The position numbers were made by a program, and so were the translations under genes. DNA of 49,722 nt from Vasconcelosia minhoensis LEGE 07310 (lineage in GTDB: Bacteria; Cyanobacteriota; Cyanobacteriia; Phormidesmidales; Phormidesmidaceae): contig NZ_JADEXG010000039.1 of NCBI RefSeq assembly GCF_015207255.1, positions 1 through 49,722 on the forward strand. The letters are read 5' to 3'. The notes under the pieces were generated by a model. The model worked only from the letters and a program-made list of their open reading frames with translations. It made no database searches and had not been told where the DNA came from. Positions 1 to 49,722 of this stretch are shown one piece after another; position 1 is the stretch's first letter; the number at the start of each line of letters is the position of its first letter.

Positions 1-129
1 TAACCCATGAGTCTTCTCTTGCCATATGGCGTCTCAGGAAGTCATGAGGAAAATGTAATCAACTTTACGCTACATGTGGCGTTTTCAGAATTTAGCGAAC
101 CACTAAAATAAATAAGCGAACCATGAGGT

Positions 130-345
130 CATGCTGAGTGAAAGGAAGTATCTCGGTCTCATGGTTTCATATCCCCCCTTTTCAAGGGGGGTTAGGGGGG
201 ATCCTCAGGTGCTTGGAGGTATTGGGATCCCCCTCTGTCCCCCTTGAAAAGGGGGAGGGTAGAGCGAAAAGGGCGAGGGTATTGATTTACAACACCTAAG
301 TCTATTGAACAAAGTGTCATGCTGAGTGGAAGGAAGTATCTCGGT
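130..345. repeat. Direct repeat pair, 28 bp copies at 130-157 and 318-345
   Basis: Both copies begin CATGCTGAGTG, continue AAGGAAGTATCTCGGT, and differ at one position in between. The second copy runs on into a sequence ending CTCACTCGGAATGACAT, which is roughly the reverse complement of its own start. This suggests that the full dispersed unit is a fold-back element of about 100 bp (318-415). Seen directly; the family name is not known to me. Confidence 0.6.
173..255. repeat. Inverted repeat pair of a C-rich/G-rich dispersed element
   Basis: The left arm (173-204) reads CCCCCCTTTTCAAGGGGGG followed by TTAGGGGGGATCC. The right arm (225-255) is close to its reverse complement, GGATCCCCCTCTGTCCCCC and then TTGAAAAGGGGG. 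About 20 bp separate them. Each arm is itself a small palindrome. A transcript could fold into a strong hairpin, so the pair may also stabilise or end RNA 3' of the pilin gene. Confidence 0.65.
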
Positions 346-594
346 TGAGAATGTTACAAACTGGGAGATTCCACCCTGCGGGAAGCCGCAAGCGTCTACG
401 CTCACTCGGAATGACATACGGTAGGAGGTATTGCGGCAGTAGGTCAATGCACCGCTGGATAAGCTCTGGTGCGTTACGCGGGGCAATGACGCATCCTACG
501 AATGAAAAGAAGCAGTTGAGTAAACCAGGCTTGCTCAACTGCTGGAAATATTAGGTCGAATTATCAAGAGACAATCTTTTGAATGAGCTGTTAG

Positions 595-1185
595 TTATGG
601 AGCTGGATCTGCTGCTGGTTCTGCTGCTGGTTCTGCTGCCGCAGCAGCTGCTGGATTGCTCAAGTTTGTCCAGTCATCAGCACAAGAAGGGTCACCATCA
701 GTGGGGAAAGTTGCTGTTGGTTGTGTTGTACCAGCAGTATCAGCCTCACATAGAACCGCTAGAGTAGTAGCATTTCCACCTGTTGCAGTCCCAAGTTTTA
801 CACCCCCTGCGTAAGATTTAAGTGCCGCAGACGTGGGCGTTGCCCCATTGAGAGCCTGAGTAGCTAGATCGGCTGCATCAGTAGGGATGGCATAAGTGTA
901 GTTATTAGTTCTGGTGTTGACACCTAAGCCAAGAGTATCAACAGAATCGGTAAAGGCACCATTTTCAAGAAAGTAAGCCTGCTGAGCGCGGTTCATGGAA
1001 CCGACGTAGGTCTTACCTTCGGACTGCTTAGCCTTGTTCGCCTGGTTCAGGAAAGAAGGCAGCGCAATAGCCGACAGAATACCGATGATGATAATCACAA
1101 CGAGAAGTTCAATCAGGGTGAAACCGCCGGACTTGTTCTTCTTGGAAAAATGCTGGAGGAGCTTAGCTTTCAGTTCAGTTTTCAT
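595..1185 (-). CDS. Type IV pilin-like protein (PilA family, GFTLIE class)
   Basis: This encodes a 196-residue prepilin. The basic leader (residues 1-21) ends in KSGG and is followed by FTLIELLVVIIIIGILSAI. That is the prepilin peptidase (PilD) site and hydrophobic stalk helix, with the conserved glutamate at mature position 5 (E26). The head carries the GxMNRAQQAYF-type stretch seen in cyanobacterial PilA proteins. It also has two cysteines (about 145 and 168) that could close a C-terminal disulfide loop. The protein ends in an unusual Ala/Pro/Glu tail built from AEPA units. A plausible ribosome site (AGGAAA) lies 8-9 bases before the ATG. The product would be a major or minor pilin of the motility/DNA-uptake pilus. 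No other pilus gene is in the window. Confidence 0.88.
   Translation of the reverse strand: MKTELKAKLLQHFSKKNKSGGFTLIELLVVIIIIGILSAIALPSFLNQANKAKQSEGKTYVGSMNRAQQAYFLENGAFTDSVDTLGLGVNTRTNNYTYAIPTDAADLATQALNGATPTSAALKSYAGGVKLGTATGGNATTLAVLCEADTAGTTQPTATFPTDGDPSCADDWTNLSNPAAAAAAEPAAEPAADPAP
603..650. repeat. In-frame 12-bp tandem repeat encoding the pilin AEPA tail
   Basis: The 3' end of the pilin gene contains repeated GCTGCTGGTTCT-type units, read on the other strand as Ala-Glu-Pro-Ala. They are followed by a run of GCN triplets. A 12-bp period keeps the reading frame, so copy-number change would lengthen or shorten the tail without breaking the protein. Confidence 0.6.
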
Positions 1186-2037
1186 GGTTGAGGTTTCCTA
1201 GAGGGTCGAGGGAAAGTTGGTTTGTTGTCGTCGAATTCAAGTTACCCAGTTTGCGTCGGATTCTAATCAGTCAGTCAGAGAATCTTTTGCCGTTTGGGTG
1301 AGCTCTCTTTCCTTGTACGAGACTAAGTTACCCGCTGCTAAAACCCTATCGATCAGCTAATATACACAAACTAAAAAGGGGGCTAATACATTTCTCCGTA
1401 CTTTAACGGATTGACGTTGCCCCCTCATCCCCCAGCCCCTTCTCCCACGCGAGGGGAGAAGGGGGGCAAGAACTCTAGCTAGCTCAAAGCCCCTCGCCCG
1501 ACCTGGGCTACTGTGTATACATAAATCGGGGAATCAAGCGTTATCCCGGCAGCCCTCATCCCCCAACCCCTTCTCCCCGGGGAGAAGGGGAGCCAGAGAT
1601 CAAAGTCCTTCTCCCCACTCTTCGAGAAGAGCAAAGCTCTACGGGAGAAGGATTTAGGTTGAGGGCGAACCCGAGGAATCTCAGCACTTTCGGTCATTAT
1701 CTTTCAGTTGTGTATACACGGTAGCCCGACTTGGGAGAGGGGCTTTGAGTGAGGGCTAGACCCAATACGAGCCGTGAACAGCAGCCGGCTACACTAGCAA
1801 AGCAGGCCGGCTGGCATGGTAAAACTAATAGCATTAAATAAGTGGAGGTCACGAGCCGGGAGCATGTCAGGTTTGCCATACTCTGTATATCCCTCATCCC
1901 CCAGCCCCTTCTCCCCGGGGAGAAGGGGAGAAGGAAATGGCCAGAAAACTGAGTAAGACTCAAAGTCCCTCTCCCCGGGGAGAGGGATTTAGGGTGAGGG
2001 CTCAAAGGTGACATGCTCCCTCACTCGCTAAAATTCG
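1186..2037. other. Long repeat-rich intergenic region
   Basis: No gene is supported in these 850 bp. Immediately upstream of the pilin gene (1186-1400, its 5' leader and promoter region on the minus strand) there is no strong repeat. From about 1420 on there are at least five copies of an element of the type CCCTCATCCCCCAGCCCC, TTCTCCCC, GGGGAGAAGGGG: 1420-1464, 1553-1590, 1607-1665, 1891-1928 and 1966-2000. Two of them sit inside a larger inverted-repeat unit at 1483-1749. The open frames that cross this stretch are by-products of the repeats. Confidence 0.65.
1483..1749. repeat. 267-bp unit with 38-bp terminal inverted repeats (MITE-like)
   Basis: The left end 1483-1520 (CTCAAAGCCCC to GTGTATAC) and the right end 1712-1749 (GTATACACGG to GGGCTTTGAG) are inverted copies matching at 32 of 38 positions by eye. 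The interior holds two copies of the TTCTCCCC/GGGGAGAAGG dispersed repeat and no reading frame of note. The architecture is that of a non-autonomous mobile element or large fold-back repeat. I could not see a clear target-site duplication. Confidence 0.5.
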
Positions 2038-5000
2038 ATGGGGGCTGTTGGGAAGGCCTATTTTTTGGGAAGCTTTAGCCTAGGGGAATCTACTGAATGC
2101 ACAATGGATGTAGACAGGGGTCATCCGTGGAAACACTACAATATACTCCTTGCTTTTTCGTATAGCGTGGTGCACCGCTTGTTTAGAGCTCAAAAAAACC
2201 TGAGTTTAAGCGTTCGGCTCAGTCTTGCCTTTGGTGGGATTGCCGTTTTGCTGACCCTAGTGATCGGTGAGATCGCCGGCAAACTGGCGATGAGCCGAAC
2301 TGAGACAGAAATTGGGCAGGAGCTCGCTCACATATCCGAGCAGATGGCCGATGAGCTCGATCGCACTATGTTTGAGCGCTTTCGAGAAATTCAGCTGATT
2401 GCCGGGCTCGAACCGTTTCGCGACGCTCAGACCCCGGCTGCCGAGCAGCAGGCGCTGCTAGATCGGCTCCAGGAGACCTACTCCAGCTATTCCTGGATTG
2501 GCTTTGCCAATCATCAGGGAACGGTCGAATCGAGCACCAAGGCGCTTTTGCAGGGACAAAGCGTCGCCCAGCGGCCCTGGTTTATGGAGGCTCAGCGCCT
2601 GCCCTACGTCGGCGATGTCCACGAAGCGGCGCTGCTGGCTGAGCTGCTGCCTAATACCGGTGATGAACCGCTGCGTTTTGTCGATGTATCGGCACCCGTG
2701 TTTGGGCCTGAGGGCAATTTTTTGGGCGTCTTGGGGGCGCATCTGAGCTGGGAGTGGGCCGAAGTCGTCGGCGTTTCGCTACTCGACTCAGCTGCGACCG
2801 ATGGGAAAGAGGTGTTCATCCTGGCTGAGGATGGCACCATTTTGCTAGGGCCGCCGGATTGGATAGACCGCTGGGCGAAATCGAAAAAGCTCGATCTAGA
2901 GAGCGTTCGGCTCGCTCAGGCACAGTACAGCGGCCATACGGTCGAACGCTGGCCGAATGGAGAGCTCTTTCTCACCGGCTACTCTCGCAGCCAGGGCTAT
3001 CGCAGCTATCCGGGGCTGGGCTGGATTTTGCTGGTAAGGGAGCCGGCTGAGCTGGCCTTTGCCCCGGCGCAGCAGCTCTATCAGCAAATTTTAATCGGGG
3101 GGATGGTCGTCGGCAGCAGCTTTGCCGCTTTGGGTTGGCTGGCGGCGACCTCGATGACGCGCCCGATGCAGCGGATTGCAGCGGCAGCGGATCGGATTCG
3201 GCGCGGCGATCGCAGCTTTAAACTACCGGCGCTGGAGGGTCAGCGCGAGACCGCTAGCCTATCTCAAGCCTTAAATCAGCTGGTCACCAGCCTAGTTGAG
3301 CAAGAGCAGCTGCTCAAGGCCGAGCTGGCTGAACGGAAGCGCCTGGCCGATTCGCTTTACCGCAGTGAAGAGCAGCTGCGGCAAATTACCGACAATATCG
3401 ATGCGGTATTTATCCTCAAGCCGGTCGGCAGCTCAGAGCAGATCTATAGTAACTCTCACTATCGAGAGGTCTATCAGTATCTGCTCGATATTCCCTTGCC
3501 CCAGCGCCTGGCGGCCTGGATTGAATCGATGCATCCAGACGATCGGGCCGCGATGTTGGCCAAAATAGAAGCAGAGAAGTTGGGTCAGCCGTCGCCAGAA
3601 GCGGAGTATCGGCTGAACCTGCCGGACGGCACGATGCGCTGGATGTGGAATCGCTCTTTCCCCATTCAGGACGAAAGGGGAGAGATTTATCGATATGCCA
3701 TCATGGAGCATGACATCACCCAGCGCAGGCAGTCTGAAGCGGTTTTTAAGCGGCTGGTGGAACAGACGGCGGCGGCGACGGGAGAAGATTTTTTCTCAAC
3801 GATTGCCGAGCACCTGGCCTCAGCGCTGGAGGTTGACCATGTCTTTATTACTGAACAGCTGGATGACGGGCTCAGAACGATTGCGTTCTGGTCAGATGGT
3901 GAACTCCGGCCTAATTTTACCTATGCGTTAGAGCACACCCCCTGTCAGCTAACGCTGCATGAGGGCACTTATTACTGTGCGTCTGGGGTGACTCAAACCT
4001 TTCCCCAAAATCCCTATTTAGCTGAGCTAGAGGCAGAAGGCTATTTTGGCGTGGCCTTGACCAATGCGCTAGGACATACCCTCGGTAAACTTTGTATCGT
4101 CAGCCGCCAGTCCTTGGGCGACCGGTCTCAATATTCAGCCATTCTCCATATCTTTGCCAGCCGGGCGGCAGCCGAACTGGAACGCCAGCGTTCAGAAGTG
4201 GCTCTGAAGGAAAGCGAAGCACGCTTCCGGCTGCTGGCCGAAAATGTCAGAGACCTGATTTGCCTCCACCAGCCCAATGGCCGGTTTCTCTACCTCAGCC
4301 CCTCCTGCCGCTCGCTGCTAGGCTTTGAGCCCGAGCAGCTGGTCGGGACCAGTCCCTATGCGCTGATCTATCCAGGCGATCGCGAGATGATTCGACTGGA
4401 GGCGAGTCAGGCCTCAATTAAGGGTCGCTCCATCCCAATTACCTGCCGGATGCGGACGCGGGAGGGGAAATATATCTGGCTAGAAAGTCTGATCAAAGCG
4501 ATTACCGATAGCGAGGGGCAGCTGCTCTATCTGCAAACTAGCTCCCGCGACGTGACCGATAAAGTCCGAGTGCAGCACCAGCTCCAGTATGAGGCCCTGC
4601 ACGATGGCCTCACCCAGCTGCCCAATCGAAATGCGCTGCTCAGACGGCTCAGTCTGGCGCTGGAACGCGCTCGCCAGCCAGATGGCGAACGATTTGCTGT
4701 GCTATTTGTAGACCTCGATCGGTTTAAGGTGATTAACGACAGCCTCGGCCATTCGATGGGAGACCGGCTGCTGGTTGAGATCGCGCGTAAGCTCAAAAGC
4801 GTTCTGCGCCCAGGCGACATCGCCGCCCGCATTAGCGGCGATGAGTTCGTGCTACTGCTGGACGACATTGACTCCGCTCAGGCCGCGATTCGAGTCGCCG
4901 AACGGGTGATGGATGAGCTGCAATCGCCGATCCAGCTCGGCCCGCATCAGGCGGTGATGAGCGCCAGCATTGGGATTGTGATGGGTAATGCCAGCTATCG

Positions 5001-5889
5001 CAATGGCTTAGACCTACTGCGCGATGCCGATATTGCCATGTATTCAGCCAAGGCTCAGGGCAAAGCTCGCTATGCCGTCTTTACCGGGGCGATGCATGTG
5101 CGGGCGATGCGGCAGCTGGAGCTGGAGAATGACCTGCGGCAAGCCGTTGAGCGGGGCGAGCTAGGGCTTTGCTATCAGCCGATAGTGACGCTGGCGACGG
5201 GTCAGCTGTTGGGCTTTGAAGTACTCGCCCGCTGGCAGCATCAGACCAAGGGCATGATTCCACCAGCAGAATTTATCCCGATTGCCGAAGAGTCGGGCCT
5301 GATTGTGCCGCTAGGGCTGTGGATTTTGCAGCAGGCCTGTAGCCAGATGGCGCGCTGGCAGACGCTATCGGCGGGAACCCGACTTAAAATCAGCGTCAAT
5401 TTATCCGTCAAGCAGCTGAATGAGCCCGACCTGCTGGCCCAGGTCAAGCAAACCTTAGCCGCTAACGGCCTCTCGGGCAATCAGCTTTCGCTAGAGATTA
5501 CCGAGAGTGTGCTAATGGAAAATATCGAGGCGGTTAGCCGGCTGCTGACCCAGCTTCGGGCCGACGATATTCAGGTGAGCATTGATGACTTTGGGACGGG
5601 ATTTTCATCGCTCAGCTATCTGCATCGGCTGCCGGTCAATAGCCTCAAGATTGATCAGTCGTTTATCAGCAAGCTGTTTGACAGCCCCCGCAATCTGAAT
5701 ATTGCCGAGACCATTATTGGCCTGGGCGACCGGCTGGGCATCGACGCGATCGCGGAAGGGATCGAGACCCCAGAGCAGCTGCGGCAGCTCCAGGCTTTTG
5801 GCTGCGAACTAGGCCAAGGCCATTTATTAGGCTACCCAATGACGGCCGAAGCGGCTGAGGCGATGATTATTCAGCAGCGCATCGGCTAA
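2038..5889 (+). CDS. Membrane sensor with Cache, HAMP, PAS, GAF, PAS, GGDEF and EAL domains
   Basis: This 1283-residue protein is likely to make and/or break cyclic di-GMP in response to an extracytoplasmic signal. In order it has a membrane helix at about 54-81, an extracytoplasmic Cache-like region (about 85-345), a second helix (349-373) and HAMP (373-425). These are followed by PAS (about 440-567), GAF (570-718), PAS (725-850), GGDEF (850-1013) and EAL (1025-1283). The GGDEF signature is SGDEF (933-937), an active variant. An RPGD inhibitory-site motif (924-927) lies exactly five residues before it. The EAL domain keeps EVLAR (E1061), LEITES, DDFGTG (D1183-D1184), SLKID and AEGIE (E1240), so both activities look possible. 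The start is uncertain: no ribosome site is clear, and the ATG at 2104 is an alternative that removes 22 residues. It is upstream of and divergent from the pilin gene across the repeat region. Confidence 0.93.
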   Translation: MGAVGKAYFLGSFSLGESTECTMDVDRGHPWKHYNILLAFSYSVVHRLFRAQKNLSLSVRLSLAFGGIAVLLTLVIGEIAGKLAMSRTETEIGQELAHISEQMADELDRTMFERFREIQLIAGLEPFRDAQTPAAEQQALLDRLQETYSSYSWIGFANHQGTVESSTKALLQGQSVAQRPWFMEAQRLPYVGDVHEAALLAELLPNTGDEPLRFVDVSAPVFGPEGNFLGVLGAHLSWEWAEVVGVSLLDSAATDGKEVFILAEDGTILLGPPDWIDRWAKSKKLDLESVRLAQAQYSGHTVERWPNGELFLTGYSRSQGYRSYPGLGWILLVREPAELAFAPAQQLYQQILIGGMVVGSSFAALGWLAATSMTRPMQRIAAAADRIRRGDRSFKLPALEGQRETASLSQALNQLVTSLVEQEQLLKAELAERKRLADSLYRSEEQLRQITDNIDAVFILKPVGSSEQIYSNSHYREVYQYLLDIPLPQRLAAWIESMHPDDRAAMLAKIEAEKLGQPSPEAEYRLNLPDGTMRWMWNRSFPIQDERGEIYRYAIMEHDITQRRQSEAVFKRLVEQTAAATGEDFFSTIAEHLASALEVDHVFITEQLDDGLRTIAFWSDGELRPNFTYALEHTPCQLTLHEGTYYCASGVTQTFPQNPYLAELEAEGYFGVALTNALGHTLGKLCIVSRQSLGDRSQYSAILHIFASRAAAELERQRSEVALKESEARFRLLAENVRDLICLHQPNGRFLYLSPSCRSLLGFEPEQLVGTSPYALIYPGDREMIRLEASQASIKGRSIPITCRMRTREGKYIWLESLIKAITDSEGQLLYLQTSSRDVTDKVRVQHQLQYEALHDGLTQLPNRNALLRRLSLALERARQPDGERFAVLFVDLDRFKVINDSLGHSMGDRLLVEIARKLKSVLRPGDIAARISGDEFVLLLDDIDSAQAAIRVAERVMDELQSPIQLGPHQAVMSASIGIVMGNASYRNGLDLLRDADIAMYSAKAQGKARYAVFTGAMHVRAMRQLELENDLRQAVERGELGLCYQPIVTLATGQLLGFEVLARWQHQTKGMIPPAEFIPIAEESGLIVPLGLWILQQACSQMARWQTLSAGTRLKISVNLSVKQLNEPDLLAQVKQTLAANGLSGNQLSLEITESVLMENIEAVSRLLTQLRADDIQVSIDDFGTGFSSLSYLHRLPVNSLKIDQSFISKLFDSPRNLNIAETIIGLGDRLGIDAIAEGIETPEQLRQLQAFGCELGQGHLLGYPMTAEAAEAMIIQQRIG

Positions 5890-5936
5890 AATTGCGACTG
5901 ATACGCGACTGATGGGGCCAGACTGGCCGTGACCGT

Positions 5937-7271
5937 ATGAGCGATCCGCACGAGACCGACCTGCCCCTTAGCGAAAGCGCTGCCGAGGAGCAGCCGCTAG
6001 CAAAACCGCAGGAACTGGGTCAGCCAAACCCATCTAAAGATCCCTGGTCAGGGTTTTCCAAAGTCCTGAACCAGGCCACCGGCCGGCTGACGCAGCTGCT
6101 GCCGCTGGAGCAGCTGGCCCAGGCTACAGGCTTATTCAACGTAGATGAGGCTAAGGTCGCAGAGATTCTCGCCGCCGTCCGGGCCGAGCTGCCGACCACG
6201 GAGGCGCTACTGATCGGCAAGCCTCAAGCGGGCAAAAGCTCAATCGTCCGGGGGCTGACCGGGGTTTCTGACGAGATTGTCGGGCAGGGGTTTCGGCCCC
6301 ATACGCAGCATACCGAGCGCTATGCCTACCCGTCGGAGGAGCTGCCGCTGCTGATCTTTACCGACACGGTGGGGCTAGGTGACGTCGGTCAAGCGACTGA
6401 AGCAATCATTCAGGAACTCGAAGCTGAGCTGCAGCAGGAGAGCCGCCGTGCCCGAATTTTGATCCTAACGGTCAAAGTCACTGACTTTGCCCTCGATACG
6501 CTGCGGCAGATCGCCCAGCAGCTGCGGCAGCGCTATCCCGGACTGCCCTGCCTGCTAGCGGTTACCTGCCTGCACGAGCTCTATCCCGCTAGCGTTACCG
6601 ACCATCCGCCCTACCCACCGGCGGTTGAGGCCATCCAGCGGGCCTTTGACGAAATTCAGTCGGCCTTTACCGGACTGTATGACCGAGCGCTGCTGCTTGA
6701 TTTCACCCTGGAGGAAGACGGCTTTACACCGGTCTTCTATGGCCAGGAGGCGCTCAGAGATACGCTAGCTGACCTGCTACCCGAGGCCGAAGCGCGGGCG
6801 ATCTATCAGCTGTTAGATAACGGGGCCAGCCAACAGCTGGGTAACCTCTACCGCGATGCCGGTCGTCGCTACCTGGTGGCGTTCTCGACGATCGCGGCTA
6901 CGCTGGCGGCGGTGCCCCTGCCCTTTGCCACCATGCCGATGCTGACGGCGCTCCAGGTTTCGATGGTGGGCCTGCTGGGGCGGCTGTACGGCCAGACGCT
7001 GACGCCGTCGCAGGCGGGCGGGGTGGTGAGCGCGATCGCGGGTGGCTTCGTGGCCCAGGCGATCGGGCGCGAGCTGATTAAGTTTATCCCCGGCTTTGGC
7101 AGCGTCATCGCGGCGTCCTGGGCGGCGGCCTATACCTGGGCGCTGGGGGAAGGGGCCTGCGTTTACTTTGGCGACCTGCTGGGGGGTAATAAGCCGGATC
7201 CGGAGCGGATTCAGGCGGTGATGCGGGAGTCGTTTCAGGCGGCGCGGGAGCGGTTTAGGGGGAGAGGGTGA
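5937..7271 (+). CDS. GTPase with C-terminal DUF697-like membrane region
   Basis: The 444-residue product has a P-loop GTPase domain with G1 motif GKPQAGKSS (94-102) and a G3-type DTVGLG (from 143). The usual TKxD specificity motif is not obvious: the equivalent strand reads LAVTCLHEL. The C-terminal third (about 310-420) is hydrophobic, with Gly/Ala-rich helices resembling the DUF697 region of YcjF/Era-like GTPases, so it is probably membrane-associated. The role of such cyanobacterial proteins is unknown. The gene follows the GGDEF-EAL gene by 47 bp on the same strand and may be co-transcribed. A Gln/Leu-rich stretch (about 45-65) precedes the GTPase core. Confidence 0.8.
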   Translation: MSDPHETDLPLSESAAEEQPLAKPQELGQPNPSKDPWSGFSKVLNQATGRLTQLLPLEQLAQATGLFNVDEAKVAEILAAVRAELPTTEALLIGKPQAGKSSIVRGLTGVSDEIVGQGFRPHTQHTERYAYPSEELPLLIFTDTVGLGDVGQATEAIIQELEAELQQESRRARILILTVKVTDFALDTLRQIAQQLRQRYPGLPCLLAVTCLHELYPASVTDHPPYPPAVEAIQRAFDEIQSAFTGLYDRALLLDFTLEEDGFTPVFYGQEALRDTLADLLPEAEARAIYQLLDNGASQQLGNLYRDAGRRYLVAFSTIAATLAAVPLPFATMPMLTALQVSMVGLLGRLYGQTLTPSQAGGVVSAIAGGFVAQAIGRELIKFIPGFGSVIAASWAAAYTWALGEGACVYFGDLLGGNKPDPERIQAVMRESFQAARERFRGRG

Positions 7272-7422
7272 TGGGTGATTGAGTGATCGGGTGATCGGGT
7301 GCAGACGCGATCGCGGCTTCCCGCCGGGGAAGGGGTTCGCGAAGCGTTGCGGTAGGCGGTAGGCGGTAGGGGCGGATGGTCGGGTAGGGGCTTGGTTCCC
7401 GAGCCCATGCAGTGGGGTCTTG
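7272..7422. other. GC-rich spacer with short tandem repeats
   Basis: This spacer between the GTPase gene and the next possible gene contains degenerate repeats (GTGATCGG-type units near 7282-7300 and GGTAGGC units near 7350-7370). It also holds one HIP1 octamer at 7307-7314. No promoter or terminator can be defended. Confidence 0.4.
7307..7314. repeat. HIP1 octamer GCGATCGC (representative copy)
   Basis: HIP1 is a highly iterated palindrome of many cyanobacterial chromosomes. Other copies in this window include 9381-9388, 11654-11661, 14504-14511 and 37135-37142. It is a marker of resident cyanobacterial DNA and is useful for spotting recently acquired stretches. Confidence 0.9.
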
Positions 7423-7560
7423 ATGCTGAATGTTTTAGAGCAGGTTCAGGCGGTTTTGGAGGCGCCGTTTTTTCAATTGGGGCTAATCAATTCGGAAGAA
7501 TATAATCAAAATCCGGTGGACTGGATTCGGAAACATCTGGAAGGCCTATTTGGGCTGTAG
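7423..7560 (+). CDS. Possible small protein, 45 residues, unknown
   Basis: An open frame from ATG (7423) to TAG encodes a small acidic protein starting MLNVLEQVQ and ending WIRKHLEGLFGL. It has no recognised domain. The C-terminal half looks like an amphipathic helix ending in hydrophobic residues. A GGGG stretch lies a few bases before the ATG. It sits between the GTPase and the phosphoesterase on the same strand. It could equally be the tail of a decayed gene. Confidence 0.35.
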   Translation: MLNVLEQVQAVLEAPFFQLGLINSEEYNQNPVDWIRKHLEGLFGL

Positions 7561-7614
7561 AATGTCTGTTGGTTCAGATGAACGCCCTGAAGATAGGCTC
7601 AATAGAAAGGTTCA

Positions 7615-8277
7615 ATGCTCGCGGTTAATCTTCACGAAGCTCAGGTTTTAGGACAGGCGGTATGCCTACTAGAAGAGCGGGCGCTCTTTCTGCCAGCTGA
7701 GCAATCACTGCTGGTATCCGATGTACACCTGGGCAAGGCAGAGACCTTTCAGATGGCGGGGATTCCGATTCCAACGCAGGTGAATCAGGCGACAATAGCC
7801 CGGTTAAAGCGGCTCTGTGAGCAGCTCTCGCCGCAGCGGCTATTTATCCTGGGAGATTTGTTTCATGCCCGTCAGGCGCTGGTCGAGTCGGTGCTGACTC
7901 CGTGGCGTCAGTTTCTTGCTGAGGTGGGCGCTGAGGTGACGCTGGTGGTGGGGAATCACGACCGGCGGCTGGTGCAGGAGCTGGCGGCTTTTGAGATGGC
8001 CTGCACGTCGGCGGTGACCCTGGGGGGCTGCCTGCTCAGCCATGAGCCGGTTCAGCAGTCGGCCGGGCTGAATATCTGCGGGCATATCCATCCGGTGATT
8101 CGACTCAGCAGTCGGCTAGACGCGCTGCGGCTGCCCTGCTTTTGGGTTGAGACGACGGCGCGGCGGCTGACGCTACCGGCCTTTGGCGACTTTACCGGCG
8201 GCTATGAGGTGGCGATCGCGGCCGGAACTCAGGCCCTGATCGCAGTGGAGGGCCGCCTGCTGGAGCTGTCGCGCTAA
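7615..8277 (+). CDS. pdeM: Metallophosphoesterase, PdeM-like (ligase-associated type)
   Basis: The 220-residue protein carries the calcineurin-like metallophosphoesterase motifs in order: SDVHLG (D36, H38), GDLFH (D81), GNHD (N114-D116), SHEP (H143) and GHIHP (H157, H159). These should bind two metal ions. The length and spacing, with DVHLGKAETF followed by PxP in the region after the first motif, match the PdeM family. That family is often encoded with DNA ligase and a Lhr-like helicase and is proposed to act in DNA repair. Neither partner is nearby, so the repair role is inferred from the family alone. The stop overlaps the tail of the convergent glycosyltransferase gene by 4 bp. Confidence 0.82.
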   Translation: MLAVNLHEAQVLGQAVCLLEERALFLPAEQSLLVSDVHLGKAETFQMAGIPIPTQVNQATIARLKRLCEQLSPQRLFILGDLFHARQALVESVLTPWRQFLAEVGAEVTLVVGNHDRRLVQELAAFEMACTSAVTLGGCLLSHEPVQQSAGLNICGHIHPVIRLSSRLDALRLPCFWVETTARRLTLPAFGDFTGGYEVAIAAGTQALIAVEGRLLELSR

Positions 8278-9158
8278 CCCCGCTGCCGCTCCCGCCGCTC
8301 CCAAAAGAAGCCGGCGGCATTGGCGACCTGGGAGACAAACAGCACCGCCGTCAGCGTCAGGCCCTGCCGACTCTGGCCATGGGTGAAGGGATAGCGCAGC
8401 AGCCGCAGGTAGTAGCCGCCTTCAATTTCAAAGTTGCCCCAGCCTTTTTGCGATCGCGTCTGGTGAAAGCGAAAGGCCCCGCGACCGTAGTTGAAATGCT
8501 GCTTCCAGAAGCTGCGTAGGGTCATCGGGTGCGCGTGATAGATCACGACTTCCGGCGCGTAGGTCATGGGGTAGCCGGCGTGGATCCAGCGATCGCACAG
8601 CTCCCGGTCTTCCGAGGTGGTAAAGCTTTCATCGAAGCCACCCAGCTCAAGAAATTCCTGCTTGGGCACGACCATATTGTTAGAGGCAAAAAATCGAGCC
8701 TGGTCGCGTACGGCATTGTAGTGGTCGTAGCCCATGCTGATGATGTTCTGGCTGGTCATGGAAAAGGGATTGTTGTCTAGGGCGTTGACCGTGCGACCGC
8801 CGACGATGCAGACCGGCTTTTGCGCAAAGCAGGCTGCGAGCTTTTGCAGCCAGTCGCGAGCGGGCATACAGTCATCGTCGGTAAAGGCAATGTAGCGCCC
8901 CTGGGCCTTGTCAGCCGCTCGGTTGCGCGCCGCGGCGGGTCCCGCATTCGCCTGCCGCAGCAGAACCAGATTCAGCACCTTTTGAAAAGGTTCGACCACG
9001 GCGTCTAAAGGCTCGTCACTGCCGTCATCCACCACAATCACCTCAAAGCGATCGCGGGGATAGTCCAACCGCGTCAGCGATTCTAGACAAGCAACAATCT
9101 GCCGTGGTCGGTTATAGGTTGGAATGATAATTGAAAAGAGAGGTTGAGCTGAGTCCAT
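8274..9158 (-). CDS. Glycosyltransferase family 2
   Basis: The 294-residue protein is a GT-A fold inverting glycosyltransferase. It begins with FSIIIPTYNRP, has VIVVDDGSDE (about 40-49), and carries the metal/sugar-nucleotide binding DDD at 94-96 (AFTDDDC). The acceptor-side region contains FTTSEDRELCDR, the ED of which is the usual catalytic base position. A weak hydrophobic segment near the C-terminus may hold it to the membrane. It is the last gene of the polysaccharide cluster and is separated from the previous one by 138 bp, the widest gap in the cluster. The donor sugar cannot be read from sequence. Confidence 0.88.
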   Translation of the reverse strand: MDSAQPLFSIIIPTYNRPRQIVACLESLTRLDYPRDRFEVIVVDDGSDEPLDAVVEPFQKVLNLVLLRQANAGPAAARNRAADKAQGRYIAFTDDDCMPARDWLQKLAACFAQKPVCIVGGRTVNALDNNPFSMTSQNIISMGYDHYNAVRDQARFFASNNMVVPKQEFLELGGFDESFTTSEDRELCDRWIHAGYPMTYAPEVVIYHAHPMTLRSFWKQHFNYGRGAFRFHQTRSQKGWGNFEIEGGYYLRLLRYPFTHGQSRQGLTLTAVLFVSQVANAAGFFWERRERQRG

Positions 9159-9296
9159 TTCACTTTCTTATGAGTTCATCTGTTGAATAGCCCAGCATAT
9201 GAACCGCAAAGACATAAACCGATAGTTCCCCTTTGCGGCAGCAGTCCCAGTGCTGAGCGCAATAGCAGGGCCTGGATTGGTCTGGCGATCTCGTCC

Positions 9297-10358
9297 CTAT
9301 CCATTACTATTGGCAGTGGCTAAAGCCTGATTCGTTTCTGTTTCCGAAGGCGCTACATTCTGAGGATATCGACGGGCATAGCGATCGCTGACCAGGCGGT
9401 TTAAGCGATGGTCTAAGTACATCAAAGCCCTTTCTAAAACAGAAACCTTCCTGCCAAACGCGAGCTGCTTGGCTAAGGGTTTCACGTAGGCTTTATGCCG
9501 CCGAAATCCAAGCCTTTCGTAGCGCTTATGAAAATAGCCATCTTCTGCTAAGTTCCATTTTTTAATAAAATGCTCCAGGCTAGCCAAATCCCAGGCGTTG
9601 CTCCAGCGCAGCATAAAGAACTCTAGGTCAGACCATTCTACAGGCGGTCCTGGCACATAGGTTACAATGATGTCTCGCTCGGCAACAATGCGCCCACCAG
9701 CCTGAGCAGCTAGCATACAAAAATCTAGATGTTCACGGGTACTCAGCAGCTTTTCATCGAGCGGTCCAGTTTTATCAAAAATATCCGTCCGCACCATCAT
9801 GCAGTGAAATTCAACATAGTCGCATTCCGCCCGGCTGAGACGGTCCTGAACATCTTCAATTTTTCGTTTGAAGTGACACTTATGGTGAAAATGTCGGACC
9901 AGCGTACCTTCGATCCAGTCCTCTTTAATCTCAATGCTGCCGCCAGGATTATGAATCATTTCATGGATCGGCTCACTGATACAAATTGTTGGCCCTACTA
10001 CGGCTGCATTGGTTTCCTCTGCGCAGGTGACCAGTCGCTCGAGCCAGTGGGGAGTGACAATCACATCGTTGTCAACGAAAACGACGTACTTGGTTTTAAC
10101 TTGACTCAGACCAACGTTGCGGGCCTGATTTGGCGAAAGATAGTGCTCCAAACGAACAACCTGAAACCCCTTTTCCCTAGCTGCCGCCGCTAAATAACGG
10201 CGAATATGGTCTGGAGATCCGGCATCTACGTACACTAGGCTAAAAGGAATTTTGGTATGTTCGTATATGCTTTCCAGAGATTGCCGAGTGTAGCTAAATC
10301 GCTCCCGCTGGGTGAGAACGATGGTGACGCTGGTTTCTGAGGTAGCTGAGGTGTTCAT
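9297..10358 (-). CDS. Glycosyltransferase family 2, paralogue of the one at 15549-16625
   Basis: The 353-residue protein has a GT-A core with LVYVDAGSPD (41-50), NQARNVGL (about 77-84) and DND at 96-98 (FVDNDVIV). It shares its layout with the other paralogue in the cluster (RERFS start, DND, VPGPP(V/L)(E/Q)WSDL, WNLAEDGYF near 265-280). The two therefore come from a duplication and probably act on related substrates. It lies 60 bp after the preceding gene in transcription. The donor and acceptor are unknown. Confidence 0.87.
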   Translation of the reverse strand: MNTSATSETSVTIVLTQRERFSYTRQSLESIYEHTKIPFSLVYVDAGSPDHIRRYLAAAAREKGFQVVRLEHYLSPNQARNVGLSQVKTKYVVFVDNDVIVTPHWLERLVTCAEETNAAVVGPTICISEPIHEMIHNPGGSIEIKEDWIEGTLVRHFHHKCHFKRKIEDVQDRLSRAECDYVEFHCMMVRTDIFDKTGPLDEKLLSTREHLDFCMLAAQAGGRIVAERDIIVTYVPGPPVEWSDLEFFMLRWSNAWDLASLEHFIKKWNLAEDGYFHKRYERLGFRRHKAYVKPLAKQLAFGRKVSVLERALMYLDHRLNRLVSDRYARRYPQNVAPSETETNQALATANSNG

Positions 10359-10418
10359 GATTTAGTCTCCAGAGATGATTTTGCTTGATACTGAGGCAGT
10401 GATTGATGCAGCCGAGCG

Positions 10419-11333
10419 CTAGTGGCTGCCAATAGGATTCGAAAACATCGATCTAAAAGCCCCTCCTAGGCGTCCCAGAAAATCGCGCCCTAACTTCATA
10501 GAAGTATGGCTAGGATGGAGAACAAAAGCCCAGGCTAGGCTTTTGATTGCTGGCCTGGTTTGGCCTAAATGATGTGAAGTTTGAGCATGCTTATAGACAA
10601 AATCCGAGAACATTTTGGGGTGTTCTAAGAATATCTGCCGATGCTTTTGTACCAGCTGATTAAAGCTCACCTGACGCAGGGCTGGATTACGGGAAATCCG
10701 GGGCCCGTCGTGGGCCATCAGGCGATAGGTGGTATTTGGAATACCTAAAATTGAGCAGACTGGATTCAGTCGTAGAAACAGCTCTGTATGCACCCGCGAT
10801 TGAAACGCTTCATCATAGCCACCTATTTTCAGAAAAAGCGATCGCTCTACGACTAGAGTTTGTTTAGAAATGAATGACTTTCCAGGCTCGATTTCTTCCA
10901 GGAAAAAGTGGGATCCCCGGAGTAGAGTGGGGGGAATTCGAGTTTCAATCACCTGCCCTGCTGGGCTCACCACTTCTAGGCCGGATAAAACTGCGACCGG
11001 CGGCGGCAGCGTAGAACGCTCCAGCGCCTCAAGGGACAGTCTGGCCATGTCAGGCAGTAGCTGATCGTCATCGTCTAGGTAGCTCATCCAGCGACCTTGG
11101 GCGGCTTTTGCCCCGGCGTTGCGAGCCGCCGCCGTGCCCCGGTTCTCAGATAGTCGAACCACTTTCAGGCGGGGATGGGGCGCTAATACTACGGGGTCAG
11201 GCGAGCCGTCATCCACGACGACAACTTCAATATCGTCAATGGTCTGACTCAGCGCACTCTGGACGGCCCGAGTTAATAGCTGGGGTCGATCGTAGCTGGG
11301 AATGATGATTGAAAGTCTGGGGGAAGCTTGCAT
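10419..11333 (-). CDS. Glycosyltransferase family 2, tandem paralogue A
   Basis: The 304-residue protein begins LSIIIPSYDRPQ. It has VVVVDDGSPD (about 37-46), GTAAARNAG and the acidic metal-binding string DDDD at 87-90. It is closely similar along its full length to the next gene upstream (11384-12289): both share SKQTLVVERS, a SRVH-ELFLRLNPVC stretch and FVY-HGQ/HAQ near the C-terminus. The pair arose by tandem duplication. Its place among glycosyltransferases, sulfotransferase and ABC exporter points to a role in building one surface polysaccharide. Confidence 0.87.
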   Translation of the reverse strand: MQASPRLSIIIPSYDRPQLLTRAVQSALSQTIDDIEVVVVDDGSPDPVVLAPHPRLKVVRLSENRGTAAARNAGAKAAQGRWMSYLDDDDQLLPDMARLSLEALERSTLPPPVAVLSGLEVVSPAGQVIETRIPPTLLRGSHFFLEEIEPGKSFISKQTLVVERSLFLKIGGYDEAFQSRVHTELFLRLNPVCSILGIPNTTYRLMAHDGPRISRNPALRQVSFNQLVQKHRQIFLEHPKMFSDFVYKHAQTSHHLGQTRPAIKSLAWAFVLHPSHTSMKLGRDFLGRLGGAFRSMFSNPIGSH

Positions 11334-11383
11334 AACTCAAATTCAGCAGCCTTCGAAACAGGACGCAGTATTCAGCGGACGGT

Positions 11384-12289
11384 CTAAGGTGAGACGGGCA
11401 GCAGCCGACGAACTTGAAGCTTGAGGCCGGTTTTTAGCTCAGCCGTCAGCCGCTGAAAAGTTGAAACAGGTTCAATTTTCATGGCCCACAGAAAAGCTTT
11501 CGCTGCCGCTTGCAGCTGCCCTTGCTCGAGGGAAATTTGGCCGTGACGGTAGACAAATCGCGAGAATTGCCGGGGATGGGCTGCAAATGCGGCATAGTGT
11601 TTTTGAATGAGTCGATGAAAGCTTTCCTGGCGCAGCTGCGGATTGCTCGATACGCGATCGCTGTGATGGCTCACGTGGCGATAGGTAATCGTAGGAATGC
11701 CGATGATATTGCAAACTGGGTTCAACCGCAGAAAGAGTTCAGAATGGACGCGAGAACGGAAATTCTCATCCCAGCCGCCAATATTTAGCATGACAGAACG
11801 CTCAACCACCAGCGTTTGCTTGCTGGCGTAGGAGGAGTTGGGCTCCGGCGGTTCCAGAAAAAAGTAGCTCCCTTTTGGCGAAAGGTTAGGCGGAATCCTG
11901 ACCTTGAGCAGTTTGCCCTCAGGCGTAATTTTTTCTAACCCAGAAATAACCGCGACCGGGGTTTCAAGGGAAGAGGCCTGGAGAGCTTGGAGGGAAACCT
12001 CCGCCATGCTCGGCAACAGGTCGTCGTCGTCATCGAGGTAGGTCACCCAGCGTCCACGGGCTGCCTCGGTGCCGACATTGCGGGCACCAGCTCCACCGCG
12101 GGATGCTTCCAATCTAATCAACCTCAGGCGGGGATCGTCAGGGAGCTGGAGCGGTTCTGCCGAGGCATCATCGACGACGACGACCTCAATGTTAGACACC
12201 GTTTGAGCGAGCGCACTTTCCACAGCGAATTGTAGAAGCTGTGGACGATTATGGGTGGGAATAATGATGCTGAGTAGAGGTTGATTCAT
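11384..12289 (-). CDS. Glycosyltransferase family 2, tandem paralogue B
   Basis: The 301-residue protein has LSIIIPTHNRPQ, VVVVDDASAE, GAGARNVG and DDDDD at 86-90. It is the tandem copy of the neighbouring gene (10419-11333), which begins 50 bp downstream of its stop. The two may add successive similar residues or recognise different acceptors. The C-terminal part (SFHRLIQKH, FVYRHGQ, helical to the end) has no separate domain that I recognise. Confidence 0.87.
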   Translation of the reverse strand: MNQPLLSIIIPTHNRPQLLQFAVESALAQTVSNIEVVVVDDASAEPLQLPDDPRLRLIRLEASRGGAGARNVGTEAARGRWVTYLDDDDDLLPSMAEVSLQALQASSLETPVAVISGLEKITPEGKLLKVRIPPNLSPKGSYFFLEPPEPNSSYASKQTLVVERSVMLNIGGWDENFRSRVHSELFLRLNPVCNIIGIPTITYRHVSHHSDRVSSNPQLRQESFHRLIQKHYAAFAAHPRQFSRFVYRHGQISLEQGQLQAAAKAFLWAMKIEPVSTFQRLTAELKTGLKLQVRRLLPVSP

Positions 12290-12344
12290 GGCAAAACAAT
12301 TAGGTGAGCCGATAACATGGAAAATTCACAGCAAAAATTCATTT

Positions 12345-13286
12345 CTATTGGATCCGACTCTTGGGCAGTTTGCCGTCTTTCTTGGCAGCATTCTTCAGCT
12401 TTAACTTGAGATATTGACGCTCCAACCACCCCAACTTAGAAGATTCATTGGCTTGGGACTTATGCTGTTGCAGCTGATCAACCCTATATTCATACTTTAG
12501 ATAATCAGCCATAGGTCGCACTGAAGTTTCAAATTCCTCAATTTCAGTTGCTGTCCAGGCAGAGGTGGTTGGTACCTGCTGTTTAGCGTTGGGCGGACGT
12601 CGCACTAATTCATCGTAATAAGCCCTCGGTAGTTGTGGTTGAAAACCCAAAAAATCAGCTATCTCTAGATAGCGATTATGGGTCATCTGCTCAACTTTTT
12701 CAATTCGGTAGTGGCTAGCAGGAATATCTTGAAACTGCTTAATCACTTCTGAATTTAAGGCATTCCAGTACCAGGCAAGTTTGCCTACGCGGCTCATGGC
12801 CTGCCATTCGAGAAACCTATCTCCTGAAGGAATAATTCGTCCTAGAAAATAATGAAAATAGGCGCAGTTCACTTGAAATGTAGGGGCTAAGTTGGGATCT
12901 TTCCTTTCAATTGGTGCCTGATACCAGCCCTTTCGCAGATAGGAATTGACGACTCGCTCTGGGCTACGTACAAGCAAAATAAACTTGGCTCCGAATCGCT
13001 CGTAGAGTTCCTTGACTGACAGCGACAGATAGCCGCTGGCCTCAAAAGAGAACTGATGATCTGCTAAGTCCTGCTGGACTTCTAGCAGCTTGGTGTTGAG
13101 AAATCCTGCCGAATCAACAGGCAGCCCATACCACTTGCAGTACCGATGAAAAGCTTCATTCAGGGGGTTGCGTTCGTGTACGGAGGAGACATGAGGTTCT
13201 AAACCGAGCACTCGGCACATAAACTTGGTACCACATCGACCGGTGCCAATGGCAAACCCCACTTTGTTTTGAATCTCAATGCTCAC
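12345..13286 (-). CDS. Sulfotransferase-family protein
   Basis: The 313-residue protein starts near a 5'-phosphosulfate-binding loop, GFAIGTGRCGTKF, and has FILLVRSPERVVNSYLRKGW further on. The latter is the 3'-phosphate-binding region (R and S) of PAPS sulfotransferases. It would transfer sulfate from PAPS to a sugar hydroxyl, in keeping with its place in a polysaccharide cluster. I prefer the GTG at 13286, because a strong Shine-Dalgarno (GGGGGGAG) lies five bases before it. An ATG at 13340 is in frame but lacks one and overlaps a small tandem repeat area. Related stand-alone proteins are often annotated only as P-loop family, so the acceptor is unproven. Confidence 0.75.
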   Translation of the reverse strand: MSIEIQNKVGFAIGTGRCGTKFMCRVLGLEPHVSSVHERNPLNEAFHRYCKWYGLPVDSAGFLNTKLLEVQQDLADHQFSFEASGYLSLSVKELYERFGAKFILLVRSPERVVNSYLRKGWYQAPIERKDPNLAPTFQVNCAYFHYFLGRIIPSGDRFLEWQAMSRVGKLAWYWNALNSEVIKQFQDIPASHYRIEKVEQMTHNRYLEIADFLGFQPQLPRAYYDELVRRPPNAKQQVPTTSAWTATEIEEFETSVRPMADYLKYEYRVDQLQQHKSQANESSKLGWLERQYLKLKLKNAAKKDGKLPKSRIQ

Positions 13287-13300
13287 CGTTCTCCCCCCTT
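13270..13300 (-). promoter_or_regulatory. Ribosome binding site deciding the sulfotransferase start
   Basis: On the minus strand, GGGGGGAGAAC stands directly before GTG AGC ATT GAG. The G-rich core to GTG spacing is about five bases. This favours the GTG start at 13286 over the ATG 54 bases upstream. Confidence 0.55.
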
Positions 13301-13341
13301 GAATAACTAAGTTCGTTTCCCCTACGCCCTTGACACCCATA

Positions 13342-13368
13342 CCTAATGGGCCTAGTGGGCCTAATGGG
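13342..13368. repeat. Three 9-bp tandem repeats across the end of the ABC ATPase gene
   Basis: CCTAATGGG, CCTAGTGGG and CCTAATGGG follow each other directly. The last unit contains the stop codon of the ABC ATPase gene (minus strand). A slippage event here could change the last codons of the ATPase or the spacing to the next gene. Confidence 0.6.
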
Positions 13369-14677
13369 GAAAAGCGTCTGCTTTAGACGCGCTCTCCATG
13401 ATTTTCCAGGTTCTTGGCTGATAAAAAACACATTTATTTTCCCGGCTTTTTGATTGCACTGTAAATTTAAAAGACTCGACAACATCGAAGGTATAAATAG
13501 AATCTTTTTTGATTTTAAGATTCATCGTATAGGCGCCTGCTTCTAGCCCGAGATAAGGAAGTTCGAGTCGAAGCTCGTATTGACCAGATTCGGTACTAAA
13601 GTAAACGTCATCATTTTCTCCGTTTAGGTATAAAACAGTGCCAGAATTATCTTCACCGCCAATTTTATTAATCTTGACATGCATGGTGATGCCTTCAAAG
13701 ACATGATAGCTTTCGATGCCGACGCAAAAACTGACTGCTTCTCCCGCAAACAGGGCTTGCAGGATATTGCCATACTCATCTCGAAAAAAGAGGTCTCGGA
13801 TGTCAAGCCCTAAACTTTCTGCTCTGGGTTTGGCAGGCAGACTCATGCGGTTACTGCCAAATTCAACCTCATCCAAAAACAGGTCTTTTTCGTACTGGGC
13901 GACAATCTCCCCTGAGTTGCCCCTTGCAGCCAAACACCCTTTTGATAGGTAAACGGCTGTATCGCATATGTTTAGAATCGCTTGGGGATTGTGATTGACT
14001 AAAATAAACGATACCCCCCTCTGTCGAATCTCGTAGAGGCGACGATAACACTTCGCTTTGAACCGAGCATCGCCAACTGCGAGGACTTCATCAATCAGTA
14101 GAATTTCCGGATCTGTGTGAATAGCACAGGCAAACCCAAGCCGAGCCGCCATGCCCGAGCTATAGGTTTGTACCGGCGCATCGATCGCTTCTTCGATCTC
14201 GGCAAAATCCACCACATCTTGAAATCGAGCCTCAATTTGGCTGGTGGTCAAGCCCAAAATCGACATGTTGGCGTAGATGTTTTCGCGTCCGGTGAGAATC
14301 GGGTTAAAGCCTGCCCCTAGCGCGATGAGGGGGGCAATTCTGCCGCTGACTCGGACTTTGCCAACATCGGGTTTAATCAAGCCGCTGATGATCCGCAGCA
14401 GGGTACTCTTGCCAGCCCCGTTGGTGCCCACGAGGCCAAGCGCCTCCCCACGATGCAGCTGAAAATTAATGTCTTTAAGCGCCCAGAATTCATGGGACCG
14501 CAGGCGATCGCTGTGTCGCCGCCCCCCGGTGAGATCAGCGGCGATGTCCTGGACACCGTAAAAGAGCGATCGCCTGAGGTCGCGGCAAAACTTTTTCGAC
14601 ACGCCCTCCACTGTAATGACCGGCGGGTTTTCAGGCAGATTTTCCGGAGCCGATTGAGATTGACTGTTCAGCAGCAT
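13361..14677 (-). CDS. Polysaccharide ABC exporter ATP-binding protein (Wzt-like)
   Basis: The 438-residue protein has Walker A GTNGAGKST (84-92), ABC signature YSSGM (172-176), Walker B ILLIDE (192-197) and the H-loop histidine (about 229). The long insertion before the first strand and the sequence ALGAGFNPILTGRENI are typical of the polysaccharide exporter subfamily. After residue about 270 it carries an extra beta-rich domain like the Wzt C-terminal carbohydrate-binding domain. In O-antigen systems that domain recognises the finished, capped chain. It powers the permease encoded one base upstream. Its presence implies synthesis of the polymer inside the cell before export, rather than the Wzy route. 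Confidence 0.92.
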   Translation of the reverse strand: MLLNSQSQSAPENLPENPPVITVEGVSKKFCRDLRRSLFYGVQDIAADLTGGRRHSDRLRSHEFWALKDINFQLHRGEALGLVGTNGAGKSTLLRIISGLIKPDVGKVRVSGRIAPLIALGAGFNPILTGRENIYANMSILGLTTSQIEARFQDVVDFAEIEEAIDAPVQTYSSGMAARLGFACAIHTDPEILLIDEVLAVGDARFKAKCYRRLYEIRQRGVSFILVNHNPQAILNICDTAVYLSKGCLAARGNSGEIVAQYEKDLFLDEVEFGSNRMSLPAKPRAESLGLDIRDLFFRDEYGNILQALFAGEAVSFCVGIESYHVFEGITMHVKINKIGGEDNSGTVLYLNGENDDVYFSTESGQYELRLELPYLGLEAGAYTMNLKIKKDSIYTFDVVESFKFTVQSKSRENKCVFYQPRTWKIMESASKADAFPH

Positions 14678-14678
14678 T

Positions 14679-15524
14679 CTATGACGTTACCCTCTCGACC
14701 ACGTACGGCATCGCAATTCGAAAGCCTACCCAGGTTAGGACCAGCCCAACCAGCGTCAGGCCGCTCACTACCCAAAACCCCACCGGATGGGTCAAAACCC
14801 CAGTCGTGGCCAGCTCGCGTATGGTAACCAATAGCGGCGTTACCGGATTCCAAGCGACCAGTGCCCCAAACAGGCCCTCCGTAGGGACGGGGTAAATCAC
14901 CGGGGTGAGGAACAGCCAAAACCCCATGACCATATTCAGGCTTTTCGACACGTCCTGGTACAGCACACCCACTGGAGCTAGCAATACGCCCACCAGGGTA
15001 CCCAGCAAAATCAGGTGGATCAGCGCTACCGGAGCGAGCAGTATTGTCCAGCTGACGGGGACCCGAAAATAGAGAAACAGGCCGACAATCAGAATCAGCT
15101 TGATGCCAAAGTTGAAGCCTACCTCCCCCAACTTGGCCAGAATAATCGCCTCCCGAGGAAAATTGACTCTGGACAGCATAGGCTTAGCCAAAATTACGGC
15201 CTGTACTGGTCCCGTAGCCGCATCTACGAAGGTCTGCCACAGCGCCGTATTGAACATCACGTAGGCCGGATAGGGAATATCCGTCGCGCCTACCGTGAAG
15301 ACATTGGCCTCTTTGGCTAAGGTAAACCCGTAGGCCATGGCAATCGGCGGGATAAAGGCCCAAGCGATGCCTAAAAAGGCCTGCCGATACTGGGCGCTGA
15401 TGTCCCGTACCATCAGCCGCCAGGCCAGCTCGCGGGCCGCGAGCAGGTCGCGCCACATCGTCCACAGCAGATACCGGGGACGGCGCAGCAAACTATCGGG
15501 CGTATAGACGACTTCGGGGGGCAT
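14679..15524 (-). CDS. Polysaccharide ABC exporter permease (Wzm-like, ABC-2 type)
   Basis: The 281-residue protein has about six membrane helices. It starts with a short cytoplasmic stretch (LAWRLMVRDISAQYRQAFLGIAW) typical of ABC-2 polysaccharide permeases such as Wzm, TagG and KpsM. The FLTPVIYPVP motif before the penultimate helices is a hallmark of this group. It pairs with the Wzt-like ATPase whose gene begins one base after its stop codon. The pair would flip an undecaprenyl-linked glycan across the inner membrane. Confidence 0.92.
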   Translation of the reverse strand: MPPEVVYTPDSLLRRPRYLLWTMWRDLLAARELAWRLMVRDISAQYRQAFLGIAWAFIPPIAMAYGFTLAKEANVFTVGATDIPYPAYVMFNTALWQTFVDAATGPVQAVILAKPMLSRVNFPREAIILAKLGEVGFNFGIKLILIVGLFLYFRVPVSWTILLAPVALIHLILLGTLVGVLLAPVGVLYQDVSKSLNMVMGFWLFLTPVIYPVPTEGLFGALVAWNPVTPLLVTIRELATTGVLTHPVGFWVVSGLTLVGLVLTWVGFRIAMPYVVERVTS

Positions 15525-15548
15525 GCGGATGAACGGGGTAAACTATCT

Positions 15549-16625
15549 TTAACGATTGGCAGAACTCGAGACCAGGTCTGGAGAAGCCACCTTCATAGAC
15601 GGCTGCTCCGTCGGCTGATGCTTAGCGTGGCGAGTGGTTAAGGTCTGATTCAACAGTCGTTCTGGCTTAACCAAAAGGCTTTCCAGTTTGCCGCTGCCGA
15701 GTCCAAAAGTCAGCTTGCGAACAAAGGGGCCGATGATGGTGCCTCTGCGTCGCCAGCCCTTTTGCAACTTCTTGTACTTAGTCTGAAAGTAGCCATCTTC
15801 GGCCAGATTCCACTTGGTCTGCAGATGCTTCAGGCTCGCAAACGTCCAGGCGTCGCTCCAGCGCAGCATGTAGTAGTGCAGGTCAGACCACTGCAATGGC
15901 GGTCCCGGAACATAGGTGACAATACTATCGGGTTCAAAATAAACGGTGTCCCCCAGCTCGCGCACGCTCAGGCAAAAATCCAGATGCTCCTTCGTATTCA
16001 GCATGGCCCCATCAAGGGGTCCTAGCTGCTCGAAAATCGAGCGGCGAACCAGCACGCAGTGAAATTCAGCCAGCTCGGTTTGAGTCCGCTGCAGGCGATC
16101 GCGCACGTCAGCCACCCGCTTGCCCTGGTCATACATTTTCTCCCGCAGCCGCCGTCGTCCAGTTTTGTCCGTCCAGATGTGAGTTTCTCCCCCGGCAAAA
16201 TGAACGACTTCATGGATGGGTTCATACTGGCACATCAGCGGCCCCACAACTGCCGCTCCCGTTTCCTCAGCGCAGTTCAGCAAAGCCGTTAGCCAATTCG
16301 GTGAGACAATCACGTCGTTATCCAAAAAGACCACATAGTCGGTCTCCACCTGGGCCAGCCCCAGATTCCTGGCCTGATTGGGATAGAGATATTGCTCGGT
16401 GCGCAGCAGCTCAAAGCCATGGGCATCGGCCTGCTGTTTCAGGTAGTCCCGCACCGGAGCGGGCGAGTTGCCATCGACGTAAACGAGCCGATAAGGCAGC
16501 TGGGTATGGGCCAGTACACTTTCTAAAGATCGTTGAGCACAGCTGAAGCGCTCGCGAGGGACAACCACGATGGTGACCCGGGGCGAAGGCAATTGATTGG
16601 TCATTTGAGGCGTGGTGGAGGGCAT
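15549..16625 (-). CDS. Glycosyltransferase family 2, paralogue of the one at 9297-10358
   Basis: The 358-residue protein has VTIVVVPRERFS, LVYVDGNSP, PNQARNLGL and DND at 102-104. A VPGPPLQWSDL stretch and WNLAEDGYF follow in the C-terminal half. These features are shared with the gene at 9297-10358, so the two are duplicates that now flank the exporter and sulfotransferase genes. It starts 61 bp after the GT4 gene stop and ends 24 bp before the permease start. The N-terminal 15 residues are Ser/Thr/Pro-rich and probably disordered. Confidence 0.87.
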   Translation of the reverse strand: MPSTTPQMTNQLPSPRVTIVVVPRERFSCAQRSLESVLAHTQLPYRLVYVDGNSPAPVRDYLKQQADAHGFELLRTEQYLYPNQARNLGLAQVETDYVVFLDNDVIVSPNWLTALLNCAEETGAAVVGPLMCQYEPIHEVVHFAGGETHIWTDKTGRRRLREKMYDQGKRVADVRDRLQRTQTELAEFHCVLVRRSIFEQLGPLDGAMLNTKEHLDFCLSVRELGDTVYFEPDSIVTYVPGPPLQWSDLHYYMLRWSDAWTFASLKHLQTKWNLAEDGYFQTKYKKLQKGWRRRGTIIGPFVRKLTFGLGSGKLESLLVKPERLLNQTLTTRHAKHQPTEQPSMKVASPDLVSSSANR

Positions 16626-16686
16626 GGGAGTAGACTATCCTTCCATGATGGCTAAATTAACTGGAGAAAAGGGCTGGGAAAAAGGA

Positions 16687-17967
16687 CTAGGAGAAGGGGC
16701 TAAGGGAAAGGGAAGCCTCTGGCTGGGACGCGGGCGGATCAGACTGGAGCAGCGATTCATAGAGTGAAACCAGGGCGTCGTTGAGGCGGTTGAGGTCGTA
16801 ATTTTTTTCGATGAAGGCGCGCCCAGCCCGTCCCATCTCTGGCCAGCGTTCGGGATGCTCAATCAGCTCGACTAGGCGAGCCGTGATCGCGCCCGCGTCT
16901 CGCTCTGACACCAGATAGCCCGATACGCCTTCCTCCACCAGCTCTGGAATACCGCCGTGCAGGGTGCTGATGACGGGAAGCCCCATCGCCATTGCCTCCT
17001 TCAGGACGTTGACCGGCGCATCCTGATTGCCATCGGCAGCCGTTACGCTCGGCGCAATAAATAAGTGCGAGGTCTCTAGCAGGGCAATCAGCTCTGCTTG
17101 GGACTTTTGCCCGACTAGCTGAATTGAACCCTCGGCCCCCAGCGACTGAATCAGCTGCTCAAACTGCGATCGCAGCGGCCCCTCGCCGATGATGACATAT
17201 TCCAGATTGGGATAGTGCTTCAGCACCTGAGCAACGGCCCGAATACCGTATTCAATTCCCTTTTTTTCCACTAGGCGGCCCGTCGTGGCGACCCGCACTA
17301 CACCATCCTGGGGAAACTGACGAACTTGCAGCGGAAAGCGGCTATAGTCTAGACCCGAGCCGTGCACCCGAATTTTACCCGGCCGACAGCCCAGCTCGAC
17401 TACGCGGCGCTTGAAAAATTCACAGTTTGCTAGAAAATAGTCCCCATTTTTGAAGAGGGGATCGTAGATATCTTCGCCCTGCTCCTGCACAAAGTTGCTA
17501 ATGTCGTGACCTCTGAAGATGGTAATTAGCTTTGCTTGGGGAGAATTCATCGCGCGGAATGCCATGCCCCGAAAGCTAACGGTGCCAAACTGGCAGTGGA
17601 CAATATCGTAGTCTTTTTCAAAGTTGGGGATTAGCGTATACAGCAGCCAGAGGGATAGCGCCTGCTTGCCATACTTCAGAAAATTCAGGGACTTCAACGT
17701 TGCCCGAGGCGCTTGAGTCAGGCAGGAAATGCTGCGGCCTACGCCTTTAATAGCCCGCCAAAGCAAGTTAGCAGGAATTTCAGGCAGATAGTAAGTTTGG
17801 TCGAGCAGCCGATAGTTTAAGACATCTTCATGGACTTTAGAAAGGTCGCCAGACCGATCGGCATAGATATCAACCTCGTGTCCCCGGTCAACCAAGCCTG
17901 TAATCTGGTTTAGGATAAATGTTTCGGATAAGGTTGGAAACGTACCGACTATAAATGCGATTTTCAT
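16687..17967 (-). CDS. Glycosyltransferase family 4 (WcaL/colanic-acid type)
   Basis: The 426-residue protein has a GT-B fold. The N-terminus is MKIAFIVGTFPTLSETFI, as in WcaL/AmsK-like enzymes. FRGHDISNF and VHGSGLDYSRF lie mid-protein, followed by VATTGRLVEKKGIEYGI and VIIGEGPL. The donor-binding motif is of the DX7E kind (DAPVNVLKEAM) in place of the more common EX7E. It is a retaining enzyme that uses a nucleotide sugar on the cytoplasmic side. It is the only GT4 in the cluster, where the rest are GT2. The C-terminal 20 residues (PPASQPEASLSLSPFS) are low-complexity. Confidence 0.9.
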   Translation of the reverse strand: MKIAFIVGTFPTLSETFILNQITGLVDRGHEVDIYADRSGDLSKVHEDVLNYRLLDQTYYLPEIPANLLWRAIKGVGRSISCLTQAPRATLKSLNFLKYGKQALSLWLLYTLIPNFEKDYDIVHCQFGTVSFRGMAFRAMNSPQAKLITIFRGHDISNFVQEQGEDIYDPLFKNGDYFLANCEFFKRRVVELGCRPGKIRVHGSGLDYSRFPLQVRQFPQDGVVRVATTGRLVEKKGIEYGIRAVAQVLKHYPNLEYVIIGEGPLRSQFEQLIQSLGAEGSIQLVGQKSQAELIALLETSHLFIAPSVTAADGNQDAPVNVLKEAMAMGLPVISTLHGGIPELVEEGVSGYLVSERDAGAITARLVELIEHPERWPEMGRAGRAFIEKNYDLNRLNDALVSLYESLLQSDPPASQPEASLSLSPFS

Positions 17968-18026
17968 GACGTTTAGCGCGGCTCTGGCAGCGGAATCTTG
18001 CTTAAATATGGCGTGAATGACGGCGA

Positions 18027-19010
18027 TTAAACCCGGCTAGGTGTTCTACCCATCCTCAGCAGAATTTTGGCCCAGGCACCCGTATACCGAACGACCACAA
18101 TCACCCAGGCAACTCGAATTTTTTCACTAACTCTGCTTAACTTCGGGCTGTTGAAGACGCTGATCACGTAGTTAACAGGGGGAATCAAATCCTGACCTAA
18201 GATCAGCGCGAAAATTAGATTTTTTTTAATCGGGTCGGGAATGCGCTTTTGGATAGCAAGCTTAAAGAAAAGCGAATCTTCATAGAAGAAGTGATAGAGG
18301 TTGCGATTGAGCAGATCGTAGTGCCCCCCGGCTAGCCGCACCGTTTTTTGTCGAATCTGCCGTAGGGAAGCCCGGGCCGGATGGGCAATGCGCACCTCGG
18401 GGGCATAGACCTGTGCGTATCCGGCGTCGTATACCCGCTTTCCCCAATCTAGGTCGCCGCCAGATTTGAGCGTCGGGTTGAAGCTACCCACGGCTTGAAT
18501 GACGGTTTTCCAGGTGAACAGATTGGCCGTAGCGCCATACTTCATATCCCTCAGGTGCTGCTCCTGGGGAAAGGCAGTCGCCATTTCAAACAGCTCAGTC
18601 GTGGTTGGGCAGCGAGCATCCTGTGGAAAAATCTCAATCTGGCCTGAGACTAAGCCGCAGTTGGGCGTCTCCAGCAGCCGCCTGACGCCTGCTTCTAGCC
18701 AGTCGGCGGCGGGAATGCAGTCGGCGTCTGTGAACGCGATCGCGTCTCCCTGAGCCATCTCAATCCCCCGGTTGCGGGCCGCGTAGGAGCCTGGACGGCT
18801 CTCCTGAGCCAGCACGGCTTGAGCGCATCGGCCCACCAAAGCTTCTACCGCGGAGAGGTGATCCGATCCATTATCGACAACAATCACCTGATAGCGGTCT
18901 TTGGGATAGGACTGTTGCTCCAGGGCGGCTAGGCACTGGGCTAGCGGCTCTGCGTCATTGAACACCGGAACAATGATAGAAACTTGAGGATAGGGCTGGC
19001 TGCTTTGCAT
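18027..19010 (-). CDS. Glycosyltransferase family 2
   Basis: The 327-residue protein has VSIIVPVFNDAEPL, YQVIVVDNGSD (about 40-50) and the DAD metal motif at 95-97 (FTDADC). Downstream it has LKSGGDLDWGKRVYDAGY, with the catalytic Asp. The region after about 225 contains hydrophobic and basic segments that may contact the membrane. It is separated by 18 bp from the flavoprotein gene, so tight co-expression is likely. The substrate is unknown. Confidence 0.88.
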   Translation of the reverse strand: MQSSQPYPQVSIIVPVFNDAEPLAQCLAALEQQSYPKDRYQVIVVDNGSDHLSAVEALVGRCAQAVLAQESRPGSYAARNRGIEMAQGDAIAFTDADCIPAADWLEAGVRRLLETPNCGLVSGQIEIFPQDARCPTTTELFEMATAFPQEQHLRDMKYGATANLFTWKTVIQAVGSFNPTLKSGGDLDWGKRVYDAGYAQVYAPEVRIAHPARASLRQIRQKTVRLAGGHYDLLNRNLYHFFYEDSLFFKLAIQKRIPDPIKKNLIFALILGQDLIPPVNYVISVFNSPKLSRVSEKIRVAWVIVVVRYTGAWAKILLRMGRTPSRV

Positions 19011-19028
19011 CTTGTAGAACCTATAGCC

Positions 19029-20510
19029 TCAGGCCAAGATTGCCTGGGTCTGCTCCTGCCGCTTTTTCTCAGCCTTGAGCTTTGCCCACTGGTCTTTAGT
19101 AAAGTCCTCGTGGTAAGAGCGCTCTACGTTCACGTTCCACAGGTCGTGGTGCTCGCCCAGAATGTTCTTGGCCGCAAGCAGACCGGTGAGCATGGAGTGG
19201 TCCTGGTTGTTGTAGCGGTGCATCCCGTTACGACCTACCGTTTGCAGATTTTGAAAGCTTTGGATGTAGTCCTGCATTACCTGTAGATGATCGCGATATT
19301 CGCCGTCGTAGACCGGATAGGCTTTCTTCTGGCGGATAACGGTGCCATCTTCTACTAAAGCCTGAACGGGGACAAGTCCCAATCCTACAATTTCCCGGCT
19401 GGCCAGCTTCACCAGTTCGGAATCTGACATTTCCCAAAGCTGGTCGCCTTCGCTACAGAAATATTCCATTCCCAAGCAGGTTTTCTCGGGATCGGGCACC
19501 ATCTTAGGACTCCAGTTTTTGAAATTCTGGATGCGGCCTACTTTGAATTCGGGGCTGTGGATATAAATCCAGTTGTCGGGAAAGAGCGACTTTAGATTGA
19601 CAATGATCGGCACGATTAGGAAATCGCGGTATTTCAAACCCCGGGCAGCCTTCAACACATGAGCAGGCGGCGCGGGGTGCAGACAGCGAATGAGCGCCGT
19701 AACCGGCATACTCGACACGTAGTCGTCACCCTCTAGCTCAAGCGTCTCATCTCCCTTTCGGGCAGTCACTTTTGTCACTCGGCCATTCTCATGCTCAATC
19801 TTCTCAACCCGAGTATGCAGGTGAACCGGCGATCCCTTGCGGTCTAGAATCTCCTGACAGCGCTCCCACATCATGCCGGGACCCAGAATGGGATAGTCAA
19901 ACTCTTTGATCAGTGTTTTGGTATCGTTGCTGCCAAACATGGCGTTGACGACCGCCTTTTTCAAAGAAAGCCCTTTAATCCGCTGAGCTGCCCATTCGGC
20001 CTGAATTTTGTCGCAGGGAATACCCCAGACTTTTTCGGTATAGGATTTGAAGAAGGTGCGATAGAGCCGATTGCCGAACCGCTCGACCACCCAGTCTTCA
20101 AAGTTCTCAGCTTCTTCGCCCGGATTTAGCTTGGCCTTGAGCCTAGACTTGACATAGCTCAAAACAATCAGGGCGCTGTCAACCGGGCCGAGATTTTTCA
20201 GCGTATTCGAAATCGACAGCGGGTAGTCAAAAAAGCGACCTCGGTAGTAAATGCGGGACAGCCGAGGCACCTGAATAAACTCATCACCCAGGATTTCTTT
20301 CCAGACCTGCTGAACTTCGCCCACTTTAGTGAAAAAGCGATGGCCGCCAATATCAAAGCGATAGCCCTTATAGTCCTCAGTGCGGGAAATTCCCCCGACC
20401 CGATCGGCCTGCTCCAAAACAACGGACGAATGTCCATGCTTGGCCAGTTCGTAAGCTGCCGTTAGGCCAGCTGGACCGCCACCAATGACAACGGTTTGAG
20501 CATTTTTCAT
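19029..20510 (-). CDS. FAD/NAD(P)-dependent oxidoreductase, UDP-galactopyranose-mutase-like
   Basis: The 493-residue protein has an N-terminal Rossmann FAD motif, VVIGGGPAGLTAAYELAKHG, then LEQADRVGGISRT and GYRFDIGGHRFF. This combination is found in amine-oxidase-fold proteins annotated as UDP-galactopyranose mutase-like or protoporphyrinogen-oxidase-like in glycan clusters. Later motifs include EKVWGIPCDKI and VGRNGMHRYNNQDHSM, which lies near the FAD at the C-terminus. A role in converting a nucleotide or lipid-linked sugar is inferred from context. I start the gene at ATG 20510 because the flavin motif begins five residues on. The open frame runs on upstream, but that extension overlaps the preceding glycosyltransferase gene. 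Confidence 0.85.
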   Translation of the reverse strand: MKNAQTVVIGGGPAGLTAAYELAKHGHSSVVLEQADRVGGISRTEDYKGYRFDIGGHRFFTKVGEVQQVWKEILGDEFIQVPRLSRIYYRGRFFDYPLSISNTLKNLGPVDSALIVLSYVKSRLKAKLNPGEEAENFEDWVVERFGNRLYRTFFKSYTEKVWGIPCDKIQAEWAAQRIKGLSLKKAVVNAMFGSNDTKTLIKEFDYPILGPGMMWERCQEILDRKGSPVHLHTRVEKIEHENGRVTKVTARKGDETLELEGDDYVSSMPVTALIRCLHPAPPAHVLKAARGLKYRDFLIVPIIVNLKSLFPDNWIYIHSPEFKVGRIQNFKNWSPKMVPDPEKTCLGMEYFCSEGDQLWEMSDSELVKLASREIVGLGLVPVQALVEDGTVIRQKKAYPVYDGEYRDHLQVMQDYIQSFQNLQTVGRNGMHRYNNQDHSMLTGLLAAKNILGEHHDLWNVNVERSYHEDFTKDQWAKLKAEKKRQEQTQAILA

Positions 20511-20525
20511 CCTAATGTTCTCCAA

Positions 20526-20576
20526 GGAGCAATGAGTAGGGGAGCAATGAGCAGGGGAGCAATGAGCAGGGGAGCG
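20526..20576. repeat. 15-bp tandem repeat, three copies plus a partial
   Basis: GGAGCAATGAGTAGG, then GGAGCAATGAGCAGG twice, then a partial unit, fill most of the gap between the membrane GT2 and the flavoprotein gene. In the transcribed (minus) direction the array ends about 15 bp before the flavoprotein start, next to its ribosome-site region. Confidence 0.75.
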
Positions 20577-20578
20577 GA

Positions 20579-21613
20579 TTAACCTTTGGCGAGCTGATAG
20601 CCCCAAATCTGATACCGCAGATGCCCAATGGCAAACGCGAGACCGCTGTAAAAGTAATAGAGCCAGTGCCATGGGATAACGCCCAGGGCAAACCAAAATC
20701 CCCGCTGCTGATAGAAAAATCGATAGACGGGCCAGTTGAGTAGGACTAAAACCAGGCTCAACAGCCCCGCGCCAAGCAACGCTGTGGGCCACCACCACAC
20801 GAACAGCAGGCTCGCGATCGCGGCATAGACCAAAACCACGCTGAGGCGGCTGCTCGACTTCAGGTTGAGATCGCGAGACACCTGCTGATACTGCTGCGGA
20901 TCGGTCTGCCGAAGCTGAAGCAGCAGGGCCGTCCAGGGAAGAGCCCGATAAAAAATATCGGCCCGCAGCAGTGAATAAGGTGTCCAGTGTTTCAGATGCT
21001 TGACCTGGATAGCTTTGCAAAGACGGATTTGGTATCCTGCCTGCTTTAGACGATATCCCAATTCAATATCTTCAATACAAGGCTTTCGGAAACGCTGATC
21101 AAATCCTCCCAAAGATAGAAAAATCTCTCGTCGAACAGCTCCACATGCACCCCAGAAGGTAGAGGCTTCCTCGTGCCCCCCCTGATGGGTGTAGTGGTGA
21201 AAAAGATTCTTGTACTGGGACAAAAAATTTGTCGCCCCCGGAGCATCGTCGTAGGAGCCAATCAGAGCAGCTAGCTCAGGGTTGGCCTGAAAGGCTCGAA
21301 TAACGCCATCGACCGTGTTGGGGTGAATTGTAACATCGGCATCGACAAAAAACAGAATATCGGCCTCAGCCGCCTCAGCCCCGATGTTTCGGGCTCGGGC
21401 TGGCCCCTGCGTTTCGGGTAGGCGAATCAGCTTCGCGCCGAACGGCTCTGCCAACTGCCAGCTGCCGTCGGAAGCTCCATCGGCAACAACGATGACTTCG
21501 GCCCGCTCCAGCGCCCATTGGTTTAGGCTCTGTAAGCATTTCCGAAAACTCTCGCCGCCATTGTGCACCGGGACAATGATTGAAACCTCAGGCCAGCCGG
21601 ACGCTTTCTGCAC
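20579..21613 (-). CDS. Membrane-anchored glycosyltransferase family 2
   Basis: The 344-residue protein is first gene of the polysaccharide cluster. The catalytic part has VSIIVPVHNGGE, VIVVADGASDGS, RARNIGAEAA and the DAD motif in FFVDADV. CIEDIELGYRLKQAGY (catalytic Asp region) follows. After about residue 230 there are three to four hydrophobic helices, so the enzyme is held in the inner membrane and may act on a lipid-linked acceptor. I use the GTG at 21613 because AGGAG lies five bases before it on the minus strand. The longer frame starts at a TTG (21637) with no ribosome site. Confidence 0.87.
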   Translation of the reverse strand: MQKASGWPEVSIIVPVHNGGESFRKCLQSLNQWALERAEVIVVADGASDGSWQLAEPFGAKLIRLPETQGPARARNIGAEAAEADILFFVDADVTIHPNTVDGVIRAFQANPELAALIGSYDDAPGATNFLSQYKNLFHHYTHQGGHEEASTFWGACGAVRREIFLSLGGFDQRFRKPCIEDIELGYRLKQAGYQIRLCKAIQVKHLKHWTPYSLLRADIFYRALPWTALLLQLRQTDPQQYQQVSRDLNLKSSSRLSVVLVYAAIASLLFVWWWPTALLGAGLLSLVLVLLNWPVYRFFYQQRGFWFALGVIPWHWLYYFYSGLAFAIGHLRYQIWGYQLAKG

Positions 21614-21908
21614 CTTATCTCCTAGATATGTCCACAAAAATTCTCAGTCTGTATGCAGCACACATACTAATCGAGTCGGTCAACATCCGTTGAATGTTCC
21701 TGGATAGGGAGCCTGAGCTAGGGAAGTTGCAGTTGCCCCCTGCATAGCTCTCCAGCTGCCCATCGACAATTCTACAAGAAATATTGTTAAGAAACGTTTA
21801 CTACTCTAACCATGGTAGTCACCATGTCGGGTAATTACAGCGGGCAGCGCCCAACTTCACAGAGGGTTTACACGGATTTGAACTTTGGAAATAATTGATT
21901 GAAGCGCT
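21614..21908. other. Probable promoter region of the polysaccharide cluster
   Basis: This gap between the membrane protein gene stop and the first cluster gene (both minus strand) is AT-richer than its flanks. It holds one small palindrome, CATGGT/ACCATG (21811-21826). It is the natural place for the cluster promoter, but no -35/-10 pair is good enough to call. Confidence 0.35.
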
Positions 21909-23630
21909 CTAGCGTACGTACATAAATCCGGCATCTAGCCCTGCAGCAGTGTTGCGAAGACCAATCCTGGGGCTGACTTCGCGGACGCAGGGGAGCTCAG
22001 CCGACCAGCAGATCCTTCGCGAATTGAGGGGTCGCTGGTAAGCAACTTCCCCAACGGGCTGTAGGACCTCCAGCTCAGAGGCTGGTAAGGGCGGCGGCAA
22101 GAGCAGGTGAGACGGCCCGGAACGGACTGTAATCATGGCGAGTAGAGCCGCACTAACGGCTAGCCCAATGGCCCAGCGGCTGCGTTTGTAGAACCAGGAT
22201 AGCTGCCGAATGTCCCCTATTGCGCAGGCCTGCTTTTGTAAGCAGGTCATGGCCAGCAGGCAGGGAACCAGAAGGACATAGCCCATGCCGAATCTGAACA
22301 TGGGTGCTTTTAGCATCATGAACAGGGTGCCTACGGCAGCGAGTAGAACCAACCAGATTTGGGCATAGGCGCGACTAGGGGGACGATAGTGCCGAGCTTG
22401 GCCGATAGCGAAGAGCAAATAGATCGGGATGGCGACCAAAAGTGGCGCAATCAGCTTATTTGAATTGGAGCTTTGCAGCCATTTCCCCAGCAGCCAGAGG
22501 TAGCGATTAGCGCCCGGCGGGGGCTGACCAAACCAGGTCTGCCAGCCGTGGGTTTGATTGGCAATTCGCACTGTGGACTCGGCAGAGTGGGTCCAGGGTA
22601 GGTCCAAACATCCAAAGGTAGACGGAAAAAGCGGACAGCCGGAGGTCAGCGTGGAGGCCGTTAAAAACGGCAATAAGGCGAGGCCAAGGATCAGGCCGCC
22701 AGCAATCCATCGTCCCCAGCTCATCTTTCTAAGCAGATAGAACCCCAGAGAAAAAGCCAGCAGCGGTAGGGCAGTGAGCTTGATTGACGTGGCTCCAATC
22801 GCCAAGAGCAGCGGCAGCAGGTCGGGGCTGAGGGGCGTCTGAATGACTTCAGCAAATGCCCGGCTATTCTGCTCGTGGAGGAGCAAAATCAGCCAGGCCA
22901 CCGTCCCGGTCAGCAAAATGACTGGAATGTCGGGTGAAGGTGAGAGCAAAATGACCGATAGGAAATGGGTTTGAGTAAACGCCAGGCAAACAATAAGCAG
23001 AAAAACTAGGCTGAACCAGTCGCTTGATCGCGCTTTCCGGAGCATCACCTGAGCTAGGCTGAGGCCCAGCTGCAAGACCGCTATCAGCAGCACAAACCCA
23101 TTCATAACGGCTGCTGCCTGCCCCGCTGGGAAAGGGGCATTAAAGGGAGCCGCGATCGCGAACCAGGTGGAAATAAAGCCGAACTGGGAATTGAGCAGGG
23201 CCAGGCCAGGAACGGTGCCGAACTCAAACAGCCAGCGGATCAACCCGGCGTGGTAAAGACCGGTATCCAACCAGGTGACGGGCTGCGCCATCAAGGCCGC
23301 GATCGCAGCGGCAGCTGCGCCATACCCTAGACCCCTGCTCCAGCTGATCCAAGCCCAAACGGCGGCTATCTCAGCCCGGGTCTGCTTTTGTAAACAGGCG
23401 AGGCTACTCAGCCCTAAAATAACGACTGCCCCGACCGGAGCCGACAGCGAGAAGCGTAGCGAAGCCGCCATCAGGGCGATTGAGAGGACGACTAGACCCA
23501 GCCAGACTGAGAGGCTGACGCGATCGCACAGCCGATCTAGCGTATACCCCCGACAGAGTTGCAGGGTAACCGTCCCAACAAGGAAGCTGGCGATCAGCAG
23601 GCCGGTCCAGGCCAGGATGAAATAGAGCAT
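21909..23630 (-). CDS. Polytopic membrane protein, possible glycosyltransferase-39-like or LIC_10190-like
   Basis: The 573-residue protein has about a dozen hydrophobic helices, starting with LYFILAWTGLLIASFLVGTV. A W(L)DTGLYHAG motif follows the third or fourth helix, an Asp-containing loop like that of GT-C lipid-linked sugar transferases. Its overall look is that of the LIC_10190-type membrane family of cyanobacteria. I do not recognise it firmly. The C-terminal 60 residues are soluble and include LNSRRICWSAELPCVREV, with two cysteines. It lies upstream of the polysaccharide cluster on the same strand, so a role in the same pathway is a reasonable inference. Confidence 0.65.
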   Translation of the reverse strand: MLYFILAWTGLLIASFLVGTVTLQLCRGYTLDRLCDRVSLSVWLGLVVLSIALMAASLRFSLSAPVGAVVILGLSSLACLQKQTRAEIAAVWAWISWSRGLGYGAAAAAIAALMAQPVTWLDTGLYHAGLIRWLFEFGTVPGLALLNSQFGFISTWFAIAAPFNAPFPAGQAAAVMNGFVLLIAVLQLGLSLAQVMLRKARSSDWFSLVFLLIVCLAFTQTHFLSVILLSPSPDIPVILLTGTVAWLILLLHEQNSRAFAEVIQTPLSPDLLPLLLAIGATSIKLTALPLLAFSLGFYLLRKMSWGRWIAGGLILGLALLPFLTASTLTSGCPLFPSTFGCLDLPWTHSAESTVRIANQTHGWQTWFGQPPPGANRYLWLLGKWLQSSNSNKLIAPLLVAIPIYLLFAIGQARHYRPPSRAYAQIWLVLLAAVGTLFMMLKAPMFRFGMGYVLLVPCLLAMTCLQKQACAIGDIRQLSWFYKRSRWAIGLAVSAALLAMITVRSGPSHLLLPPPLPASELEVLQPVGEVAYQRPLNSRRICWSAELPCVREVSPRIGLRNTAAGLDAGFMYVR

Positions 23631-23807
23631 GTGACGCTTCGACTATAGCGGGGATAGCCAACCTCAAGCTAGACCCAGTGGCGGCATGTGGCTCTAGGTG
23701 GGGATGTTCCTCAAGCCTCAAACATAGTAAAGCCGCCGCCCTGGCACAAGCGGTAAACTACGGATTCATAAAATATTTTTGTTGTCGTTAAGACTCCCTT
23801 GCAAATC

Positions 23808-26696
23808 CTAAAACTGCCCGGCTAGCGCCTGGACACAGCGATCGCACAGGGTCGGGTGCTCAGCCGAGGTACCGACCGTGGTGGAATAGTTCCAGCAGCG
23901 ATCGCACTTTTCGCCTTCGGCATCGACGACGCCAATCCCAAAGGCGTCTGACTCGCTGTGGTAGGGCAGATTCTGTAAGGACTCGGGGGTTTCAAGCAGC
24001 GTCACCTGGGAGACTAAAAATAGGTAGCGGAGCCGATCGACGTGAGCCGAGCCGTCTGCCTTATCCTCGGGTGGATTCATCGCGGCCAGCTGCTGGCGCA
24101 GGTCAAGGTCTGCGACATAAAGCATAAGCTTAGCCTCCAGCGAGGAACCGATGGCTTTGGCGGCACGGGCCTGCTCCAGCACCTTATTGACCTCTTCACG
24201 GACTTTCCGCAGCCGCCGCCAGTCCTCTACCGGCTTAAACTGAGACCAGGTCGGGTCGAGCTTCACCCAGCCCGACTCAAAGACCGATTCATAGCCGGTG
24301 TGGTAGGGGATAAACTGCCAGATGTCTTCGGCCATGTGGGAGAGGACGGGCGCGATCGCCCGGGCCAGATTCTCGATTACGGCAGCCAGCAAGGTCTGGC
24401 AGCTGCGGCGACGCAGTGAGTTGGCGGCGCTAATATACAGCCGGTCTTTGGCGATATCCAGGTAGAAGTTCGACAGGTCTACCGTACAGAAGTTCTGCAC
24501 CGTCTGGAAAAACTGGAAGAACTGATAGGACTCAAACGCGCCTTTGACCTCTGTGAATACCTCAGTCATGCGATAGAGCATGTAGCGGTCGAGTTCCGGC
24601 AGCTGCTCATAGGGGACGGCCTGGGCCGGGTCAAAGTCGTACAGGTTGCCCAGCAGGAAGCGCGCCGTATTGCGAATTTTGCGGTAGACGTCTGACATCT
24701 GCCGAAGATTTTTTTGCCCCAGCAGCATGTCGGAGGAGTAGTCCACCGAAGACACCCACAGCCGCAGCACGTCAGCGCCGTAGGGCGGCTCCTGCTTCTG
24801 GTTTTTGCCGCCCTCGATCACCACGCGGGGATCGACGCCGTTACCCAGGGATTTGCTCATCTTGCGGCCATGCTCGTCGAGCACGTAGCCATGGGTCAGC
24901 ACCTGTTTGTAGGGGGCCTGGCCGTGGGTGGCGACGCTGGTCAGCAGGCTAGACTGAAACCAGCCGCGATGCTGGTCGGAGCCTTCCAGGTACATCTCTG
25001 CTGGGTAGTGGAGGCTGTCGCGCTGCTCTGCCACGGCGGCCCAGGAGGAGCCCGAGTCAAACCAAACGTCCATCGTGTCGGTGCCCCGGCGGTAGCTACG
25101 ACCGTTACTGCGGTAGGGCTCTGGCAGCAGCTCGGCTACCGGCAGCTGCCACCAGGCATCTGAGCCTTGGTCAGCGAAGATGTGCTGAACGTGGGCAATC
25201 GTCTCCGGGGTCATCAGCGGTTCGCCCGACTCTTCGTCGTAGAAGACGGGGATCGGCACACCCCAGCTGCGCTGGCGAGAGATACACCATTCGGCTCGGT
25301 CCTGGACCATCGCCGTGATCCGGTTTTCGCCCTGGGCGGGGAACCACTGTACCTGCGCGATCGCGTCCAGGGCAGCCTCCCGAAATCCTTCTACCGAGGC
25401 AAACCACTGCTCGGTAGCGCGGTAGATCACCGGCTTCTTGGTCCGCCAGTCGTAGGGATAGTTATGGGCGTAGGCTGCTTCCTTAAGCAGCGCCCCGGAT
25501 TCGGTCAGCGCCTCGATTACAGCCTCCGTCCCGTTAGTCAGGACATTGAGCCCGCTGAATGGCGCGGCGTCCTCGGTATAGCGGCCATACTGGTCCACAA
25601 TCACAATTGGCTCGATGCCGTAGTGCTGGCCGACCTGGAAGTCTTCGGGGCCATGGGCCGGGGCGCAGTGAACCAGCCCGGTGCCAGTCTCGGCATTGAT
25701 GTCTTCTCCCATCGAGACGACTGGGCTCTGACGCTCAAACAGCGGGTGCCGGTAGGTGCAGCCTTCTAAGTCCTGTCCCGCTACCGTGGCTTTCACGGTC
25801 AGCTCGGTGTCAAAGGTTTTGGCCAGCCTTTCGACCGCGTCGGCGGCGACTAGGGTGTATTTGGGAGCCTGGGGACTGACGGATTGGAAGCCTTCTACCA
25901 CCGCGTAGGCCATCTCAGGGCGGCTGCGGATGAACTGGTTGGGGACGATCGTCCAGGGGGTGGTGGTCCAGATTGCGATCGCCAGCTCAGGCATAAACGG
26001 CGACAGAGCCGACTGACTGGCCGCCGAGAGCTCGGTCAGCGGGAAGGCCACGTAGACGCTGCGCGACACGTGGTCAGCGGGATACTCCAGCTCGGCTTCC
26101 GCCAGCGCCGTCTGGGAGCTGGGGCTCCAGTAGACCGGCTTGAGCCCGCGATAGATATAGCCCTTTAGCGCCATCTGGCCGAAGACCCCGAGCTGGGCGG
26201 CCTCGTACTCGGGCTGAAGGGTCGCATAGGGATGCTCCCAGTCGCCCCAGACACCGTAGCGACGAAAGCCCTGACGCTGATGCTCAATCGTCTCCTGGGC
26301 AAATTCTCTGGCCTTATGGCGCAGCTCCAGAGGAGAGAGCGATCGCCGTTCTTCGGGCTTCAGGGTCTGGAGCACCTTCAGCTCAATCGGCAGGCCATGG
26401 CAGTCCCAGCCGGGAACATAGCGAACTTTACGGCCCTGCAATAGCTGATATTTATTGACAATATCCTTGAGAATTTTGTTTAGGGCGTGGCCCATATGCA
26501 GGTCGCCGTTGGCGTAGGGCGGGCCATCGTGCAGCACAAATACCTCACCCGGATTCTGTTCGGAGAGGGTTGCATAGATCTGCTGCTGGTCCCAAAACTG
26601 CTGAAGCTCGGGCTCGCGCTTGACCGCGTTGGCTCGCATACTAAAGTCTGTCTGGGGCAGCAGAACGGTCTCTTTGTAGCTTTTGGAGTCAGTCAC
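23808..26696 (-). CDS. ileS: Isoleucyl-tRNA synthetase
   Basis: The 962-residue class I synthetase charges tRNA-Ile. The HIGH motif reads HMGH (67-70, within YANGDLHMGHALNK) and the KMSKS motif is intact (612-616). The editing (CP1) domain contains the TTPWT-type sequence (IWTTTPWTIVPNQ) and GTGLVHCAPAHG. DVWFDSGSSW lies in the catalytic half. The C-terminus has the zinc knuckle CDRCWNY followed by CDRC, as in bacterial full-length IleS. Length is normal. It lies between membrane-protein and Ycf66 genes, an arrangement without evident functional meaning. Confidence 0.98.
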   Translation of the reverse strand: MTDSKSYKETVLLPQTDFSMRANAVKREPELQQFWDQQQIYATLSEQNPGEVFVLHDGPPYANGDLHMGHALNKILKDIVNKYQLLQGRKVRYVPGWDCHGLPIELKVLQTLKPEERRSLSPLELRHKAREFAQETIEHQRQGFRRYGVWGDWEHPYATLQPEYEAAQLGVFGQMALKGYIYRGLKPVYWSPSSQTALAEAELEYPADHVSRSVYVAFPLTELSAASQSALSPFMPELAIAIWTTTPWTIVPNQFIRSRPEMAYAVVEGFQSVSPQAPKYTLVAADAVERLAKTFDTELTVKATVAGQDLEGCTYRHPLFERQSPVVSMGEDINAETGTGLVHCAPAHGPEDFQVGQHYGIEPIVIVDQYGRYTEDAAPFSGLNVLTNGTEAVIEALTESGALLKEAAYAHNYPYDWRTKKPVIYRATEQWFASVEGFREAALDAIAQVQWFPAQGENRITAMVQDRAEWCISRQRSWGVPIPVFYDEESGEPLMTPETIAHVQHIFADQGSDAWWQLPVAELLPEPYRSNGRSYRRGTDTMDVWFDSGSSWAAVAEQRDSLHYPAEMYLEGSDQHRGWFQSSLLTSVATHGQAPYKQVLTHGYVLDEHGRKMSKSLGNGVDPRVVIEGGKNQKQEPPYGADVLRLWVSSVDYSSDMLLGQKNLRQMSDVYRKIRNTARFLLGNLYDFDPAQAVPYEQLPELDRYMLYRMTEVFTEVKGAFESYQFFQFFQTVQNFCTVDLSNFYLDIAKDRLYISAANSLRRRSCQTLLAAVIENLARAIAPVLSHMAEDIWQFIPYHTGYESVFESGWVKLDPTWSQFKPVEDWRRLRKVREEVNKVLEQARAAKAIGSSLEAKLMLYVADLDLRQQLAAMNPPEDKADGSAHVDRLRYLFLVSQVTLLETPESLQNLPYHSESDAFGIGVVDAEGEKCDRCWNYSTTVGTSAEHPTLCDRCVQALAGQF

Positions 26697-26772
26697 AGGT
26701 TAGGAAACTCAGGGATTTTTCGCGCCATCGAACCATTCTGCCTTGAAGTCTGGCGGGCTTCAAGGGGCTGGG

Positions 26773-27813
26773 CTAGTTGAGATCGTCCTCTAGCTCCTCT
26801 GCGGGCCATATCCCATCGGCTTCATCACTGGACTCAGGCTTAACCGATGGAATGGAGGGCGGCCGGGGCGGCAGCTCGATCATGGGGCGAGCTGGCTTGG
26901 GTCGGGTAAGCAATACCACCAACTCCTTAAGCCAGTCTGCAATAATCATAGCTTTTGAGATCGGTCCTTGAGGCGCTGAGCGGGTCGCTGCGGGCCGCGA
27001 CTGTTGCGGGTCTGCCGAGCTTGGCGGAAGTTTGGCGTTTGCTGCAAGCGACTCAGCTTCAGTTGAGAGGTCGGGAGTTGGAATGACGCAATCGGGATCG
27101 GCTAGCTCAGGTGCCGCTGGAGATGGCTCTATCACGGCTTCTAGGGGTGCTTCTATGGATGCTTCGAGAGCAGATTCCTCTGGAGGCGGATCTAGGACTG
27201 CTTCTGAAGACGCATCTGGAGCTTCTGGAAAGGATTCTGCGGATTCTTTTGAGAATTCTTCTGGGGGGACCGCCAGCGACTCGTCCGCAATCCCTTTAGC
27301 CAGTCCCTGAGCGGATTCTTTGGCCGGTTCTTTGGCCGGTTCTTTGGCCGATGCTAGATCAATGCCGTCTTCGACAAACTCATATTCGTAGGCTCGTCGC
27401 CAGCCGCTAGAAGGGCCGCTGGTCTCGACCCGCTTGCGCTCGACCTGGGCGGCGCGAATGGTCTCGATGGCGGGGATCGTATCCTGAGCTTTGTCGAGCT
27501 GCCGACCGGCCCAGGCCGTCACCAGCTCAGGCTTGAGGACGACGGGGGTACGCTGTGGTAAAGGCGTCGTCAATCGCCGCAGGACTAACGTTTGCCAGCC
27601 CAATACAACGAGCAGTCCAACGCTGGCCGTTTGCCCCAGTAGGACCACCCCTCGAACTTGTCCGGCCCCGAACCACAGTACCAGCGCATAGAAAAATCCC
27701 AGGCCGCTCCATAAAAAGTCGGCCCGACGATGCACCTCGGGATAGATAAAGGCCGCCATGTAAAAGGCGAAACTGCCCAGCCCTACGACCATGGCTAAGA
27801 TATTTGCCAGCAT
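26773..27813 (-). CDS. Ycf66 family protein with long acidic/proline-rich extension
   Basis: The 346-residue product begins MLANILAMVVGLGSFAFYMAA, the characteristic start of Ycf66, and continues with FYPEVHRR-type and LWSGLGFFYALVLW stretches. It has about three membrane helices in the first 95 residues. Ycf66 is confined to cyanobacteria and plastids of some plants; its function is unknown. After the membrane part comes a long disordered region rich in Glu, Pro and Ala, with AKEP repeats encoded by a 12-bp tandem repeat (about 27316-27350). I start at ATG 27813 rather than the longer open frame because this is where family similarity begins. Confidence 0.88.
   Translation of the reverse strand: MLANILAMVVGLGSFAFYMAAFIYPEVHRRADFLWSGLGFFYALVLWFGAGQVRGVVLLGQTASVGLLVVLGWQTLVLRRLTTPLPQRTPVVLKPELVTAWAGRQLDKAQDTIPAIETIRAAQVERKRVETSGPSSGWRRAYEYEFVEDGIDLASAKEPAKEPAKESAQGLAKGIADESLAVPPEEFSKESAESFPEAPDASSEAVLDPPPEESALEASIEAPLEAVIEPSPAAPELADPDCVIPTPDLSTEAESLAANAKLPPSSADPQQSRPAATRSAPQGPISKAMIIADWLKELVVLLTRPKPARPMIELPPRPPSIPSVKPESSDEADGIWPAEELEDDLN
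27316..27350. repeat. 12-bp tandem repeat in the Ycf66 gene (AKEP units)
   Basis: TTTGGCCGGTTC units repeat in frame, encoding consecutive Ala-Lys-Glu-Pro blocks in the disordered tail. The period is a multiple of three, so slippage would not break the frame. Confidence 0.65.
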
Positions 27814-28022
27814 ACGCGCTGCTTCTGATGCTTCTACGTCCTCTATTATTGTGAAGGCATTTTGAAGCACCAGCGAATTTGTTTGACGCAAAACGCAAAG
27901 CGACTGACAAAATCACTAGCCGGTGGCTGCTTCCGGCGACCCCGTCAGCCGTTTCAAAATCCTAGCCACGCGCGGCAGGCTATTGGCCTGATCCGAAAGC
28001 AACGTAAAAAGCGTTTTGACTG

Positions 28023-28997
28023 CTAAACGGCTCCAGAGTTGCGGCTGAAGAGAATTAAAACCGTCTTGGCAATCAGCTTCAGATCGTAGAAGAAGCTCCA
28101 GTTTTCCTGATATCTCAGGTCCAGACGGATAACGTCTTCAAAATTGGTGACCTTAGACCGACCATGTACCTGCCACTCGCCAGTCATGCCCGGTTTGACA
28201 TTGAGCCGCTGCCAGGCCGACACTTCATACTGCTCAATTTCGTCGGGGGTCGGCGGGCGCGTCCCCACCAGGCTCATTTCGCCCTTGAGCACATTCCAAA
28301 ACTGGGGCAGCTCATCCAGGCTGGTACGGCGCAGGAAGCGGCCGATGCGGGTAACGCGGGGATCGTTTTCATTTTTGAACAGGGGACCTTCGACCTGGTT
28401 GGTAACCTGGGCTTTGAGGGCTTCGGCGTCGGCAACCATCGAGCGAAATTTCCAAATCGTGAAGCGCTTGCCCATCCAGGAGCAGCGAGTCTGGCCGAAC
28501 AGGATGGGACCCCTGTCTTCGTAGCGGATCGCGATCGCGATCGGCACCCAGGCGATGCCCGTGATCAGCAGTCCCACCAGCGCGCCAACAATATCCGTCA
28601 GGCGCTTGGCTTTAGACCGGACCGAAGGATGGGTAGAGGGCAGACCGTTAAGCCGACTTTGCGGTGGACTGAGGGGTGAGGCAGAGGGCTTGATGGTAAA
28701 AATCTTGTCTAGCTCAGTCATCTGTAGCGCCATCATCACCTGGCACGGCACGTTGTGCAGCTGCATTTGAGCTCCCTGAGCCTGGCTAAGACGATGGCAA
28801 ATCACGAGGGCACCAATGCCGCTGCTGTCGATGAAGCTGGTTTTCTCGAAATCAAGAATGACCTGGTTGAGGCAGGTATTCTGCTGGAACAGTGCCTGAC
28901 AGGTCTGTTTAAAGGCAACGGCTTCTAAGACGGTAAAGATTTCCGTGATGTAGATTGTGCCTACCTTTTTCTGAATAGCCGCTTCAAATTTAGGCAT
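28023..28997 (-). CDS. STAS domain fused to undecaprenyl-phosphate sugar transferase
   Basis: The protein (324 residues from the ATG chosen) joins two domains. Residues about 5-105 form a STAS (anti-sigma-antagonist type) domain with the phosphorylatable motif FIDSSGIGAL. After a Pro/Ser linker, about 135-324 form a bacterial sugar transferase (WbaP/CpsE/HepC type). The latter has one membrane helix (VGALVGLLITGIAWVPIAIAI), GPILFGQTR, WKFRSMV, SLDELPQFWNVLKGEMSLVG and RPPTPDE, followed by KPGMTGEWQV. Such enzymes start polysaccharide repeat units by placing a sugar phosphate on undecaprenyl phosphate. Fusion to STAS suggests control by serine phosphorylation or a partner-switch. The start is unclear: TTG codons at 29048 and 29063 are alternatives, the former with GGAAGA before it. 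Confidence 0.88.
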   Translation of the reverse strand: MPKFEAAIQKKVGTIYITEIFTVLEAVAFKQTCQALFQQNTCLNQVILDFEKTSFIDSSGIGALVICHRLSQAQGAQMQLHNVPCQVMMALQMTELDKIFTIKPSASPLSPPQSRLNGLPSTHPSVRSKAKRLTDIVGALVGLLITGIAWVPIAIAIRYEDRGPILFGQTRCSWMGKRFTIWKFRSMVADAEALKAQVTNQVEGPLFKNENDPRVTRIGRFLRRTSLDELPQFWNVLKGEMSLVGTRPPTPDEIEQYEVSAWQRLNVKPGMTGEWQVHGRSKVTNFEDVIRLDLRYQENWSFFYDLKLIAKTVLILFSRNSGAV

Positions 28998-29341
28998 CTC
29001 AGGTGAGCTGGCCTCACAACCGGGGGGATCTGTAGAGCGAATGGACAAATTTATTCTTCCCAAAGTCTACGTGAGCTTCAAGCCTTTCTGACCATTCTCG
29101 ATCGCGCTTGTCATCAGTTACATATTTAAACTCCGAAATTATGCCAAAGCTTGATATTTGGTCTTCCAATAGTCAGAATTGGAATAATCAAGAAGTTTTG
29201 ATGAGCGGCCGTCAATGGCTGGAACTCAGAAAAACCCGATCGGCTTTCCTTAATGGCTCATCAACATATAGAGGTTTTCTGCATATTTTTTTGGAAATTA
29301 CGCTATATATAGCTTTGTAATTCACTTTCCAGAGGCGCTCC
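28998..29341. other. AT-rich intergenic region between divergent genes
   Basis: This is the probable promoter region for both the sugar transferase (minus) and the GIY-YIG gene (plus). A palindrome with outer arms AATTAC/GTAATT and inner GCTATATATAGC lies at 29296-29322, 20 bp before the GIY-YIG start. The 70-codon open frame at 29108-29320 has no family resemblance, and I do not call it a gene. Confidence 0.4.
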
Positions 29342-29938
29342 GTGGATAGGCAAGGTTTCCTGCTTTCAGAAAGTCAACTCCGGGCTGTCGGCCAGTCGCA
29401 CTACGAAAATTTTAGGGCAGCGGCTCCCGTTGGCACAGCTGAGCTGCGGGATTGGAAACGCCGGGTGGCAAAGTTTCAGACGACCGTTGGTTTAGCCCCC
29501 GCCGCTGAGCAGACGACCCTGTTTGATTTAGCGGCAGCAGATAGTCAGGCAGAAGGGCTCAATCCATTTGAGCTGCCGCCGCAGAATACTGAGTTCTGGC
29601 GCTGGCGATTCAGCGATGTCGGGGTGGCGGCGATGTATTTTGTGATCGACTATGCCGCGCCGCTGCTGCTCTACGTGGGCGAGACCGTGAAGTCGAATCA
29701 GCGCTGGAAGGGCGAGCATGATTGTAAGCGCTACCTGGTCAACTACCGGCAGGCCCATTATCAAAATCAGATGACCAGTCAGCTCGGAATTGCGTTCTGG
29801 CCCCATGCGCCGAGCCAGCGCCGAGCTCGCCAAACGTTAGAGTCTAGGCTGATTTATAAATGGCGATCGCCCTTTAATAAAGAAAACTGGGATTTTTGGA
29901 AGACGCCTTTTGTGAGTGGAAAGGGGGAGCTGCGCTGA
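29342..29938 (+). CDS. GIY-YIG nuclease-like protein
   Basis: The 198-residue protein has a C-terminal half resembling a GIY-YIG nuclease. It contains MYFVID (98-103) and YVGET (111-115) for the two core strands, R121 for the catalytic arginine, E168 in the helix TLESRLIYKW for the metal ligand, and N179 for the terminal asparagine. The N-terminal 80 residues are unrecognised. Homologous stand-alone proteins in cyanobacteria have no known function. The start is GTG with AGAGG about five bases before it. Neighbours (sugar transferase, pgi) give no hint of a role. Confidence 0.7.
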   Translation: MDRQGFLLSESQLRAVGQSHYENFRAAAPVGTAELRDWKRRVAKFQTTVGLAPAAEQTTLFDLAAADSQAEGLNPFELPPQNTEFWRWRFSDVGVAAMYFVIDYAAPLLLYVGETVKSNQRWKGEHDCKRYLVNYRQAHYQNQMTSQLGIAFWPHAPSQRRARQTLESRLIYKWRSPFNKENWDFWKTPFVSGKGELR

Positions 29939-29985
29939 CCATAGCTGCAAACATCAAACAATCTGTCAATCACCGGCACTGTCTT

Positions 29986-31575
29986 TCACCGTGCCGTCAC
30001 CTTAAGCGTCTTAGGCTGGCTGGGGTGGCCCTGGATTTTGGCCATCCGCTCATTGGCATCCAGATGCCGAATAATTTTATAAATGCTTTCAATTTGATCT
30101 GTAGCATTGGCCTGGCTGGCAATTTCGGCTAGCGCCAGCGGCTGATCGGCTTTTTTGAGAATATCCACCACCTGCTTTTGCAGCTCCAGCACGCTGGCGG
30201 CGGCTTTCTTACCTGCTTCCACGCCGGGCTGATGATAGGCATTGACGTTGACCAATGAACCGTAGAGGCCGACGGCGCGCTCATAGAGGGCAATCAGCGC
30301 CCCGACGGCGCGGGGGGTGACAACCGGGATGGTAATCGTAATCGAGTCGCGCTGATTGTCATAGAGGGCGCGGCGGGTGCCCTGCAGCAGTCCCGAGAGG
30401 TAGTCTCCCGAGGTCGCACCGGGCTCCACTTCCACCGAGTCGCCCTGGCGGTCCTGAAGCACTTCGATAAAGGTGACGAAGAAGTTAGGGACCCCTTCGC
30501 GCAGCTGTTGAACGTAGGCATGCTGGTCGGTGGAGCCTTTGTTGCCGTAGACCGCGATGCCCTGGTAAACCGTATTGCCGTCCAGGTCCTTTTCCTTGCC
30601 CAGAGACTCCATCACCAGCTGCTGCAGATAGCGGCTAAACAGCAGCAGGCTGTCTTTGTAGGGCAGAATTACCATGTCTTTCTCGCCTCTGCCATCGCCT
30701 GAAAAATACCAGGCTAGGGCCAGCATGGCCGCTGGGTTCTGGTGCAGCTCATGCACCCGCGTCGCCGCGTCCATCGCTTTGGCCCCGGCCAGCATTTCGC
30801 GAATCTCAATTCCCTGGAGGGCGGCTGGCAGCAGGCCGACCGCCGACAGCTCGGAGGTGCGTCCGCCCACCCAGTCGTGCATGGGGAAGGTGGCAAGCCA
30901 GCCTTCAGACTTGGCGATGTCCTCTAGCTTGCTACCAATCCCCGTGATGGCGACGGCCTGCTTGACAAAGTCTAGCTCCTGAGCCTCATAAGCCGCCTTG
31001 ACTTCGACCATGCCGTTGCGGGTTTCGGGTGTGCCGCCCGACTTGGAGATAACGATCGTCAGCGTGGTCGATAGCCGTTCTCCAATCTGGGCGAGGGTGC
31101 GGTCGATTCCCGCCGGGTCGGTGTTGTCTATGAAGTGAATTTGCAGTTCTGGGCTGACGGCGCTCAGCGCCTGATCGACAAACTCGGGTCCCAGCGCCGA
31201 GCCGCCAATGCCGACGGAGAGGATATCGGTAAAGCGAGCCTGGCCGGGCGGGCTAATCTCGCCTGAGCGCACCTTAGCGGCGAATTCCTCTACCGAGTTT
31301 AGGGTCTCGACAATATCCTGCTTGAGCTCGTCTGAGGGCGCTAGGTCGGGGTCGCGCAGCCAGTAATGGCCAACCATGCGGTCTTCGTCGGGGTTTGCGA
31401 TCGCGCCTCCCTCCAGCGCCTCCATCGCCATGAAGGCCTGCTCAAAGCGGGGCTGCATCTGCTCGACAAAGGCTTCGTCAAAGCGCATTCGGCTAACGTC
31501 AAGGTATAGACCCAGGCCCTCGTGATAGTAAAGCCAGTCCTGATACCGTTCCCAGAGTGTCGCTGCGTCTGCCAT
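29986..31575 (-). CDS. pgi: Glucose-6-phosphate isomerase
   Basis: The 529-residue enzyme interconverts glucose-6-phosphate and fructose-6-phosphate in glycolysis and the oxidative pentose-phosphate cycle. It has the sugar-phosphate-binding [11 protein letters not shown] (120-130), [13 protein letters not shown] and [24 protein letters not shown], which includes the active-site His loop, lies in the second half, and the C-terminal [10 protein letters not shown] and [12 protein letters not shown] stretches are present. Length fits the cyanobacterial form. The C-terminal 60 residues after the catalytic domain resemble a small winged-helix segment, common in this group. Confidence 0.97.
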
Positions 31576-31747
31576 GGTTACCCGCTCCTAGTTGTCTCAA
31601 TTTTCGCACAGTAGAATAGTATGCCGACGATTGTCGTCTTGGCTGAGTGACCTGTGAGAAAAAGCCCCAAGGTTTTAAGATTTAGCCGCTGCTGACGGCC
31701 TGGTATCCGCTGTAGGATAGGAAAAGCGTTAAGTTTGATACCCTTCT

Positions 31748-32746
31748 ATGGACCTGGTTACCCTCCAAGGCTGGCTTGATAATGCATCCTTTGCAGTGTT
31801 GTTTGTGACAATGCTGCTCTACTGGAGCGGTCTTGCCTTCCCCAATCTATCGCTGCTGCCGGCGCTGGGGACAGCCGGGATGGCCGTTGCCAACCTGACC
31901 ATGGCGACCCTGTTAGCGGCCCGCTGGATTGAGGGAGGCTACTTCCCGCTGAGCAATCTCTACGAATCGCTATTTTTTATTGCCTGGGGCATCACCGCGA
32001 TGCATTTTATCGCCGAGCGCACCAGCGATAGCCGCTGGGTGGGCGTGGTGACATCCCCGGTGGCAATGGCGATCGCGGCCTTTGCCGCCCTGACCCTGCC
32101 CGACCAGATGCAGGTCTCCGAGCCGCTAGTCCCGGCCCTGAAGTCGAACTGGCTGATGATGCATGTCAGCGTCATGCTGCTGAGCTATGCCGCTTTGATG
32201 GTGGGGGCGCTGCTAGCGGTGGCGTTTCTGATTGTGACTCGGGGTCAGGCGGTGGAGCTGAAGGGCAGCTCGGTGGGGACGGGGGGATTTCGCGATCGCA
32301 AATACACCCTGCAAAAGGCGGCTGAGCACAAGCTGGCTCCCGGCCTGGCCAGCACCGCCGTCGGCAGCGGTGGCACGGCGGTACTTCAGCGTGAAACCAC
32401 CACCGCCCCGCTATCCATGCAGCGGCTGACCCTAGCTGACACCCTTGACAACGTCAGCTACCGGATGATTGGCCTAGGCTTTCCACTGCTGACCATTGGC
32501 ATCATCGCCGGAGCTGTCTGGGCGAATGAAGCCTGGGGCTCCTACTGGAGCTGGGACCCGAAGGAAACTTGGGCACTGATCACCTGGCTGGTGTTTGCCG
32601 CCTACCTGCATTCGCGCCTGACCAAAGGCTGGCAGGGCAGGCGACCCGCCATTTTAGCTGCCTCAGGCTTCGTCGTCGTCTGGATCTGCTATCTGGGCGT
32701 CAACCTGCTGGGTAAGGGCCTGCACAGCTACGGCTGGTTCTTTTAA
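31748..32746 (+). CDS. ccsB: Cytochrome c biogenesis protein CcsB (CcsA/Ycf5/ResC type)
   Basis: The 332-residue membrane protein has about eight helices and the heme-handling WWD motif, [15 protein letters not shown], near the C-terminus. Conserved histidines ([16 protein letters not shown]) should bind heme. It belongs to system II, which moves heme across the thylakoid or plasma membrane and ligates it to apocytochromes c such as cytochrome f and c6, together with Ccs1/ResB (not in this window). The cyanobacterial and plastid name is CcsA/Ycf5. A loop with low-complexity Gly/Thr (about 190-225) is longer than in plastid forms. Confidence 0.93.
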
Positions 32747-32754
32747 TTCAAAAT

Positions 32755-33414
32755 TTATTGAATTGTCGCAAACTGAGCGTCGATCGGCTGGGGTGTTGCA
32801 TTCTCGCGGGCGACGATTTCTACCACCTTATTTTTTGCCGCGGGCTCCGTCAGGGCCTCCACGCAGACCTGAGCCACCTGCTGACGGGGAATACTACCTT
32901 CAAATAGGGTATCGGCTGGGGCCATCACCACCGGGTCGCTGCTGTCCTCGCTGCGCAGGCCACCCGGTCGCACAATGGTGTAAGGTAGGCCGCTCGCCTT
33001 GAGATAGTCTTCGGCCTGCTTTTTCCAATAGAGCACCAGCCAGAATAGGTTCAGCGGGTGGAAAAATTTGGATACGCAGAGCGAAGAGACGATGACAAAC
33101 TGCTCAGCGCCCGCTTGTTTGGCCGCATTAATCAGGTTTTTGTTGCCCTCGTAATCCACCTGATAGGGGCCGGTGGGGTCTAGGCTGGGCGTCGCCCCGG
33201 TGGCGCAGAGGACGACGGTGCAGGTCGCCATCGCCGCGCCTAGCGTCTCTGGTTTCATCACGTCTCCCTCAACCAGCTCAATGCTGGTCGGCAGCTGGTC
33301 CCGGCCCTTAGCTAGATCCCGCACCATTGCCCGCACGGGGATATCGCGGGCGATCAGCTGCTCGACAATGAGCTGCCCGGTGCGGCCGGTGGCTCCGGCG
33401 ACAAATGCTTTCAT
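32755..33414 (-). CDS. NAD(P)-binding atypical SDR protein (Ycf39/Tic62-like)
   Basis: The 219-residue protein has an N-terminal Rossmann motif GATGRTGQ, and PVRAMVRD, which prefers NADP. Further on are VEGDVMKPETLGAAM, VVLCATGA and a PYTIVRPGGL stretch. That pattern is typical of atypical short-chain dehydrogenases of the NmrA/Ycf39/Tic62 type, which lack the classical YxxxK pair or have it altered. In cyanobacteria related proteins help in photosystem assembly or act as redox sensors; this member cannot be assigned further. It ends 8 bp from the convergent ccsB stop. Confidence 0.8.
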   Translation of the reverse strand: MKAFVAGATGRTGQLIVEQLIARDIPVRAMVRDLAKGRDQLPTSIELVEGDVMKPETLGAAMATCTVVLCATGATPSLDPTGPYQVDYEGNKNLINAAKQAGAEQFVIVSSLCVSKFFHPLNLFWLVLYWKKQAEDYLKASGLPYTIVRPGGLRSEDSSDPVVMAPADTLFEGSIPRQQVAQVCVEALTEPAAKNKVVEIVARENATPQPIDAQFATIQ

Positions 33415-33677
33415 GGCGGTAAATCCTGGATTAAAGGTCTATTGTTAGGAGCTTTAGTATAAAGGGCTGGCCATATTCGAGCTTGCCTCGCCGGGCGGAA
33501 ATTAGCAGTAATGGAAGCCGCTGCTGCACCCAAAATTTAAAAAAATTGATATATTCTAGTCGAGGTCGGCTCTAGAGCGAGTGGGCAAACCACCCAGAGG
33601 CCACTAAACTATTAGACGATGATCCGTAGATCAACGATGGGCGCTGTTGGGGTGAATAGGTATTCTGAATCGAGAGT

Positions 33678-34463
33678 ATGTTTTGTATCCCTCATTCGCT
33701 CGGCGCTAGCGTGGCTAACGTCGGTGAGTTTTTAAACCCTCAGCAGGAAGACCGCTCATCTATGCAAGTCCCCTCTAGCCATCCTTCTAAGTCCGCTCCC
33801 GGGCTCTTTAACCAGGGCGCTGGCCTGCTGCAGGCGCAGGAAATGACTCAATTGGATACAGACTCATCCCCCTTGGAGACGGTGCAGTTTCAAGGCAACT
33901 ATATTGGGCAGATGGAAATGTACGCCGACGCGGCTACGGTAGCTGAGTACCTCGATGCTCACCAGGGCTGGTTTGGGCGCTGTGCTCGACCGATGAGCGT
34001 AGAGCCGATCGGTGAAAATGGCTATGCGCTGACGGTGGGCCGGTTTGGCAGCTTAAATTTAGAAATTGAGCCGAGAATTGGCCTGCATCTGCTGCCTCAA
34101 GATCAGGGAATTTACCGGATCGAGACGATTCCGGTTCCCGGCTTTGAGCCCAAGGGCTACGAGGTCGATTTCCAAGCCTCGATGACCCTCTGTGAAAACG
34201 GCCCGGAAAATGCTCCGCAAGATGCCCAGGTTGAGCGGGCCACCCACGTTGAGTGGGATTTGACCCTATGTACCCTAGTCCAAATGCCTCGCTTTATCCA
34301 GGCCCTGCCACACAGCCTAGTCAAGGCGTCTGGAGACAAGCTGCTGAACCAGATTGTCCGCCAGGTGTCGCGACGGCTAACCAAAAAGGTGCAGGAAGAT
34401 TTCCATAATCGGCTAAATCTACCGGTACCAAGCTCGGCGAAAAAGGGGTTCTGGCAGCGGTAG
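33678..34463 (+). CDS. DUF1997 family protein
   Basis: The 261-residue soluble protein matches the pattern of DUF1997, a family of cyanobacteria and plants without a firmly known role. It contains FQGNYIGQMEMYAD, LDAHQGWFGRCARPM, GSLNLEIEPRIGLHLLPQ and the C-terminal helix RRLTKKVQEDFHNR. The first 60 residues are Ser/Gln-rich and non-conserved. An alternative ATG at 33762 would remove 28 of them, and I cannot decide between the starts. The gene is followed by a good intrinsic terminator. Confidence 0.75.
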   Translation: MFCIPHSLGASVANVGEFLNPQQEDRSSMQVPSSHPSKSAPGLFNQGAGLLQAQEMTQLDTDSSPLETVQFQGNYIGQMEMYADAATVAEYLDAHQGWFGRCARPMSVEPIGENGYALTVGRFGSLNLEIEPRIGLHLLPQDQGIYRIETIPVPGFEPKGYEVDFQASMTLCENGPENAPQDAQVERATHVEWDLTLCTLVQMPRFIQALPHSLVKASGDKLLNQIVRQVSRRLTKKVQEDFHNRLNLPVPSSAKKGFWQR

Positions 34464-34531
34464 CAGCAGGGCTGTCTAGCTGACCTCCGGACTCAGTCGA
34501 ACTGATTGAACAGCGCGACGAGAGCTAAAAC

Positions 34532-34573
34532 ATGAGCAGTCTGAGTAACCACTTTTCAGACTGCTCATTTTTT
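34532..34573 (+). terminator. Intrinsic terminator after the DUF1997 gene
   Basis: A perfect 13-bp stem (ATGAGCAGTCTGA, 34532-34544, paired with 34556-34568) has an 11-nt loop and runs directly into six T. It ends the plus-strand DUF1997 transcript. It also lies 5 bp from the end of the convergent protease gene and may work weakly in that direction. Confidence 0.85.
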
Positions 34574-34577
34574 AGTG

Positions 34578-35459
34578 CTAAACCCCAAAGGAGACATCTT
34601 TGGCCTGACTGCCCTGGGCTTGCTCAATTTCGAGCAGCCGTGCCACCCGATCTTCAGTCGAAGGATGGGTCGAAAATAGGCTCTTAAACATCTGCTGAGG
34701 CAGCGCGTTGACGATCAGCAACGGCTCAAAGGCCGGGTTGGCCTGCATCGGTAGTCGCTTAGCGCTGGCCTCCAGCCGCTTCAGGGCGCTGGCCAGGGCG
34801 CGGGGGTTGCCAGTCAGCTGAGCCGACCCAGCATCAGCGGCAAATTCCCTCGTGCGGGAGATGCCGAGCTGAATCACTGTCGCGGCCAGCGGGGCGAGAA
34901 CGACCGTCAGCAGTAGCGCAATTGGATTGGACCCATTGCCTTCGCGATCGCGCCCGCCAAACCAAAGGCTGTATTGCAGCATCTGGGCCAGAAAAGCCAC
35001 CGCGCCGCCAATCGTTGCGGCGACGGCCTGGGTGAGCGTATCGCGGTTGATGATGTGGGTGAGCTCGTGGGCTAGAACGCCCTCTAGCTCTTCGGTCGAG
35101 AGCATTTTTACGATTCCCTCAGTCACGGCTACCGCGGCGTGCTCCGGGTCGCGCCCGGTGGCAAAGGCATTGGCCGCATCCCCAGGGACAATATAGACCG
35201 CCGGCACGGGGATCTCCGCCCGCTGGGCCAGGCGCTCAACCATGCCGTATAGTTCTGGGGCCTGCTGCCGCGTCACCGGCTGGGCGCGGTAGGCTGAGAG
35301 GGCAATTTTGTCGGAGTAAAACCAGGAGCCGAGATTGGTGATGGCCGCGATCGAGATCCCAATCAAAACACCTCCCGTCCCGCCAAAAATAAAGTAGCTT
35401 ACCGTAATCAGTAGGGCGCTAAGCAAACCCAGCAGTGCCACCGTTTTCAGTTGACCCAT
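34578..35459 (-). CDS. htpX: HtpX-like membrane zinc protease (M48 family)
   Basis: The 293-residue protein has two N-terminal membrane helices (LLGLLSALLITVSYFIF and LIGISIAAITNLGSWFY). The zinc site is HELTH (131-135), followed by two further hydrophobic stretches and the third-ligand region REFAADAG. The loop VPGDAANAFATGRDPEHAAV before the active site is the M48B/HtpX hallmark. HtpX degrades or clips damaged inner-membrane proteins under stress. Length is normal for the family. Confidence 0.93.
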   Translation of the reverse strand: MGQLKTVALLGLLSALLITVSYFIFGGTGGVLIGISIAAITNLGSWFYSDKIALSAYRAQPVTRQQAPELYGMVERLAQRAEIPVPAVYIVPGDAANAFATGRDPEHAAVAVTEGIVKMLSTEELEGVLAHELTHIINRDTLTQAVAATIGGAVAFLAQMLQYSLWFGGRDREGNGSNPIALLLTVVLAPLAATVIQLGISRTREFAADAGSAQLTGNPRALASALKRLEASAKRLPMQANPAFEPLLIVNALPQQMFKSLFSTHPSTEDRVARLLEIEQAQGSQAKDVSFGV

Positions 35460-35574
35460 GGCCTTAAACCTCTTTTCGTAAATACAGTAATTTTATCGGG
35501 CTGGGTTCGGGCTAGATTAGACCGATAGTCCGAAAAATTAGGTACGGGTTCTTCCACCAGAAGGATTATTTTGA

Positions 35575-36600
35575 TCAGTCCTGGGAATACGCAGAGGGAG
35601 ATAGTGGCTCGGCGGACGGCTGCGACTGCTGGCGTCTGATTACCCGTTTTTCGGCTATGGCTTTACCTACCGTGACATTGAGCAAATCGCCAATCAGCAT
35701 GACTAGCGACGTCAGATATAGCCACAGCAGCAGAATAATTACCGCCCCAACCGCGCCATAGACCTTGTTGTAGTTTCCATACTGGCTGACGTATAGGCGA
35801 AATAGGCCAGAGATCACGGCCCAAGACAGCGCCGCTAGAATTGCCCCCGGCAGCAGCGGCTTGCCCGAGCTCCAGCGGCTTGGCCCAAACCGGTAGACAA
35901 AGGCAAAGGCGGCTGAAACGATTCCAAGCGCCAGGGGCCAGCTAAACAGTCGCCAGACAGTCAGCACCCATTTGCCAACCGATTCTCCACTTTGAACTGC
36001 CAGATGCTGAACGACCAGATCGCTGATAAACACCAGGCTAGAGGCCAGAATCAGTAGCAAAATCGTACCGATGGTGAGGCCGATCGAAACCAGTCGGGCT
36101 TTCCAGAAGGGACGTCGCTGCTTGATTGGAATCTGATGAATCTGATCGAGCGCCCGCATCGCCGCGCTAATGGCACCCGAAGAAGCCCACAGCGCCACTA
36201 AAAAACTGACTGAAAATAGGCCCCGGTTCTGGCTAAAGCTGATGGCCTTGACGAACTCCTCAATCAGCTCCAGCGCTTGCTGCGGGGCTACTTCACTCAG
36301 TCGAGCCGCCAGCCTTGTGAAGGTAGAGTCGAGCGGGGCAAATAGACCAATTGCCGTCAGCAGCGCCAGAATCCCTGGGAACAGGCCCAGCATCGCGTTA
36401 TAGGCCATTTCTGAGGCTAGGCTGGGCAGGCGCAGCTGGAGCGTTCCCCGGACTACCCTGCGGACGGTGCGAAAATTGATATTCAGCAGAAAGCGGACAA
36501 AGGCAACGGGCGATAGCGTATAAGAAATCCGGCGTAGCGGGGCCTGCTCGCGGTAGGTGCTGTAGAGCTTTTTCTTAATTGAGCGATTGGGTGGAGTCAA
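35575..36600 (-). CDS. YihY/virulence factor BrkB family membrane protein
   Basis: The 341-residue protein has about six membrane helices. Family features include LASEMAYNAMLGLFPGILALLTAIGLF near the N-terminus, LVALWASSGAISAAMRALDQI in the middle and YNKVYGAVGAVIILLLWLYLTSLVMLIGDLLN in the last two helices. This family was once mislabelled ribonuclease BN. Its function is unsettled, perhaps transport. Its N-terminus carries a basic stretch (SIKKKLYSTYREQAPLRR). Confidence 0.9.
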   Translation of the reverse strand: MTPPNRSIKKKLYSTYREQAPLRRISYTLSPVAFVRFLLNINFRTVRRVVRGTLQLRLPSLASEMAYNAMLGLFPGILALLTAIGLFAPLDSTFTRLAARLSEVAPQQALELIEEFVKAISFSQNRGLFSVSFLVALWASSGAISAAMRALDQIHQIPIKQRRPFWKARLVSIGLTIGTILLLILASSLVFISDLVVQHLAVQSGESVGKWVLTVWRLFSWPLALGIVSAAFAFVYRFGPSRWSSGKPLLPGAILAALSWAVISGLFRLYVSQYGNYNKVYGAVGAVIILLLWLYLTSLVMLIGDLLNVTVGKAIAEKRVIRRQQSQPSAEPLSPSAYSQD

Positions 36601-36947
36601 AGGTGGCTAATGCGAGAGAGCTGCAAGCAGGCTTCAATAGATTCGATATATTTCGATTATCCGCAGAACTGAGCGCTTTCGGGAATGCTTTCGGTAAGTC
36701 TTTAACTTTGACAGTCGGGAGACCCTATTGACATTATTAACTATCTTTAACAATCCGATATTGAACCATATTAGCGGTAGATGTCTATTCTTGCAGTCGC
36801 AGTGCAGCAGTATCAGGATCGTTGCTAAGGGCGGCAATACCTACCCCAATTGGCCGTAAACACCGATCTTCGGATCAAGGCTGGCTTTTCTACAATGCAG
36901 CTACATACCTATTAAAAAGGTCTATCATCCCCAGCCGGAGTCAGCCT
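36601..36947. other. Divergent intergenic region upstream of clpB and the YihY gene
   Basis: AT-rich region that should hold promoters in both directions. A consensus-like TTGACA lies at 36728-36733 on the plus strand, but no convincing -10 box follows at the right distance. I see no CIRCE element (TTAGCACTC-N9-GAGTGCTAA) despite the clpB downstream. The open frame continues upstream of the clpB start at 36948, but it lacks ClpB resemblance. Confidence 0.4.
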
Positions 36948-39566
36948 ATGCAACCTACCGATCCCAATCAGTTTACCGATAAGGCCTGGGCCGCCGTAGC
37001 CCGAACCCCTGACATCGCCAAGCAGTCTGGTCATCAGCAAATTGAGACTGAGCACCTAATGCTGGCGCTTTTGGAGCAAGAGGGTTTGGCGGCCAGTATT
37101 TTACAGAAAGCCGGGGCGACCGTTTCGCAGCTGCGCGATCGCACCGAAACCTACATTCGCCAGCAGCCCCGGATCAGCGGCAGCGGCGGCTCGGTCTACC
37201 TGGGTCGTTCGCTCGACACGCTGCTGGACCGGGCTGAGTCCTACCGCAAAGCCTTTGAAGATGACTACATCTCAGTCGAGCATTTAATTTTGGCCTATGC
37301 CCAAGACGAGCGGTTTGGCAAAGCGCTGCTGCGAGAATTTGACCTGGACGAAGCCAAACTGAAAACCGCCGTTGAGCAAGTGAGAGGCAAGCAAAAGGTG
37401 ACCGATCAGAACCCCGAAGGCAAGTACGAATCGCTGGAAAAATATGGCCGCGACCTGACCGCCTTTGCCCGCGAAGGGCGGCTTGACCCGGTGATTGGCC
37501 GGGACGACGAGATTCGCCGGACGATTCAAATACTTTCGCGGCGGACTAAAAATAATCCGGTGCTGATTGGCGAGCCAGGCGTGGGTAAGACCGCGATCGC
37601 AGAAGGCTTAGCCCAGCGCATCGTCAGCGGTGACGTGCCGCAGTCGCTGCGCGATCGCAAGCTAATCGCCCTGGACATGGGGGCGCTAATCGCCGGGGCG
37701 AAATATCGGGGCGAATTTGAAGAGCGGCTCAAGGCCGTGCTGAAGGAAGTCACCGAATCCCAAGGACAAATCATCCTGTTCATTGACGAAATCCATACCG
37801 TCGTCGGGGCTGGCGCCACCCAGGGCGCGATGGATGCGGGTAACCTGCTGAAGCCCATGCTGGCCCGGGGCGAGCTGCGCTGCATCGGCGCGACGACGCT
37901 GGACGAGTATCGCAAATACATCGAGAAGGATGCCGCCCTGGAACGCCGCTTTCAGCAGGTCTATATCGATCAGCCCACGGTGGAGGATACCGTCTCGATT
38001 CTGCGCGGCCTGAAGGAGCGCTACGAGGTGCACCACGGCGTCAAGATTGCCGATAGTGCGCTGGTGGCTGCTGCAACGCTTTCGACTCGCTATATCAGCG
38101 ATCGCTTTTTGCCCGACAAGGCGATTGACCTGGTAGATGAGGCCGCCGCCAAGCTGAAAATGGAAATCACCTCCAAGCCAGAGGAGTTAGACGAGGTCGA
38201 TCGCAAAATCCTCCAGCTGGAAATGGAGCGGCTGTCGCTGCAAAAGGAAATCGACCCGGCCTCGGTAGAGCGGCTAGAGCGAATTGAGAAGGAGCTGGCC
38301 GACCTGAAGGAAGACCAACGGGCGCTGAACGCCCAGTGGCAGGCTGAGAAAGACACCATCGACCATATCCAGTCGATTAAAGAAGAGATCGACCGGGTGA
38401 ATATTGAAATTCAGCAGGCCGAGCGCGACTATGACCTGAACCGGGCGGCTGAGCTCAAGTATGGTAAGCTCACCGACCTCCAGCGTGGGCTCCAGGAGGC
38501 CGAAGCCGACCTGAGCGAGACCCAGACTTCTGGTAAGACGCTGCTGCGCGAGGAAGTCACCGAGGCCGACATTGCTGAAATCATCTCCAAATGGACGGGC
38601 ATCCCGATTAGCAAGCTGGTGCAGTCCGAAATGCAGAAGCTGCTGAACCTGGACGCTGAGCTGCACCGCCGCGTGATTGGTCAGGATGAGGCGGTGACGG
38701 CGGTGGCCGATGCGATTCAGCGATCGCGAGCCGGTCTGGCCGACCCCAACCGCCCCATGGCCAGCTTTATCTTCCTCGGCCCCACCGGTGTCGGTAAAAC
38801 CGAGCTGGCCAAGGCCCTGGCGGCCTACCTATTCGACACGGAAGACGCGATGGTGCGGATTGACATGTCGGAGTACATGGAGAAGCACGCGGTCTCCCGG
38901 CTGGTGGGTGCGCCTCCTGGATATGTCGGCTACGACGAGGGCGGACAGCTGACTGAAGCGGTGCGGCGAAGGCCCTTCGCGGTGATCCTGTTCGACGAAA
39001 TCGAGAAGGCCCATCCCGATGTGTTCAATATCCTGCTTCAGGTGCTGGACGATGGCCGGATTACCGACTCGCAGGGTCACACGGTCGATTTCACCAACAG
39101 CATCATTATTATGACCAGCAATATCGGCTCCCAGCACATTCTGGATATTGCCGGGGATGACAGCCAGTATGAGGAAATGCGATCGCGCGTCCTAGAGGCG
39201 CTGCGGGCCAACTTCCGCCCGGAGTTTCTCAACCGCGTCGATGAAACCATTATCTTCCACGCTCTGGAGCAGGTCCAGCTGCGCGAAATCGTGAAGATTC
39301 AGGTACGACGGCTGGAGCAGCGGCTGAGCGATCGCAAGATGTCGCTGCGGCTGTCGGATGCAGCCCTGGACTTCCTAGCCGATGTTGGTTTCGACCCGGT
39401 CTATGGGGCAAGGCCGCTGAAGCGAGCCATCCAGCGCGAGCTGGAGACCCAGATTGCCAAGTCCATCCTGCGGGGTGAGCTGGGCGAAGGCGATACGATC
39501 TATGTCGATGTGGAAAATGAGCGGCTGGCCTTCAAGCGGCTGCCCGCCGAGCTGCTGACGACATAG
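36948..39566 (+). CDS. clpB: ClpB disaggregase (HSP100 chaperone)
   Basis: The 872-residue chaperone reactivates aggregated proteins together with DnaK. In order it has an N-domain (about 1-150, with [10 protein letters not shown] and [14 protein letters not shown]), a first AAA+ domain with Walker A GEPGVGKT (208-215) and Walker [10 protein letters not shown], and a coiled-coil middle domain (about 410-530). The second AAA+ domain has Walker A GPTGVGKT (611-618), with lysine K617, and [10 protein letters not shown]. The M-domain separates it from ClpA/ClpC, and no ClpP-binding loop is expected. I start at ATG 36948, where family similarity begins, rather than at the upstream ATG at 36822. 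Cyanobacteria often carry more than one ClpB; which one this is cannot be told here. Confidence 0.97.
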
Positions 39567-39664
39567 ATAAATAACATCAGTTCTGGATATGGCAATCGTC
39601 AAAAGCCAATAAAGGGAGGAGTAGGTACGCTGAAATTGCAAACCATTCAGCCCTGCCCTCCGCT

Positions 39665-39847
39665 ATGACTAGCTTAGAAGACCTCTTTTGCCACGTGACT
39701 TGGTATTGCCCTAGAGGTCATGATTTTGAGTTGAGGATGTGCCGCACTCCGTGTGGCACATCCATATTTTTTAGGGCTATCCATCGTCAAACCTTTTTGC
39801 CAGCTAACATTCCCGCTCACCGGACGCAGATTACCTATGCGTCTTAG
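39665..39847 (+). pseudogene. Possible IS982-type transposase 5' remnant
   Basis: The first residues, MTSLEDLFCHV, resemble the usual start of IS982-family transposases as I remember them (MxSLEELFCHVDDFC). The resemblance stops after about eleven codons. The rest of the 60-codon frame runs through a terminator hairpin and has no transposase features. If real, it is a truncated left end of an insertion sequence. A chance match is quite possible. Confidence 0.25.
39735..39772 (+). terminator. Intrinsic terminator downstream of clpB
   Basis: GGATGTGCCGCAC pairs with GTGTGGCACATCC (13 bp, one G-T pair) around a 3-nt loop. ATA and six T follow. It lies about 170 bp after the clpB stop and is the first good terminator for that transcript. 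Confidence 0.8.
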
Positions 39848-39888
39848 CGACAATTCGACTTCGTTCTGATACAGCCGGGTTGTTATAC
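39802..39888 (-). repeat. attC-like imperfect inverted repeat, copy 2 (degenerate)
   Basis: Read on the minus strand, this 87-bp stretch starts GTATAACAACCCGGCT and ends AGCGGGAATGTTAGCT. The ends resemble attC R boxes (RYYYAAC and GTTRRRY) with one or two deviations. The arms pair imperfectly (TAACA-CCCG-CT). It begins 12 bp after the stop codon of the DUF5615 gene, the expected place for a cassette-associated site. Its length is nearly the same as copy 1 (40908-40993), but the pairing is weaker. Confidence 0.35.
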
Positions 39889-39900
39889 GGCAGCTCTACA

Positions 39901-40233
39901 CTACGCCAACACCAGAAGACTTTCCGTTTCGCTACGTTCAAACTGAACGATCGTATCCAAATTATCCCTCAAAATTTGAGTAATCTTCGATGTCGGGCAG
40001 TTTTGAACTCGAAGATAAATAAACTTGGGTGGATGACCATAGAGTAAGCTGCGCTGATGAAAATCAGAATCTTTGGAAACAATCACAAATCCATTTGCTT
40101 TTGCATAGTCCCAGATCACTAAATCGTCTGTATTGATCAGTCCCAGCGTCTTGACATGCTCAGAATCCGGATACAGGTCGCTAATTCTGTGAATGATGCG
40201 ATCGGATAGGGTTTCATCTAAAAGCAGCTTCAC
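39901..40233 (-). CDS. DUF5615 PIN-like protein (toxin of a DUF433-DUF5615 pair)
   Basis: The 110-residue protein has the PIN-like pattern of DUF5615/Mut7-C proteins: MKLLLDETLS with an acidic pair (D6, E7), DDLVIWDYAKANGFVIVSKDSDF in the middle, and FIYLRVQN. The conserved Asp residues could coordinate metal as in PIN-domain ribonucleases. It is encoded directly downstream of a DUF433 gene with a 4-bp ATGA overlap, the usual arrangement of this toxin-antitoxin family. RNase activity is inferred from the fold and has not been shown for this protein. Confidence 0.82.
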   Translation of the reverse strand: MKLLLDETLSDRIIHRISDLYPDSEHVKTLGLINTDDLVIWDYAKANGFVIVSKDSDFHQRSLLYGHPPKFIYLRVQNCPTSKITQILRDNLDTIVQFERSETESLLVLA

Positions 40234-40454
40234 AGCGATGCCACGAATAATTTCTTTTCGCGGTCAGCAGCAAAAGCAAGACACGCTTTGATATCCTCTG
40301 AAGTGAGTTCAGAAAAATCCTCCAGAATTTCTGCCTCGGTCATCCCACCTGCCAAATATTCTAAGATGTCATACACCGTGATTCGCATTCCCCGAATACA
40401 CGGCTTGCCACTACGCTTTCCAGGCTCAATTGTGATGATGTGTTGGTAGTCCAT
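40230..40454 (-). CDS. DUF433 protein (antitoxin of a DUF433-DUF5615 pair)
   Basis: The 74-residue protein has the DUF433 signature: I-x-x-xPGKRSGKPCIRGMRITVYDILEYL, then GMTEAEILEDFSELTSEDIKACLAFAAD. The second half is a helix-turn-helix-like fold found in VapB-like antitoxins, so it could bind its own promoter as well as the toxin. Its stop overlaps the toxin start by 4 bp, so translation is coupled. A second pair of the same type lies 0.9 kb upstream. Confidence 0.85.
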   Translation of the reverse strand: MDYQHIITIEPGKRSGKPCIRGMRITVYDILEYLAGGMTEAEILEDFSELTSEDIKACLAFAADREKKLFVASL

Positions 40455-40524
40455 AAAAGTGGCATGAGTGGATAGCTGTTTACATTATATCAAGGATTCA
40501 TGCTGTCACAGACAGAGAATGCTG

Positions 40525-40806
40525 CTAAAGTTTATCGGCAATGTGTTGAGCCACTTCTGCTGAAGTTCTCACTGGAATAATTTCAAAATGACCGAGATCG
40601 TTCCAATCTTTGATCCGAATATTCCGAATATCAAACAAGGCTAGATCATTCGTCCGCATGGGTTGGAAGCACCGAAAATAGTCTAAATCGACCCAACTAT
40701 CTACATACTCAAGACCTGGTGGCAGCTGACGGCCACGATCGCGGGCACGGCGGTAGATCTCAACAGCCGCTCCTACGTTGAAATATTCAATGACCACATA
40801 AAGCAT
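40525..40806 (-). CDS. DUF3303 family protein with a 9-bp in-frame duplication
   Basis: The 93-residue protein starts MLYVVIEYF. It has YRRARDRGRQLPPGLEYVDSW and FRCFQPMRTND, followed by WNDLGHFEIIPV, which is the DUF3303 pattern. The family is small, of unknown role, and common in cyanobacteria. Between LF and WNDL it is three residues longer than I expect of the family. The DNA there is a perfect 9-bp tandem duplication, TCCGAATAT twice at 40614-40631, which accounts for the excess. I start at ATG 40806, where the family sequence begins. It lies between the two toxin-antitoxin pairs, on the same strand. Confidence 0.75.
   Translation of the reverse strand: MLYVVIEYFNVGAAVEIYRRARDRGRQLPPGLEYVDSWVDLDYFRCFQPMRTNDLALFDIRNIRIKDWNDLGHFEIIPVRTSAEVAQHIADKL
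40614..40631. repeat. Perfect 9-bp tandem duplication in the DUF3303 gene
   Basis: TCCGAATAT is repeated back to back. It inserts three residues (Ile-Arg-Asn) at a point where the family is otherwise shorter, and so appears recent. Confidence 0.8.
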
Positions 40807-40907
40807 GGATTGCAACCTCAGCAACGACTTCGCTAATTGAACGCACCGATTTCTCTAATCGTCACATAGGTAACCTTTGAGTACAGCCACAACCGGTAAC
40901 GCAAGCG

Positions 40908-40993
40908 GCATAACGATAGAGTTCAACGGCGGTAGATAACTTAGGCATCATCACCAATCATCCCCATTCCGCCGCTGCAACGATTTGTTATGC
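40908..40993 (-). repeat. attC-like imperfect inverted repeat, copy 1
   Basis: On the minus strand this 86-bp stretch begins GCATAACAAATCGTTGCAGC and ends CCGTTGAACTCTATCGTTATGC. The outer 7-bp boxes GCATAAC/GTTATGC are perfect inverted copies and fit the attC R-box pattern (RYYYAAC, GTTRRRY) with one deviation each. The inner arms GTTGCAGCGGCGG and CCGCCGTTGAAC pair with one unpaired base, as the extrahelical base in attC L boxes does. It starts 10 bp after the stop of the second DUF5615 gene, the position a cassette recombination site takes. No integrase gene is in the window. Confidence 0.55.
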
Positions 40994-41003
40994 TGTTATC
41001 AAC

Positions 41004-41354
41004 TTACAAGGGAAGGTAATAAATTTGACCATCTAGGTCCTCCGGAGTGCCACATTCAAGAATCATGAAAAGATCTTCAATTACTCTCCCGATTGATGCA
41101 TCTGTGTGAATTTCAATTACTCCTGGCATAGCGAGATTACTGGCTAATCTTTCATAAGCGTAGCGAGTAATCGTAGCAACATCATGGGTGAGTAAAACAT
41201 GACCTTTGTCAGCAGCCCATTCAAGCACAACCGGATCATCTTCTCCCGATAAATCAATATCCTGAACGCGAACAATGTCGATGTTTGGATTGCGGCGCAA
41301 TAAGCCTCGAATGATTGTGTTGTCTAAATTTTCATCGGCTAGCAGCTTGACCAT
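41004..41354 (-). CDS. DUF5615 PIN-like protein, second pair
   Basis: The 116-residue protein has MVKLLADENLDNTIIRGL with an acidic DEN motif, then IVRVQDIDLSGEDDPVVLEWAADKGHVLLTHDVATI. This is the PIN-like fold of DUF5615. It is a different branch from the neighbour at 39901-40233, with little identity outside the motifs. It overlaps the upstream DUF433 gene by 16 bp. The protein is probably the toxin of the pair, by family resemblance only. Confidence 0.82.
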   Translation of the reverse strand: MVKLLADENLDNTIIRGLLRRNPNIDIVRVQDIDLSGEDDPVVLEWAADKGHVLLTHDVATITRYAYERLASNLAMPGVIEIHTDASIGRVIEDLFMILECGTPEDLDGQIYYLPL

Positions 41355-41686
41355 GCCTGCCGCTCAATTCTTCGGGCGAGTAAACGATCTCGCAAGCCTT
41401 GAGGATCAAATCGAGCTTCATTTATTTGGCGAATTTCTTGAGCTTGCTGCTGTCTCTGCTGGAGATACTCCTCTACATCCTCTTGATGGTTAAGGTAGAA
41501 GGCAATTGAAGCGTAAACGTCACCCAGCCTTAAAGATGGATAACGATAAACAATCTCCTCAGCTGTTGATCCTTGCTTGAATACAGCGACCACAGTATCT
41601 AAAGTCACCCGTGTTCCACCAACACAAACCACGCCATGAGGATTAGTCGTCAAGGGTGCAGATTCAGCTAGTATCGAAAGAGCCAT
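41339..41686 (-). CDS. DUF433 protein, second pair
   Basis: The 115-residue protein has a core GVVCVGGTRVTLDTVVAVFKQGSTAEEIVYRYPSL followed by LGDVYASIAFYL, the DUF433 pattern. It then has a longer helical tail (HQEDVEEYLQQRQQQAQEIRQ) than the 74-residue copy at 40230. I start at ATG 41686; a longer frame adds seven hydrophobic residues without support. It is the upstream partner of the DUF5615 gene, with overlapping ends. Confidence 0.8.
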   Translation of the reverse strand: MALSILAESAPLTTNPHGVVCVGGTRVTLDTVVAVFKQGSTAEEIVYRYPSLRLGDVYASIAFYLNHQEDVEEYLQQRQQQAQEIRQINEARFDPQGLRDRLLARRIERQAWSSC

Positions 41687-41835
41687 GATGACAAATATGA
41701 GAAACACTATTGAATTCTATCTTAGCCTTGAATCCGAAACCAGTCCTTTATCAATAACTTGAGACGAACGACTTGTCTTCACTAAGGTTGTTAACAAGAT
41801 GTTAAGTAAGCTTACAAACCAGATATATGACAGAA
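41687..41835. other. AT-rich spacer between the second TA pair and the two-gene operon
   Basis: No attC-like repeat or good terminator is seen here. It should include the promoter of the DUF433 gene. A GTTGTTAACAA palindrome-like stretch (41788-41798) is the only feature of note. Confidence 0.35.
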
Positions 41836-42393
41836 TTAGCTCCGAAGCGTTTTAAGGTACTTCACCCCATCCGCAGATACTCTCATATACTTCAGTTTGC
41901 CAACTTTTCGAGTTTGAAAGAGCAATTTCTTAGCAGCAAGTCTTTTCAAAGAACTCGACGGATTTGATAATTTTATTCCATGTTCTTGGAGTGATTGGTT
42001 GACTGCAGAGGTTTTAAAGTCATTCTCTGGCGATTGCTTTTGTTCGTAATAAGCCGTGAGTAATGCTTTGTCTAGATCATTAACATTATCTCTAAAGCCG
42101 TGAAACCATTCACCAAAATTATCTGGCATATCAAGATCTTGCTCACCAGCTATTACTAGTTTCTCCTCTTCTTCTTCAGCAACAGCTGCCATTTCTTCTT
42201 CTTCAATCGAATCACTATCGTCTTTATAATCATTGGTTATAAGAAGCGCCATATATTCAGCAATAGCATCTATAGCAGCCAACTGATTTGATACAAATTG
42301 CTCTGATCCTTCAAATTCAACCTCACCTGTTTTGAAGTTAATTTTTGCCTTTGCTGGATTTCCTGATTCTACAGTTTCAGTTTCGAATTCCAC
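41836..42393 (-). CDS. Unknown protein with acidic linker and C-terminal winged-helix-like domain
   Basis: I do not recognise this 185-residue protein. Residues 12-50 form a small module (AKINFKTGEVEFEGSEQFV then an amphipathic helix). Residues 57-78 are very acidic (EEEE blocks). Residues 105-183 look like a winged helix: DKALLTAYYEQKQ, a recognition-helix region with NPSSSLKRLAAKKLL, and a wing with KLKYMRVSADGVKYL. The same pattern occurs at the N-terminus of its partner encoded just upstream. The genes overlap by 17 bp, which implies coupled translation. A nucleic-acid or protein sensing role is plausible but unproven. Confidence 0.75.
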   Translation of the reverse strand: MEFETETVESGNPAKAKINFKTGEVEFEGSEQFVSNQLAAIDAIAEYMALLITNDYKDDSDSIEEEEMAAVAEEEEEKLVIAGEQDLDMPDNFGEWFHGFRDNVNDLDKALLTAYYEQKQSPENDFKTSAVNQSLQEHGIKLSNPSSSLKRLAAKKLLFQTRKVGKLKYMRVSADGVKYLKTLRS

Positions 42394-43114
42394 TTTTATA
42401 TAATAGCTCCTCTATGGTTGCTCTAAAGTCTAGCCTTACTTTACTAATATCTGCTCTTTTCGCATTATAGTAAATTTTGTGATCAGAGTAATTTCCGATC
42501 GCTCTGAAATCCTCCAAACATGATTTTGTATTTCTTGAAAGCGAAAGCTTTGGATTTCTCAAGGCATTAGAGATAATGTCAGAAAGCATCTTATAATTTC
42601 CTTGAGAATCTTTGATGTCTGAGTCAATGCCCTGGTTTTCATAAGAATGAATCAAACATATTTCAAGAAGTCTGCGCATTAAAACTGCACAACCATCGAA
42701 TATGTTGTTTTCGTAAGAAGCATTGATTTGTTTAGATAGAGATTCTATATAACCACGTGTGTTCTCATAAAGTAAGGTAGGTAAGATAGTATCTGTTGCT
42801 TCAATATCTTCGGATTTCTCTCCCAAAAAAGGATACTTTTTGTAGAGACTTGAACTCTCCTTAGCGTGAAGTCGAAAAGAGTCTTCATGTTGCCCTTTCA
42901 GAAAAGAGCGAGAGCTTTTCAAGTTTTGCCTCAATCTTGATTTATTTGGCCTATGTAAATCTAGGGTCTCAAACCATTCACATACAGAATCTACTGTGAA
43001 TTCAAAGCCATCTTTCCCATTCTGATGATAAAACGCTAGCAATACAACTTTGTCTATTTCCTTTTTATTAAGTAATTCAGTTTTTTTGGTAAAACCAGTT
43101 AACGAAGATATCAT
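42377..43114 (-). CDS. Unknown protein, winged-helix-like N-terminus and DUF4145/HEPN-like C-terminus
   Basis: The 245-residue protein has two parts. Residues 20-95 (DKVVLLAFYHQN, FTVDSVCEWF, PNKSRLRQNLKS, SFRLHAKE) resemble the winged-helix-like domain of its partner. Residues 120-240 are helical and resemble DUF4145/HEPN-type domains: IFDGCAVLMRRLLEICLIHSY, MLSDIISNAL, and DFRAIGNYSDHK with R204 and H212 spaced as in DUF4145. That spacing is wider than the RX4-6H of active HEPN RNases. It is first in the operon, with about 380 bp of regulatory-looking DNA upstream. Codon use is AT-rich compared with flanking housekeeping genes. Possible defence or stress module; function unknown. Confidence 0.75.
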   Translation of the reverse strand: MISSLTGFTKKTELLNKKEIDKVVLLAFYHQNGKDGFEFTVDSVCEWFETLDLHRPNKSRLRQNLKSSRSFLKGQHEDSFRLHAKESSSLYKKYPFLGEKSEDIEATDTILPTLLYENTRGYIESLSKQINASYENNIFDGCAVLMRRLLEICLIHSYENQGIDSDIKDSQGNYKMLSDIISNALRNPKLSLSRNTKSCLEDFRAIGNYSDHKIYYNAKRADISKVRLDFRATIEELLYKSGIRN

Positions 43115-43493
43115 TCCGTTTATTTTTGATGCCGACCGATAGCCTCAAGAAAGTCTAGCGTGCTCAAGCAGACTTTGCGTCACATCAGTTAAGAATCGCT
43201 GCATCATTTGCCAGCTAACTATTTATTAGATCTATTCTTTCAGTATATCTACCTGGAACCGGCTGGATATACTGCGAGCTGTCCATTATTACGCTTACAT
43301 TAGGCAGATATATTGAAGGTTTCAGTATATTTTCCAACCACAAGCAGCCAGTTCAGAAGAGTCGTTCCAAGTTAGTGCATAAGGTCTAATCAAACTGCAT
43401 ATGAAAGCTTGACCTAGAAAACGCCTTGACCAAGAGCAGGTCAGTGTATGGCTGGGTTGAGGCCACCGAAACCCAGCCTACGCTCAATCACTA
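43115..43493. promoter_or_regulatory. Upstream region of the two-gene operon with paired CAGTATAT half-sites
   Basis: The 379-bp stretch separates malQ (which ends here) from the start of the unknown operon and contains no gene. It holds four copies of an 8-bp half-site in two inverted pairs. CAGTATAT at 43241-43248 faces ATATACTG at 43267-43274. ATATATTG at 43308-43315 (one mismatch) faces CAGTATAT at 43323-43330. The second pair is the core of the palindrome 43308-43330. The half-sites lie about 125-215 bp before the first gene. The array looks like an operator for a dimeric regulator; whether the operon's own winged-helix proteins bind it is a guess. Confidence 0.45.
43450..43478 (-). terminator. 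Hairpin just after malQ, possible transcript end
   Basis: GGCTGGGTT (43450-43458) and AACCCAGCC (43470-43478) form a perfect 9-bp stem 16 bp after the malQ stop in the transcribed direction. No T run follows on the minus strand, so it is not a classical intrinsic terminator; it may mark a processed 3' end. Confidence 0.4.
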
Positions 43494-45002
43494 TCAGCGG
43501 CTGTATAGCTTGGTCAGGTCTAGCAGTCGCTGCTGATGGTCTACCGAGAGCTGGTCAGAGCTGCCGTAGCGCCAGCGCCAGTTGCCAGGAATGACGCTGG
43601 GGTCGTTCATCCTGCCGCTGTTGTCCAGCCCAAAGATGTCCTGGAGCGGGATGATGGCAGAGTTAGCGACCGTAGCCAGGGCCGTGCGAATCAGCACCCA
43701 GTTAATTTCCTCAACTTCGTCCACGCTGCCATAGCCCAGGTATTTAGCCAGAAACTGCTTTTCCTCAGCCCCAGCCCGATTCCACCAGCCCAGGGCCGTG
43801 TCGTTGTCGTGGGTGCCGGAGTAGACGATGCAGTTTTGTGGATAGTAGTGGGGCAGGTGCGTATTTTCAGGGCCGCCAGCAAAGGCGAACATGAGGATTT
43901 TCATGCCGGGGAAGTCAAAGCGATCGCGCAGGGCCTCCACCTCGGGCGTAATGATTCCCAGATCCTCGGCTAGAATCGGCAGGCTGCCCAGCCGGTCGTT
44001 CAGGGCCTTGAAGAATTCATCTCCCGGGCCGGGAATCCACTCGCCGTTCATCGCCGTTTCCTCATCGCCAGGCACCTCCCAATAGGACTCAAAGGCGCGG
44101 AAATGGTCTACCCGCACCAGGTCCACGTATTGCAGGGTGGCCTGGAAGCGCTGAATCCACCAGTCGTAGTTATTCTGACGGCAGGCATCCCAGTCGTAGA
44201 CCGGATTGCCCCAGAGCTGCCCGGTGGCGCTGAAGTAGTCCGGCGGCACGCCCGCAATAAAGGCCGACTCCAGCGTTTCTGGATCGAGCTTAAACAGTTT
44301 AGGATGCGCCCAAACGTCGGCGCTGTTGTGGCAGACATAGATCGAGACATCGCCAATGATTTGAATATTTTTTTGGTTAGCGTACTGACGCAGATCGGTC
44401 CATTGTTCAAAGAACTTGAACTGCATAAACCGCTGAAAGTCAATCCGCTCCTTCAGCGCCTCGGTCTGGGCTTTGAGCGCTTCTGGCTGGCGCTCTGCGA
44501 TGGGCCGCTCCCACTGGCTCCAGCTCTTGCCCTGGTTGGCCTCTAGCAGCGCCATAAACAGCACGAAGTCATCCAGCCACCAGGCCTGCTCCTGACAAAA
44601 CCGGTCGTAGCGGGATTTGCGATCGCCCTCTAGCGTGTCTCGAAATCGCTCAAAGGCCTGCTGCAAATATTCGTCTTTGTAGGGGATGACCCGGTCAAAC
44701 TCAACCCGGTTGGGGTTGCTATCTGGCAGGGGCGAGAGCGAACCTGCATCCAGTAGACCGTCTTCCGCCAGCCGCTCCAGGCTGATCATCAGCGGATTGC
44801 CGGCAAAGGCGCTGAAGTTCATGGTGTAGGGCGAATGCTCGTAGCCAGTCGGCCCCAGCGGCAAAATCTGCCAGAGGGTCTGGCCGCTGCGTTCTAGAAA
44901 ATCAATAAACTCATAGGCCGATTGCCCCAAATCGCCAATGCCGTGGGGGCTGGGTAGGGAAGTCGGGTGCAGTAAAACGCCGCTGGCGCGTTGAAAACTC
45001 AT
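43494..45002 (-). CDS. malQ: 4-alpha-glucanotransferase (disproportionating enzyme, GH77)
   Basis: The 502-residue enzyme moves alpha-1,4-glucan segments between chains in glycogen turnover. It opens with RASGVLLHPTSLPSPHGIGDLG, the GH77 signature. Active-site stretches are DLVRVDHFRAF (nucleophile Asp), ILAEDLGI (acid/base Glu) and GTHDNDT (transition-state Asp). The length is standard for the bacterial/plant D-enzyme type without N-terminal extension. It is divergent from the TPR gene at 45166. Confidence 0.96.
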   Translation of the reverse strand: MSFQRASGVLLHPTSLPSPHGIGDLGQSAYEFIDFLERSGQTLWQILPLGPTGYEHSPYTMNFSAFAGNPLMISLERLAEDGLLDAGSLSPLPDSNPNRVEFDRVIPYKDEYLQQAFERFRDTLEGDRKSRYDRFCQEQAWWLDDFVLFMALLEANQGKSWSQWERPIAERQPEALKAQTEALKERIDFQRFMQFKFFEQWTDLRQYANQKNIQIIGDVSIYVCHNSADVWAHPKLFKLDPETLESAFIAGVPPDYFSATGQLWGNPVYDWDACRQNNYDWWIQRFQATLQYVDLVRVDHFRAFESYWEVPGDEETAMNGEWIPGPGDEFFKALNDRLGSLPILAEDLGIITPEVEALRDRFDFPGMKILMFAFAGGPENTHLPHYYPQNCIVYSGTHDNDTALGWWNRAGAEEKQFLAKYLGYGSVDEVEEINWVLIRTALATVANSAIIPLQDIFGLDNSGRMNDPSVIPGNWRWRYGSSDQLSVDHQQRLLDLTKLYSR

Positions 45003-45165
45003 AATTTTTTGCAGATGTGAACCAAAGGAATCGTTAAGCGAGTCCTACTTGGTTTTAGTACAGGTGAGGCCCAAAGTCACGCTCCTTTGGGTTTGAGTCG
45101 CCTGAGCTAGCAAAAACGGCCCTTGGCTAGCCGCTATTGCCGCTTTAATAGGGGTAGCTAGCCCG

Positions 45166-45606
45166 ATGGACAAAAGGATGATCGCAGTTTCGGATTTTTT
45201 AGTTTGGGCCATTGTCATTCTTGCCGTGGCCGGGATTGGGATTGGGGCGATGACTAACGCCTACTTCAAACCGCTGGGCGGCAAAATTCCCTTTCCCCTG
45301 CCGATAGAAGCATCGGCTACGCCACTCAGCGGAGAGGCCCAGGCCGCCTTTGAACAGGGCGTGAAGGTCTTCCAAGGGGGAGACTATCGGGGCGCGATCG
45401 CGCGGTTTACCCAGGTCAGCCGGCTAGAGCCGTCCTGCGCCGAAGCGTTTCATAACCTCGGACTGGCTCAGGTCAACGTCGGCGATGACAATCAGGCTGT
45501 ACGCAGTTTGCTCCAGGCGAGCGAGCGCTACGACCGTCAGGGCAGTAAAGACGGCATTGACCAGGTGAAGCAGCAGCTGATAGTGCTCAAGCAAAGCGCA
45601 GCCTGA
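45166..45606 (+). CDS. Small TPR protein with N-terminal membrane anchor
   Basis: The 146-residue protein has one membrane helix (FLVWAIVILAVAGIGIGAM, about 11-30), a short linker with PLP, and then two to three tetratricopeptide-like repeats (about 55-135). These are AAFEQGVKVFQGGDYRGAIARF, EPSCAEAFHNLGLAQVNVGD and AVRSLLQASERYDRQG. TPRs mediate protein contacts; the partner is unknown. It faces the periplasm or lumen if the helix is a signal anchor, or the cytoplasm if inverted. Orientation is not certain. Confidence 0.75.
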   Translation: MDKRMIAVSDFLVWAIVILAVAGIGIGAMTNAYFKPLGGKIPFPLPIEASATPLSGEAQAAFEQGVKVFQGGDYRGAIARFTQVSRLEPSCAEAFHNLGLAQVNVGDDNQAVRSLLQASERYDRQGSKDGIDQVKQQLIVLKQSAA

Positions 45607-45724
45607 GGGGTCTTGCCGATCTAACCCTCTGGCTGAAGAAGGTGTTGGCAGTGCTGCCGCTTCGTTACTCCAGCTGGCTGTGGGGGCATTCTCAATCAAA
45701 ATGCGCATCCCATCAGTGGCTTCC

Positions 45725-48424
45725 ATGATTCATCCTGAGATTGAGCAGCGCGATCGCCTACTCCAAGGTATCGCGACGGCTACTCATCAGCTTCTAATAG
45801 AGAAGAACTATGGCCAGGCGGTAAACCTCGCCCTGGCAACTTTGGGAACAGCCGCAGCCGCCGATCGTGCTTATATCTTTGAAAATCATTTGGCCCCCCT
45901 GAGCGGTGAGTCGCTGATGAGCCAGCGCTGGGAGTGGACCGCAGAGGGTATCCAGCCCGAAATTGACAATCCTGACCTGCAAAATCTGTCCTATGATGAT
46001 TTCTTCCCTCGTTGGCATCAGACTTTACTGCGCGGGGAGATAATTTCTGGCCCGGTACTGACTTTTCCTGACTCTGAACGCCAGATACTGGAAAGTCAGC
46101 AGATTCTCTCAATCCTGGTAATCCCCATCCAGATGGAGCAGCGTTTTTGGGGTTTCATTGGGTTTGATGCCTGTCGCACAGAGCGCCACTGGTCAACCAG
46201 CGAAACGGCCCTGCTGCAAGCCGCCGCTGCGAGCCTAGGTGGTCGCCTGCGGCAGCACCAGACGGAGAGGGAACTGGATCAATCACGGTGGCTGCTGCGC
46301 AGCGTTCTGGATAACGTTCCTCAGCAGGTTTACTGGAAGGATACCGATCTCCACTATCTGGGCTGTAACTCCAGCGCCGCCATTGCTAACGGCCTTGAAC
46401 GTCCTGAGGAGATTGCGGGCAAAACTGAGCAGGAGCTATCTTGGAACCCGGAGAAGACTGACAGTCACCAGATTAGCGATCGCCGGGTGATTGACTCGGG
46501 GCAGCCGGAACTCCATATGATTGAGCCCCGGTTGCAGGGCAACGGTCAAACTGAGTGGCTGGGGGTCAGCCGGATTCCGCTACAGGATGACCAGGGCAAG
46601 GTCATGGGTCTGATGGTCACAGTGACAGACATCACTGCGCGCAGACAGGCCGTCTTACAGCAGCAGCAGCTTAACGAAGCGTTGGAAGCCCAGATCGAAC
46701 AGCAGACGACAGCCCTACAGCAGAGCGAAACTCGACTGTGCCACCTCACCGACAATGTGCCGGGAATGCTCTTTGAATTTTGTCAGCGGCCCGACGGCAG
46801 CCGCTGCTTCCCCTATGCGTCGGTTGGGACTCAGGCACTGCTGAATGTTGACCCCCAAAAGCTCAAGCAGGATGCCAGCTTAGCCTTCGCTGAGGTTCAT
46901 CCTGAAGACTTACCAGGGCTCAATCAGTCCATTCAAGCTTCGGCGGCGGGGCTGTCAGACTGGGAGTATGAGTGGCGGGTAATTACGCCGGAGGACTATC
47001 GCTGGCTGAAGGGGTTTTCTCGGCCACAGCGCCAGCCGAACGGCGATATTCTTTGGTACGGCTATATCTATAACATGAGCGATCGCAAGCAGGCCGAGCT
47101 CCTACAGCAGCAGCAGCAGCAGCAGCTCAAGTCGCTGCTGGACAATATTCCCCATCTCGCCTGGCTAAAGGACCAGGAAAGTCGGTTTATTGCGGTTAAC
47201 AAACCTTTTAGCCACGCCTGCGGTACGCCTGCTGATGATCTAGCGGGCAAAACCGATTTTGATATCTGGCCTGCAGAGCTAGCTCAAGCTTATTCTCGAC
47301 AAGACCAGGCGGTAATGGCGACTCGACGGCAGCAGCGGGTAGAAGAGCGAATTGTAAATGAGCAGGGGCAGACTCGCTGGTTTGAAACCTATAAAACGCC
47401 TGTGTTGAGCACCGCTGGGATGGCCATTGGAACAGTCGGCATTGCAGTAGATATCACTGACCGCAGGGAGGCAGAAGCCGCACTGCGACAGTCCGAGGCA
47501 AAGCTAAGGCAGCAGACCCAAGTTTTAGAGGAAACGCTCCAGCAGCTCCGGCAGACCCAGGGGCAGATGGTACAGAGTGAGAAAATGTCCTCCCTGGGCC
47601 AGCTGGTAGGCGGTATCGCTCACGAAATTAACAATCCGGTTAGCTTTATCTATGGCAACATCTGCTATTTGCAGGAATATGCTGACGACCTGATGGACCT
47701 GATTCAGCTTTACCAGACCGCTTACCCGGAGATAACAGAGCCCATCCAAGCTCCCATCCAGGCCAAAATCAAAGCAATGGATTTAGCCTTCTTGCAGTCA
47801 GACTTATCAAAAATTCTCCGCTCTATAGAGACTGGGGCCGAACGAATCAGTGAGATTGTGCGGTCACTCAGCAACTTTTCACGCATGGATCAGGCCGGTA
47901 AGAAAGCCGCAGATATTCATGAAGGGCTGGACAGTACGCTGCTGATTCTGGGACATCGGCTTAAGATCCAGTCGAATCGATCCGAAATTAAGGTAATTCG
48001 CGAGTATGGTGACCTACCGCGGCTGGAATGTAACCCAGGCCAGCTCAATCAGGTTTTTATGAATATTTTCAGCAACGCCATCGACGCCTTGGAAACGGCA
48101 TTTTTAACTCACGCTGCCGCTGCCCCACCCCTGACCCTCACGCTGAAGGTGACAACAGGAGTAGAGCAGGACTTTGCGACTATCCGCATCGCCGATAATG
48201 GCAGCGGTATGCCCGCTGAGATTGCGGCTAAAATTTATGACCCCTTCTTCACGACTAAACCGCTTGGACAGGGTACGGGCTTTGGCCTAGCGATCAGCTA
48301 TCAGATCATCGTCGAACAGCATCAAGGAAAACTAGATTGCATCACCACTCCGGGCAGCGGAACCTGCTTTGAAATTCGGCTGCCGCTGTTCGCCGCTCAA
48401 CCTCAAACAGCAGCTCGCCTCTGA
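45725..48424 (+). CDS. Sensor histidine kinase, GAF and multiple PAS domains
   Basis: The 899-residue soluble kinase has a GAF domain (about 20-185), three PAS-like domains (about 190-315, 345-470 and 475-595), a coiled-coil linker (about 598-625), HisKA and HATPase_c. The phosphorylated His is H633 in GGIAHEINNPVSF. The ATP-binding part has NAIDALE (N box), DNGSGMP (G1) and GFGLAIS (G2), so it should be active. A run of seven glutamines lies before the third PAS. No response-regulator gene is next to it, so the partner is unknown. I start at ATG 45725; a GTG at 45680 and an ATG at 45701 are possible but lack a ribosome site. Confidence 0.92.
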   Translation: MIHPEIEQRDRLLQGIATATHQLLIEKNYGQAVNLALATLGTAAAADRAYIFENHLAPLSGESLMSQRWEWTAEGIQPEIDNPDLQNLSYDDFFPRWHQTLLRGEIISGPVLTFPDSERQILESQQILSILVIPIQMEQRFWGFIGFDACRTERHWSTSETALLQAAAASLGGRLRQHQTERELDQSRWLLRSVLDNVPQQVYWKDTDLHYLGCNSSAAIANGLERPEEIAGKTEQELSWNPEKTDSHQISDRRVIDSGQPELHMIEPRLQGNGQTEWLGVSRIPLQDDQGKVMGLMVTVTDITARRQAVLQQQQLNEALEAQIEQQTTALQQSETRLCHLTDNVPGMLFEFCQRPDGSRCFPYASVGTQALLNVDPQKLKQDASLAFAEVHPEDLPGLNQSIQASAAGLSDWEYEWRVITPEDYRWLKGFSRPQRQPNGDILWYGYIYNMSDRKQAELLQQQQQQQLKSLLDNIPHLAWLKDQESRFIAVNKPFSHACGTPADDLAGKTDFDIWPAELAQAYSRQDQAVMATRRQQRVEERIVNEQGQTRWFETYKTPVLSTAGMAIGTVGIAVDITDRREAEAALRQSEAKLRQQTQVLEETLQQLRQTQGQMVQSEKMSSLGQLVGGIAHEINNPVSFIYGNICYLQEYADDLMDLIQLYQTAYPEITEPIQAPIQAKIKAMDLAFLQSDLSKILRSIETGAERISEIVRSLSNFSRMDQAGKKAADIHEGLDSTLLILGHRLKIQSNRSEIKVIREYGDLPRLECNPGQLNQVFMNIFSNAIDALETAFLTHAAAAPPLTLTLKVTTGVEQDFATIRIADNGSGMPAEIAAKIYDPFFTTKPLGQGTGFGLAISYQIIVEQHQGKLDCITTPGSGTCFEIRLPLFAAQPQTAARL

Positions 48425-48493
48425 CTCATGGCAGAGTCGTAAAGTTTTGTTTACAATTATCTTGACTAAAGATAACTTTTGTGGATTTTTCAC

Positions 48494-48769
48494 ATGCAGC
48501 GCAGCTACTGCCCTTTTGGTGCTCGCTCTGCTCTACCGATAGCAGAGACCGCAGAGCTTTTGAATCGGTTGAGAACCGGCTTTTGGTTCTTTGGCTTAGG
48601 GTCTTGGAGCTTTGGGATTTGCGATCGCACCATTGCCGCCGTTTCTGACGGCTTTCTCTCCGCCATTGACATCATGCAGCTGGCCACGGCATCCTTTTTT
48701 GCCATGGGCTGGTTCTTGCTCAAGCCCCGCCAGCAGCCTGATACAATCGAGCCAGACTTTAACGAGTAG
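48494..48769 (+). CDS. Small hypothetical membrane protein
   Basis: The 91-residue product has two hydrophobic segments, FWFFGLGSWSFGICDRTIAAV and IMQLATASFFAMGWFLL, and an acidic C-terminal tail (PDTIEPDFNE). I do not recognise a family. The frame ends 5 bp before the TTG start of the TlyA-like gene, and the tight spacing supports co-translation. I use ATG 48494; a TTG at 48479 would add five residues. Confidence 0.55.
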   Translation: MQRSYCPFGARSALPIAETAELLNRLRTGFWFFGLGSWSFGICDRTIAAVSDGFLSAIDIMQLATASFFAMGWFLLKPRQQPDTIEPDFNE

Positions 48770-48774
48770 AGTAT

Positions 48775-49593
48775 TTGGCAAAGCAGCGGCTCGATACGCG
48801 CCTGGTCGAAGCGGGCTTTTGCACCTCTCGCCAGCAGGCCCAGCGGCTGATTCGAGCCGGTGCAGTTCAGGTCAATCAGCAGCTGATCGATAAGCCCGGA
48901 ACACCGATCCCCGACGACGCTACGATTCAGGTCAAGCAAAAATCGCCCTATGTCTCCCGAGGGGGCGAAAAGCTCGCCCAGGCGCTTTCTGCGTTTGATT
49001 TGCAGATTTCCGATCGGGTTTGCCTGGACGGCGGCATTTCCACCGGTGGCTTCACGGACTGTCTGCTACAGGCGGGGGCCGCTCAGGTCTACGGCATTGA
49101 CGTCGGCTACGGTCAGGTGGCCTGGAAGCTCAGGCAGGACAGCCGGGTTTTGCTCAAGGAACGCACCAACATTCGCCATCTCAGCCCAGCAGACCTCTAT
49201 GCAGACGAAGCTGAGCGACCCGATTTAGGCGTCATGGACGTCTCATTTATTTCGCTGACCAAGGTGCTGCCCGCGTTTTGGCAGCTGCTGACGTCGCCTC
49301 GGGAAGTCGTCCTGTTAGTGAAGCCGCAGTTTGAGGTGGGGCGCGATCGCATCGGCAAAAAAGGCGTCGTCCGCGAACCCAGCGATCATGCCAATGCTTT
49401 GCTGCAGGTACTCACCGCCGCCCAGCAGCAGGGCTGGCACTACTGGGGCCTAACCTGGTCGCCGCTGACGGGACCTGCCGGAAACATCGAATACCTACTC
49501 TGGCTCAAAGATCGTAAAAGCAATCAACAAGCGCCTAACCTCGACGCCCTACACCAGCTCGCCCAGTCCGCCCGCCAGACTCTAGAAAGTTAA
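48775..49593 (+). CDS. TlyA-family rRNA 2'-O-methyltransferase
   Basis: The 272-residue protein has an N-terminal S4 RNA-binding domain (2-60) and an FtsJ/RrmJ-type SAM-dependent methyltransferase domain. The latter has motif I LDGGISTGGF (84-93), where most members have LDVG, then VMDVSFISL (catalytic Asp, 155) and LLVKPQFE (Lys 183). TlyA members methylate cytidine in 16S and/or 23S rRNA at the 2'-O of ribose. The start is TTG, chosen because the S4 domain (AKQRLDTRLVEAGF) begins at once. A plausible GAG-containing ribosome site lies in the preceding stop-codon area (AACGAGTAGAG). Confidence 0.92.
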   Translation: MAKQRLDTRLVEAGFCTSRQQAQRLIRAGAVQVNQQLIDKPGTPIPDDATIQVKQKSPYVSRGGEKLAQALSAFDLQISDRVCLDGGISTGGFTDCLLQAGAAQVYGIDVGYGQVAWKLRQDSRVLLKERTNIRHLSPADLYADEAERPDLGVMDVSFISLTKVLPAFWQLLTSPREVVLLVKPQFEVGRDRIGKKGVVREPSDHANALLQVLTAAQQQGWHYWGLTWSPLTGPAGNIEYLLWLKDRKSNQQAPNLDALHQLAQSARQTLES

Positions 49594-49667
49594 TAAGGGA
49601 GCAGCGTTGAAATAACCTCCCCTGAATGAGGTTAAACTGGGCTTATAGAGAGCCATCGGTAGAGCGG
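49594..49667. other. Short gap with small inverted repeat before the partial gene at the edge
   Basis: TAACCTC (49613-49619) and GAGGTTA (49628-49634) form a 7-bp hairpin with an 8-nt loop. No T run follows, so it is not a good terminator. It could lie at or near the end of an insertion element. Confidence 0.35.
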
Positions 49668-49722
49668 ATGTTAACAGAGCAAGTCAAAGCCACCTTCAAG
49701 GATGCAGCTTACAAACTAACAG
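49668..49722 (+). CDS. 5' end of a possible transposase gene (cut by window edge)
   Basis: From ATG 49668 the frame reads MLTEQVKATFKDAAYKLT and runs to the window end. This resembles the N-terminus of a cyanobacterial transposase group (ISAzo13-like, as I remember it), but only eighteen residues are visible. GAGCGG sits directly before the ATG. The call is tentative. Confidence 0.4.
   Translation, partial: MLTEQVKATFKDAAYKLT

Follow-up and report, generated by a model that had tools for sequence, protein, structure and literature searches.

A two-gene HEPN and winged-helix module in Vasconcelosia minhoensis, a possible mobile conflict system

Results

Two overlapping genes lie in AT-rich DNA beside toxin-antitoxin-like pairs

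The window, by which we mean the whole 49,722-nucleotide stretch analyzed here (contig NZ_JADEXG010000039.1 of the cyanobacterium Vasconcelosia minhoensis LEGE 07310), carries two minus-strand open reading frames of 245 and 185 amino acids that overlap by 17 bp, at the place where an earlier reading of the DNA letters (the original prediction) had put an unrecognized gene pair (Table 1). We refer to the larger product as the effector and the smaller as the partner, after the roles proposed for them below. The partner opens with GTG, a start that is backed by the L018/L049 pair (L numbers denote the loci compared in this work), because in this pair, 73% identical to that of the window, the genes also overlap by 17 bp. 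There is no gene in 43115-43330. Neither window protein scored above the cut-off for any Pfam, NCBIfam or PADLOC family, so the description as unrecognized stands; PHROGs gave weak matches only, and a sequence search of the PDB returned no relative of the effector and only chance-like matches for the partner.

The two genes have a GC content of 35.8%, whereas the remainder of the window stands at 55%, and toxin-antitoxin pairs adjoin them, both as originally described. On one flank stand two DUF433/DUF5615 pairs, each identified by Pfam, and a DUF3303 gene; on the other stands malQ. The DUF433/DUF5615 (PIN-like) pairs are toxin-antitoxin-like and occupy 39901-40454 and 41004-41707, the second being more diverged, with the DUF3303 gene (40525-40824) between them. 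The malQ gene (4-alpha-glucanotransferase, 43494-45002) has a second copy in the genome (G000:C44:36126-37607, 53% identical), and both copies are present in only some relatives. Comparison of the malQ site with relatives found no synteny in common there and shows the absence of the module only. The window contains 48 HIP1 sites and no GCGATCGC from 39,336 to 43,919; the HIP1-free stretch noted earlier is thus real, but as a sign of foreign DNA it is not significant, since random placement of the sites yields a gap of this length 41% of the time (P 0.41). Rfam gave no match within 39500-43700, and a promoter and terminator scan did not rise above shuffled sequence.

Table 1. Features of the module in the window (residue numbers are those of the respective protein)
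Feature	Position	Strand	Basis
Effector gene; N-terminal winged helix and C-terminal HEPN (DUF4145-like)	42377..43114	-	ORF, model, homologues, dN well below dS
Effector winged helix, residues 13-99	42818..43078	-	model helices and wing; Z ~7-8; hhalign to partner 94.7%
Effector HEPN domain, residues 113-245	42380..42778	-	structure matches; DUF4145 in 17/18 members
Arg147 of helix 2, invariant; candidate to stand in for missing Arg	42674..42676	-	model and alignment
Glu151 of helix 2, invariant; candidate for the acidic residue of the active site	42662..42664	-	model and alignment
Gly207 (24 G and 2 A among 26), where Rx4H has its canonical Arg	42494..42496	-	alignment; motif definition of PMC3710099
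His212, invariant 26/26; equivalent of Rx4-6H His	42479..42481	-	family alignment
Arg231 of helix 4, invariant; another candidate to stand in for missing Arg	42422..42424	-	model and alignment
Partner gene, 185 aa, GTG start	41836..42393	-	ORF, AF2 pLDDT 75.1, relatives
Partner N-terminal beta-hairpin and helix module, residues 13-54	42232..42357	-	model; recurs in relatives
Partner acidic linker, residues 55-92, mostly low model confidence (disordered)	42118..42231	-	model
Partner winged helix, residues 98-185	41839..42102	-	Z 8-9 to winged-helix chains; Foldseek winged-helix matches

Both proteins carry a winged helix and the effector also carries a HEPN domain

The AlphaFold (AF2) model of the effector (pLDDT 90.3) comprises an N-terminal winged helix, matched by winged-helix chains at Z about 7-8, and a C-terminal domain with the four-helix HEPN fold. 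Against solved structures the HEPN part aligned best with 2hsb (Z 14.0; 116 aa superposed at an rmsd of 1.9 Å). Other HEPN chains scored Z 8-12, among them 2q00 (Z 11.6), HepT (Z 9.3) and SO_3166 (Z 9.2), and the AbiA, Csm6 and RnlA folds also matched. The window effector alone matched DUF4145 at E 0.024, under the cut-off; 17 of 18 family members matched it at E<=0.1 (best 2.6e-7), and the relatives at L027 (5.9e-6) and L111 (4.5e-7) exceeded the curated cut-off, which bears out the proposed DUF4145/HEPN-like C-terminus.

The partner model shows the anticipated succession of a beta-hairpin with a helix, an acidic linker of low confidence and a confident winged helix, so that models and structure comparison give the winged-helix fold in both proteins. 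That the two proteins share a paralogous segment was the most specific claim of the original prediction, and it was upheld: while pairwise BLAST of the segment was weak (E 0.018), hhalign joined the two winged helices at 94.7% probability (E 5.9e-8; reversed controls <1%). Judged by these profiles, the winged helices of effector and partner are homologous. A profile comparison of the partner's beta module with the C-terminal tail of DUF5343 gave 1.8%, at which similarity is not shown.

Partner-like proteins with a beta module, linker and winged helix also occur where no HEPN gene is present (L090-L092, L095, L098, L093, L097, L087). In non-photosynthetic Cyanobacteriota these genes occupy seemingly conserved chromosomal sites, for example beside gcvPB (L090-L092, L095, L098), flagellar-type genes or clpS, and they are possibly an unstudied core family. 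Since such proteins stand alone in core-looking places, the partner family is broader than the two-gene module. The module itself was never found in one constant core location.

The HEPN active site retains the motif histidine and lacks the motif arginine

HEPN RNases are defined by an Rx4-6H motif; usually the arginine is followed by a polar N, D or H, and helix 2 contributes an acidic residue (PMC3710099). Across the 26 family members His212 never varies and residue 208 is always one of these polar residues (N 13, D 12, H 1), which fixes the register of the motif and places Gly or Ala where the arginine should be; an arginine four, five or six positions before His212 was found in 0/26. The original prediction had named a conserved R204/H212 pair. 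The histidine is indeed invariant, but residue 204 is R in 12, K in 13 and N in 1 of the 26 and lies away from the canonical arginine position, 207, so that we rejected it as the catalytic arginine. Some HEPN families keep the histidine, lose the arginine and have other conserved basic residues (PMC3710099), and it is plausible from the alignment that the window HEPN could act as an RNase by using a substitute arginine (Arg147 or Arg231, Table 1). Because the canonical motif is absent from the whole family, catalysis by this HEPN type is not assured.

The pair is conserved, sporadically distributed and often found near conflict genes

The nearest relatives are pairs in other cyanobacteria, 73% (L018/L049) and 62-63% (L002/L083) identical to the window pair. 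Remoter ones were found in other Cyanobacteriota, including non-photosynthetic members, in Prevotella and other Bacteroidota, in Alphaproteobacteria and other Pseudomonadota and in Phycisphaerae, and three viral contigs also carry relatives of the module. Prevalence is roughly 1-2% of sampled genomes in several phyla (9/386 phylum genomes, some partial or weak; 4/345; 3/347; 6/398; all counts take in the seed genomes). Effector and partner lie on the same strand, separated by -17 to +14 bp, at all 26 distinct loci measured, as would be expected of a heteromer, and two further loci outside this set agree. The pair is a small overlapping two-gene operon of the kind that characterizes type II toxin-antitoxin systems. 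Gene order varies, with the partner first at 21 loci and the effector first at 5. The genes are under purifying selection, with dN/dS about 0.03-0.23 where dS was measurable (dS was saturated for the window's own comparisons). One HEPN gene stands alone (L021) and three copies are decayed (L004, L023, L024); the gene is intact in L021 and a remnant in L023 and L024 between one and the same pair of flanking genes, indicating decay in place.

In a tree of HEPN domains the window type grouped with phage, Prevotella and Pseudomonadota sequences (99/97), and other cyanobacterial copies fell apart from it, with Alphaproteobacteria and Planctomycetota (100/99). Since these groups cross phyla and separate the cyanobacterial copies, the tree supports horizontal spread. 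The closest cyanobacterial pairs occupy three unrelated genomic sites. The window proteins and several HEPN queries returned no match when run against collections of plasmids and phages, the window-type family had no match in 72,556 plasmids, and viral scans with single window proteins or with the partner alignment A9 found nothing. L006 and L007, from MAGs of Prevotella and of Lachnospiraceae, carry almost the same module (94% aa) together with AbiLi/AbiLii-type genes, a likeness that reflects either recent transfer or mis-binning of a short contig.

The neighborhoods agree with the accessory, mobile-type distribution that had been predicted (most neighbor-gene names were read from sequences and only some were scanned). 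The module is adjoined by BrnT/BrnA-type genes at L008-L011, MazF-type genes at L083 and L049, VapBC-type genes at L049 and L114, AbiLi/AbiLii at L006, restriction-modification-type and integrase genes at L028, an integrase or resolvase at L052 and L027, a transposase at L044 and L114, and terminase genes on the phage contig L026. Ordinary chromosomal genes surround several other copies (L013, L045, L047). In the four cyanobacteria L008, L009, L010 and L011 the BrnT/BrnA-type toxin-antitoxin genes come directly after the module, which suggests that the two were transferred together. On the phage contig L026, which is 43 kb long, the module (7423-8723) immediately precedes the terminase genes, a position that is unusual for a cargo pair.

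Related operons combine similar winged helices with different HEPN domains

Five loci (L028, L045, L047, L048, L112) pair a DUF5343-type partner with a HEPN protein that has no winged helix. The L047 partner matches the PADLOC candidate PDC-M34A at 2.7e-40 over nearly its full length, and the L028 HEPN matches PD-Lambda-5_A at 2.8e-4. At L113 and its relative L114, on an Ochrobactrum plasmid, the effector winged helix is kept (hhalign 97.5%) and the partner has a similar architecture, and the HEPN domain is a different one with a canonical Rx4H, RNTAAH at L113 and RNMAAH at L114. This is the one plasmid match of the canonical-HEPN variant; both L114 genes are annotated "hypothetical protein", and the L113 HEPN matches the validated antiphage protein PD-T7-3 at 2.7e-6. 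Profile comparison of the window-type and canonical HEPN gave 3.9-9%; because similarity is not shown at this level, we treat the canonical type as a HEPN family of its own that is joined to the same winged helix. A comparison of two partner profiles (partCD versus partC) was left out of account, since one sequence stood on both of its sides. A three-gene operon (L119:6053-7962) encodes two different winged-helix partners, matching the partner profile at 91% and 97%, and then a HEPN effector with a canonical RNDCGH whose N-terminus gave no match to the winged-helix profiles. In some loci the partners are as large as ~390 aa and contain zinc ribbons and several winged helices. From these comparisons it looks as if different RNase domains can be exchanged on one winged-helix core, and this is the best indirect argument that the window HEPN would be the effector.

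Discussion

We tentatively favor the reading that the pair is a mobile two-gene conflict module, a HEPN-RNase effector with a winged-helix controller that acts in abortive infection or in a toxin-antitoxin-like manner, and we consider it nearly as likely to be right as wrong. In such a module the partner would contribute its homologous winged helix and a small N-terminal assembly module on the acidic linker, and the two proteins would assemble into a complex in which the partner keeps a HEPN dimer inactive. Disturbance of the winged helices or of their ligands, for example by phage DNA, by a phage nucleic-acid-binding protein or by loss of the partner, would release the HEPN, which might then cut RNA, probably tRNA or mRNA, and arrest the cell. 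The sensor and effector roles put forward by the original prediction are inference, as are binding to DNA, cleavage of RNA and protection against phage.

The strongest alternative, which we think somewhat unlikely, is a plain toxin-antitoxin addiction pair that stabilizes elements and has no part in phage defense, the acidic winged-helix partner both neutralizing a HEPN toxin and repressing the operon. The small overlapping genes, the neighboring toxin-antitoxin pairs, the acidity and DNA-binding-type fold of the partner and its leading position at 21 of 26 loci all speak for it; the lack of window-type matches on sequenced plasmids, partners that can be large or two per operon, and a paralogous winged helix on the effector itself, unusual for such a toxin, speak against it, as does the upstream region, where no conserved operator was seen among three close relatives. 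If the module were only such a pair, it would still be an unannotated toxin family.

It is quite improbable, in our judgment, that the HEPN is a non-catalytic binding or dimer module, as proposed for MtlR, and that the two winged helices form a heteromeric nucleic-acid-binding regulator. The loss of the Rx4-6H arginine in 26/26 members would be explained, MtlR belongs to the DUF4145-like HEPN group (PMC3710099) and matches the effector model (6kcr, Z 8.2), and lone partner-like winged-helix proteins do sit in chromosomal places. Yet four polar residues, His212 among them, show no variation at all in the family, related operons have an intact Rx4H, the HEPN of type IX retrons is also without the canonical motif and nevertheless needs His and Arg for defense (PMC13405049), and a housekeeping role ill fits the sporadic distribution and the conflict-gene neighbors. 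Decayed or fortuitous reading frames without function, for which one might cite the decayed HEPN copies elsewhere, are almost certainly not what we see, given intact frames, the low dN/dS and pairing conserved across phyla.

If the conflict-module reading is true, bacterial immunity gains an uncharacterized HEPN effector system that spans phyla, and it becomes testable how a HEPN without the motif arginine still acts and whether HEPN with winged-helix control is independent of retrons; the canonical HEPN, the DUF5343 partner and the two-partner operon are natural variants for such tests. A bolder extension, which we regard as unlikely, is that these loci are an unrecognized widespread immune class in which the winged helix common to effector and partner or partners would form the core of control, and HEPN RNase domains that can replace one another, some with canonical Rx4H and some Arg-less, would act as effector. 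Such a class would resemble type IX retrons without reverse transcriptase or msDNA, and would sense phage DNA or phage nucleic-acid-binding proteins directly.

Comparison with known systems

Among characterized systems the type IX retron is the best-worked analogue. In the Kva2 retron, described in a preprint, a HEPN without the canonical motif is encoded together with a winged-helix partner and cleaves tRNA upon release, the trigger being a phage HTH protein (PMC13405049). The likeness is at the level of the fold only; the residues that the retron HEPN requires, H64 and R122 (PMC13405049), come in a different order from those of the window family, and in size the retron proteins (27 and 19 kDa; PMC13405049) are near the proteins of the DUF5343-type pairs, which have about 210-240 and 170 aa. 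RVT_1 had no match in the genome of the window, and none of 21 module-bearing genomes or records had it next to the module; since the reverse transcriptase is absent, the module is by definition not a type IX retron.

The PADLOC candidate PDC-M34 is related through PDC-M34A, which is matched by DUF5343-type partners elsewhere and not by the window partner; the one PDC-M34B model tested (PDLC04590), run on 11 module-bearing genomes or records, matched none of them at the module. PD-Lambda-5 and PD-T7-3, validated antiphage systems of E. coli (PMC9519451), show a weak likeness to the HEPN regions of L028 and L113, differ in architecture and have no match to the window protein. The open-licence papers searched mention neither this gene pair nor DUF5343.

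With the DUF4145/HEPN superfamily (PMC3710099) the window family has in common the fold, the acidic residue of helix 2, the motif histidine and the polar residue after the motif arginine, but it differs in the Gly or Ala that replaces this arginine, in its fused winged helix and in its own type of partner. The HEPN-MNT (HepT/MntA) and RnlA toxin systems likewise place a HEPN effector of matching fold next to a controlling gene, whereas the partner here is a winged-helix protein and not a nucleotidyltransferase or RnlB. A HEPN protein with a controller is therefore already a known kind of system, and what is new here is the architecture that combines a shared winged helix, an Arg-less HEPN and parts that look exchangeable.
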